From Diphasiastrum complanatum (taxonomy: Eukaryota; Streptophyta; Lycopodiopsida; Lycopodiales; Lycopodiaceae): a DNA stretch of 64,000 bases. The DNA is taken from contig CM055096.1 in NCBI GenBank assembly GCA_029204225.1, positions 28,285,995 through 28,349,994 of the forward strand. Direction: 5' to 3'. The notes under the pieces were generated by a model. It was given only the letters and a program-made list of their open reading frames with translations. It was not told where the DNA came from and made no database searches. Of the stretch, positions 1 through 64,000 are shown in pieces; positions within the stretch are counted from its first letter, which is position 1; each line of letters starts with the position of its first letter. The position numbers were made by a program, and so were the translations under genes.

Positions 1-536
1 GATGGCCGAGTTTGTGATGTCCAAGGAGGAGCTTTGGCACAAAAGGTTGGGCCATCCCAAGTTCAGATCCATGCAATCCATGATTGAGGAAAAGAAGGCA
101 ATTGGCTTCACATGTGCTTTGGCAAAATCACACATATTTCCATTCCCAAGGTCCACTACTTCATCCACTCATCCTTTTCATCTTGTGCACTCGGATGTTC
201 ATTTTTCATCATCTAGGAGCAATGGTAGTCTACTATGCTTGTCTCCTTCATTTCGGATGACTACTAGATTCACTTGGATTTACCTCTTATCTTCAAAAGT
301 TGTGGTGTTTGACACTTTCTTGAAGTTCAAAGCTCTTGTAAAGAATCAATTTGATGTCAAGATCAAGGCATTGAGGTCAGATGGAGGTGGGGAGTACATC
401 TCCACAAAGTTTCAAGAGCATTGTGAGCAACTTGGCATCAAGAAGGAGATCACATGTGCCTACTCACCTCAACAAAATGGAGTGGCCAAGAGCAAAAATC
501 GAACTCTTTGTGAATGTGCAAAAGCTATGAAATTGG
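1..536 (+). mobile_element. Ty1/copia fragment (GAG-pre-integrase and integrase core), first part
   Basis: The translation has the LWHKRLGHP zinc-binding start of copia integrase, HSDV, a RSDGGGEY segment and SPQQNGV, so this is the middle of a Ty1/copia pol on the plus strand. It enters from beyond the window edge and stops where another retrotransposon has inserted. The integrase resumes at 6594. It is closest to the A-family pol at 22503-22715, sharing the CEC-KA--L and FWG-A-TCANYLCNRL patterns. Fossil, broken, no LTR in view. Confidence 0.9.
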
Positions 537-1056
537 TGTTATGTCCATGACCAGTAAGTAGGATTCAGTATACTCCTAGTCTTGAATATACGGTACTCCA
601 GTAAATCAAGCTGTTAGTTATGCCATGTCATACTGGATGTGACCCAAAAGTAGCTAATATCCTTGTGAGACCCAGAACACACTAAATGGAGTTTAGACAA
701 GGTATGAGACAGTGTATGCATGTGTAGAGTTATCAATAGCAATTCTATGAATAGGTGGTCCATGCATAGGACTCTATTCTAGGTGAATCTACGTATAGGG
801 AACTTAGGGCTATGCATGGCTATGTGCCCAGGTTGTTTTTGGCTCTATATATTGAGGCCAACCTCGTCCTACTCCTCATTGTGATCATGGATTCATTGCC
901 AAGGTTTCACTCTACATTCATGCTTCTTGTTCCTTGGCTTGGGGGTGAAGCTTCTAGAGTTGATTGGTTGCTTCTACTTGGTTGGGTGGTTGCTCCATAG
1001 TGTGTTTTCCATTGTGTGTTATCTTGTAAGCAGGATCTTAGGGAGCTTCCCTTATA
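537..1056 (+). repeat. 5' LTR
   Basis: Near-identical to 6086-6588 and in the same orientation. Starts TGTTATGTCC and ends just before the primer-binding site. Confidence 0.9.
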
Positions 1057-4000
1057 GTGGTATCAGAGCAAGGCTTACGAAGATTGGAGAACATGGAGAA
1101 GGGCTACCTTTCGTCGAAATTTTGGATTGGATCCATGGGAATTATCTTCCAAGGTGGATAGCAAGGGTACCAGTGGGTGTACTATCCCAGTTTCAATATG
1201 CATGTTGCTAAGATCCATTACTCTTGGGATTCTTTGTGGTTTTATGGAGAATTGTCCTTGAAGGCCGATTTGTGATGCTTTTTTGGAGCTTTTTCATGTG
1301 TGGATCAAATATTTGGTAGATCTGAATTTTCCAGCAAGTGTACTTTCGTTTTAGGGCTCATTAATGATGAAATTAATGATGCATGCCGGTTCTCTCCAAT
1401 GATTTATGATTCTAGGCTATGTTTTGGTCAAAATTGCTTGGTTTTTCATGCTTTTTGGCACAAAATAGATAGTAAGAACCAAAATCTAGCAAGATCAGAT
1501 CAATTAGATGGTTGAAATTCTGTAAATTGGTTTGCATGTGTTAGAGAAAGAGTTGTATGTCATGAATTTCCACTTTATGGTGATGAAAAAACCAGAAAAT
1601 AGCCAAAAATCATCATTTTTGCTTGTTTTTTCATAAAGTTGGATAGTTGGTGGCTGTAAATCACCATGTAGAGCTTGTATAATGGTGGACCAAATTCTTT
1701 TGAAGCTTTTCCTGAAGTTAGAACCAAGAATTCTAGCAAGTGGACTTGTAGGAAGTGAAAAAAGTTCAAAAAATGACCATTTTTGGTGATTTTTGGGGGA
1801 TGGATATCTCCAAATCCATAAGGAGATCATTCTAGAATTAATTACAACATGATTAGCATTCCTTTTTACCTTCCCAGCAAGCTATCAGACCTATGAATTG
1901 ATGGCCGGTGGCTTATGCACCATCTCCATCAAGTTTGAAGCTATTTTGACTTCTACAAATCAAGAAATCTTCGTTCTCAGCCTACACCGTATCTTAGGAT
2001 CAGTATGAATGCTTTATGGAAGTCTAATTGATGGTTTAAGACTGTTGGTAGCATCAATTTTGAGCTTGGGGAGGTGTTTGCACATTTTTGCATGATTCCT
2101 TCTTGTGGAAGTGCGCCCTACTACAGATTTCTAGCAGCTCTTATCTCACACGTGTGAAGCTTAGGTGGCTGGCTGACATGGCAAGCATTTTTCTCACTTG
2201 GTCTCCCTCTGTACTGAGTTTACAGCACCCAATTTGGTGTCCTATAGCCAAAGTTATGATCATCTGAAGTTTTGCAGTTTTGTGAGTAAAATTGGCAAAA
2301 TTTGAATTATTCTAATTGCATGCCAGTCATTTTCCTAATTTGTAGTACTGTGATTGCATGGATTAGTTGCATGCTAATTCTCAGAGTGATTCTGACATGC
2401 ATGAGGGATTACAATCGATTTGAGTGGTCATACACATATGCTCTGACAGTTGGGTCACAAATTTGTGTTATTGGTTGACAAATTCCGTAAAACTGAAGTT
2501 TACGTAAAAAATTCCGTAATGGCCTTTGTGATTGATGTAGTGTGCTTTGCATGCCAGTTTGACATTGGGTTAGTAGCATAAGGAATCGGACAATGTTTCG
2601 ATATTTTCAAATCCGATTGCCTTTTATACTAATAGTATTTTCGTCAGAATTTTTGAATTACGTAAAGTAAAGCAAATTTTGAGTTTTTCGGAAAAATCAA
2701 AATTTCGGTCATTTTTTTGTTATCTATGGAATCAGTTTAGATTAGTGAATTGATTAAATTGAGTCTATCAGTCAGAATTGATCACAGTGTTTTCACTAAG
2801 TCTAAATTATTTTTAGGTGATAGATAAGTTAAAAATTGACAAAAGGAACCGCAATGAATTGCCAACAGTTTTTATTGTGCTGTCATTTTTTTAACTTTGG
2901 AGTTGGAAACTCCCAGATTGAAAGTTAAAATCTGCATTTTTTTTCTTTTTTGTTGAATTTCCATTTGATAATTGGGAATCAATTACTTGTCAAGTGAACA
3001 TTTGTGCAAGATACTCGTTAAATTTGGATTAAAATCGTCAAACAATATGAAATGACCAGGTTGAATGAGTGGCAATAGTATTATTTATCTAGTCAGTAAA
3101 TCTGACAGGATACGGTTCAAGAATTACTGAAATCCTATGGATGGGATTTCCATTCATGTAATTTCATGTTTGGATAGGTTTTGTCAATATTAATGGAGTA
3201 ATGTCAGACCAGTCAATAAAAAGGAAGAACAGTCTAACTTGTTTGGAAATTTGTAATATAGGAATTACATAACGAATTTCATTTCCAATAAAATCCTATG
3301 GTGAATTATATTCAAAAGATCAAACTAGTACGGTTTCACATACTAGTAAATGATTTTTGGTATATCAGATATTCAACCCAGGTATAGGACAAAAATAAAA
3401 TTGTTTTGGACATTTTTCTACAGTAATTAATTTTTAAACATTTACTAATGTCGTTACGTCTTCTAGGTACCTTAGCTGAAATAGATTTTTAGGGAACTGA
3501 AAATTCTAAGGAGGGAAGAAGAGTGGACATCAGAGGTAGTAAGTGTGATCGAGAAATGTATTTCGCAGTTAGGATTTTGGTAATCCCTGTAAATTATTGC
3601 TTAATATTGGTTATTAATTTCCTGGTTAAAATTCATTCAATTGAATTCGTAATTGATATCTTTGTAACCATTGAGTTATCCGCAGTTTTGGATGTCCATT
3701 GCGAGGTTAGAAGTCGAATCTGATACGTGGATTACATTGGATCTGTTAGTTGACAGAAGCTTGTCTCTAGATTTGATGAATCAGTAGGGTTTCAAAGCTT
3801 GTCAATAACCAGAAAGGTTTAGAGTGTAATAAGTGATCCATGTTAATTCTTCTGTCTAAGTCACATAATCAGATGTGGATTTTGGGTATCCATCTGGTAG
3901 GCATGCCAGTCGTTCAAATAAATGGATTCTCCAGTGTTTGGGAACAAGAGATGATTTCCTTTAGTAATTGTAGGACAGCTAGATGATCCGCGGATCTCTA

Positions 4001-6070
4001 GAATATCAGATAAGGCGGTTAAGGGTTTTCTCGAAGGAAAAGCTGATGGTATGAGACGTCAGTAATTTTGGAAAGAAAATTCTAGGACTGTAAAGCTCTG
4101 ACGATCAATGGTGTGTTTAGTACCTAGTCGCGATATGGGAAAGAAGAAAACCATTCGATCAAATGTGGGGTATTTTGGAAAATTTTGAGGTTTAATCTAG
4201 ATCCCAATGTGGTATCTCATTATTTACAAAATCAGAGGCCCTCAAATCTATTTCTCGCTTTCTTATTTAATCCTTTACTTCTTAGTAGTTTCTTGAATAT
4301 AAGACATCAGACTAGTTTATATGATTCTTTCCAGCATGAAGTTATTCTTCTGAAAGAATGTTATTTCATATAAATCTCTACTTGTGTGAATAAACTTGGA
4401 ATTCAGATAACTTCTAAGGTTAAAATGTTTCAATTTCTTAAACCATGGAATATCTCTGATGCATAAATGAATTTCGATGGAATAGTAGTTTCTATCACTC
4501 AGAGTGAAAATATTTGAAGGAAAAGTCTTGTGTGTAATAGGGTGAATCCTTTAGTGGAAGCACTTATTATTGACCTTTCTAGGATCTAGATATTTTCATA
4601 TATCATCTTTCCAGTTAACTTTTATGGAAATTGATAATTTCTTTAAAAGGAGAGGTGAAGTGGTGGGATAAAATTCTTTTTGGGAATCTGTTAATTGCAT
4701 AGCTTTCGGAAGAGAACCGGCTAGGGTATAGCAATGAGATTGGATCTGAAAGTAATTTCGGATAGATTCAGAGTAAGATGCCCAATTGGAACTTTTTGAA
4801 ATAAGAGAAATTCTCTAGGGATTGTGTGGACAATCTGGAACTAGGACATGTTTGGAATTTGAATCATTATCTATAAGTAGTACAGTAAAAGGTCAAAGGT
4901 TAATATTTTCATTTTGATTGGAATAGAAGTAAGTTTGATCAGAATTTAAGTCTGAGAGTTCTGTATTGGATCAACCTAATCTTAGTTTAAGTACTAGGAT
5001 CAAAGAGGGGTTAATCAGTGAGAGAAATTATGTAATTAGAGGTAAGTGAGATTGGAAAACTACTGAGAGTAAATTTTATTCGTCTCAAAGGTTTCTCGGA
5101 TATGTTAATTACTCATGAGAAATAGAAAATATTTTGTAGCTGAGTTACAAGATCTCAGTGAGATATGTGAGTAACATAGGTGGGTTCTGGAGGAATCTGC
5201 CAGATAAAAATGTGTTTATGTACTGGGTCATAGTGAGATTATTCACATATGTGCACGATTAATCTTGTATGAATCTACTGTGTATTCCTGGTTACTAGAG
5301 CTATTTGGTGCACTTAACCTAGTCGGTGAACATAAGCATATGATCAAGTATCGTTTTTACAGATACTTGCACAATTAACAAATCTTTGTATAGAAGATTT
5401 ATGGATTAACTTATAAATGATTTGGGTAAGGATCTAAATGTGGTGTTATACTAGTATAATTGAATTCTTTACCAAGACATTTAAGATTTCTAAATCATTG
5501 GAAATTAACTTGAGTAGTTGATGTTAATTAGTAAAATGATCAGTGTGATGTGGATTCACCGGGAACTGATGGTTTTCAATTATATTGCTTGTAAGACGCA
5601 TGATTAGTGAATCATTTCGATTCATCTGTTAAAATTGTGAGCATTGGATATACAGGATTTTCTTGGGATAGAGTATTCCTTAGTCAAGGAAGGGACTCAG
5701 CTCATTAGTGATTGTATCCTAGAGAGCTCAAATGGATAACGAATCATAATGAATCCAAGAATCACAACTTAATTGATATTCAGCAAGACTTTGGGTATTT
5801 AGATGTGATTCTGGATTGTAATCTAAAAATGGATCTCATAGACATTCTCACAAGATAAGTTATCCTATTTGTGGAAAATTTAATTAGTCTAGTGGATGCT
5901 ATTCTACTACAGTTTATGGTCAACAGATGCTTGAGTACAGTTCTTCATTTGAATTGGATCTCCGGTTATCTTAGGAGACAGACAAGTCTATTAAGATGAA
6001 TGAAGGCTATGTTTTCTTGTATTTGGTGCTAGAAACAAGAGCATTTAACTCAAAAGAGGATAGAAACAGT
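1057..6070. other. Internal region of the LTR element, no gene seen
   Basis: About 5 kb of AT-rich sequence. The longest ORFs are 60-110 codons and show no protease, RT, RNase H or integrase motif on either strand. Confidence 0.7.
1058..1069 (+). promoter_or_regulatory. Primer-binding site (initiator Met tRNA type)
   Basis: TGGTATCAGAGC, the usual plant LTR-retrotransposon primer site complementary to the 3' end of initiator Met tRNA, lies 1 bp inside the 5' LTR. Confidence 0.85.
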
Positions 6071-6085
6071 TTAAGGAGGGAAGAA
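6071..6085 (+). promoter_or_regulatory. Polypurine tract
   Basis: ttaaggagggaagaa immediately precedes the TG of the 3' LTR, as expected for the plus-strand primer of an LTR retrotransposon. Confidence 0.8.
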
Positions 6086-6588
6086 TGTTATGTCCATGAC
6101 CAATAAGTAGGATTCAATATATTCCTAGTCTTGGATAGACGGTACTCCAGTAAATCAAGCTGTTAGTTATGCCATGTCATACTGGATGTGACCCAGAAGT
6201 AGCTAATATTCTTGTGAGGCCCAGAACACACTAAATGGAGTTTAGACAAGGTATGAGACAGTGTATGCATGTGTAGAGTTATCAATAGCAATTCTATGAA
6301 TAGGTGGTCCATGCATAGGACTCTATTCTAGGTGAATCTATGTATAGGGAACTTAGGGCTATCCATGGCTATGTGCCTAGGTTGTTTTTGGCTCTATATA
6401 TTGAGGCCAAACTCGTCCTACTCCTCGTTGTGATGGATTCATTGCCAGGGTTTCACTCTACATTCATGCTTCTTGTTCCTTGGCTTGGGGGTGAAGCTTC
6501 TAGAGTTGATTGGTTACTTCTACTTGGTTGGGTGGTTGCTCCATAGTGTGTTATCTTGTAAGCAGGATCTTAGGGAGCTTCCCTTATA
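6086..6588 (+). repeat. 3' LTR
   Basis: Direct copy of 537-1056 with about 3% substitutions and two small length differences. Confidence 0.9.
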
Positions 6589-6593
6589 GTTGG

Positions 6594-7057
6594 ATGCACA
6601 ACTTCCAAATTCATTTTGGGGAGATGCTCTCACTTGTGCCAATTATTTGTGTAATAGATTGCCTAGTCTTGCTATTGGAGGCAAAACACTATTTGAATTG
6701 TTGTATAAGAAGAAGCCAAAAGTTGATCATCTTAGGGTCTTTGGAACCATTTGTTCTGTTCATGTTTCCTTGAATGTAAGGACAAAGGAAAATCTCAACT
6801 CCACCAAAGGGATTATGGTAGGCTACTCTACATCAAGGAAAGCTTATAAAATTTGTGTGCTTACTAATAAGATTGTCTTGAGTAGAGATGTGATTTTCCA
6901 TGAAGGCAAATTCTTGAAGCTCGAGGAGGCCAAGGGTGGTCAAGTTGATGTTGTTGGATCCATGAAGCTACCAATTTTTCAAGAAAGTGACAGAGAGGGG
7001 CCGAGGCTTGAGGAGGAGATCTCTCAATCCAAGACACCTAGAAGATCTTCAAGGAAG
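6594..7057 (+). mobile_element. Ty1/copia integrase fragment, second part
   Basis: Resumes the integrase interrupted at 536: FWGDALTCANYLCNRL, then LRVFGTICSVHV and the copia integrase C-terminal pattern ending in TPRRSSR. Copia similarity stops near 7057, exactly where the inverted repeat bounding the next segment begins. RT and RNase H of this copy are absent. Fossil, truncated on both sides. Confidence 0.88.
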
Positions 7058-7092
7058 CATTAGAGGAGTTCTCAATATCAAAAAGACCCTTT
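7058..7092 (+). repeat. Left inverted repeat of the candidate element
   Basis: Matches the reverse complement of 19738-19772 over 35 bp with about four mismatches. The core TTCTCAATATCAAAAAGACC is perfect. It begins CATTAGA, at the point where copia similarity ends. Confidence 0.6.
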
Positions 7093-7482
7093 GTAAAGAC
7101 ACTTTTATTTTTTTTCTTTAGTTTCGACCGTCACCAGGCCCAATTAAAATGCACAGATTTGAAATCTACGTAACGTAGTTCAAATTAACTAAAAAATAAA
7201 AATTCAATATAGAAAACTTTGAAATTTGTGTCTGGGCAGCATGGACGTATCCCATTGGTTTCTTCTTCATGCCCGACATGTGCTAATCTATCTGACGTCA
7301 ATATCTCGAGTTAAATTTACTTTACTATGCTGATTAGTATAATGAAATTTTCTAACTATACTAGTTAAAGTTATAGAAATATAGTATGTACAGTTACATA
7401 AAATATGGTATACGCAGTAACTGTGACTATGTTGGCATTCACATTAGATTAAATGTGATACGAAATTAAAATTAAGTAACAT
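7093..7482. other. AT-rich leader before the first gene
   Basis: No ORF or known repeat was recognised. It lies between the left inverted repeat and the first plus-strand gene, so it should hold that gene's promoter; no convincing TATA box could be fixed. Confidence 0.3.
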
Positions 7483-8894
7483 ATGAGAGAGATTTTTGGC
7501 GCCCAAGCTTTGAAAATAGCAATGGCGAGGAGACCCATATCTACAATCGATTCTGTGATTCTTTACAATGAGAAAGATGAAGCTGATAACTGGAAGCCAA
7601 CAAAATATACGAAGAACTCATGGGTATTGCTGCATCCATCATCAAAGGGCAATTTTCGACAAAAGAAAAGAGCAAAAATGACTTACAAATCTTATTGGAA
7701 AGCAAAAATTTTGGAGTTTAAGACTACCCCGGGAGGTCAATCGATATCAGAAGTCTTAGTGCAACATGTATATATGCATTCAGAAATCAAAGTACATGAT
7801 ATCAATCCTCATGATCATCAAAAATGTAATTGTAAGTATATCAAAACATATGCACTCTACAACAATCATAGGTGATTTCCTTTATTGATGCTCTTCAGAT
7901 TATGATTTAAATGCTTCAACATTGTTTTTTTTCTTTCAGATTTATATCCATCATGCATAAGTGAATGGGAGCCTGCACAATCACTTGCAGAAATATTAGA
8001 CGTGATTCACTCTGATGTTGGAAAGCTACAATACAAAGGAAGAAGTCCAAAGGAACTTGCAGATTGTGATATCTATTTTTATGAATCTTTATATACGCCA
8101 CAAACAGATGGAGGTTTTGGCAAGCTCGAAGCAATTCCATTGCCTAGTTTTCAAAGTGATGAGTGGCCTACTCCTGACAGCATTGTTCCTGAATCCTTGA
8201 GATGCAAGCTACTCACTGATATTAAAAATGCTATGAAGATAAGCACATGCTCAAAAATTGTTCACCTAAGTTGGTTTATCTCATTGCATACATTTGTTGA
8301 TTTTTTTTCGAGTGCTAGTGTTCGTAGGACACCAACTTTATTTGTTTGCAAGGATTTATTAGATGAGACTTTGTCAGATCTCATGGATAAGACTGGGATA
8401 GTAAAACAAATAATGACATAGAATGCAGGATTAAAAAGTCCTCAATGATCTTTCGTTATCATATCGAAAAGCAAATGCTCAGTCTCACATTTAGCTACCA
8501 AAGATACAAGAAAATTGAAGGTACATGGCTACTACTGGATCAAGACTTTGAACGAAATGGTCACACAAACCGAATGGAGATAAGCATTATCTACAATGAG
8601 GAATATTTGACTATGGTTGAGGTGGAAGAGCACTGGAAGCTTGATTTTATCAGAACAGAGCTCATGCTATTACAAACCAATCTACCAACATATTTCAGAT
8701 TTATCATCAAAAGAAGACTCGTAAGTACTTTATGTTTATTGCCATTTCAAAATAGAACAAAATATTAGAAAATGTCATCATTTACAATTGCACATTCACT
8801 AATATTTGCCATGTCACAGATGCGAAAAAGACAGGAGCTGATAACGTGCTGCAAAGATCTACCTACAACAATCACCATTGTGGGAGAACAATAG
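7483..8894 (+). CDS. Unrecognised spliced protein, possibly BAH-like N-terminus
   Basis: Three exons fit: 7483-7831, 7940-8720 and 8820-8894, each bounded by GTAAGT donors and CAG acceptors. The last junction is in phase and ends at a stop at 8892-8894; an AATAAA follows near 8940. ATG at 7522 (gcaATGGcg) is an alternative start with better context. The N-terminal 110 residues resemble a BAH domain in outline: a hydrophobic strand NSWVLLH, then YWKAKILEF, then VLVQHVYMHSEI where BAH proteins have a WFYRPEE-like strand. This is a weak, by-eye match. The middle and C-terminal parts (strands such as GTWLLLDQDF, a basic IIKRRLMRKRQ near the end) match nothing I know. The reading frame is interrupted about once within exon 2, so this copy may be a pseudogene. 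It converges with the Ulp1-like gene. If truly BAH, a chromatin-reader role would fit the histone-like neighbour. Confidence 0.5.
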
Positions 8895-9089
8895 TTTCAA
8901 ATAAACTTTAGTAAAAATCTGTGTATACACTCTTTCATTCAATAAATGAAAGCCCAAGTTGGGCATCTATACATGTATTTTGTGCTCCCAAATTCATAAA
9001 CTGGAGCAGCATTTGATATATCAATGTATATTTTTCTATGAAGTCTATACATGTATTTTTGTTCTATGCTATCTATATTTTTTCTGATC
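8895..9089. other. Convergent 3' intergenic region
   Basis: Separates the stop of the plus-strand gene from the stop of the minus-strand protease gene. It contains AATAAA near 8940 for the plus-strand gene and nothing else recognisable. Confidence 0.4.
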
Positions 9090-10271
9090 TTAATTTAGTA
9101 CAACTACATCATCCTTTGCACCATCATCAATAACGGGAGGCTGAATCCTTGCCCTAGCCAGTATACTCAGGCTAATTTCTTGTCTAAATCTGTACACCTG
9201 GCTTGATGTGTACTCAGGAAGTGTAAACTGCAAAATAGAACATTCATGTATTAGTAATGGCCAATAACGTCACCAGAATAGAAAACTAATCATGATTCCA
9301 AAATAAGAATAAACAGAATTTATTACCTTAGAAATATCAACATCTTGTTGAAGGATGAACCACTCAAAAAACAACTTGGCATTGTACAATGTGTACCACC
9401 CACAGTTGAATGAATCATTTTGCTGGGGTGCCTGCAAAATAATCTAGCACACAAGAAATCAATTATGAAACAGAATGAATTAGATTGAAAATATTTCATT
9501 AGAATATTGATTTCAAAATGCTATTAAGAAAAACAGAGTTTACCTTCAAGCTGACGATCTGCCAGTCCACGGAATGGGGAACGTCTGTAGGAATATATTT
9601 ACTTAGATATGGAATGTATGTATCCACATCCTTATGCATATTTCTTGCCAAATTCATCTTGACACAAGAACATTTAATAATATTATTTACAGATCTCTTA
9701 ATAGAGATCAGGTTTAAACTCTAGTGGTCACTGCAAAATAAGATTGAAATTTCTGTAGTTGCAATTCTGAGAACTATTTTCATTGACAATGCCAATGTTA
9801 TTGCATAAAACAACAAGAAGCATTTAATATAACTTACTTTGTATGATAAGGTATGAGCAGATACTTTGTTGCTGGTGTCAATCCACTTGTCAAACACTGT
9901 GACAATGTGTCATTGTTCTCCTTGAAGGCCTGAAGCAGGAAGTTACTCTGCACCAGCAACTCATTTGATAAATATCTTGCAATGTCATATTGCAAGAGTG
10001 TAAGCCCAGACTTTATCACAGGATCACTAATAGAAGCCCATCTGTCTTTGAGATCTAGGCAATTTAGAACTCTAAAATTAATACTAAAATCAAGTTCATC
10101 TAGTCTAAAACAAAAAGGAGTACCAATTGTATCTATAGCATCCAATATGTCTTTCTCAAATTTAAGATAATCATTCGAATCTATATATGTATAAAAATTG
10201 GGAGGAGGAGGAGGAGGTGGATGTGCAGTATCTACAACAATTATAGGAGTATCCAAAACAGAGGTAGCCAT
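9090..10271 (-). CDS. Ulp1/SENP-type cysteine protease (C48-like), four exons
   Basis: Four exons on the minus strand, 10271-9838, 9730-9544, 9431-9327 and 9227-9090, all have GT donors and TTTTGCAG-type acceptors and join in phase to about 287 codons ending in TAA. The N-terminus has a run of seven prolines. The C-terminal half follows the Ulp1 fold: the strand KYLLIPYHTK, then DH followed by SLNLISI (catalytic-His strand), then a helix region, and in exon 3 APQQNDSFNCGWYTL, which carries the oxyanion Gln and catalytic Cys (Q-N-x-x-x-x-C-G). The usual Asp of the triad is not obvious. There is about one interruption, so this copy is probably not functional. Ulp1-like proteases remove SUMO or related modifiers, and many plant DNA transposons carry them. 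It lies directly downstream of the histone-like gene, same strand, 92 bp apart, and may share its promoter. The family assignment is firm; the substrate is unknown. Confidence 0.8.
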
Positions 10272-10362
10272 ATTTACAGCATTATCAACAGCAGCATTAT
10301 CTAGACTTCACAGAATCTCAAGGGTTAGGCTTCACTTTTTTAGGAGCACGCTTGGGGGCTGT

Positions 10363-10827
10363 CTACTTCCTAGGACACTTCGTAGGAAGATTAGTCCTAT
10401 CTACTGGAGTTGGTCTAGGAGCAGCAGACTGAAATACATGTAACCTACAGTACCTATCCCTCATTCTCATCAAAAGCTGAAAATCCTTGGGCATTACGGT
10501 AACCCTCTTGGTACGGATGGCAAGCAAAAAAGAATCCTCAAAAAAAAGGCTAATATAATCTTCAGCAACCTCCTAAAGGCACTGAAGAGCACTCGGTGTG
10601 AATCTAACGTGTTGTCCGAGATCATTTCTTGTTATGTTCCGGACAGCAGGGTAGAATGGAGCTCTTGGGATCAACAGAGCTGTTGACCTCTGATACTTGC
10701 GTATCTCAGAGAGCCACTTGTTGCGGTTGCGCGTTCTAGGTCTAGCAGGTGGTGTGATGGCAACCACAGGAGATGAGGATGAGCTAGGAGAGAAGAAGTC
10801 TCTCCTTGTCTGCTTTCTCCTATCCAT
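10363..10827 (-). pseudogene. Divergent histone H3 / CENH3-like protein
   Basis: The translation starts MDRRKQTRRD, echoing the ARTKQTARK tail of H3, then has a serine/proline/arginine tail. The histone fold aligns end to end: alpha-N (LSEIRKYQRSTALLIPR), alpha-1 (PFYPAVRNIT), a loop 1 one residue longer than canonical H3, alpha-2 (AEDYISLFFEDSFLLAIR), then RTKRVTVMPKDFQL leading into alpha-3. ALLIPRAPF and the longer loop 1 recall CENH3, whereas VMPKD recalls canonical H3. The C-terminus extends about 30 residues beyond H3 and is basic and proline-rich. No intron. About one interruption falls in the fold and another in the tail extension, so it reads as decayed. It diverges from the gene at 11662 across an 834-bp regulatory region and precedes the protease. 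It could be an element-borne histone or a captured host H3 variant. The fold assignment is confident by eye; the subtype is not. Confidence 0.82.
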
Positions 10828-11275
10828 GGGCGTGAACTATGAAATAGCGGACTTGTGCGTGAAGGTTAGGATGAGAAGGGAGGGATGATAAAGAACTCGC
10901 TGAGGACCACTATGTACGGACATAATGTACGGTATATCGGACCTATGCGAGCCGAATATCAGAGAGAACGATTAGATTTGAGGAAAGACGCACAAGTGCG
11001 ATATGGGGTGACACGTAGGCAGACGTATAGGACTTGTGCGCATGGAAGGCAATAGGAGGAATTTTGATTGTGAAGGGCGCGCACAAATGCGATATGCGGA
11101 GCAAAAGAAAAAGTGAAAAAAAACTCATCAAAATTTGTGATTTTATATCAGGGTTCGCACATGCAAAAGAATGTCCTATCACACATGTGGGAGTTGTACG
11201 GACAAACGCGAGAGCGACACATGTCACCTTGTCACATTACACATGTGGGATTTGTACAATCGAATGTGAGAACGA

Positions 11276-11417
11276 CACGTGTTTATGAGCAATCGAATGA
11301 ACACGCGACACGTGTTCAGGTGTCATTTCACACGTGTGCAGGTGTCATCTCACACGTGCCTGCGCCTGTTGTCTAATTGAAAGAAGACACGTGTCATAAG
11401 TCCGTTGACCACACGTG
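11276..11417. promoter_or_regulatory. Array of six G-boxes (CACGTG)
   Basis: Perfect CACGTG hexamers start at 11276, 11309, 11331, 11353, 11388 and 11412, most within ACACGTG or CACGTGT contexts. CACGTG is the core site of plant bHLH and bZIP (ABRE/G-box) factors. Degenerate ACACATGTG versions lie just upstream, near 11181 and 11240. Confidence 0.75.
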
Positions 11418-11428
11418 CAAAAATTTAG

Positions 11429-11434
11429 TATAAA
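11429..11434 (+). promoter_or_regulatory. TATA box of the 11662 gene
   Basis: TATAAA in tagTATAAAtgac, 12 bp after the last G-box and 228 bp before the ATG. The position fits a core promoter with a leader of about 200 bp. Confidence 0.55.
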
Positions 11435-11661
11435 TGACACGAAAACCGAATAATTTTTTTACCTTTTGCGTTCTCGAAATTCGCGACATATCGCTTTTGT
11501 GCGCGCTCATTGCTGTCCGTTTGCTTGCAACTATACCTACTCGTACACAAGTGTGATATTCTGTATCTGTCTGCCGTACATATCCATCTTCTGTGCCATT
11601 TTGATAGTTAGTTTTGGTTCAGTTCTCCCGCGCGCACAAGTGCAATATTCACGTTACTGCC

Positions 11662-13164
11662 ATGGCCTCTTCCTCATCATCCTCACGAGAATCAGGCTTG
11701 AGTTCATTTCTGAGTGAATTTGGGATTACTGAAAATCTAGACTACTTCTACAGTCTATTCAGGCCATATCTACATGTTTTCAAGACTGCACAACCAAATT
11801 CTGACGTATTTTATGAACATTATGTCAGATTCAGAGATATACTTAGCAAGCTTGTTTTCTCCATAGGTCCACTCCAGTACATGCATTATACTGATCTTGT
11901 TCATTTCTTCCTAGCTTTTAGACATAAACTGGATAGAATGTTCACCAAATTGTTTGATCTTTTCAAAAGTAGTTCTATGTGTCCGTATTGCAACAAGAAA
12001 TGTCGATTGGTTGAATATCAGAGTGGTTTCATACTTTTTCTATTAGTTCAGATCCCAGATGATGATGAAGTTCTTGTTGCTGACCCTCCTCTGTTCAGTC
12101 AGCCATTAAGGATATCAGTCACTTGCTTATTGACACTCCTGATAAAGAAAGTGACTTCATTGATGTAAATACTGATGCTCTCCGAGATTCTTTCATTGGC
12201 CAAAATACATCTGATGATAAATCCAAATCTATGGAGGATTCGAAATGTCTTTTCAATTTGTCTATATATTATATTAATGACGATGTATATTTTACTACTG
12301 CTGATTTATGTAATTTTTTTGACTATCGTGAGGACGAGGTTCCATGTTTATTATCCGGCACAATTTCTGAATTCTCCGACTTTGTAGATTTTGAGACAGA
12401 TGACCTTGTTGTTGGTATTGATTTTGATGATGAGGAGGGTCTTATGATCGGTGAAGAATGCCTAAATAAGACTTTATCAAATATAGTTGAGGATGGGCGA
12501 GGCAGACCATCCGATGAAGAATTCAAGGCATTTCAATGCCAGATGGGCTTCCCTCGTCCATCATTAATGCATTTCACTGATGATTCCACTTCAATACATG
12601 GTCATTATATTGATCATCCTGATCTGGTTGCTGCTGATGATGAAGAATGTGTAAGTGTTTAATCTTCCTTGCATTTGAATGTTTTCAATCACTGAATGTG
12701 TTTTGCTAACATATTTCCTATTGCAGGATGCTCTCATAATAGATGATTTTGCTGCAAGACGAGGTGGTTTCAGACAACACGCATCCTCGTTCCAGAAGGA
12801 CAGTGGACTGGGCCACTATCTTCGGCATTTCTTGAAGAATGAGATCTGTATTGCTCATTCCAAGTTGAGCCCAGTCGGGGAGAGTCTTATAATGGCAGTT
12901 AAAGCTTTATCATTTTATCTAGGAGGACATAAATTTGTTAAGACAAATAAGATTATTTTTGTCAAAAGATCTTATGTTTTGAACATTTTAGGCTTTATTG
13001 ATGGGAATGTCCCTTTAAGAAGCTCACATTATTCATTGTATTCCACTTATATTGAGCTTAGTGGAAATAAGGATAATGCACATCTATTAGATGCATACGC
13101 TAGCAGAGAATTTCTGCATGACAATACTACCATAGAAACTGATACAAGATCTAATGATGAATAG
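11662..13164 (+). CDS. Unrecognised spliced protein with CxxC motif and acidic middle
   Basis: The start at 11662 has a strong context (gccATGGcc) and gives MASSSSSSRESGLSSF. Exon 1 runs to 12650, a 76-bp intron (12651-12726, GTAAGT...TTGCAG) follows in phase 0, and exon 2 ends at 13164. The N-terminal 130 residues are helical and rich in aromatic residues, ending in MCPYCNKKC, a possible half zinc site. The middle is strongly acidic (many D/E between about 12300 and 12650). Exon 2 is better conserved in appearance, with a basic and hydrophobic mix (GHYLRHFLKNEICIAHSKL). About one frame interruption lies in exon 1. No known domain was recognised. It is driven from the shared G-box region and converges with the minus-strand gene ending at 13285. 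Confidence 0.5.
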
Positions 13165-13284
13165 TTGACACTTTGTATTTTGGTATAGTACAATCAATAC
13201 ATTTACATTGGGTATTTCTCCTCTCTTGTTCAATGAATTTGCAAAGCAATTCTGAACATGTCATGATGATCTTCTACTCAACAA

Positions 13285-14739
13285 TCATCTAATTTTCTCT
13301 TCCTGTATGAACTTGCATGCTTTTCTAAACTTGTTGTATTGTGTGGACTTTGTTATATGTCGAATCTGAAATCTGCAGTAGAACCACTGAAACAATTGAC
13401 AAATGTAGTTTCTTATACCAACCCTTTCCATCTTCTGCCCTTTCACAATTTCTGACTCATCTAACTTAAGTACTATGATTATTTTGCCATTCACCTTTTC
13501 ATAGGTTATATTATAGAATGTGACGATGTATCTCAGCAAGTAATTTAGATCAACAAATAAATTGTTTGATGAATTATAAAATATCGACCTTCCATCAGTT
13601 TCATACACCTCCTCAATATGAAATGGAGTTCCAGTGATCTTATGCATACCTATGTTTAATGTATCCCTCTCTTTCTTCAAGTGATATGTCCTAGGGATTG
13701 GGACTTTTCTAATTTGAACTTGCTTAAAAGCTTCTCTAATTAGTTTAAATATTGTTGCATATGCTTCCCTATTAATACCTGCAAAATCACAAGCACCCTG
13801 AACTATAGTCTTATCTAAAATATTTTGAATGTCCACCATCAAAGACTCTGCTATTTTACACTTTACATTTGAAATCCTATTGTTCATCATGATACGCTCA
13901 GTGGATTTGCAAGTCAATATTGTGTCCAATGACATTCCTAGTAAAGCATTGTCTTTAATATTCCAAGGAGCTACTAATGCAGATCTGCAAAAAAAACAGA
14001 TAGTTAACAGAATATCACCATAGCTGAAATTAAATCCAAATGTCATTGAAAAACTTACAAAATTTAGAATATGCTTACTTGAATGCACGGATCCTTCTAT
14101 TTCGATAACCTCCTTTTGAAAGCGTTTGAATATCCTTGCAACTTTGTCGCTTTCGCTTCTTACTTTCAACCTTCTTCTTTACCAAATCCACATCCTTCAA
14201 TAATTGTAAGTTCTCAATACGAATAGACTGTAAGACTGATTGCATTAGCTCTAGTTTTGATTTAATATTGATTGTTATCTTATGTAATGATTCATTATGT
14301 TTTTTAAGTTGTTCATTTTCTTCTAACGTCTTTTGGAGATGACAATCTCTATTCTGGCAATAAGAGGATATCTGAATTAACTCACCTTCTGAAAAGTGAA
14401 CTTTATTCATATAAAGTTGTTTTCCATGGTTTCACAATCTTTCACAATATCCTAGTAATCCACTATGCCCATTGCATATCCATGTAACTAAATGAGTTAT
14501 TGAAGAGAATGTGGGATGTGTCAAAGTGCTTGGATCTTGTGGATATAATGTTCCATCTGTCCACAAATCCACATTTTTCTTTCCTTCTGCCCTGTAATGA
14601 GAACGATCTTCAGCAGATATTTGAACTCCTTTGCCTCCTCTTCTCTGCAAAGGTGCCAAATCAATAGGGATATCCACATGTAGATGATATAATGTCATCA
14701 TCAAAAAATAAATAGAATAATCAGTTGCATCAAAGTACT
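13285..14739 (-). CDS. Unrecognised coiled-coil protein, 5' end split off by copia A1
   Basis: On the minus strand an exon running from the copia insertion site down to 14079, a 94-bp intron (13985-14078, GTAAGC...TTTGCAG) and a second exon 13984-13285 give about 460 residues with about one interruption. The first part has HLHVDIPIDLAPLQRRGGKG. The region around 14075-14400 is a coiled coil (LEENEQLKKHNESLHKI and following) with a basic ESKKRKR stretch that could be a nuclear localisation signal. The second exon ends with strands such as NGKIIIVLKLDESEIVKG and a basic C-terminus. The hydrophobic strand ending in LD recalls the first catalytic strand of RNase-H-fold transposases, but no second or third acidic residue could be placed, so this is only a suggestion. 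Its 5' end should lie beyond 19280 and was not found. It is the best candidate for the element's own DNA-handling protein. Confidence 0.5.
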
Positions 14740-15441
14740 TGTGAAAGTACTGTACTTTAGGAGCATAAATGGATCTACAAAAGATCCACAAGAGTGATTG
14801 GATGCTTGCTTAACAATCTATCAAAAAACTAGACACAAAAAAGTTGATCTAGATTGGCAATTTGACAAACAAGCAGCATTCACAATCAAAAGCATTGATC
14901 AACATTGAATCTGAGCCCACACGTGTGTACTACAGGCTGTAGTACAGCCTTCAACCTGAGAAACAAGTAGAAATTGATTTGGTTTCATTTGGATCACAAA
15001 AACTCAATGTACATAGTGAACTAGCTTGAGATTGCCAATGAGCTCCAAAATTTTTTCTATCTTCTCACTATGGGAGCTTGGAATACATAGCAAATTCGAC
15101 TTCCTTCTTGAAGTTAGGTGGATTTCTAGCATGTAATAAGGAAGTTAACTCACCCTTCTTGCCCTAAAATGAAACCCTAGTCTATTTCCTAGAGTCATGC
15201 TTGGTAGATAGCTAGTTGGTCAAATTTTCACCTTAAATCTAGGATTTAGGTCCTATAAACTAGGAATCACTACCAAAATGACATGACCAACCCTATGGAC
15301 TTGACCTAACCTACATTAGGAGTGGGTTTCCACGTGGCATCTTGGCCTCACATGTGTGGAATCCACTTATGTACAAAATTTACATTATACTACATGGTTT
15401 TTGATCAAGCTAGATTTGCCAATTTTTGGCAATTCTTCACA
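14740..15441 (-). repeat. Copia A1 3' LTR
   Basis: Direct copy of 18594-19279; read on the plus strand it runs TGTGAAAGTAC to CTTCACA. Confidence 0.9.
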
Positions 15442-15649
15442 CTCCTCAAATTTAGCTTGATCTATTTACAACTCTCTTGATAGATGAATGAAAGCTTTTA
15501 GAAGTTTCTAAAAAATCCAGTTACAAACAAGGAACTTTTGAGACTCCAATAGACAATGATGTCCATGAAGGATCTTTCACCACCTCTTACAGGATCCCTT
15601 ACAAGATGTTCCACAAATGTGTCTATATACATGTAGCACACTTCACAAA

Positions 15650-17830
15650 CTATACATCATGCCAAGCCATGGATTCCAAGGCATTTTGTGCACTTGAAGA
15701 TACATCAATAAAACTATTAAGTGCATACATAATGTTGCCAAAGACAACTTGCCTTGCTTGATCCATATGATTGAGCCTAGATGGCTCCATCTTGATACTC
15801 AAGGTTCTTCTTGGAGTCCTTGGGTCTTGAGCTTGCTCCTCCACTTGACTTGACTCCAAAAAATCAATGAATTGAATAAGGTGTTGATCCAAAGGTGCTT
15901 CTTCAAGTTTACAGATCTTCCACTCTTGAAAGATCACATTTTCACCATTGACAAATTCTTTGGTTGAAAACAAGTAGATTCTACAATCTCTACTTGAAGA
16001 GCAAAACACTACCATTATTCCTATCATTGAAATATGATAATATTTGGTCCTTACATTGGAATGATCATGCTCAAAGCATGTGGACCCAAAGATTTCCAGT
16101 ACAAATGATGTTTCATCTTTTATGACACTATTCAAACTATTACAAAAATAGTTATCCAATGAAATTGTTTTATCAACAACAAATGGAGATTTGAAAGCAT
16201 CTAATTTCATTGTCTTGTCATAAAGAGTACTAAACACCATAGATCTTAAAGATAAGCAACAAGTCACTCCATATCTACTAATACTATCCAACAAGTACTC
16301 AAAGATAGTAGACTCTCCAATGCTCACCACCCTTGCAAAATGCACACTTGAATGGACAATTTGCATGCAATTTGATGACTTGACCATTGTCATTGAGGAC
16401 TCCCTTGGAACTCTCATGATTTGAGGCTGATCCTCAAGATCTTCCTCCTTTTGATGCTCCTCCTCAATGCAAGCAAGATCACACTTTGCCAAGATCTCCT
16501 CTTGAGTGATCTCCTCATTTGCCAAGCTCATTCTTTCAAAAGCAACACTAGCTTCCAACTTAAACAATCTTCCATGTTTAAATCCCTTTGCAATGCAAAC
16601 ATCATTCTTCAAGATGAAGCAAACACCATGCTTAAAGTGGACATCCAAACCACTTTCTAAGAGTAGACCAACACTAAGCATATTCTTGGTGATTGATGGT
16701 ACATAAAGGACATTTTCTAGATCCATGCATTTTGAGGATTTTAGACACAAAGAGATGGTGCCAACACCATCTATCCTACACTCTTCATCATTTGCAGTAA
16801 AGACAAACTTTTTAGCATCATTGAACGAGTGTAAGGTTGAGAAAAAGTCCTTTTCACAAGACATGTGGGAGCTAGCCCCACTGTCGATCCACCAATTGTC
16901 TCTTGAATTGCTATTGGTTGTTGGTGAGGATGTAGATGCCATCAAGAATACATCTACTTCATCCTCCTCCTCCTCCTTTGCAAGGTTTCCTTGTTTGTCC
17001 TCCTCCACTTGTGCTCTTAGCCTCTTGTAGCATTCAGATGCATAATGCCCCTTCTTTCCACAAAAGAAGCATTTCAGCTTTGACTTGTCCTTTGAACTTG
17101 ATGCATCATCCTCTTCTTTGGCCTCCTTTGGATGCTTTTTCTTTCCATTGGTCTTCTTTTTGCCCTTGAATGAGAAATTGGCTTTCTCATCACCATCCTG
17201 CAAAGACAAGGAACTCATCCTAGATTTTGCATGGAGCATCCTACACTCTTCAGCCACTAATACACTGTGAAGTTTTTCTATAGTTGGCAAAGTGTCTTGG
17301 ATGGAAAAACTTTGGACCAAATTTGCAAAGTCATATCCTAGACCATTAAGGACAATTTGTACAAGCTCTCCATCATGAATTTTCTCTCCAATGGAAGCCA
17401 ACTCCCTATTTAGAGACTTGATTCTAAGTACATAATCATGTGCACTCTCCTCACTTCTCTTCATGCTTTGCAAAATCTGATTTCTAAGCATGAGTACTCT
17501 TGAAGTGTTACTAGATTCATAGATTGATTTTAAAAACTCCCAAGCCTCTTTAGCACTAGTACAAGCTGATACTTCTCTGAACAAATCATTGCTCACATTC
17601 ATCTTCACACAATGAAGTGCAAGCCTAGATCTCTTCTTGTATCTAGCTAACTCCTGTGCACCTAGAGGTTCATCTTCATCTTCAATCAAGAACTCATGAA
17701 GGTCTTGGAGCACCAAGAGTGACTCCATCCTAACCTTCCAAATAGCATAGTTTGTAGAATTCAATCTCTCACTAGCTTCTATAAGGTATGCTCCAGCAGA
17801 TCCCATCTTACTAGTGACTTCTACAAACAA
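15650..17830 (-). CDS. Gag-protease ORF of copia A1 (726 codons)
   Basis: The first 250 residues form a UBN2/Retrotran_gag-type copia Gag (LNSTNYAIWKVRMESLL at the start). A CCHC zinc knuckle CFFCGKKGHYASEC lies near residue 258 and the aspartic protease motif WWIDSGASSHM near 318. The last 250 residues include a stretch resembling the linker after copia integrase (VRTKYY, NVIFQEWKICKLEEA), showing that the middle of pol has been lost while the ends remain. The frame is open throughout. It encodes particle structure and processing only. Described as part of a fossil family. Confidence 0.9.
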   Translation of the reverse strand: MFVEVTSKMGSAGAYLIEASERLNSTNYAIWKVRMESLLVLQDLHEFLIEDEDEPLGAQELARYKKRSRLALHCVKMNVSNDLFREVSACTSAKEAWEFLKSIYESSNTSRVLMLRNQILQSMKRSEESAHDYVLRIKSLNRELASIGEKIHDGELVQIVLNGLGYDFANLVQSFSIQDTLPTIEKLHSVLVAEECRMLHAKSRMSSLSLQDGDEKANFSFKGKKKTNGKKKHPKEAKEEDDASSSKDKSKLKCFFCGKKGHYASECYKRLRAQVEEDKQGNLAKEEEEDEVDVFLMASTSSPTTNSNSRDNWWIDSGASSHMSCEKDFFSTLHSFNDAKKFVFTANDEECRIDGVGTISLCLKSSKCMDLENVLYVPSITKNMLSVGLLLESGLDVHFKHGVCFILKNDVCIAKGFKHGRLFKLEASVAFERMSLANEEITQEEILAKCDLACIEEEHQKEEDLEDQPQIMRVPRESSMTMVKSSNCMQIVHSSVHFARVVSIGESTIFEYLLDSISRYGVTCCLSLRSMVFSTLYDKTMKLDAFKSPFVVDKTISLDNYFCNSLNSVIKDETSFVLEIFGSTCFEHDHSNVRTKYYHISMIGIMVVFCSSSRDCRIYLFSTKEFVNGENVIFQEWKICKLEEAPLDQHLIQFIDFLESSQVEEQAQDPRTPRRTLSIKMEPSRLNHMDQARQVVFGNIMYALNSFIDVSSSAQNALESMAWHDV

Positions 17831-18593
17831 GAAATAGATTTGATTGACTTGAAACTCACAAAGGTCTCACACTTGCAGTGTTTCACTCAAATTTGATTTC
17901 TAATCCAACAAATGGACTTATAATCACAGTTCTATCACTCCCTCACAAAGCTGGAATGAAGATAAGATGAAGTGAAAACTACTTTCAAACAAATCTTGCC
18001 AAGAAATGGATTTGATTGTCTCTAGAAACTCACTAAGGTCTCTCTCTTGTAGTCTTTCACTCAAATTAGATTTCTAATCCAACAAATGGACTTATAATCT
18101 CAGTTCTAGAACTCCCTCACAAAGTTGGAATGAAGATAAGATGATGTGAAATCTACTTACAATCAAATCTTGCCAATTTTGGCTATTTTTGGACAAAAAA
18201 ATGACTTAATCTCTTCCTTCCTTCTTGGTGTACTTTCAAGACCTATTTTTAACCTTAATAGGACTTGAACTCAGCCTAGATTAATTAGATTCCATGAATT
18301 CAAATCTAATCAATGGCAAATGATCTTGGTAGATTATCCTAGGATCTCCACCAAAAATTACACCAACAGCTCACAAATTGATTTTTTTTGGATCAAATGA
18401 ATACCATGCATTAAATGCAGGTTCAGAGGTGCCAACACATGTTTGGACCCCTACCAAGTTTGGGATCAAATCTCCTCACCAAAATCAAGATTCTAGCTTG
18501 CCCTCTCAATACTAGTTTTTAGCACCAAAACTTGCTAAAAATGGATTTGCATTAGCTCAATGGCTTATGCTCTTGTACTTGGCTATGATACCA

Positions 18594-19279
18594 TGTGAAA
18601 GTACTATACTTTAGGACCATAAATGGATCTACAAAATATCCACAAGAGTGATTGGATTCTTGCTTAACAATCTATCAAAAAACTAGACACAAAAAAGTTG
18701 ATCTAGATTGGCAATTTGACAAACAACAAGCATTGATCAACATTGAATACGAGCCCACACGTGTGTACTACAGGCTGTAGTACGGTCTAAAACCTGAGAA
18801 ACAAGTAGAAATTGATTTGGTTTCATTTGGATCACAAAAACTCAATGTATATAGTGAACTAGCTTGAGATTGCCAATGAGCTCCAAAAAAATTTCTATCT
18901 TCTCACTATGGGAGCTTGGAATACATAGCAAATTCGACTTCCTTATTGAAGTTAGGTGGATTTCCAGCATGTAATAAGGAAGTTAACTCACCCTTCTTGC
19001 CCTAAAATGAAACCCTAGTCTATTTCCTAGAGTCATGCTTGGTAGATAGCTAGTTGGTCAAATTTTCACCTTAAATCTAGGATTTAGGTCCTATAAACTA
19101 GGAATCACTACCAAAATGACATGACCAACCCTATGGACTTGACCTAACCTACATTAGGAGTGCATTGCCACGTGGCATCTTGGCCTCACATGTGTGGAAT
19201 CCACTTATGTACAAAATTTACATTATACTACATGGTTTTTTATCAAGCTAGTTTTGCCAATTTTTGGCAATTCTTCACA
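18594..19279 (-). repeat. Copia A1 5' LTR with adjacent primer-binding site
   Basis: Direct copy of 14740-15441. On the minus strand it is followed at once by TGGTATCATAGCC, close to the initiator Met tRNA complement. Confidence 0.88.
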
Positions 19280-19737
19280 GTACTATGACCAGATTCTATG
19301 AAGCAAAACAAAATACTCATCTTTGATTATATTATATACTATGTACAATCAATCCAGTCTCCATGCTTGTATGCTTGATTCAAATTTGGAAATGTCGCTC
19401 ATTTTTTCATTCCAATAGGTAGCTGGCACTCATATTTCCATTCTCGTGGAAGGAATGCATATGTAAACATTTTGCAATTTTTCCTTATTCGAATTTGGAG
19501 ATGGCGGTCATATTCTAGATCCAGTGAAAATATTGCCCTTTTCGTAACCAATGGAGGGAATATTTTTGAATTTAGTCAAGTTATACTGCGAACTGTTAAC
19601 AGTTCTTAACTGTGACTATAGACACTGTGGGTAGATCATTGGGAGTTGGGGAGGCCTTGGGAGTGGTGTGGACAAGCAAATAAACAATATTGTTTTATTT
19701 ATTTTGATATTTTTGTATATCCTACATGACATTCCAT
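19280..19737. other. Remaining right part of the candidate element, no gene seen
   Basis: This should hold the 5' portion of the gene split by copia A1, but no exon could be defined. Two imperfect direct repeats of about 25 bp (ATTCAAATTTGGAAATG at about 19378 and a GAATTTGGAGATGGCGGTCAT version at about 19490) lie here. Confidence 0.3.
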
Positions 19738-19772
19738 AAATGGTCTTTTTGATATTGAGAACCTTTCTAATG
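19738..19772 (-). repeat. Right inverted repeat of the candidate element
   Basis: Reverse complement of 7058-7092 with about four mismatches. The next recognisable sequence, copia B RNase H, begins about 60 bp further right. Confidence 0.6.
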
Positions 19773-19799
19773 AGGGTCGAGCCACATATCTTGATAAGG

Positions 19800-21480
19800 G
19801 GAAGCAAGTCGAGATGGGTAACATTTCTGTCCCAGGCCAGACATAGCTTTTGCAGTCAACTCCTTAAGTCAATTTATGACTAACCCTGGTATAACACATT
19901 GGAAGGCTCTTATCAAAGTCATGAGATATCTTCGAGCTACTATGGACTTTTGTATTTGTTATGGAGCACTCAACAATGACAAACTCAATTTACTCAATGG
20001 TTTCACATATGCAAGTTGGGCAGAAGGTGTAGACACTCGTAAATCCACTTCTAGATTTACATTCTTCCTCAACAACGGTCCTATTTCTTGGAAAAGTCAC
20101 AAGCAATCTTCGATAGTTGTATCTTCTACAGAATCAGAGTATATCGTAGCCTCAGAAGCTACATTGGAAGCCATTTGGTTGAGAAACTTACTTTCAGATA
20201 CCGGTCTGAATCAATACGCTCCGACATTATTATTTTGTGATAATCAAAGTGATATTGCCTTGTCAGCCAACCCGAGATTTCATTCCAAGGGTAAGCACAT
20301 TGAAATTAAGTATCATTATGTCAGAATCAAAGTTCTCGACAAAGAGGTCAGATTGCAGTATTGTCGAACGCAAGATATGATAGCAGATATTTTTACCAAA
20401 GCATTAAGCTTGGATGCACACATAAAGTTCTATGCAAAACTAAGTTTGAAGGTCAAGGCAATCATGGATTCAGATTAAGGGAGAGTGTTAGATTATTCTC
20501 CTAGTAATCGACTAATTGACATTTTAATCTTCGTCCAATTCTTACCTAGACCTGCAGTTTTCTTCGTGTTTCTACATAGTTTGAAGAACTACTTGGAAAT
20601 GGCTCACAAGTGGCTTCGAAGTTTATTGACATCATCGAAAAACTTTGGAGACACTTCGGCCATGTCGGTTGATTTTGACAATTAACGTTCCACTCGTCTT
20701 GAATCTACAAATTGCCCTAACCGTTTAGCAAGTAAATTTTAGGGAAGATTCAACTGGATGGATGCCAGATCACTTTGGATGGATGTTAGCTCACTATCCA
20801 TTATGTTTGCGACCTAATTAGTTGTCCTACCATTGGATATTGCCGCATTTTGCTTAGTATAAATAGCTGCTCATATTTCTACATTTCAAGAACAATGTGA
20901 TCAAGAGATCAACAAGTATTGAATAGTTAGCTCTCTCTCTCTCAAACCTGCGAACTTGAATACTCTTGAGCATTCTAGCTCAGTTCTTTAGAGTTAATTA
21001 GAGATTGTTATTGCGCTAACTGCTTATTACCGGAAGTGCTTAATTCAGACAGAGTTACAATTACTCAGAGATAGCTTAGAGCACGCGGTTTTGATCCACA
21101 ATTCCTTTGTGCTCATTTCCATTATGATTTGTTTCTTTTACTGAATCAATCTATCCTTTATTGCGTTCAGTATCATGTCAGTATAAATGCTTCTATGTAA
21201 TGCTTTTGTAACTAATAATAATCTGTTATTATTTGTCTGATAATTCAATGCTTTTAATGTTTGGCTACGTAGTCACTGTAGTACTGATGATTTCAAAGTT
21301 AGTTACTATAAGATCGAACGTGATTTCTATCACTACTGTTTTGTTTGAAATTGATAGGCGTAGTCATGCATAGAGAAAGAGAAAAATTCCACTGCACACG
21401 ATAAGTTTTCTTTCTTGTTGTTTGAATTTTTTTTAATTGATTCTATTTGACCTATCTCTTTCACACCTCTTTCCAACACA
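19800..21480 (+). mobile_element. Copia B1: truncated Ty1/copia (RNase H end plus 3' LTR)
   Basis: The ORF at 19876-20478 is the copia RNase H end: TRKSTS, SSTESEYI, then FCDNQSDIALSANPRFHS, KHIEIKYHYVR and ADIFTKAL. It ends with the purine tract AAGGGAGAG and an LTR at 20486-21478 (TGTTAGATT to CCAACA, about 990 bp). Everything upstream of RNase H is missing. A sister copy lies at 36481-37934. Fossil, 5'-truncated. Confidence 0.9.
20486..21478 (+). repeat. Copia B1 3' LTR
   Basis: Begins TG directly after the purine tract and ends CCAACA; resembles the LTR at 36795-37934 in both termini and in the TTTGGCTA...GTAGTCA segment. Confidence 0.82.
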
Positions 21481-23196
21481 TGGTTGGTCAAAATCTCATC
21501 ACCAATCAAGGTCTAGATCCTGTAAAGTAGAGATCTCTACCAAATGGACATGACCACTCCTCTTGAATCGAGCTAACCTACATTAGGTGTAAATTTCCAT
21601 GTGGCACTTTGGCCATACAAGTGTAGAATCAAATTATAGACAAAAATGTACAATATTCTACATGGCTAGATTTGCCAATGTTGGCAATTTTTCACACTCC
21701 TCATCAAATCTAGCCATGGAAACAATAATACTTCTATCAATCACTCCAATTGAAGACCTAAGCTTGACAAATGAATCTTTAGGTAAAGCTTTAGTAAACA
21801 AATCAGCCAAGCAACTTGATGATGGCACATGTTGGAGCTTGATCTCTTTGGCTTGCACTTTCTCCCTCACAAAATGATGAGCAGTCTCGATGTGCTTGCT
21901 CCTTGCATGGAATGTAGGATTAGTAGCAAGTGATTGGGCTAATTGGTTGTCACAATAGATGATTGGGATCTCCTCCTCCATAAACATGAAGCTCCACCAA
22001 TAGCCTTTTGAGCCACAAGACCTCCTTGCATGTTGATGTGAAGGCCTTGTACTCGGATTCTGTGGAAGATAAGGAGATTATATCTTGCCTTTTGAAAAGC
22101 CATGATACCACTCCATCACATAGAAAGGTGGCAAATTGATTCCCTATCCACTTTGTCACCTGCAAAATCCAAGTCACTTTAGGCTCTTAAGCCAAGATTA
22201 GTCTCTCTATTTGATATGCCAAAATTCTTAGTAGATGAAATGTATCTAAGAATTCTTTTGGCCATCTTCCAATGTGAAACTAGAGGACTTTGCATGAATT
22301 GGCTATATTTTCCAATACTATGACTAAGATCAGGTCTAGTTATAGTTAAATAAATCAAGGAGCCTACAAGCCTTCTATATAAAGTGATGTCCTCAAAGGA
22401 TGCTTCATCACCATCAATAGATGCTTTACATGTTGCTCCATTGGAGTCTCAATGCCTTTACAATTCTTCATTCCAAATCTATCTAGGATGGATGTAGCAT
22501 ACTTAGATTGACAAATGTAGAGCTTCAAATGATGTGATTCCTCCAATGGCTTGGTTGGACAATCTATTGCACAAATAGTTAGCACAAGTTATTGCCTCAC
22601 CCCAAAATGGTTTGGGTAGAGAAGCATCTAGCCTTAAGGCCTTACAACACTCACAAAGAGATCTATTTCTCCTCTCACTCACTCCATTTTGTTGAGGGGT
22701 GTATGGACATGACAACCCCCTCTTTATGCCATTTCCATTGGTCTTCTTTTTGGCTTGAATGAGAAATTAGCTTTCTCATCACCATCCTGCAAAGACAACG
22801 AGTTCAATCTTGCTTTGGTGTGTAACATCCTATACTCTTTAGCCACTAATACACTCTATAATGGGCAAGGTGTCTTGGATGGCAAAACTTTGAACCAAAT
22901 TTACAAAGTCATCTCCTAGACCATTAAGGACAATTTATACAAGCTCTCCATTTTGAATCTTCTCTCCAATGGAAGCCAACTCCCTATTTAGAGACTTGAT
23001 TCTAAGCACATATTCTTGTGCACTCTCCTCACTTCTTCTCATGCTTGAGGACTCTCAAAGTGTTGCTATACTCATAGATTGATTGTATAGACTCCCAAGC
23101 CTCTTCAGCACTTTTACATGATGATACTTCCCTCAAAAGATCATTGCTTACATTCATTTTCACATAGTGAAGTGCTAGCCTAGATCTCTTTTTGTA

Positions 23197-24101
23197 TGAC
23201 AGATATTTGTAGTACAAATGAGTATCGTTCCTACTGGGAAACAATAAAAGGGCTAATACTGTCATTATTAGAGCAAAACAGAGAAATACCAAGAATGAAT
23301 GGAGTGGAGAGTGATTTCGATCAAGTTGGTCATCTACAGACGTTTCAGTAGTGAGGCAGCCTAGACCACCTTTGGATTATATATAATCAAACACCGAAAG
23401 ATATTGAATACTTTCAAATGGGATTGAAACTCAAGAAAGCAAATACTTTGGCAAAGAAGAAGCTACATTGTGAAATCCGTTCCTTTATCTTGACAGTAGC
23501 TTATCATGAATTCAACTCCTACGACATGCACAAATCATAAAATTGTAGGCTAGAAACACTTCACTAGACAATTCCAGTCTAAAGTGTTTTGAATCACACA
23601 ACTTCTTTCTATCGTGAATACCTTCTATGCTTTTTGTGGTGATTCATTTTGGTAATAGGAAGTTTATGACACTGTATGCTAATGCTTATTACACAGTATT
23701 TAGACTGAAAGTGTCTATTGAAGTGTTTCTAGCCTACAATCTTATGATTTGCGCAGGTCATAGGAGTTAGATTCATGATAAGCTACTGCCAAGATAAAGG
23801 AACAGATTTCACAATGTAGCTTCTTCTTTGTCAAAGTATTTGCTTTCTTGAGTTTTACTCCCATTTGAATCTGAAACTGTAATGAAGTATTCAATATCTT
23901 TCGGTGTTTGATTATATATAATCCAAAGGTGGTCTTGGCTACCTCACTGCTGAAACGTCCGTAGACGACCAACTTAATCGAAATCACTCTCCACTCCCTT
24001 CATTATTGGTATTTCTATGTTTTGCTCTAATAATGACAATATTAGCCCTTTTATTGCTTCCCAGTAGGAACAATACTCTTTTGTACTACAAATATCTGTC
24101 A
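23197..24101. repeat. Large inverted repeat (arms about 390-404 bp, 114-bp spacer)
   Basis: Left arm 23197-23583 and right arm 23698-24101 are inverted copies that begin TGACAGATATTTGTAGTAC and end in its complement. The 114-bp spacer recurs in direct orientation at 24554-24678. It could be a foldback/MITE-like element or two repeat copies inserted head to head. No clear target duplication. Confidence 0.75.
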
Positions 24102-24134
24102 TTTTGTTGTAGGTATGATGCGACATATACCAAT

Positions 24135-24160
24135 TTTGGCGCCGTTGCCAAGGAGTATTG
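24135..24160 (+). promoter_or_regulatory. Athila/Tat-type primer-binding site
   Basis: TTGGCGCCGTTGCCAAGGAG is close to the TTGGCGCCGTTGCCGGGGA site seen after the 5' LTR of plant Ty3/gypsy Athila and Tat elements. It lies just right of the inverted repeat, which suggests the right arm includes the end of such an LTR. Confidence 0.6.
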
Positions 24161-24222
24161 CCAAATAGGATGTTCTATCATTATTTTAATTTTTGTTTGT
24201 ATTTTTCAAATTCACAGGTTAT

Positions 24223-25559
24223 TCTATGGAAGCCTTGTTACACATGTCAAAACACCATTTGCTTGGTTCTTGAAACAGTTTTAGAGCCCTCTTCTCTCTA
24301 GCACATATTTCTCTGGCTATATCATGTCAGGCTTATGCTATTGTAAATTATTCAAACACAATGTAGAACAGAGGCTCACAAGCTTTGTTGGTGCTCTAAT
24401 GTAGATTTACTGTTTTTGCCATTCATCTACAAGTTCTAGAACAAAATGTGTTCTTTGTCTCTTGTATAGAGGTGTAGCAATCCCTCTTCTTTGCAGTGCT
24501 TAGACTGTACATATCTTTGTAATCTGCAAATGATGAATACAGATACTGTAAATCTAAAGTGTTTTGAATCACACAACTTCTTTCTATCGTAAATACCTTC
24601 TATGCTTTTCATGGTGATTCATTTTGGTAATAGAAAGTTTATGGCACTGTATGCTAATGCTTATTACATAGTGTTGAGGAGTTGGTGGCAAAGTTTTAGT
24701 TGACTTACTATAGGCTTGTTGATCAAGAGGGGTACATACTCGACGGGCATGGGCCATTCTTCTATGCGAATCGAGCAGTTGTTTTGAGCCAGCAGCCTTC
24801 TACAATCTTCCATTGGCTATTTTTTGGTTTTCTTGCAGCAAGCGCACTGCTTATCCACATGGATATTCTCTTCACGCACCTCTTCTAGCAGCTACAGCCC
24901 ACCATCAATTTTCCAAATGGCAGTTTCCAACCTACAGCGCTATTCTTCAAGCACCCCACGCTTCTTCTAGGCAGATCTGTGACAGTGACATGTTTGTCTA
25001 CACGAGATTGGCAGCAGTCTTCTATCTTCCAATGACTGTTGCTTTCAGCCAGCCAATGGCTCTTTTCACAACCAGTTTGGCAATTTCCATCTTCAGCTAT
25101 GTTCTTCTTCTCCAACTGTAGTGGGCAGCCAGTTGTGTGACCAGCAAGGGCATTTCTTCATTCTTCATTCTTCATTTCTTTCTTTGGCAGTTGCACATGC
25201 TAAATCTCTGTGGCAGCATTCCATTGGTCTATGGAAGCCTTGTTACACATGTCAAAACACCATTTGCTTGGTTCTTGGAACAGGTGTAGAGCCCTCTTCT
25301 CTCTAGCACAGATTTCTCTGGCTATATCATGCCAGACTTATGCTATTGTAAATTATTCAAACACAATGTAGAATAGAGGCTCACAAGCTTTGTTGGTGCT
25401 CTAATGTAGATTTACTATTTTTGCCATTCATCTACAAGTTCTAGAACAAAATGTGTTCTCTGTTTCTTGTATAGAGGTGTAGCAATCCCTCTTCTTTGCA
25501 GTGCTTAGACTGTACATATCTTTGTAATCTACAAATGATGAAAACAGATACTGTAAATA
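24223..25559. repeat. Pair of 331-bp direct repeats (24223-24553, 25228-25559)
   Basis: Both copies begin TCTATGGAAGCCTTG and end GATACTGTAAAT, with only a few percent difference. The interval 24554-25227 starts with a copy of the inverted-repeat spacer and then unique sequence with no convincing gene. Probably LTR or UTR parts of the Athila/Tat-like relic. Confidence 0.7.
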
Positions 25560-26544
25560 TGGCCGCTACCTGATCTGCCTACTTGTCTGTGTGGAAGTGC
25601 GCTACTGCTCTGTCCTTCGAATAGTGCGATTCGCTAGCTATCGCTGAAGAAGATGGAGTGTTGGTGCCTGCTAATTGCCATTGATCAGTCTTAAGGATTG
25701 TTGAAAATGCGCTACCCCAGGCTGAGAAGGATCGAAGCTTTGTTAGAATGAGATGCTTTTGCTATTTGTTGGCCCAAAACAATTAGTTGCCTTTAAAAAA
25801 TGCGCCTTCCTGAGAACTTCTTGTGAGTCTTGCTCGCCTCGTCGTCGTGTCGTTTGCTTTCTGTCACTCATCTTTCGCCCCAAGGCTTCAAAAACTTGGA
25901 AGCGGAGCTTACTTCCAAAATTGAGAGGCCCCAGGTATTCTCTTATCTTCTCCACAAAGCCCATTTCTTGCCAGTCCTCCACCATGGTCACATAATGCGA
26001 TGACATGAAGGCCGCTCTGTAGTATAGCTTGGCCATCATTTCATGGTCTTCTTCTGACTGGAGGGCTATATTCGGGTTGATCTTAATGGGATCCATATTC
26101 TTAAAATGATTTCTAAAAAGAGTGATTGTGGCCTTTAAAAAGAGCATTAGGCGACCTTCACAATTGTGACTAAGGCTTGTAAAAATTTGAGTGTGGCCCT
26201 CGGAGTAAAGGCATGTCTTTTAAATGAATGCGAATGGCCTCAAAGTAAAAGCTGGAGCCTTACATTGCCATAAAAATCTTAGTATGGGCAATGCCTTACA
26301 AACTGGATATTGCTTGATATACAAAGGCTAGTCTTGACAGCTTATAGATGCCGTCAAAAAAAATGAAATGCAGGCTTGGGATAGTCGTCATGACAAGTTT
26401 TGAAGCACAAAGCCTTAATTACAACTTAAAGTTATGCTATGCATTGTGGTAAAGGAGAAAAGGCTTGTGATTTAGCATTAAGAAGCCAAAAAATGGAGTA
26501 AAGAGCCATAGCCAGGGCTCCACAACTTTCAAACAAAACTTGCC
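25560..26544. other. Unassigned sequence with a 134-codon ORF on the minus strand
   Basis: The ORF 26147-25743 (minus) reads ...NPNIALQSEEDHEMMAKLYYRAAF..., acidic then basic, with no domain I recognise. The rest of the interval shows several short AAGGCTTGTG-type repeats but no gene. It ends where A-family leader sequence resumes. Confidence 0.3.
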
Positions 26545-27647
26545 AATCTTGGCTATTTTTGGACAAAAAAATGACTTAACCTCTCTCACACACTTTGATG
26601 TACTTTCAAGACCTGTAAAACAAGTTTAGAGAACCTGATTTCAGCCTAGATTAATTAGATCTCATGAAACAAATTCAAATCTAATCAATCACACTTGATC
26701 TTGGTAGCTTATTCTAGGATTTCCACCAAAAATTACATCAAAAGCTCTCAAATTGAATTTATGGTGACCAAATGAATATGGTGCATCAAATGCAGGTTTA
26801 AACGTGCCCACACGTGGAAATTGTATGGATTTTGATCCCTTTCAAGTTTGAGATCAAATCCCCTCACCAAAACCCTCACAAGACTAGTTTTGGCACCAAA
26901 ACTGCTAAAAATGGATTTGAATGATCTATGATCAAAGCTCTTGTACTTGGCTCTGATACCATGTGAAAGTACAGTACTTTTTAGACCATAAATGGATCTT
27001 AGAAGATCCACAAGAGTGATTATGTACTTGCTTAATCAATGCATCAAAAAACTAGTCACAAATCTTGATCTAGATTGGAAATTTGACACACAACAAGCAT
27101 TGATAATCAAAAACATTAATCATAGACACAAATATGAGTCCACACATGTGAAGATCAGCCTGTTGTACGAATTTAGAACAATGTTTGAAGTCCACAAAGT
27201 GATGGTTTCATTTGGTTCTCAAAATCAATGTACATAGAGAGTAGAAACTTTAGATTGCCAATGAGCTCCAAAAATAATCTTTCTTCTCACTATGGGAGCT
27301 TGGAATACATAGCAAAACTCACTTCCTTTGCAAAGTTAGGTGAATTTCCAGCGTGTGATAAGGAAGTTAACTCACTCTTTTGCCCTAAAATGAAACCCTA
27401 GTCTATTTCCTAGAATCATGCTTGGTAGGTGCATGGTTGGTCAAAATCTCATCACCAATCAAGATTTAGATCCTATAAAGTAGGGATCTCTACCAAATGG
27501 ACACAACTACTCCTCTTGACCCGAGCTAACCTACATTCGATGTATATTTCCATGTGGCACTTTGGCCATACAAGTGTAGAATCAAATTTTAGACAAAAAT
27601 GTATAGTATTCTACATGGCTAGATTTGCCAATGTTGGCAATTTTTCA

Positions 27648-28879
27648 GAACTACTATATGGAAGTGTGCTCTCCTTGTACATACAACTTTTTGAGAGATA
27701 ATTCAATTTTTTCACTTGGAGGCAATTTGGTATATTCTCTCTCTATGCGAGAACAAGCCTTCTTTCTCTCTCTACTTGAGGGCAAGGTGCTTGGATTGGG
27801 TTCACTTAATGAATTTTACTTAGTTTTTTCATGGAGATGTAAGAAATTTGCTTGTCTTTGGATGATTGTAACTTTTGATGTGATTGAGCTCTTGCCTAGC
27901 AATCTCAATTTGATCCATCCAACTTTGATAGATGTGCAACCTCACATGCATGTAGGTCATGGTAGATCTCCATAAGGTCCTCAAAATTCCATTTTAGACA
28001 TAATTCTTATGCCTTTGGCTTGCGAGTACATTGTACCTTCTATGGGTGTTTGACATTTTATTCTCGATAGATCTAATACTTTTATTGAATCGGCCATGAT
28101 TTTAGTCATGTCGCCATAAAATATGGTTGTGGGATGCTAGGCTATGTTTTCACTCATTGGTTGGTACGTTACTTGTCAACTTTGTTGGTACTGATGCTCT
28201 CGGTAGATTTGGATTCTGGAGCTCCCTTGTTAGTACTTAGCTGATGCTCTCTGATGTAGTCTAGTGGCCTTGATTCTACTTTTTGATATTCTTCGTACGA
28301 TTGTAATAGCTGAAATCTATTAGAAGCTTCATGAAGATATTCTAACATGCCCCCAATGTGAATTTGGTGATAGTCCCTTGGCACCTATGTTTGTTTTTAA
28401 TGACATGGCGATGTGAACCTGGATGATGTATGAGAGGGAGGGTGAAGGGGGTGGGGGAAAAAGATAGGAAAAGGAAAATTGCATATAAAATGAGAAAAAA
28501 AATGGTGTCAATCAAATACTAAAAAGAGAGAGGAAGATTACAGTCATAGCATCTTTTTTTTTTTTTACCAACAAACCCTATAAAAAAATAGACTTGGAAA
28601 ATGCGAAAATAGTACATATCAAAAAAGTGAGACACAAAGGGTAGGTACCTGAACTAATCATAGTTCCAATAATTGTTAGGTAGAGTAAATATCTGAACTA
28701 ATGTGATCTTGTATGAACCTGTGATCACAGATGTCTTGATGCATGTTACTTTTGATGATTGCTCTAGGAAAGATCAAAAAGCCAAAAACAAGATAAAAGC
28801 TCAAAATTTTTCAAAAATATAGCACACAACTAGACTTGCCCAAGGAGCAATCTTCATTCACTACTAAGAAGATTAAACA
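27648..28879. other. Unassigned repeat-like region
   Basis: 27648-27790 resembles the reverse complement of 30040-30190 (pyrimidine-rich CTCTCTACTTGAGGGC), so it is probably an LTR piece related to copia C. A 71-codon minus ORF (28384-28169) has no recognisable domain. 28430-28570 is purine-rich low-complexity sequence. Confidence 0.35.
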
Positions 28880-29900
<1,021 letters not shown>

Positions 29901-29949
29901 TGCATCCTACAATCTTTCTAGATTGATTCTAAGGCAAGAGCACAATTTC

Positions 29950-31990
29950 ATGCATGATCAATCCACATTCAATTGGCACTCAAAGCAATCAAAGTACATG
30001 AAAAACCGAAGTTTTCAACATGATTTTAGAGAGATAAAAATAGACTACTCTCAAGTAGAGAGAGAAAGTGAGTGAGCCCTCAAGTAGAGGGAGAATATGA
30101 GGAAAAACAATGTGTATCACAGAGATTGCTTCACAAGAACTTGTACGTACAATGAGAGAGCTCTTCCATATAGTCCTAGCATGAGATCTAGCATAACAAA
30201 ATGCTATAGAATGATTGGACCCCATTTATTGCCTTTCTACATCATGATTGGACCACCTCTCATCCTGATTTGACCTCATGATTTTCACCTCACAATTTGA
30301 TTAAGACACATAATGTGCACTTCTAAACATGATTGGTCCACATGTACTAAACTTCTGAAGGTTATTGGCCTGGTGATCAATGCCTCTAAACGCGATTGGG
30401 CCAAATAGATGCATTTCAATCCTAACATCATGTGACAAATGTCACCACCTCACTAGATCTCAAGTTTGAGGCCTATTGACTATTCAAACTCAACATAAAT
30501 GAACTAAAATGATTAGGCTTACCTTACACACGTGGGAACATATCCCACACATGTGAGATTTACATATGTACATGAAATTATAAACTAATCAAGCTAGATT
30601 TTTGCAAAATCTTCACACTCCTCCTCAAGTTTTAGCTTGGTTACTATGCTAGTCTCCTCCAAAATTTAAGTAGCTAAGAATAGCTTCTCAAGTAGATCCT
30701 TTGGCAAGAAATTGATGAGAAAACCATCCAAAAAGTGTGAAATTTCAGCACCATCACCATAGCCATGACAAGGCTTCTTTGAATGAGAACCATCTCCAAG
30801 CATCTTGAGAAGCTTTCCACCACTTGAGCACTTTTTCCATTGATTTGTTCCATCCTTGAAGCATATGGTTGATCCAAAAGCTCCTCCTCCTTGAAAATAG
30901 CTGCAAATCCATGAGGAAATCAAGAGTCCTCCTTGACTGAAAAGGATCACAAAGATCCATCATCATGTTACCAAGATCTTGAATATTAGACACATCAAGA
31001 TTGGCAAGACTATGAATGCTAAAATAATAAAGACTTTGCATCATGTCTTTATTTTTGGATTCCATGCTAATATCAGATCTCATGAGGCTAAATACATCAT
31101 CATGTATATAAGTGTCCTTAGAGGATGACTCACTTATTCTCATCATGTGTTTACAAGTTGCCTCACAACATGAAAAAAAACGCAATTTTTTCATACTATG
31201 AGTGAACAACTCACTCTTGCTCTTGCAAGACTCAAGAGCATACATTTGATGAAATAACCATTTGCTTTCTAATTGATCTAAAATCAATTTCAAACCATTA
31301 AGACCATCAAATATGTTCTCAAGAGACACATCATACTCAACTAGTATGGCTTTACTCCAACTTTGAGATGCAAGAGTCAGACTAAAGCAAATTGATTCAT
31401 CAAATGACATAAGAGAAGCAAGCATGAGATGTATACCACTTGAGATGTGCTCCTATTTCCCTTGAAATTTGAGCCACATAGGCTCAACCATGTCTCTTGA
31501 GATTCTTCTTGGAATCATAGCTTGAGATGAAGGACTCTCCTCCTCAATCCTTGGCACACTTGAACCTTGAGATGGCTCCTCAAGGTCATCTTCTTGGTGA
31601 TCCTCCTTGATCCTTGAAGTCTCTTTGAAACCACGACCATTTGCAACACTGTCAATCACATAAGAAACATATATTCTTGATGTGAACATAAGAGCCGTCA
31701 TCCATGTAATTGAGATTTGAGTGCTCCATCCTTTCCTCTTGAGAAATGAGCTCTCCCTTGGCTTTCTTCACTTCCAACATGTGATTAGTTCTCATACAAA
31801 TGTTAAGCTTGAAGAGCCTACCATCTGTAATCCATTTTGCAATGACTTTCCCTCCTTTGATGATAAAGCAAACACTGCAATCAAACTTGAAACTACATCC
31901 TTTGTCAACTAATTGACTCACACTCAACACATTTCTAGCAAATGAAGGGACATACACACATTTTCAAGCTTTGACGTTTTCTTCCTTGAT
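29950..31990 (-). mobile_element. Copia C: broken A-like Ty1/copia, Gag-protease type
   Basis: The 3' LTR ends at 30619 (TCTTCACA on the plus strand), next to a purine tract on the minus strand; its outer end lies near 29950 but is not fixed. Minus-strand ORFs at 31957-31652 give the post-protease segment (VPSFARNVLSVSQLVDKG), and 31425-30754 a long stretch without integrase or RT motifs. This resembles the reduced layout of copia A1. Several breaks; no 5' LTR seen. Confidence 0.7.
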
Positions 31991-34900
31991 TCAAGCCAAA
32001 TAGAGTTAAGAAAACATAGTTTAAACACCCGACCGGATCAATCACCACAACACAACATCAAATGCAACAAGACAAGACAACATAATTGCTCTCCACAAAC
32101 TGTATATTCAACTGATAAGTAAGTACAAAGATAAGTTGCTTAAAAGCACTCAAAGGGCTCGTAAAAGAAAGATGGCCCGATAACTCTAGAACTAAGCACA
32201 CATGGTGCCATCGAAATAATAAAGCACTGTATAAGTCGATCATTGCTATTTTAACTCTCTCCCTCAATGATCAATGTCTCTCTTTATTTTAGAATTTACT
32301 CTATTCATGGAACATACCTCCATGATAGTATTACAAGTAAAGGCTTTTTACATAACTAGATCTAAGCCAGGTTTGGCTCTAAAAGTCTCAAACTTTTCTT
32401 TACTTAAAGCTTTCATAAATATATCAGCAACTTGTAATAACGTAGAACAATGTACAATACTTATATCTTCAGATTATAACTTCTCACGCACAAAGTGATA
32501 TTTTACCTCAATATGTTTTGTCCTTGGGTGAAAGATAGGATTCTTAGCCAATTGTATTCCACTTTGACTGTCACAAAAAATAATAGTAGGATCTACCTGC
32601 TTCATGCCAATCTCACATAACAACTTACGTAGCCAAACAGCTTCCTGGGTAGCAGAACTCAATGCTTTATATTTGGCTTCTGTAGAAGAAAGAGAAATAG
32701 TATCTTGCTTCTTGCTAGACCATGAAAAACAACCGCTACCAAGATTGAAGGCATAACCTGTTGTTGACTTTCTATCACCTATACTTCCTGCCCAATCAGC
32801 GTCAACATAACCCTGCAACTTAGGTAAAACACTTTGTCTTTTGTAGATTAGGCCAAGGTTAGGTGTACCTTTCACATACCTCAAAATCCTTTTTGCAGCT
32901 TTCCAATGGTCCATAGTGGGTGATGACATGAATTGGCTAATCAAACTTACAGCATAGCAGATATCAGGACGTGTAGTCGTAAGATATATCAAACTCCCAA
33001 CTAGCTGACGAAATAGAGTAGCGTCAATATGTGCACTATCATCAATACGAGATAATTTTTTACCAGCTTCACAAGGGGTGATGGAAGGTTTGCACTCTGT
33101 CATGTGAAACCTCTCCAATATCTCGCCCACATACTTGTTTTGACATAACTTGATATCACTGCCAGTTTGCCATACTTTGACAATAGTGCACAAGATCTAA
33201 ATCTGTCATCTCAAACTGCTTTCATAAGTTGGCTTTGATAGAATGAGTGAGGTTCTCATCATTGCCCGTGATAATGATATCATCAACGTAAAATACAATC
33301 AAGGCAATGTTGTCATCATTTATAAGAACATAAAGGTTTGGATCTGAATTTGTTCTTACAAACCCATGAGAAAGAAAGTAATTGTCAATGCGTCCATACC
33401 ATGCGCGTGGCGCTTGCTTAAGGCCATAAAGTGCTTTGTGTAGTTCACATACCTTCTGTTCTTGCCCTTTTGCCATGAAGCCCTGCGGTTGGACCATGTA
33501 AACTTCTTTCTCTAAGTCATCATTCAAAAATGCGGACTTCACATCCATTTGATGGATCTTCCACCCAAAATGAGATTCTAAGGCAATGATAAGGCATAGC
33601 GTAGTCCACTTAGCCGCTGGTGCTTTGCTCATAACCCTTCACTACTAGGCATGCCTTATGCTTTGCTATCGTGCCATCCGCATGAAACTTTGTTCTAAAC
33701 ACCCATTTGTTGTCAATGGGTTTCTTTCCAAGTGGTAGATCAACCAACTCCCATGTATCATGCTTGTGGATGGATTCTATTTCCTCTTCCATTGCCCTTT
33801 GTCATTCTTTGTGATCTTTTGCCTCATCAAAGGTTAATGGCTCTTGACACTTCAAAATGTCACTCATTAGGGCATAGTTCACATGATAACGATCGGGAGA
33901 CTTCCTTTCTCGCGTTGATCTTCTCACTTCTCCTTGTGTGCTAGATCTTGGTTGATTTAGCTTTGCGTCCTTCATGATCTTTTCATACCATTTTGTTATC
34001 TTAGATTCAGGTGATACACTACGTGGAGAGTATGTATCCCAAGGAGTGTCTAAGTAATGTCTCTTACTTCCAACCGGTTTCTCCTTTATTGCTCCTATTG
34101 GCAAGTACCTCCCCCTAGGCTCTTGAATAGGTGGTGTCCTTTCATACTCGCCCTCTCGACTCTCGTCTTCACGTGCATCATCTTGTGGAGCATCTTCTTC
34201 ATCTTCTTCCTCCAAAATTGTGGGAAGTCTTTTGATGCTTTCACCACTTGTATGGTCTTCATCTTCATACCTATTGTTTCATCAAAGATCACATCTTTGC
34301 TAATGTGAATCTTGTTCATTACAGGATCAAAACACCTGTATGCCTTCGTCCTCTCATCATAACCGACAAAGATACACTTGATTGCTTTGGCATCAAGTTT
34401 CTTTCGCTCCTCCTTTGGCACATGTACATAGGCCTTACATCCAATGACACGAAACTTGTCGATTTTTGGCTTTATTCCTGTGGATGCTTCTTCGGGAGTC
34501 ACATTTGGAACCGCAACTGTAGGGCTCCTGTTTTGCAAGAACGTTGCTGCACTGCACGCTTCCGACCAAAGTGAATCGGTCAAGCCCATTTGCTTCATCA
34601 TGGAGCGTGCACTCTCCACAATAGTCCTGCTTTTCCTTTCAGCTCTACCATTACTATGCGGCGTGTGTGACTATGTGAATTGTCTTTTGATGCCATGTTC
34701 TTTGCAAAAGTCCTCAAAATCATCAGATTTGTATTTGCCCCCTCTATCAGATCTTAGCACTTTGATGCATGCATCCAGTTGGTTCTCTACCAAAGTCTTG
34801 AACTCCTTGAAGCGAGCAAAAGCATCAGATTTCTTCTTCAAGAAATAAATCCATGTCAAAATAGAGTAATCATCTATGAAAGTCATAAAATAATATGCTT

Positions 34901-36480
34901 TTCCCAACGACATGGTCTTCATTGGGCCGCACAGGTCGCTGTGAATGAGTTCCAGCGGTTTCTTAGCTCTTCCAGCTTCACCTTTCTTTAATGTCTCCTT
35001 GTGATGCTTTTCCATGACGCATCCTTCACATATTGCATGATGATCATCCTGCAATGCCGATAACCCTATTACCATCTTCAGCTTTGCCATTACTCTCAAG
35101 CTCCTATAGTTCAAATGACCAAGTCTTCTGTGCCACAACTCAAATTGAGATGCTGTTGAGACAGCCAAACCATATTCTCCAGGTTTTGCAGCATCCAATT
35201 TATAAAGGCCACAGTTACTATCTCTATAACCCTTCACCACCACTTTATGGTTGTGGTTCATATCCCTCAGAAGGCATCCATCCTTGACAAATTCAACCTT
35301 AAGATGTTGATTTTTCATTACACCAACAAAACACAAACTCTTTTTGAGTCCAGGAATATAAAGCACATTAGGGATGTTCTTGATTTTACCATTAGGAAAC
35401 TGTACAGGTACATTGCCCACACCCTGTATTTGGCATTCCTCCCCATTGGCTTGAGTGACCTTATCCCCATCATGGATTGGTGAGAATTTCTCAAACCAAT
35501 CACGTTTCTTGGTCATATGCCTTGTGGCGCCTGAATCTATGAACCATTTGGCACCATCATCGACTTGGGATGCCAATGCCGATGAGAAGACACTTGTCTT
35601 ATCATCGTCTCCATCATCTTCGGCAATGTTTCCTTGTTGAGTCACTTTTTCCGCCTTTATGTCCGCTTTCTTCTTGTAACACTAGCATGCCCAATGACCC
35701 GGTTGGTGGCAATAGTAACGTTTTTCTTTCTTCTTCTTTTTCCCTTTTGATGACGACTCTCCCTCGTCATCATCATCCTTGGATTTCTTAGGAATCCTTT
35801 TCCATCCTTTCTGCTTGCCTTTAGCAAGCAAGGCTTGATCCTCCTGTGGGGTTTGCCTTGACTTCACCACTTCGCGACGTTGCTCTTCTTGCAACATGAT
35901 TCCGTGGAAGTCTTCAAAAGTAGGTAACCTCTCCCTCGAAGCAATGCCACTCAAAAACATCTGTAGCCCTTTCGAGACACTGCTCATTGTGGTATGTACC
36001 AATTCAACATCCCTAATTGGTTCTCCAATTGCCACAAGTTGATCTCTCAGCTCCTTTATTTTGGTGAAGAAAGATCTCACTGATTCACTTTCTTCCATCC
36101 TTACTGCGTTCAATCTCGACTTCAAGAACATGGCCCGATCTGGATTGCAAGTTTGAAATTGCATTCTAAGAGCTTCCCAAGCTCCCCTAGCCGTCGTGGC
36201 ATCACTTATATGAGTGATTACATGGTCTTTTACTGAAAGATTGATTAAGGACAATGCTCTCTGCGCCTTTTTATCAAAGGCCCTCATATCACCTGGAGTG
36301 GTATTTGGCCGGACTTCAATACCTGCCACAATCTCCCATAACTCTTTCTCCATCAAAATGCTCTTCATTTTGAATTTCCAGATGTTGTAGTTAGAAGCTC
36401 CATCAAGTTTGCTTGCATCGCCCAAAATTGCCTCATTGATGTTTGCCATCTCCAAACTGCTTGAAACTCCACCTGTAGGC
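31991..36480 (-). mobile_element. Copia D: Ty1/copia with most of Gag-Pol, lacking a 5' LTR
   Basis: On the minus strand in order: Gag (36455-35682, zinc knuckle at its end), protease DSGATRHM with integrase zinc-binding [12 protein letters not shown] and core (35645-34671), integrase C-terminus (34619-34095), RT with QMDVKSAFLNDDL and FYVDDIIITG (33792-33222), and RNase H with SSTEAKYKAL and FCDSQSGIQLAKNP (33193-32474). A purine tract near 32256 precedes an LTR-like remnant of about 260 bp reaching about 31991. All domains are present but spread over several frames with roughly five or more breaks. The 5' LTR and primer site are missing at the right end, where copia B2 begins. Confidence 0.9.
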
Positions 36481-37934
36481 TATAAAGCATATGTTGAGAA
36501 GTTTACTGTCAGACATTAATTTGTATCAGTACAAGCCCATATTCTGTGATAATGAAAGTGCTATTGCCTTATCGGCCGACCCTAGATTTCACTCTAGGAG
36601 TAAGCACATTGAAATCAGATATCACTACATCAGGGGCAAGGTTCTCAACAAGGAGGTGAGCTTAACATACTGTAGAACACAGGACATGGTTGCAAATATA
36701 TTCACAAAGGCATTAAGTGTTAATGTACACAACAAGTTTTGTGCATTGCTTAGTCTGAAGATCAAGGCATTCACAGATCCAGATTAAGGGAGGGTGTTGG
36801 ATTTATCTCCTTTACTCTCCTAGATCCTATGTTAATCTGCCTCCATTCATGTTGCTGCATTTTTACTCATGTTGTTGCACAGTTTGCATATTTACATGTA
36901 AAATAAGACAGGCGAATAAAACGCGATTTTCTACATAAATACAAGTAAATTTCCACAAGCGAAAAAGACGACACTATGTTTTTACACGTGATTTGTGATA
37001 GGCGAAAAAGGCGACACTGCCCTACAAATGCAATAGGTGCCCTTATGGAAAAGCGATGGCACCCTGTAAAATCAAATCTTAAGGCATTTGTCAGAGTCTC
37101 ACATTTTTCGCATCTTCACCAACGTTCATTTTAGCGAAGGTTGACGTTGCGGCCTTCTCACGCTCATCCCATGCAACTGTGCAAACATATTTGACAATGA
37201 CAGCAGCCACCCACGATCTCCCACAGACAGCACATCCACTTTGTACTTTCTTCATCTACACACCTATAAAAGTATGTATATGTATTGAATACCATCTGCA
37301 TATTCAGTGTGTGTGTGATACAGCATCAGAAGTTTATCAGAGAGAGACGAAGTAGATACTTTCGCGCATGGATTCTTTGTATTGTCAATAATAGGTTTAT
37401 TCCTTTCACAGATTGGATTAGCTTTGTGAAGCACGCGGTTTCATCCGTTATTGTCTTGTGCACACCAGCATTATTGATCTGTATATTTGGCTATATTTAA
37501 TCTGATTACAACTCTGTTTGTTCTGCATTCATATTTGTGTCAATATTGTTTTTCTACATCATGTCTGACTCTCTTATTGCTTAATCAAGTATCTTGTCTT
37601 CACGAATTATTATTAGTCTAGTTGTTCGTGACTAATATTTAGTCTCGCCCTTCACGACTAATTCGCGACTGATAATTTGTCTAGTTGTTCGCGACAAATT
37701 ATCTTTCTGATATTTTGTTGCTTAATGTTTGGCTATGTAATCAGATCAAACGTGATTTTTATCACTAATGTTCTGTTCGTGTCTGATAGGCGTAGTCACG
37801 CTTAGGGAAAGAGTAAGATAGCTCATTCCACTGTGCACGAACACTTTCCTTTTGAGTTCGCTTGAATTTTGTGTTCGTTTCTTTTCGATCTATTTTAGTT
37901 TTCGTTTCTCACATACACCCTCTTTCACCCAACA
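36481..37934 (+). mobile_element. Copia B2: RNase H end plus 3' LTR
   Basis: The ORF at 36491-36787 matches the RNase H end of B1 (FCDNESAIALSADPRFHSRSKHIEIRYHY). It is followed by the purine tract AAGGGAGGG and an LTR at 36795-37934 (TGTTGG to CCAACA). The upstream part is lost at the junction with copia D. Fossil, 5'-truncated. Confidence 0.88.
36795..37934 (+). repeat. Copia B2 3' LTR (about 1,140 bp)
   Basis: Begins TG right after the purine tract and ends CCAACA; related to the B1 LTR at 20486-21478. Confidence 0.8.
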
Positions 37935-38255
37935 ATGTGTACCAACAATATCGAAAGTTCATAGAACTAGATCAGAAGCCCTTGCAACTTATCATATCTC
38001 AGAGAAAGTGGGGCATTGACTTCGTAGATCCGATATGTCCCATTGCTTGTTACACATAAGCCAGATATATCATAATAGCTATGAACTATCTTACCAAATG
38101 GGTGGAAACTAAAGCAATGAAGGAGGCTGATGCCCAGAACACGATATGCTTCTTATACGAACATATTTTAGGATGCCCAATTAAATTGGTAAGTGATCGT
38201 GAAAGTCACTTTATGAATGAAATGATCACTCACCTCCTTGTCTCCTATCTATTAG
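37935..38255 (+). mobile_element. Ty3/gypsy integrase fragment
   Basis: Pieces read WGIDFVDPICP, then NYLTKWVETKAMKEADAQNT and LGCPIKLVSDRESHF, the core of a gypsy-type integrase. Broken, about 300 bp. Confidence 0.85.
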
Positions 38256-40840
38256 CACTCTATATTTGCTACAAAACATAGCCAAGAGTATAATTGAAGG
38301 TCATTTATGTCTTCTAGAGAGAACATATTTTGATATTCAAATATATTATATTATCGTCTTATTATTTCCTTTTCTTCGTAGGCTAACATGTCCATGGATA
38401 AACTCCTGCATATTTTGTAGGCATTTTCTTCTCAACACTACAGAAGTGTTTATGGATCTTTGAGTTGAAACAAAATCATCATGCATACATGTACTCTTTT
38501 AGAACTATGACAAATTATTGATTGACATCTACTTGCAACAAAGTCTTTAAGCTATTGTTTCATAAGTTATTTTATCTTAAGCTCAAAAATAAACTCACCA
38601 CAAGTTATTCAAAAAAATGAGTCATTACTAATTAGTATACTCAACTACACTTTTTGTTTGACAAACAAATGATATTATAATAATGGCCTATGCCATCCTA
38701 GAAAGATTTTTATTTCAACGTCGACTAGCACCATTGACTTTGATGATAGCCGGAAGTCTAGAATTACACTTTTGTCAGCTCATTACGATTCTTCTTTTCA
38801 TTGAAAGAGACTCATGTACTCATCTTTGTTAATCCTAAAAGCTACACAGCTCAAAACTATATTATAAATCATTTTTACCTACAATGGTGGATCTCATGTG
38901 ATAGTAATTACCTTGTAGCTTAATGACATTACAAGCTTAGAAAAAAGAAGCATTTAAGGGCATGAATTAACTTCAAAATGTTTCTATCAAGTTGTATCCC
39001 TTTTAGATGTCACCACATGATTGACTTGATTCACCACTAAAGCTAAAGTCAATACTTCATTACTTGGAATGTAAAACTATATTTACAAATATGAGACTCT
39101 TTTCAAATTATACATGTTTTCCTTAATATGAACCTTTACATCTTGTGTTTTAAAAAAGGCATTGACTTAACCACTTTAATATTTGAAAAGACAACTTAAT
39201 GTAATAATTAAAAATTTCTTGTCAATGGGTCAACACCTGGTCCATATCTATTAAGAGTAATATACAATCTATACAAGCGTAGTAGAGAAAAACATGGGTT
39301 AAATTTTAACCTTTTTCTCCTTTACACAACTATGAATGCTTCATAAACTAATGATCATTGTGCTTTTCCAAACTAAGTACTTCTCTTCAAACAAAATCAT
39401 ATGCATTCCCCCTCATTAATTCATCTTGTATGTATTCATGAAAAAATTTGAAGTCACATCGCTATAATTGATTCATTAATGACAATTACAATTATGCTTT
39501 ATTTGAGCGAGTTCTATGTATTGGATACATTAATGGTGATTGACTATTAACAAACGTGAGAATTACGTTCAATCATATGAACTTAAATTTCAAAATGATC
39601 TTTTGTCTTTCTTGTGCTTTGTAACATCCTAGGAAATATAGATTATAAGAAAATAGCTACCTTGTGTAATGTATTAATCAAGATGGAAATCTCATTTGCT
39701 TAGATGTAAATAAGCCTATTTATCATTAGATTAACATTCTAAAAGCACTACACCACCAGATTTCCTAGTACATATCTTGCAAAAATCTAAAATTAAAAAA
39801 ATATTTCAGTTAACTCACAACCTTTTTCAAGGCTTTCATAAAATTGCACAAATATGTATGTTATAAAGTTTCAATAAATTAGCTTAGGCAGAAAAGAAAC
39901 TCTCCACATAACATTTCAATTTGTATTTTCTCTATCATTAAATGAAGCATTATCTTGCATACATCATAGCTCTAAAATGACCTTGTATAGGTTATCACAA
40001 CTCATATATCTCAACAAAGTATTGAAAATGTCTTATTCCATTTGATGTGATTCTCATACTAATGGCTATTTGTACAATGTGAATATGATATTTATATTTT
40101 TGTATAAAGATTATTAAAGTTTACTTTTTGAAAGAAGACTGAGGTTGATTCCATGTGCAAGGAAGATTTCTTATTATTGAGGAGCTACTTTCATACTTAG
40201 TTGTTTTATGATGTGAATGGACCACTATTATCAAAGCACAAATCCATTGACAATGGAGAATTATACTCTATTGTTTACTAAACATATTATATCATGCCCT
40301 TTATACAAGTTATATATTTTTAGCCACTATCCCATTGCAAAGTTCACATCATAAAAGGACTCAAACAAATAAACACATGCAAAAACACACACATAGGCAC
40401 ACATATGGATAGAGAAAATAACACCAACAACAAAGGATGCAACATCAACCACAAATGGCACAAGGGATAAGGACAAAAGCTCATTGTAGCTTGAAACATA
40501 CACTAAAAACACAATCTCTTGAGCTCATGATAGAGAGAGGGCCTATGCATTTTTCTTTCTTTTTCAAAATCTTTCGTTGAATCATTTTTCTTTTTTATTT
40601 TATTGAACATGCTTGCTAACCTCTTGGCTATGCCACAACTTGGTTCCTTGTTTTTGAAATATTCCAAATTTGCTCTTCATATTAACCTTTTATGACTTGT
40701 ATATGTGTGCCAAATATTTTATATAAAATCACAGGGTTTTCCTTTTCTAATTTTTTAATTTTATTTTTTTTACTATCCACTTGAGCAAACACTTGGTATG
40801 AAATTGATTTGTATGTAAGTTGTGAAAATTTGCCTATATT
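38256..40840. other. AT-rich region without recognisable genes
   Basis: About 2.6 kb with only chance-length ORFs on either strand. No LTR ends, protein motif or tandem array was recognised. Confidence 0.5.
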
Positions 40841-41145
40841 GACATGTAGAATATTGTACATTTTGTCTATATTTTTTGTTGAAACTTGTATGCCCAAATT
40901 GCCACATGGAAATCTACACCTAATGTAGGTTAGCACGATTCAAGAGGAGTGGTTGTGTCCATTTGGTAGTGATTCCTACTTTGTAGGATCTAGACCTTGA
41001 TTTGTGGTGAGATTTCTACCAAGCATGCACCTACCAAGCATGACTCTAGGATCTAGGCTAGGGTTTCAATTTAGGGCAAGAAAGTTGAGTCTACTTCCTT
41101 ATTACATGCTGGATTTTCACCTAACTTAGCAAAGGAAGGGAGTGT
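40841..41145 (+). mobile_element. Isolated A-family LTR piece, opposite orientation
   Basis: Its reverse complement matches 27300-27610: the CTTCCTT...GTTAGGTGAA, CCTAGTCTATTTCC-like and GTGGCA segments are in the same order. No internal sequence adjoins it. Degraded. Confidence 0.7.
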
Positions 41146-42860
41146 GGAGGGCAGGAGAAGTTTTCGTTTCCGTCGTTGGTTTCGTTTTGATCGTTTGCCT
41201 TCTCTCGTACTGGACCGCAAAAGATTCTCGTTCGTGAATCTTTCATGTTCGTCTTCGTTTGCTTTGACTTTCATGTTCGCGAAACTTTTCGTGCTTCGTG
41301 TCTCCTGACTTTCGTGTTCGCGAACATCTTCGTCAGGCTAAGGGTTGAAAGCTAGCAAGGCTTTGTAGTTAGAAACATTTTGTTTCTTCAACTCCCTCTC
41401 AAAGAATGATAGCTTTATGTTCCCGAGACTGCTCCTTTGTCTCTCAAAGAGTCCTTTGTCCAGGACTTTAGTGAAGATGTTAGCAACCATGTCTTTCGTT
41501 CCGATAAAGGTGGTCTGCAGCATCTTCTTTTCAATTAGATCCTTGATCAAGTGGTACTTGATCGTAATGTGCTTCGTTATGGAATGGAACACGAGATCTT
41601 TCGTCAGGTGTATTGCAGAGGTGTTGTCCATCTGCAAGACCAGGGGCTCGTTTCTTGTTTCGTCCAATTTGTCCAAGAACTGTCTTAGCCAGATTATCTC
41701 GTTGGCCATCTTTGCTGCAGCAAGATATTCTGCTTCACAGGATGACTGGGCTACAATGGTCTGCTTCTTTCTGACCCAGAGAACTACTGATCCTGATGCA
41801 ATGGCGCATCCTCCTGAGATGCTTTTACAGTCGTCCTTGAGAGATGCCCAACTAGCCTTGTATTTCATCACATTCCCGTTTGGTCCGTATTTGAGCTTGA
41901 AGACCCATTTGCATTTGACAGTCTTCCGCTTATGTGGTAATGGCTCCAACGTCCATACTTGGTTCTTCCTCATGGACTCCATCTCTTTGTTCATGTCTTG
42001 GATCCATTTGTCCTTTTCTGGACCTTCAATTGCCTCCTCGAAAGCCTGTGGTTCGCCACTGAACCAGCAGAACTCTTCTGATGTGGAAGCTGAGTTGCCT
42101 GGGACATATCTTGCTGGCGCTCTTTGTGGTCTTGTCGACCTTCTAGGAGATCCTCCTGGAATAGCTATGCCTTTGCCCTTGTCTGCTCTGCTTGGTCCGG
42201 AACCTTTTTGGTTTAAAAGAACTGTGGCAGCAGGCTGACTCTCGAATCTTTCTACATCAGATTCATCGCTCAAATGGGAGACGACTCGAAAATCTTCATT
42301 TTCATGTTCGTCCTCTGCTCCCTCTATCATTGGCAGTAGGTCATAGTACTATCTCTCCAGAACTTCGTAGCTGACAGGATCGTCATTGGCCATTGTCCTG
42401 CTCTCATCGAATCTGACATCTCTCACTGTTTTCACAGTGTTCGTGTCTGGCATGTAGACTCTATAGTATGACGAGTTGTTGTCATAACCTACCAAAAATC
42501 CCTTCTCGGCTTTCTCATCAAGCTTCTTACGAAGCTTATCAGAAATATGTGCATAAGCTGCACAACCAAAGATTTTGATATGAGACAGGTTGGGCTTTCT
42601 ATCCCACCATAGCTCATGTGGGGACACTAGACTTGCCTGTTCTATTCTGGATGTATGCGGTTGTAGCTACTGTTTCAACCCATAGTGCCCTTGGAGCCTT
42701 CGAATAGGCCATCATGCATCTGGCTGCTTCCATCAGAGTCATGTTCTTTTGTTCAGCAACACCATTGTGCTGCGGTGTGTAGGCTGCAGTTCTTCTGTGA
42801 ATGATGCCACGATCATTGCTTGTATGAATTTCATGTGATCTTTTCACTAAGTGAAACAAA
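41146..42860 (-). mobile_element. Copia E: broken Ty1/copia with integrase, partial RT and RNase H
   Basis: Minus-strand ORFs give the integrase end (YTPQHNGVAEQKNMTLMEAAR, then HIKIFGCAAYAHI), a short RT start (VKCKWVFKLKYGPNGNVMKYKA) joined directly to RNase H (SSCEAEYLAAAKMANEIIWLR, MVANIFTKVLDKG). Most of RT is missing. 41146-41340 is CpG-rich with repeated TTCGTGTTCGCG-like words and may be LTR or UTR. Distinct lineage from A, B and D. Several breaks. Confidence 0.85.
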
Positions 42861-45852
42861 AATATATTTATACAAGATGATACTTCAAGCCACAAACCAA
42901 TGGTCATTTATTTCGATGGGAAGGTGAATACTCTTTCCCAAGCATATATATGGTAATATTGATCGTTTTTATGGTTGGGGCCACATTGTTTGACTTTTAA
43001 TGGGCTTTAATCTCCATCCAATTTAATTTTATCGATGTTGATGGGTTGTGATCTAGATTCGATTTTCTTCATGGATGCCAAGGGTCATAGTATGCTCACA
43101 AATAAGGGTCAATCCTCATAATTTTTCACAAGCCTAGTGTGTAGACAACATGAATTTGTACATAATTTGTTAAGCAATTATATTTTACCAAAGCTAAGTT
43201 TTTCCTACGGATTGCATTTATTTGCAAAGTTTAATCCTCTATAGATATGTAAAGAAAACTCTTAACAAGGTATACAGCAAACAACTAAGTAATAATATGG
43301 ATGACCAAAAATCTCAAGGTTAGGGGTGTCAAGTGGTGTGGACATCTTAGAGTCATTCTTGATCATCATACTTACAATATAAGAAAAGAGAAAAAAAGAT
43401 CAATTTTAAAGTAAAGACATTGTAGAGAATTTGTGGTTAGTGAATTTGTATTTTTTTTAGGAGGTTGACAAATTTTGCTCACTCTGAGCATGTTCTACAT
43501 TGTTGTATATTTGTAAAAAGTTCTTAATTCATGGTTATTTTTTTTGAGAAGAGAAGGACATGGAATCCAACATTTAAACATTTGGTGGGCCAAGGACGAA
43601 AGGAAAATAATTAGCCATTAGAATTACCAAACTTTGTATTTGTGCATGCACCCCCTAGATTGAAACACTTGGGCTCTAATACCAATGAAAAGGTCAAGTT
43701 TTCATCCAAATCGACATAACCTAATTGAGTAACACCAGATTTGACTCCCACAAAAGATGTTTATCTCTAGCCATACACTATTGGTTTATAAGCTAGAATC
43801 CACCTTCAATTACAATCCAATTTAGCTCCAAATTAGTCAACATCTAAACCCAACTTCAATCATAGTCCAACGTTAGTTCCAATTTAATCAATTCTACAAA
43901 AGCTGGTAAGGTCAACTTGACCATTTTGTCACATGTAAACTTTTCAACAAGGGATAAGTTTGTACCACATTTAAAATAAGTTTGACTTCTTTGCATAAAT
44001 AAAAATCAAATTCACTTTATCAAGATACTAAGTGGTAGAAGGTTTTCTTTAACCAAGTATATTGACATTGGAAACTAAATTTTGGTCAACCATGATTCTC
44101 ACACAATCTATCTCTACTCGTGTCAAAGTTCGGGCATTTGTTATTTTCGAATTGGTATCAACATTACCTTTGCAAAACCAATTCTCATATTGAGCTATCA
44201 AGTTGTTTATAATGGAATTTTTCTAATTAAGCCCATCCTTTTAGACAAAGGCTAAATAAAGCAAAATCAGCCTTCTCCTTGCCACAACAATGTCACAAGG
44301 AAAAAAATTGTATTGTTGAACATTTTAAATTTTGGAAGAAAGGGTTCATCCCTCTACACCTTTTCCAATAGCTAATTCTCTAAAGATACTAGTTATTGGT
44401 TTTCCAAATGGTCATTGACCCATACCAGAGGTGACCATTGAAGGTCTTAGTGTGCTACTGTCTATTCAGACCTTGTATGAATCCACTCTGCTGAATTCTT
44501 GCGTTCACAACACTTGGAAACCAAGATGCATGCAATCTCTTGTATTTGTAGCAAGAGTTGGGCATTCCCTAAAAATAGATCTTCTAACATGGTAACTTGA
44601 TATCAATTCACTTAGTAGTTCCCAAGCTTCCATGCATTATGTAGTGCTATGATGTGAGAATAAGAGTGAATGCTTTTAGCCAAGCGAAATAACATCACTT
44701 TAACTAGAAAAGGAAAAACATCATTCAATAGTTACCAACATTGAGGTGGGTAAAAGGGTAGGTTCACCCAAACCAATACTTCAGTCTTCCACCTTGTCAA
44801 CTAAGAAAACATCATATGCATAAAAACAAGCACTGTTGCAAATATTCAGTGTAGGAATCCTAAGCATATATGCACAAAATTCACTATCAAAGTAGTCTAG
44901 ATTAACAAAGTAAGAACCTCTATGAGTCGCTTGTCAAATATAGACTCAAAGTTATGAACCTTTTTGAAGATAGGACATTTGTCTCTACATAATTGACACA
45001 AAGATTTAGCCTAAAGTGTTCATAAAATGGAACTTGTCTAGTAGCCACATTGTGATCTCTCAAGAGGTCTAGAAATGATTTCTTGAAAAAAATCCCTTTA
45101 TTAGCAAATGTATGTCATGTGGAGTAGAAAACCTAATATCAGACCTAACTAATGCCATGACTTACTTGCATACAAGCAAGCAAACATTCAAGCTGATAGG
45201 AAAAAAAGATAAGAGTACCACCAATTTTGCATCAATGGGCAATGAAATGATTTTAATTTTTTTAATGACGACAATATAAATTGTGTGTGTGTGTGTGTGT
45301 GTGTGATAAAGCTTAGAAAAAGTTTACGTGCAATTAAAAAAGTCAAAGGATCTATATCAAAACAATATTATAAAATTTAATAAACACAAAATCTTAGCCA
45401 ACCAACATTGCTTGTGTCCCATAAGTAGCTAGGCATGAGTTGCTAAATGGGTTTCAAAAAATCCGGATTCTCTTGGATAGACTCGATGTTGCTTCAAAAG
45501 CAAATGATAATCATTAAAAACAAATTTCCAAAAAAAAAAACTATAATTTGTACAAGAGTTTACTAGACATAGAATAAATACAAAATACTACAAACAGAGT
45601 GGGCTCCTTAGCTCTCCACTTTTTAATTCTACTATGAATTGTCTTCAATATACCAAAAGCTAAAATACCAAAGATGAAACCAAAAGAGTCATAGAATAGT
45701 TTGAGCTCTTTCATAATTTTCTTGAATATGTATTTCTTATGGAGTAACAAGATAATTGGTTCACATGAGCATCTCTACTTGTACAAAGACTAGAAAAGCT
45801 ATAGAAATGAGAAGTGATCAATGCATTTAAAAAAATGTGACACACAAATTAT
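42861..45852. other. AT-rich region, no gene; faint primer-site relic
   Basis: About 3 kb without a supported gene. At about 43672-43690 the minus strand reads TTGGTATTAGAGCCC, close to the initiator Met primer site, hinting at an eroded copia LTR junction. A (GT)n run lies at 45283-45304. ORFs here, including 45750-45541, look like chance. Confidence 0.4.
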
Positions 45853-46205
45853 TTTCAAAAATTTCAACCAATAAACTTGACCTAGTCTAACTTAAAGAAA
45901 GGTCCAAAATATTGCACTTATCACCACTAATTGTGCACAAATGAGTTCACATGAGTCTTTGGTATAGATTCCTCCACCAAAAATGTTAAGATCTTTATAT
46001 AGAAAACTGCCAAAATAAAAAAGATTGAGATCAAAAATTTCAACCAATAAACTTCACCTAGCCTAACTTATAAAAAGGTCCAAACAATTGCACTTATCAC
46101 CACTAATTGTGCAATTAAGTTCACATGAGTCTTTGGTATAAATTCCTCCACCAAAAATGTTAGGATATTTATATAGAAAACTGCCAAAATCAAAAAGATC
46201 GAGAT
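45853..46205. repeat. Tandem duplication, unit about 176 bp
   Basis: 45853-46028 and 46029-46205 are near-identical direct copies (TTTCAACCAATAAACTT to the CCAAAAATGTTA segment). They cover the C-terminal RT part of the Penelope-like relic. Confidence 0.85.
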
Positions 46206-46799
46206 CAAATAAGTCTTCTATATCTTCTAACATGGACTAACCTATGCAACAAGATGGGACAAGTACCACAAGAAACTATTCTTTTGCATAAACTCAAATT
46301 CATAATAGAAAAGATAAAAGTTTGCTAGATGAACAACACATTTAGTACCCATGGGAATACCTATCCTTTGTTTAAAAAGTGAATCGCTTAGAGGGATATG
46401 CATATTATCCAAAAAAAAGTTCAACCAAGAACGGACCATTTGTACTTTGTTTATTGCTGAAAACATCTCAATTCAGCTTATCAATATGAAATTCAAATCT
46501 TCCAAAATGGTTTGAGTGTACAGTGTCGTGAAGTCATAGATTTGAAAAAAAGCATAGGCTGGGTTTTTTCTTCTCTAGTACGAGACGAGTTGAAAAAATT
46601 TATTCCTTCTGTTTTACCATTGAACCATTTAAATTCCAACTACAACTTACAAGAACATCTGCATCCTAAGTTTATCAAAAGCTCATTGATAGAAGGAAAT
46701 AGCCACTTAGAAATGTCAATTAATGTGATTTTACAAGCTCGTAAAAAAAACCTCGGTATTTTGGAAACTTCATGAAATTTCCACATAGCAGACAAAAAA

Positions 46800-47265
46800 C
46801 TCTAGGTAACAATTAAGGCTATCAAATTGACAAAAATATTCTTAATATTTTATTACACTCATAGTAGAAAAAGAAGCACACTAATAAGATTCTTGGTAAG
46901 CTTAGGTACATAAAGAACTTTAGAAAGAGAAAGAACTTTAGAGGATGCAAGCTTCAAGGGAATGTTCCCTATGCCTTCAATAGGACACTCAAAATCATTT
47001 GCAGTGTATATTGATTTCTTGACTCCATCATAAGGTGCAATAGAAGAGAAAGAGTCCTTGGAGCTACACATATGTGAAGAAACTCCACTATCAATATACC
47101 ATAGGCCGTCCTTCTTGAAAGGAGTAGATGAGAAACTAGAGACGATAAGAGATCCCTCTCCATCACTTGCAATAGTGTCTTCCTTCTCATTGGTAATGTT
47201 GGCTTGCTTGAGTTGATTCTTCTTCTTGAAGCAATTGGTGGCATAATGACCTTTCTTGCCAATCA
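46800..47265 (-). mobile_element. Copia Gag-protease fragment inside the Penelope-like relic
   Basis: The minus-strand ORF starts at the end of a zinc knuckle (KKGHYATNCFKK) and has the protease motif WYIDSGVSSHM and the strands LSKVLYVPKLTKNLISV. Most similar in layout to the A family. Only about 460 bp remain, with no LTR. Confidence 0.82.
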
Positions 47266-47760
47266 AATCTCATTGGGGAATGGACTTGATTCAATAAAGA
47301 TTTCAAAAAGAAATTCTTACAAATAAATAAATTGTTTGTGCATTTATCCACATACGAAGTGATGAAAAATCTATGAAACTTACAAAGAACTTCCTTCTCA
47401 ACAAAAAATGAAGCACGAATATTACAAGATGGAATAAATGAGACTTTTTTAAAATTCAAAATCACGAAGAACTTTAGCTTTTCATTCTGATAACAAACCA
47501 TGGACTTCAAAAGATTCTTCAGTATAGTAAATGAGCCTATTAATACTCGTAGTTATAGATTCTAACGAGCAAGCATCAGCTAAAAGAGGACAACAAAATT
47601 TATTGCCTCTAGAAAATGAGAGAAAAATTGATGTATCTACAGTAACAATATATGACCCAAAGAAGGATCACAAAGATTTTGACCAATATCAACATCCTTT
47701 AAGGCTTTTTGTTCCAAGCAACCACTAGATGATTCCAAACTTTATTCACACGAGGAGGAA

Positions 47761-48394
47761 AAGCATTCATAAACTTCAGGCTTTCTATATATAGGCTCAC
47801 ACTAACTTTGTCAAGATCAAACGAAGTTAAGACTGAGATGAGTAGATCTTTACTAGATGTGAAAAAATTAGATTTAATTTTAGCTTTAAATTGTTTTTAA
47901 AGCAACTTAAAAGAGGTTAAGTTGATAAAAGGTCGAATTCAATATACTAAGAACTTGACAAGACATGTTTTTTGAGTTATAGATTAACCGAAATGGTTCT
48001 TAGAATTGTATATATTGAACATATCAAGGGAGAACTTACCCAAAGACGTCTCTTTAGGTTTGCGTTTTTCGAAATCAGTTTGCCTTTGGTAGAACATTTA
48101 TGCGTGCTTTTCTAGCAAATTACATGTCCTCACTTGCATGCTTTTCTGACAAACTTGCTCATTCTGAACAATTTGCATGGAAATGACTTGCAACAGAAAA
48201 GAAAGGTCTAGTTAATTCAAATTATTAAAAAAAAAAAATTCCAATAGAAACGGGCAAGCACGGTGCACCATTCTCTTTAAAACCTATATATTGTTGAGTA
48301 CAACACTGCAAAGAAGAACAACAACATAGCATAAATGCCTTTGATAGATCAACAAGTATTTTAAAAAACAAATACGATAAGGCATGGTATAGTT
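47761..48394. other. Gene-free AT-rich stretch
   Basis: No supported ORF, repeat or motif was recognised. Confidence 0.4.
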
Positions 48395-48473
48395 CAAGGA
48401 TGCGCGTCCGGGCTGGACGCGGGCAATCCGCGTCCGACGTCCGCACCCAGACGCGTCCGACCCCCGGACGCGT

Positions 48474-48515
<42 letters not shown>

Positions 48516-48573
48516 CAATTTTTTTAACTCTAAAAAAATCAAATTTTTTTTTTTAAAAAAAAAACGGACGCTT

Positions 48574-48625
<52 letters not shown>

Positions 48626-48775
48626 TTTTTTAACTCTAAAAAAATCAAAAAAAAAATTTAAAAAAAAAACGGACGCATCCGGGGACCCGGACGCACCCCT
48701 GGCACATCCGCTTCCGGACGTTGACGCGAACGCGAGTCCAGACGAGCGTTCGCTTCCGGGGTCCGCCACGTTAGG
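48395..48775. repeat. GC-rich GGACGC module with two (TA)n tracts
   Basis: GC-rich blocks at about 48398-48474 and 48668-48772 are built from GGACGC/GCGTCC words in both orientations and flank two units of (TA)n followed by TTTTTTTAACTCTAAAAAAATC. The latter unit is repeated at about 48514-48545 and 48624-48652. The layout suggests a tandemly duplicated, self-complementary repeat rather than a gene. Confidence 0.75.
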
Positions 48776-49632
48776 TATAGTTAAATGGCATCAAAAATGT
48801 GAATGCTACTTATTGTATCTTACCATCATGACATGGAAAGCAGCATCAAAAAAAATCCGTTTAGGTTTCTTATCACATTTCCAGAGTTAACAAAGTTTAT
48901 TTTTGTCACCTGATCCAAAACTAGGCAAGTAATAATGAATGACTTCAATGTTCCAGCAAATATTTTCCAGGGGATAGCTAACTGTTGCTCTAATCACATT
49001 CGTACAAATTTGTGCTTATCATGAATAAGAGCTATACTCAGAGGAAAATGATATGACAGATAGTGTGAAAGGATGGCTCTAGATTGACTTGTATTATTTC
49101 TCCAGGTTAGATAGCTGTGTATAAATATTGTTGTTCAAATCTAATGTGTAACCTCCACTGCCAACCAAACGGCATCATAATTTAGGAAATTGGGTCGCCA
49201 TCTGTGCAACCAGAAAGGTCACAAGCCACAGATCTCCAACAAATCAAGCAAACACATGCTTTTGATAAATGGGCCAGCTAAGACATCTGTAGCTTACACC
49301 CAGCTTAGAAGGGTACACATTTCATTTGCTTAGTTGGACTTGATCCTATTGAAGTCCTGCTATTCAACATTCGAAAATTAATTCCAAAACATTCTCTTTC
49401 ATTAATACAAAAATTCATGAATAGATTGCTGAACTAAACCCCACCTTTTGGACTACATATGACTAATTTGTGCTGGCTCATACAAGGAATAACAAAAAAA
49501 TATATCCAATATTTGCTGGCTTAAAAGTTAATCTATAGCTATTTACCTCCATTCCTAAGAGGAAGTACATTCAAACAACATAGAAATCTGAACAGAACCA
49601 ATTCAAGAGCTTTAGTCCAACTCCTCTAATAT
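48776..49632. other. Probable 3' flank of the host gene
   Basis: Lies downstream of the last exon at 49633-49741 (minus strand). No ORF or transposon motif was recognised. Confidence 0.35.
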
Positions 49633-49741
49633 TTACTCCAATTTAAGATTTTCGCATATATGACCAAGCTCTGGGCGAGCCTGCATCCATGCAGCAAAAG
49701 CATTTTCTCCTGCCAAGGTACTTCCGCTTGAAGCGACATGA
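49633..49741 (-). CDS. Terminal coding exon of an unidentified host gene
   Basis: On the minus strand, a CTTTACAG acceptor precedes an exon reading HVASSGSTLAGENAFAAWMQ and onward to ...CENLKLE and a TAA stop. Its composition is non-repetitive and unlike any transposon protein here. The splice phase fits exactly with the exon at 55833-55956, implying that both belong to one gene with a 6.1-kb intron (49742-55832). I do not recognise the protein. Confidence 0.55.
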
Positions 49742-50504
49742 CTGTAAAGATATGAATGAAATGCAATTAAGTAGAAGTACCTCCTGCATTCACAAATGGA
49801 GCTGTATGAGGCTACTAGATAACCCTTGATGATATTTGCAAGGACCAAAATTTGGTACCAGACATAACAATCTACCATCATTTAAAACTACCATGCTTCT
49901 ACAAAATCTTATGACCACAAAAAACTATGACCGGAAGCCTGTTGGTATCTCAATTCCATCCTCACCAGTAATGTTGCCCACAATCTCTTTTTCTTGCTAG
50001 ATTTTCAGGAAATGATGTTGAATCTTGTCCTGATAAGGCCTCTCAGTAAGTGAAAATTATGCGTAATTCACTTCTTTTCTGATTAAGTGCTAGTACTTGT
50101 TAAAGATATACATTATGCTCATTAGTGCAAAACAAGAGTTCAAATTTGCTCTCTTGTTTTGTGTAATGCTTGGGTCATGCCAGAACCTTTTTACCTCTAG
50201 GCAAGAGAAACGTGTTTGACGTAACATCTGTACATCTTGTAAGACGATCCTTTTTCATACTTGTAAGCTTGTCTTAGATTGAGTGATATTCTTCGCATTC
50301 TATTTTTCACTCATTTCCTTCTTTATGTCCTCAAATATATTTAGAAAAAAAAAGTCACACTCTCTAATAACCGCTATTCTTGAAAAACAGAGGGCTAGAA
50401 TAGGTTAGGAGGGCCACTATACATAGGGGAGATTTAAGCTCTCATAACACAAAAGAGAGAGGATAAGAGTGGTCAGAGATAGTTAATATCAACAACTAAA
50501 CACG

Positions 50505-50540
50505 TGTAGAGAGAGAGAGGGGGGGCGGGGGGGGGGGATT
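50505..50540. repeat. GA run followed by poly-G tract
   Basis: (GA)n runs straight into about 18 G interrupted by one C; a potential quadruplex-forming and assembly-difficult site. Confidence 0.9.
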
Positions 50541-52039
50541 GCCATTAATTTATGTTAGAAGAAGTCCTTTGCAATGTAGATAGTTGTACTTTGTCCATTA
50601 ACTTCCATTGAATCTGCTATAATCATCTTATTGGAAGAATTTTTCTGTTCTCAACTGGTAAGGAGATGAAAGTAATTGCTAAGGTCCTCTTCTTGAGTCA
50701 AGATATAAACCCTTGAAGTCTAAGGCTGTCAAGATAGTAAAGTCTATTTATTCAATGACTAGATCGAAGAATCTACTTATGCTCTTACAGATCTCATTAT
50801 TTCATTTCTGGAATAGGAATTCCTTCTCCAACATAAGGACTTGATCATATATGCTAGGACACAATCCGTGCAGACAGGTCGACCAAAAGGTACGCCGATT
50901 ATGTTCTAATGAGTTAGAGAAACACCAATGGCAAAAGAAGATTTTCTTGCATTAGTTGATCGCTTTTAGATAGACTAATACCCTTTAACACTAAAGACCA
51001 AATTTAATATTGACATTTACATGTAGTTTCTCATGTCAAAACCTTTTTTGCAGGGGACATGTCTACTGTCAAGTGCAAAGCTTCAAAAGTCAAACGCAAA
51101 TTGAAACGAGTTGATATTGAAGAACCTTTTAGATTTCTCCCCAATGAAGGCCAATGAATTTCAAAACCTTTTAGTTGAGAAGAAAACAAGAGCCTTCACA
51201 AAGTTGTACGGAAGAACAACTCCATTTATGAGTGTTCACTTTGAAAGTGAGGCCACATTTCAAATTCAAGGCTGTAGCGTGTTTTAACATAACTTGTTTC
51301 TATTGATGTATATCAGTGTGACTTGAATGCTAATTTGACACTTCATTGTGACAGTTATAATTAAACATCTGATGTTCCAAAATTGCCTTTGAGCGCTACA
51401 TACAGTTGTCAAAACTGCAACAATGTTGTTCGCAACTTAGGATCGACTAATGAAAAATATGGGATTGTGAGCAGAAAATCCCAAGTGGTAGATATTCACA
51501 TTCCCAAATGAGCACAGTGGACAAGAAGACAATTGAACTGAACAGCAATTCTCATATCACTCTCAAGTTGTACAAAGCGGTAGACTAGAAGCTCGAGAGG
51601 CATGGAGCCTCAATGGCACTGGGCTGCAACACTGAACCAACTGCGACTTCCATTGGCATCAAGTTGGGCACTAATGGATTTGTAAACGGTGGACTCACAC
51701 GACATGTCATGGAACCATCACTGGAATCGCAGGTGTCAAGTTGCAGAAACAGCATCACATCTCATTTTAGTCAGAGACACGAAATCACAAAAGTGCACAT
51801 TCTATGTTCCATGTTCTAACGTCAATGCGATGACATTCTGGAATTGTTCTAACACTTGGCCTTCGTTCTCAACTACATAATCCTGTCATATGCAACTCAC
51901 ACATTCATGTCATGTCAGCAAGCGTGGAATCACACAAGCTAATAGGAGACACAAGTCATGTGATGGAACGCGAATCACATGTCATGTATCACGGGGTTCA
52001 GGGTTTAAGGTACATTGTAACAGCTACTGTAAGTGTGAT

Positions 52040-54215
52040 TGTTAGAATTAATGATTTGATTTATTACCCGTAAATAATGTTATTAGGTTTATGGGCCAGC
52101 CTGCGTGCTAGTATTAGGGGCCCTAATCTATATTAGGTATACTTAGAATAGATATTGACTCAAGTCAAAGATTTTATGTGCTTGATTTATAGCAACAATT
52201 TTGCTAGATATAGAGTTTAGTTGCTTTTACCATATTTAGGTGCAAGATTATGGTAGTTGCTTTTGCATCTATAGTAACTGCTTTTGAGCTTTTAGACTAG
52301 GAGAGTACCATAAGGGTTAATCACATGCAAGAGGATTCAAGTCAAAGAAGGATCCATATTGAATAGACAGCAAACAACTAATTGTTGACTATTGATTTCA
52401 AGTTTTTTGTTTGCTAAAATTTCCAGATTGTTGCAAGTTTTATTACCTTGCCATTTTTAGGTCATAGATAGATCTGTACCTTTCCTCACAAGTTGAATGA
52501 TTGCAAAGTCTATAGGGTGTGGTGTAGTTTGCTTACAGATGGCTAGTCTTCATATGAGTCATTGTTACCGGAATCAAGTAAACTAGATGGAACTAACTAC
52601 AGTCTAAAGAAGTTTAAGATGTAGACATCCTTATGGATAAGGATTTTTGTTAGCTAGTCACAGGTCAGGAAATTATGCCACCTAACCTTAATGAACGAGA
52701 CAGAAAGGCCTCCATTGGTGCAATGTGCACACTATATCATACTCAATGAAAGATGATAAATATTTCACTTATTAGAAATGATGCACGACCTAAGGAGGCT
52801 TGGGATACACTCAAAAGTATGTATGAAACACTTAATCCGTCAAGTGTATTGTATCTGACTAACAATATACTTTGAAGATGAATACAGTTTTGTCTATTAC
52901 AAACTATATGATAAGAGTTAAAGATCTCAAGGATCAAATTTCTTCTATAGGAGAAGTTGTACCTAATAATCCTGTATCATTATAAATAGTTTATCTCTAG
53001 CTTATCAAAACTTTATTCTAACTTTATCATTAAGAGAGAAGAGACCCTTTATGAGGAACTGAATGGTCTTCTTCTACAAGAGGAAATGAGAAGGTAGAAT
53101 CTAATGTCACGGGAAGATTTAAAGGAGCAGGGGTTCTTCATCAAGAGTCTGTTTCAAAAAGAGGAAGGCAAAGGAGGCAAGAAAAATCAAAGTGGGTGGA
53201 AAATTTGTCGTTTTGCTTTTGAGTGCAGGAAAAATAAGTTTGCTCAAGAAGAAGCAATATAGGAATTTTATTGAGGACGAAAACAAGGATGAAGTTGTGG
53301 TGTGTTATGAGTTGTTTTCGGCATCTACTTCAGAAGGAGCTAAAGATGGCTGGTATATAGATTCAGGAGCAACTCAACATATGACACCACATCGGAATTG
53401 GTACACACAATTTGAGGAGAGTCATGATGATTCTCATGTCAAGCTTGGTGACAGATAATACCTCTTATGATATTCAGGATCAAGGTGTGGTAAGAGTACA
53501 TTTGCCTTCAGGGAATATAGGTGAAATAAAAACCATTCTCTATGTTTCAGGTTTTAAGAATAAATTTACTTTCAGTTTCTGCTATAGTTAAGCAAAACAT
53601 GAAAGTTGAGTTTGATGATAAAAAATGCCTGGTTGAGGACAAGAACAAAGGCTATAAAGTTATTGCGAAAGGCATATTAGAGGGATGGCTTTATAGACTT
53701 GATGCATCTCAGACAGATCACCAAGAATGTGTTTCAACCGAGGTTGTCAAAATAAGTCATGGCATGAACAATTTGGACATTTGAACTAAAAGAACTTACA
53801 AGCTTTGAAGGACAATAATATGGTCATAGGATTACCGAACATTGTTTCTACTGGAAAGGTTTGTGAAGGATGTATTACGGGCAAGCATCATCGTCAATGG
53901 TTTCCTAGAGATCGTGCATACAGGGCACAAGATGCATTGGAGCTTGTTCACACAAACTTGTGTGGTCCAATGCAGACTATGTCAGTAGGAGGAGCATTCT
54001 ATTTCATGATATTTGTTGATGATTATTCTAGAAAAGTATGGGTTTACTTTATTAAGTACAAGAGTGAAGTTTTAAGTATTTCAAGTATTTTAAGCTGATG
54101 TGGAGAAATGGACAAGCAAGCAAATCAAAGTCCTACGTTCAGATAAAGAGGGAGAACACATGTCTACAAAATTTCAGGATTTTTGAAAGGAACATGGAAT
54201 AAAGAGATCTTGGAG
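52040..54215 (+). mobile_element. Copia F: 5' part of a Ty1/copia element
   Basis: Starts with a TGTTAGAATT LTR-like stretch (about 52040-52540), then Gag remnants (KLDGTNYS, ARPKEAWDTLKSMYE), protease WYIDSGATQHMT, and integrase (VCEGCITGKHHRQ, LVHTNLCGPM, FVDDYSRKVWVYF). It ends within the integrase near 54215. RT, RNase H and the 3' LTR are absent. Broken several times; sits in the host intron. Confidence 0.85.
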
Positions 54216-54559
54216 CTTTATAAGCTCATCTTTCTGCAAAGTCGAGTTGGTAGAAGCTATCTCTGGCTGCACTCAAGACTAGCTCTTCCCTTTTCAAAAT
54301 AAGGCTAAGGTGCAGTTCTAGCTTGAAAGTTTCGCTTGCTGTAAAAGATTTTTTTCATATAATCTCATTGGGTTGTTGTGGATGCCAGGAGTGAGATCTT
54401 GCTTGCCTTAGCTGCAGAGTAGCCAGCTTGTTGTGGAGGAAGGAGCAATGATTACTTGCATTTGTGTTGCAACACTGCATTTTTGAAATATTTGGCATTG
54501 AAATCCCCTTGTACAAGGTATATTGTTCGAATGTGCAACTGATGGATCTGCTAATGAGC

Positions 54560-54745
54560 ATAGTTGCCACGAACCACGGTTCGAATCGTTAGAATCGTTC
54601 GGAGCTGGTTCGAACTGAAATCTGGTTCGAACTGGGAAAAAAAATCAAAACAAACGTTAAGAAAAAAAATTTGTGGTTCGAACCATTTTCCGATTAGAAC
54701 AGGCCTGGCCGGTTTGAATTGGCCCGATTCGAATCAGCTGATAAC
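54560..54745. repeat. GGTTCGAAC-rich repeat module
   Basis: Repeated GGTTCGAA/TTCGAACC words, themselves near-palindromic, alternate with poly-A stretches (four or more copies of TTCGAAC or TTCGAAT). No coding signal. Similar in style, not in sequence, to 48395-48775. Confidence 0.65.
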
Positions 54746-55832
54746 CTTGCTCACGAGAGGAAACAATACAATCTTGAAGGCCTATAACATGCTGCAATGG
54801 GTTACCTAGAAATCATTGTTGTTGGAAACTATTGGTAACAGTTAGATTGGCCCCTGGAGAGGATGACATCTATAACAGGTTAGGGGGTCACATGTAAAGG
54901 GGCCTCTTACTCCACAAATCAGTCTTACTAAAAGCCGTCAAGAATATTCGCCACCAACATATTCGAGTACCATTTATAAATTTAATTTACAAGTTCGGGA
55001 CAGTAATATGAGCTCTACTCTAACCTTCAGCTCCCACTTATCAACGTTTCCTGATCCATTCATCAATTGTGAATAAAAACAATCCTGTTAACAGGAGGTT
55101 CACTTCACATCCCAATACTTCAGTGTGACCTATCATAGAAACTGAACATACTAAATCGTTACCCAAGAAGAATAATTCATTTTCCAATCTCAAGGATGGA
55201 AGAGGTTGAAAAAGAAATTGTCAGCAAATCAACTTACTCATAATTTGTAGGCCAAATCTTAACACTACTCTTTCTTGTGAGGTAATGACCACGCAGTGAC
55301 TGTATTGATCATTAATTAATCAATTCAACCACTTTGAGCTCCTTCAAAATTGCAATAGTTTTTAAACAAAAGAATCCAGCATGCAAACCAAAGGATCGGA
55401 TACATTGAAGATCTTAAGTTTACAGCATACACCGTTCAAAATGAAAACTTCTGAACTATAAAAACAGAAAGCTGGAAAAAACTTTTATACGTGAGTAGCT
55501 TGTCCTAGATTGTAGGTATTGCTCCACGTAGATTGCACCCAAAAATGTCCCATGCTCCACTACCAGTAAAGTCGGATTATCGTCGGCAGTGGTGCATGCA
55601 GAAAGTTACACCCTAATCACCAGGTTAATATGCCCCAAAATTGATATCACCAAACTGAGTGTACAACAGATTGTTATCCATTTGTTAACTTTCTTGTTAA
55701 AAAAACATCATATAGGCTATGAATTATTTTCTTTGGTAGCAAGAAACATGATATCAGTAAACAGGAAAAAATTTCGTTTTGGCAGGAGTCAGTCTTTCTT
55801 CGACAAAGAAATGAAAGGACAATAAGCCAATA

Positions 55833-55956
55833 CCTGAGAGCCTTAAGGGCCATATCCAGAAGATATGCTTGACGATCCTCATCTCCTACAGGACAAGATT
55901 CAAGTTGCTGCTTGTAATAGTAGATATCATCCCTTAAATTTCCAGCTTCAGCACAT
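55833..55956 (-). CDS. Penultimate coding exon of the unidentified host gene
   Basis: A 124-bp exon between a TTCACCAG acceptor and a CTCAG|GTATTG donor on the minus strand, open in one frame: CAEAGNLRDDIYYYKQQLES and onward through a GDEDRQAYLLDMAL helix. It looks helical, possibly part of a repeat or scaffold protein. Phase and style link it to 49633-49741. Upstream exons were not found before the LINEs begin. Confidence 0.55.
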
Positions 55957-56964
55957 CTGGTGAAGATGCCACAGTCGTGCAATGCTATTTCAGTTAAAGA
56001 AATAGCTCAATACAAGTTTGATGCTTCAATGCTTGCAATTTCAAAATCAAAAGCACAAAAGTAGTCAACACAATACGAAAAATAATGAAATCAATCACCA
56101 CTTGCTTGGCAACAGCCGTATAGAAAGCAAGGTACTTTACAAAATTGTTGGCACCCTTACACAGATGATCCTCAGAAGCTATTCAGAAATAGTTATACAG
56201 AGGTTCAAATGACTAAATGATACCTTGTAAGTATGAGGTGGCAGTTTGTTGCCATCCAATCACAAAGTTAGGACAGGTGTAGCTAGCTTGTCCTATGAAT
56301 CAACCAATCATAGTCATGATGATGTGGCAAAAAAGTGAAAAAGATCTCTTAGTGGGAACATGTCCGGGCACATGAAATTGACTTTACCAATGGGTTATGT
56401 TCTTGTGAGACCTATCCTTCCATGGCAACATGATCATCCAGACATCGTTAATCTGATCTCCAATATTTAACATATATAATTGTGTTTCTGAATGTTAATA
56501 TGCTCAGGTGGATATGTATCACTAGAAAAAAGTCTCTTCAGCTAGTCAGTGCACCACCAAGAAACAAAAATACCATGTAATAGATAATGTTGAGTATCCT
56601 CTTACATGTAGAGACCCTAGATTAATATGGCAGGTATATCGTTTACAGAACGACCGTGTAGGGTCTTGTTCTCATAGTGACTATATAAATCAGGCTGTGT
56701 TGTTAAATGAAATCCGCCTGCAAAAGTGTAACATATCTATCTCATGCTTGTTGCCTTTGGGAGTTTCTAATCGTACCTAAACACCTTTCAAATAATGCCT
56801 TGTTTGTGATTGTTCCTTTGGCTCCTTACCACCAATCTTGCCATCATTTCACCTTTTCAAATTTATTTGCACATTCAAGGATATCTTAAAATATCAATCT
56901 ATGTGAATGTGCCAAACGTACAATACAAAATAACATACAAGAAAAATGAGAACATGGACAATGA
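55957..56964. other. Region without supported genes upstream of the exon
   Basis: Probably intron of the host gene. No exon with convincing splice sites or transposon motif was recognised. Confidence 0.35.
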
Positions 56965-58772
56965 TATAAAGAAAGAAAAAAAGCTTCATTACTGTTTGTG
57001 AGGTACCAAATGTACATAAGACTCAAAGAGTACAATATGAGCATGGTCTAACTTATAGTAGTAAATAAGAATGAACAAGAAGATCATAACTGAATAAAGA
57101 GCTATAAGAGAACTCATAACAAGAGTTCCCATGAACCAAATCTAAAGTAGACAACTAGTCTGATTAAATGGTAGCTATCATCTCATATCATTAGATAAAG
57201 GCCTATATAAGATTGTGATGGTGAATGATGTGCATGATAGGACATGGAGGACGTGTAAGTCACTCAAGTACATCGTGTAGCGCTTAGTGTCATAGGTCTT
57301 AGTATCTAACGACGCTCTCTAGTCCCAGTGTGTAAAAGGGATATTCATCTCACCCTCTAACTCTGCCTTGTGTGGCATAAGTTCTACACCTGGAGAAGGA
57401 AGTAATGTAAGGCTATATGATACTCATGCGAGGATCGGTGCCACGGCATATTTCACTCCTCGAATGGAACATTTCTTATACCATTAGTGCTACACATCTT
57501 TGGTCAACATAGGATGTCAATGAGCAAAGCATAACTGGCTGATTAAGAAAGAGGCACGTACCTCTCTTTGATCTCACAATACAGAGGACATCTTAAGTCA
57601 AAGTGCTTAGTCTCAACCTCGCCCAAAGTACACAAATGACAAATCTTGTCTTCTGGGGGAATACTACGAGATAGTCCTCAGTCTAAATGATCAAATAAGA
57701 TCAAAATCCCAACTACCTTTCTCTCCACAAAAGTGAGTTAGATATAGGTCCAGTTTGACCCCCTCTAATGAGCCTAACCAAACACTGGATCATATAAAAA
57801 TCGTCGGATATAGTAATGTACCTTCGAGAAAGTGTGACATGGATATTCCAAACGATTCCAATAGTCACAAAGCTTGAGAGTACCAAGATGAGTGACAGCT
57901 CTGTCCATAAATCCCATGAGAGGATGCGAGTGCTAAGCATAGGTAGTGTGGTGTGGGACACAAGGCTTTGTTCATATCATACACGATAGCATGGAAACAT
58001 AGGGTTGAGATAGACTAGTCCAATCAGATTGAGTAAGCCTCATACACCATGTTTTTGGTGCATTCATAGTTGTGGTGTGAACAAGGCATCAAAAAGATGA
58101 CATTTTGAGCATCCCAAATATACCACCTGAAACAAAAACTATATAACATGACTAAGGACGAATGTCCTTAGGCTCCCTAATCAACTAGTAGCTACATGTT
58201 GCTTACTAAGATTGTACCTATGAAAACTATCCTCATGTATGTATATGATAAGGCTATCTCCATAGGATAACCATCTAGTGTAAAAATGGGCCACTGCATG
58301 AAGGATCTAGATGTTAATAACTAACTCTCTGCATATAAATGATTAGCCTAAAAATGGCCTCTATCCGGATGGGAGGTAACACAAACTTGACAAGGATGAT
58401 TGGATATGGGACTAAGGGTTTACCATGAATCATGTGTGATAACATGTATATGTGAAGATGTAAAGATCTAGCCCAATCTGAAGCCGTAGGCCTTGTAAAC
58501 CATACCTTTGAAGTGTCTAAAGCAGTGGGTGTAGCCAAAGAGTCAAAGAAGTTCCCTTTACTCTGTAGATCCTGTGTATGTCACTCTTGCTAGACTAAGG
58601 AGGATTGGCCCTTCCCTAGTCGAGGAGACAAAGACTACATCGTGCCAAAGGACTAAACACCCAAATATGTATAGGAACAACCTCAAAAGGCTGATACTCC
58701 AAAGTAAGAATTTGTCACTGCATGAAGGAGCGGGATGTATTAAAGACCATGGCCTTCTATACATTCACTTCC

Positions 58773-58809
<37 letters not shown>

Positions 58810-59090
58810 CAAAAGGAACAAAAGGTATCAATGTTCTACTGCAAGCCTTCCCTAATCGAGGAGACAAAGACCACTCATCCGGGTATAATGGATATCAAGA
58901 TGTTTCCGAGCCTACATCCCTGACCACCATGTTGCCCGATTATTGCCTCAAGCTCATTTATGTAGAAATCTAAGCGTGTGGGTGAGAGTGAACATGCCTG
59001 CTTCACCCCAATCGAACTAGTGACCAGCTTAGATATACCATCCGAGAAACGAAAGCATCCAATGACTTGCTCATGTCGTGACTACTAGTA
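56965..59090 (-). mobile_element. LINE (L1-like), 5'-truncated, minus strand
   Basis: On the minus strand: RT palm piece SSIGVKQACSLSPT with YINELE (about 59010-58940); a second segment WHDVVFVSSTREG (about 58630); the post-RT domain MLSHMIHGKPLVPYPIILVK (about 58430) with PPIRIEA; and the C-terminal zinc knuckle CHLCTLGEVETKHFDLRCPLY (about 57640-57570). These parallel the plus-strand copy at 59508-60514. The 3' end is a pyrimidine-rich tail next to AGTAATGAAGC near 56985. Stops and frame changes are frequent: the palm ends in a stop just before VVFVSS, and the DVVFVSS-REG block occurs twice, suggesting a local duplication. A (CA)n run (58779-58808) interrupts it. Confidence 0.8.
58779..58808. 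repeat. (TG)15 microsatellite
   Basis: Pure dinucleotide run inside the minus-strand LINE. Confidence 0.95.
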
Positions 59091-59431
59091 TAATGTCCTG
59101 TGAATAGTGAATGAAGATCATGTAACCTTTGGATAAGCAGTACATGCTCCTGTTCACAGGCGACGTCAACGGGCTCCTGCACTTCCTCATGCTACAGCTC
59201 TCATTACATCCTTCTACAGCACCAGTACAGACCTGGCATCTTGACATGGACACATTTGACTACCATGCACAGAGATTATCATTTATGTAGTTATCTTAAC
59301 TTGTACTAGATGTTTCCTTTTTCTTTATTATAGTTTTTGGAGGCGTTTATACGCTCCACGGTTACCACACACTTGACATGTATTTCCTTAGTCTTATATG
59401 CCTTTTGGCATGGAAAAGACATTAATAAAGC
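59091..59431 (+). mobile_element. LINE copy 1: 3' end only
   Basis: The last 100 bp (GGAGGCGTTTATACGCTCC, then CTTTTGGCATGGAAAAGACA, then TTAATAAAGC) match the end of copy 2 at 60419-60514. Strongly 5'-truncated, and ends directly in (CT)n. Confidence 0.75.
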
Positions 59432-59432
59432 T

Positions 59433-59507
<75 letters not shown>
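59432..59507. repeat. (CT)n tract, tail of LINE copy 1
   Basis: About 75 bp of CT directly after TTAATAAAGCTT, immediately followed by LINE copy 2. Long Leu-Ser or Arg-Glu ORFs through it are artefacts. Confidence 0.95.
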
Positions 59508-59510
<3 letters not shown>

Positions 59511-60514
59511 GCATTGTATGCGGCAGAGATATGGTGTACAGGACTATCATCTTCACATTGGTCCAGCATTTCACGCCTACAGACCACCATGTTAGCTCGC
59601 ATGATTCGATCGAAGCCCTCGGTTCCACATGAGATCATCCTTGCGGAGTTTGCGACCCCCCCTATTCAGATTGAGGCAGCCTTCCAACTCATCACATACA
59701 TCCAAAGAGCTCAGACACTTCCTGATACAGAGCGGTGGTATACGCGGATTGCACTCATGTCCTCTCATCACCTTCAGACTCAGGGATACAGGCTATCATG
59801 GTTCTCTCAGGCATCACACTTCCTCATGGAAGTATTTGGTATCACTATCACTGATCTCCCTTTGCGTACACACCAGTACATTAGACGCTTTTTATACAGA
59901 GCATATCTCGACCGTACTTGGCGACATCGCTGGGGGTTAAGCCTGACTACTACCGGACTCACTTCCTGGAGTAGGATGCCACTGGTCTTCCAGTTTTACC
60001 TCGCTATTTGTCCTCTGGGCTATCACACGATCTCCGTTTCATTTTGGGACAGTTTAGAGTCTCCTCCCATCAGCTGGCTATTGAGACAGGTAGATTCCAG
60101 GGTACACCACGAGAGGAGAGACTATGCCTGCTATGTCCCCTTCATGAGATAGAGTCCGAGGAGCATTTCATCTTCAGATGCCCCATATATTATGAGATTA
60201 GAGGGAGATATCACTGTTTATTCCGTGACATGCCTACTACACTCAGAGCATTGATTGGTTATGAGGACTCTCGTTGTGTCACACTTATGCTACGAGAGAT
60301 GGTCTTGTTGCGCCAGGATATGTACCAGTCAGCTAACCAGCCACATCCTAGCTCTCAGGCTCAGATTACATCTATAGTTATGTTGTTCATTTCTCTTTTA
60401 TGCATAGTTTTTCTTCTTGGAGACGTTTATATACGCTCCCATGGTTTTCACATACTTGACATGTACTCCATTTGGTCTTATATGCCTTTTGGCATGGAAA
60501 AGACATTAATAAAG
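59508..60514 (+). mobile_element. LINE copy 2: C-terminal part of ORF2 and 3' UTR
   Basis: Starts in the post-RT region (ALYAAEIWCTG), continues through ARMIRSKPSVPHEIILAEFA and, in another frame from about 60020, the zinc knuckle region (TPREERLCLLCPLHEIESEE and HFIFRCPIYYEIRGRY). The coding part ends near 60345 and a UTR follows to TTAATAAAGC. The frame changes once between about 59940 and 60040. 5'-truncated by about two thirds of ORF2. Confidence 0.85.
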
Positions 60515-60516
60515 CT

Positions 60517-60592
<76 letters not shown>
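60515..60592. repeat. (CT)n tract, tail of LINE copy 2
   Basis: CT run of about 78 bp joining copy 2 directly to the 5' end of copy 3. Confidence 0.95.
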
Positions 60593-60595
<3 letters not shown>

Positions 60596-61126
60596 CTGGC
60601 ACGATGGCTGCCTGCTGCCTGCTGTCTGAGCGCGATGGCTGCTGCTGCTGACTCCTCCATCGCTGCTGCTGCCCTGGCCTAGCTCGCCCTACCCTGGTCG
60701 CACTCACCCCCCCCCCATGACCTCCATCGCACTCAATGGCCAGAAAAAAGGGGAGCCCTCGCTCCCCTTCCTCTCCTTCGCTACCCCTTCCCTCTCCTTT
60801 GCAGCCTGTCGCTGGCCCTTCACACACCCCCTCGCTGCCTACTCCCTCTCTCACCACCTCTCCCACCCCCTCGCTGGCCCTTCCCACCCCCTCCCACCCC
60901 CTCGCTGGCCCTTCCCACCCCCTCGCTGTCTGCTCAGCCTACTCCCGCCCCTCCCACCCCCTCGCTGGCCCTTCCCAACCCCTCGTTGCCTGCTCACAGT
61001 CCTCCCCCCTCTTCCTTGGCCCTCTCCTTTCTCCATGGTTCTCCTGCCCCCTCCCATTATCCTCTCTCATTCCCTAAAGAAGCCTACTCTCCTACGAAAG
61101 CATTTGAACAGTACCTTCTCTCTTGC
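60593..61126 (+). promoter_or_regulatory. LINE 5' UTR with CCCCTCGCTGGCCCTTCCCA repeats
   Basis: C-rich leader. The unit CCCCTCGCTGGCCCTTCC recurs about four times between 60840 and 60990, with related CTGTCGCTGGCCCTTCA upstream. In L1-like elements such 5' repeats can carry the internal promoter; that role is inferred. Confidence 0.6.
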
Positions 61127-61825
61127 ATGGAACAGATTACACTGGAATCTAGCTATCTAAGGATGGAAATGGGTCAATTGAAAACCACAATAAAAACTAT
61201 GGCAATCGAGAAGCAAACTATGATGGCCCGGATCATATCTTTGGAAGAGACCTTGAGCAGAAAAGAAGAACCCGCCAGCACCACAAAGATCCAAGAATTG
61301 GAGGAACGGATCGAGCAACATAAGGCGGAAACCCAAACATGGGCCTCTCTATTCAAAGAAGACGCTAAAGAAGGTACACACACTTTCAATAGCGTCATCT
61401 CAGCCACCATATCCGAAGAAGGAATGCGGAAGTATAAATCTCTGAATGTGCGGGTGCGAGGAATTGAAGATACTAAGGCTCCAGTTACCGAAGCATCCAG
61501 TTTCCTCACGGATACACTTTCCCACCATCACAACGGAATGGAAAAAGCGTGGAGAACTAAAAGAGATCCAACTACACTCATCATACGGTTCACGGGAATA
61601 GAGGAGCGGCAAGTTGTCCTTAGGCTACGAGCTAGGCTAAGAGGTACCCTTGTCTTCATGGACGATGATCTCACACCTATGCAAGTTGCCGAAAGGAGGA
61701 AGGTTTTCATCGAAGCCAAAGCACTGGGAAAAAGGGTGATATATCGGGATGGTAAGGCCCGATACATTGACCCCCCCCCGGACTTAGGAGCGGTTCGGGG
61801 GCCCTCACAAAAGCATTGCGGTTAA
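61127..61825 (+). CDS. LINE ORF1 protein (L1-like, coiled coil plus RNA-binding)
   Basis: The first in-frame ATG is at 61127; the frame is open further upstream without an ATG, so the start is uncertain. Residues 1-75 form a coiled coil (EMGQLKTTIKTMAIEKQTM and on). An RRM-like part follows (SLNVRVRGIED, TTLIIRFTGIE). The C-terminal domain TPMQVAERRKVFIEAKALGK, then RVIYRDGKARYID, is typical of L1-type ORF1. It forms trimeric RNA-binding particles with LINE RNA in known L1s. It ends at TAA 61823-61825, overlapping ORF2. Confidence 0.85.
   Translation: MEQITLESSYLRMEMGQLKTTIKTMAIEKQTMMARIISLEETLSRKEEPASTTKIQELEERIEQHKAETQTWASLFKEDAKEGTHTFNSVISATISEEGMRKYKSLNVRVRGIEDTKAPVTEASSFLTDTLSHHHNGMEKAWRTKRDPTTLIIRFTGIEERQVVLRLRARLRGTLVFMDDDLTPMQVAERRKVFIEAKALGKRVIYRDGKARYIDPPPDLGAVRGPSQKHCG
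61771..61779 (+). other. C9 run at the ORF1/ORF2 overlap
   Basis: Nine C lie directly after an in-frame TGA of the ORF2 frame (61768-61770), which is where that frame opens. A -1 slip here would carry ribosomes from ORF1 into ORF2. No ATG is available near the conserved ORF2 start. Confidence 0.5.
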
Positions 61826-64000
61826 GTTTATGGAATTGCAATGGTATCCATTCTTCAGCTACAGCAGGAGACTTTACAGATTTTTGTACTACAGGGGATA
61901 TCCTTATACTTACTGAGACACATGAGAGTCCTGAGAGAGGACTTCCTTGCATTGAGGGATTTTGCTGGCTTTCTACTTGTAGAGGGAAGACGAGGGCACT
62001 GACTAGTCGCGGTTCAGGCGGTGTTGCTTGCTTATTTCGAGACTCTCTCCAGCCATGGGTCGAGCTACTATACACTGACGAGCAGGCTCGCTATATCTGG
62101 ATCAGGTTGGACCACAGGTTGATGGAGTTAGATCGTGACATATTCTTGGCTATTTGTTATTTCCCTCCAGAGACATCAGCTTTCACCTCAGAGGAGGAGT
62201 CACCTTTCATGGATATTTCATCGGACATTATCAGATATGAGGATCGAGGATATATTCTTCTAGCAGGGGACTTCAATGCCAGGACTGGGTCTAGGCAAAC
62301 GGAATTTCACAGAGCAGCAGATGACCCACAGCGGATACATGCACTTGATTGGGATGATCTTGGTCTTATACGGCGATCGGCGGATGCAGCGGGTCCAGTC
62401 ACATCATATGGGGAGCAGATGCTTCAATTGGGTGAGGCTCATGGACTGGCCATTTATAATGGCCTTCTTCAGCTACCAGGCTCTGGTGACTACACTTGCT
62501 TCCCACATAGTGGAGGACATAGCGTCGTCGACTATTTCATGGGTTCACCGTTTCTCCTTCACTTCATTTCATCCTTCTCTGTACACCGCACCACTCTTTC
62601 TGATCATTCATATCTCTCACTCTCTGTCGGTCATCTCCACATCACACCTATTTTCTCTTCGACCCCTACAGCTAAACCCACCTACCGCTACACTTCACAT
62701 CACACACCACTATACAGAGAAGCCCTCTCCGATCTCCTTACCTATTTCCCATATGAGCATACTTTAGAGGAGCAGTCCCTCTTTCTTGTCCAGACCATCC
62801 ATACTGCAGCTTCCATTGCCTTTCCATCCCCACGGCCCAAAGACCAGCAACGTCATAGACCCTATAACCCCTGGTATGATCAGGAATGCATCCAGCTACA
62901 TCAGAACCTCATATATGCTTGCTCCCATCTTCCTCATCTGACCAAAACCATATCTCGTGTCTACCGCAGAACCACCAAAAAAAAGAAAATCGCATACGAG
63001 ATTGGTCAGGGTAAGAAACTGATGGATCTCCTCTTTAGTTCTTCCTCAGGTTCATTCTGGAAGAGGTTCCTTCCACTGTCACCCCCACCACGGATCACAG
63101 ACCTCAGCACTTGGGTCGCATATGCCACATCATTGTACACCATCCCAAATACCCCTCCTCTTCCCACCTCCTGTCTCACGGATACTTCTGCCATATTCAC
63201 TAACGAACTTATAGAAAAGGCCATCACACGACTCCATTCCCATAAAGCCAAAGACATTGATGAGCTAGAGGCTGAACTTCTAAAGTATGCTCCCGACATC
63301 CTCTCACCCTTTCTCTCCATCCTATTCAACCGAGCTGTCACCTCTGATTTTCCCTCTCCATGGTCCACAAACCTCCTTCACCCTATCCACAAAGGCGGGG
63401 ACCCCATGAAAGTTGACAACTATCGCACCATTATGATCAGTCACCTCTTCGCCAAAGTATATGGTTCTATCCTACAGTCAGAGATCAGTACAGAGATGGA
63501 TGCTAGATCACTCCATGCCGTTGGACAGGCGGGTTTCAGACCGGGATATACTACATCGGATCATATCTTCACTTTGAGGTCCATCATTGAGGAGGCTAAG
63601 GCCAAGAGGGAGCGTGTATATTGCTGCTTTGTGGAGCAAGGCATTTGACTCCGTGCCTAGGCACTTATTGATACAGAGACTTCATGATCGGGGCTTTCAG
63701 GAGGATACTATACAGGCGGTAGTAGCATTGTACAGGCGAGTTATTGGCAGGGTCCGACTATCAGGAGTTATTTCACCGGAGGTGGTCAGTACTATTGGTG
63801 TCAAACAGGGATGTCCACTCTCTCCTACACTTTTTGGTCTTTACATTGACGAGCTAGAGCATGTTATACAGAGTGATGGAGGGGAGGGTTGTACATTGGG
63901 CGACCTCATTATTGCTATTCTCCTTTATGCTGATGATGTGGTTTTGCTTTCACGGACGAGAGAGGGGTTGCAGCGACACTTAGATGCTCTTCTTTCTTTC
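61771..64000 (+). CDS. LINE ORF2: AP endonuclease and reverse transcriptase (partial)
   Basis: The endonuclease domain starts SLWNCNGIHS (Asn, metal site), then ILTETHE (catalytic Glu), LAGDFNAR (Asp/Asn), VVDYFMGS and LSDHSYL (final His). RT follows with an HKGGDP-x-x-x-DNYRTI block, GFRPGYTTSDHI, then after one frame change near 63630-63638 KAFDSVPRHLL (motif A), GVKQGCPLSPTLFGLYIDEL (motif B) and ILLYADDVVLLS (catalytic YADD, about 63915-63950). The frame change falls between FVE and SKAFD and looks like loss of a few bases of an FVDFSKAFD motif, so this copy's RT is interrupted once. No ATG precedes the endonuclease. The zinc-knuckle end lies outside the window. Confidence 0.9.

Follow-up and report, generated by a model that had tools for sequence, protein, structure and literature searches.

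MULE elements carry a MULE transposase and produce a target duplication of about 9 bp, and CACTA elements have CACT ends. For the CACTA/CMC group a duplication of 2–4 bp is given in PMC4482050, where Spy elements of the PHIS superfamily are described as inserting with no target-site duplication. RAG-like transposons are described with two convergent genes, RAG/Transib elements with a 5-bp target-site duplication, and protostome RAG-like elements with the end consensus CACTWMC (PMC7204232). Ginger1 is a DDE transposon carrying Ulp1 (PMC2836005), with OTU as the other such domain in this group, and the word histone is absent from the main text of that paper. VANC-type proteins are reported to recognize short motifs in related elements, resulting in hypomethylation (PMC13317346).

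Here we describe a 64-kb stretch of DNA from Diphasiastrum complanatum (the window), in which the block 7058–19772 is a decayed copy of one multigene DNA transposon. The family to which it belongs has members of ~9.4 kb, a high copy number, and 35-bp inverted ends starting with CATTAG; it is apparently new to description and seems to have hundreds of copies in the genome. One of the element's genes joins an H3-like histone fold to a Ulp1-type protease, and both parts have dN/dS well below 1. The reading as a whole, namely a decayed transposon with a probable RAG1/Transib-type transposase (gene E), an H3-Ulp1 fusion, and, for the window copy, insertion without target duplication, is in our judgment very probably right.

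Results

Extent and gene content of the element

The two terminal arms (Table 1) are 35 nt long and 89% identical, as the initial annotation had proposed for the borders of the block, and neither arm has a further match anywhere in the 64 kb at up to 10 mismatches. GTACT is read at both junctions of the Copia element, and its subtraction leaves ~8.2 kb between the arms, in agreement with the nonretroviral length annotated before. Gene models based on splice signals yielded four genes in the window copy, in the order A (+), H3-Ulp1 fusion (−), D (+), and E (−). The alternating orientation annotated earlier was thereby retained, and the five annotated units became four, as H3 and Ulp1 lie on the same strand and in one frame (12 loci).

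Genes A, D, and E gave no Pfam match at the cut-off, an Rfam search gave no match, and a PHROGs search gave no credible one. The suggestion that A is a BAH-like protein was dropped because none of its Pfam matches reached the cut-off. Two proteins had been called unrecognized: this still holds for D, which has no known domain, and no longer for E, which is assigned to the RAG1/Transib type by predicted fold and residues. To the eye, most stops of the fusion (window 10300–10600) and of E (14432) look like products of C-to-T change (TAG from CAG, TGA from CGA), the kind expected in methylated DNA. Beside the element, the window holds a large nested inverted repeat at 23196–24102 (arms of 218 nt and 171 nt, 92–94%) and, at 60518–61006, C-rich tandem repeats inside a GC-rich stretch.

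Table 1. Features of the window copy of the element (window coordinates)
Feature	Coordinates	Strand
Left TIR, A side, outer end 7058	7058–7092	+
Gene A, three exons (splice signals), a frameshift near 8391–8420, without known domain	7522–8895	+
Ulp1 (peptidase C48) part of fusion, exons 10271–9838, 9730–9544, 9431–9327, 9227–9090	9090–10271	−
H3-like histone-fold part of fusion, three in-frame stops in the window copy	10300–10827	−
Divergent promoter region, 834 bp, 8 sites (≤4 mismatches) of the 17-bp motif in both orientations	10828–11661	.
Gene D, exons 11662–12650 and 12727–13165, frameshift near 12085–12110, without known domain	11662–13165	+
Gene E, probable RAG1/Transib-type transposase, internal deletion after the first catalytic Asp, then C-terminal remnant only	13285–14739	−
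Nested later Copia LTR retroelement, target repeat GTACT, foreign to the transposon	14740–19279	−
Right subterminal region, E side; 13-bp direct repeat (19607) in common with the left side (7418)	19280–19737	.
Right TIR, E side, outer end 19772	19738–19772	−

Copies elsewhere in the genome

The genome of the window (1.74 Gb) was searched for further copies; the type of Copia element, the composition, and the style of the introns point to a probable plant host. The TIR pattern occurred 828 times in forward and 859 times in reverse orientation at up to one mismatch (1,687 in all), and the reversed-pattern control gave 0 + 0. An H3 query returned at least 150 scored matches at 82–100% identity, the window among them (7,278 first-look candidates), and with a relative of E as query, 61 scored candidates yielded 139 matches. 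Matches to the histone, E, and the TIR were spread over many contigs. Twelve loci around E were fetched, eight of the first family (that of the window) and four of a second. By tblastn, the eight first-family loci hold E (8/8), D (8/8), the histone (5/8), Ulp1 (5/8), and A at high identity (4/8, one of which is just a 28-residue piece). Where present, the genes are arranged as E> <D H3>Ulp1> <A, except that one locus is split by an insertion and another carries a diverged A next to D and E.

DNA homology among copies stops at 7058, within 1 base, in all three long left-end matches and at 19772 in all seven right-end matches, one of which extends by 4 bases and one by 1 base. Copy C17 measures 9,414 bp from end to end. 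Truncation, rearrangement, or interruption affects many copies. When 10 fusion loci were probed at the predicted end places (≤2 mismatches), the A-side end was found in 7, the E-side end in 1, and both in none; the corresponding figures for 10 E loci were 1 (one stretch reads N), 7, and 1, so that both ends were found in just 1 of 20 further copies probed at predicted places.

The genes thus recur together between the same ends, as the initial annotation had proposed to check by tblastn, though several copies hold part of the gene set. Its view of the block as one mobile unit is confirmed by the same genes, order, and ends in the copies, by end pairs of complete copies, and by paralogous empty sites (see below). 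It had also named the contrary outcome, a single-copy host region, and we give virtually no credence to a host gene block with chance inverted repeats: copy number, common ends, and empty sites contradict it, and no point in its favor is left.

Several neighboring observations are recorded here. Two perfect facing ends with mirror-image flanks (G000:C1:21359432 and 21391595) represent a single insertion end duplicated in inverted orientation. A small contig (G000:C2497:8628-8674) is identical to the right flank of the window and is perhaps a second haplotype of the locus. The joined stretches L017/L018 contain, at position 5032, a sequence that resembles the ends, differs from the TIR by 6 mismatches, and perhaps belongs to another related family. 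Beside a first-family copy, stretch L023 (1206–2752) holds diverged A pieces (51%) and Ulp1 exon 3 (57%), perhaps representing a third family with Ulp1.

A second family

At the four second-family loci E is 24–29% identical to the window E. The ends of this family (CATTAGGGCCC..., with CATTAG in common with the first family) were found on the E side in three loci and on both sides in one. By tblastn, the four stretches contain A in two, H3 in three, and D in three, next to E and at 29–51% identity; D was also read in the fourth. Ulp1 was not detected in these 10-kb stretches, in which the element is cut. In a tree of E the two families occupy separate branches, the second together with P0011 (99/99), and the deepest forks are weak. 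A, D, E, and an H3 seem to have been associated before the families split, unless genes were exchanged between them. The data do not show that the two families inherited one histone, as each family's histone is nearer to canonical H3 (54–58%) than to that of the other family (45–48%).

Insertion of the window copy without target duplication

Ten pairs of ends were assembled and one, flanked by an inverted duplication, was excluded; of the remaining nine, four are facing perfect ends 8.1–11.8 kb apart that were paired by their ends alone. None of the nine carries a 5-bp repeat (one pair matches at 4 of 5 positions in a T-rich flank), and none carries an 8- or 9-bp repeat. Shorter matches between flanks occur in one pair at 3 of 3 bases and in two pairs, including the window, at 2 of 2. 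The joined window flanks, used as a query, gave 40 matches, of which 37 span the junction. Alignment of ten of the latter, taken as paralogous empty sites, showed that in all ten the flanks meet with no gained or missing bases at the junction (GGGAG|AGGG in the window); 10 bases to the right of it there is a separate 10-bp gap. Because the empty sites join in this manner, the window insertion sits between two adjacent bases and has no target duplication, which is established for this one insertion.

These data bear on three known groups. Membership among MULE/VANDAL elements was rejected on the absence of 8- and 9-bp repeats from the nine end pairs, the clean empty sites, and the lack of a MULE match in Pfam. 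CACTA/CMC membership was rejected because the ends read CATTAG and the window empty sites have no duplication. Spy elements are similar to the window site in having no duplication, but the AAATTT that they prefer is absent from the window site and from the nine end-pair junctions, and the genes differ; Spy membership was rejected on the target sequence.

Gene E is a probable RAG1/Transib-type transposase

Assignment of E to the RAG1/Transib-type DDE transposases is based on the predicted fold of a relative and on a residue pattern. The predicted structure of the E relative P0012 matches RAG1/Transib structures, the model having a mean pLDDT of 74.7 and being made without the last exon, which carries HxxxxH and Glu; an earlier fold prediction was discarded at a pLDDT of 35. 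Other copies have the DDE triad together with the CxxC and HxxxxH (CCHH) zinc ligands at RAG1-like spacing. In the first and second family the distances are 96 and 95 (D–D), 20 and 20 (D–C), 203 and 209 (C–H), and 20 and 20 (H–E), and the numbers given in PMC4914335 yield 108, 19, 207, and 20 for the same residues of RAG1. Note that the first-family residues are from copy C8, whose exon 1 has stops, and that the second-family row joins exons 1 and 2 of copy C15 with exon 3 of copy C22. Examined one at a time, C22, C15, and C1_98 each hold all of the residues and C6 holds those of exon 2; exon 3 of C6 escaped the exact-word search (G changed), yet is present. Sequence searches of the PDB with E relatives did not find RAG1, and no Pfam transposase match, including KDZ, reached the cut-off for the E family. 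The E relatives P0010, P0013, P0015, P0016, P0020, and P0021 are located on JGI contigs of 13–23 kb.

The window E is without the second Asp and the Glu, and any movement of this copy must therefore use the enzyme of another copy. A non-autonomous composite, in which the genes are cargo, E was captured, and an unrelated enzyme encoded elsewhere does the moving, would accommodate this broken E, the absence of a target duplication, unlike known RAG/Transib enzymes, and the end counts at the 10 fusion loci, from which many copies may be without E. Yet E adjoins one end in both families, other copies retain its DDE and CCHH residues, and its exon 2 has a dN/dS of 0.37, and we consider such a composite quite unlikely. 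We infer instead that E itself mobilizes the element.

Selection on the genes and the promoter array

Pooled dN/dS values from four to nine first-family copies, depending on the gene, were 0.19 for D2, 0.37 for E2, 0.39 for D1a, 0.43 for U1, 0.45 for D1b, 0.48 for H3, 0.57 for A3, 0.64 for E1, 0.75 for A1, 0.84 for U2, 1.14 for A2, and 1.30 for U4. The lowest value of the pieces tested thus belongs to exon 2 of gene D, and the values near 1 for A2 and U4 count against our preferred explanation. So do the incomplete state of many copies, the altered Asp position of Ulp1 (see below), and a second family that has H3 and no detected Ulp1.

The 834-bp region that separates the fusion from D contains 8–9 sites of the 17-bp motif GCGCACAAGTGCGATAT (≤4 mismatches) in each of six copies, and at the same threshold no sites occur elsewhere in the stretches examined; shuffled controls gave a mean of at most 0.05 and a maximum of 1. 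When five mismatches are allowed, the window has 11 sites inside this region and 5 stray ones. Pooling over copies gave 12 sites, all arranged as dyad-symmetric pairs, a layout that 0 of 2000 random layouts match; this list was hand-picked, no single copy has all 12, and one site is in one copy only.

A symmetric array of this kind looks like an origin. Some large DNA viruses have histones and Ulp1-like proteases, a fact that, with the array, speaks for an endogenous DNA virus or a virus-like integrating replicon with a histone, an Ulp1-like protease, and an origin-like array. Nevertheless, the Pfam matches of the window genes include no capsid or polymerase family, the copies have common ends, and scans of viral_contigs with E and D exon 2 found no relative. 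A viral fold library gave a single match at E values up to 0.001, to a pandoravirus protein with a hAT-type annotation. We regard a viral origin as very improbable.

The H3-Ulp1 fusion

Searches of Pfam with the spliced window translation (X at stops) matched Histone (3.4e-24) and Peptidase_C48 (2.5e-6), the latter confirming the Ulp1-type protease gene annotated initially. In all of the 12 loci selected for an H3 match without a stop, H3, the linker, and Ulp1 exon 1 share one frame of 300–337 residues, one of them ending early in exon 1. The pooled dN/dS of these loci (bootstrap 5–95% over codons) was 0.56 (0.28–1.18) for the tail, 0.35 (0.24–0.55) for the histone fold, 1.10 (0.78–1.53) for the linker, and 0.34 (0.26–0.50) for Ulp1 exon 1; selection of open frames biases such values downward, and the linker from the same rows serves as a control. 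Among five copies with a readable Ulp1 exon 2, the catalytic His is followed by TGG in C8, C17, and C21 and by TAG in the window and in C19. At the Asp position, the residue is retained in C21 alone and replaced in the window, C8, and C19, and C17 has a frameshift. Because this position is altered in most of the five and TAG occurs in two, protease activity is a prediction only.

A search with H3-Ulp1 in the public protein set returned four proteins, generic H3-like and none carrying Ulp1. The combination of a histone-protease with a transposon was not found among literature titles and abstracts, which is no proof of absence.

The initial annotation had called the histone gene H3/CENH3-like; the Pfam match agrees with H3-like, and the CENH3 part is at most tentative, as canonical H3 and Cnp1 stand near each other in the phmmer ranking. 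A tree of eight histone rows has weak support (75/82) and long branches. Instead of countering silencing, the fusion might imitate CENH3 and so direct the element toward or away from centromeric chromatin. The first-family H3 is indeed divergent, with one extra residue in loop 1, and contains LLIPRAPF, which we take to resemble CENH3. However, among the sequences compared it is closest in percentage identity to canonical H3 (54–58%), the second family is without the loop insertion (by eye), and the matches are on many contigs. We therefore judge centromere targeting to be improbable, if somewhat less so than a composite origin of the element.

Discussion

The element is similar to Transib and RAG-like (ProtoRAG) transposons in the predicted transposase fold, in the DDE and C2H2 zinc ligands at similar spacing, and in its TIRs, and its genes D and E are convergent, as is the gene pair of RAG-like transposons. 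It differs from them in having no 5-bp duplication (0/9 end pairs, 10/10 empty sites), ends that start with CATTAGA or CATTAGG instead of a CAC-type heptamer, the extra genes A, D, and H3-Ulp1, and no sequence-level match; neither A nor D has a Pfam match at the cut-off to a RAG2-like kelch/PHD partner, and either might be a remote relative of one. VANDAL/MULE elements with KIU, an Ulp1-carrying VANC, are likewise multigene plant elements with an Ulp1 domain, but they have a different transposase, whereas here Ulp1 is joined to a histone fold and there is no target duplication. Ginger1 differs in its integrase-type transposase, at whose C terminus Ulp1 is located.

By analogy with Ulp1-carrying VANC genes, we infer an anti-silencing role for the fusion. 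E would cut and join the CATTAG ends, and the array would fire D and the fusion together. The fusion would carry a SUMO-type protease into chromatin, where its histone part may pair with host H4 and so set the protease in the element's own chromatin; the protease could then strip SUMO from silencing factors, allowing the element to be transcribed and to move. D or A may bind the 17-bp array and regulate the two divergent genes. Taken jointly, H4 pairing, SUMO removal from silencing factors, and binding of the array by D or A form a tentative proposal that we would place somewhat short of an even chance. Slightly more doubtful is the idea of a separate superfamily with a RAG1-fold transposase and blunt insertion, which would organize its own chromatin through an H3-SUMO-protease fusion placed at a symmetric array and in this way evade silencing.

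If this account is true, a transposon with a histone-SUMO-type protease, both parts of which are under selection, would directly exemplify a mobile element that acts on its own chromatin. A RAG1-fold transposase that inserts without target duplication would widen the picture of the enzyme family behind antibody-gene recombination. The high copy number of the family makes both the chromatin and the transposase points testable.
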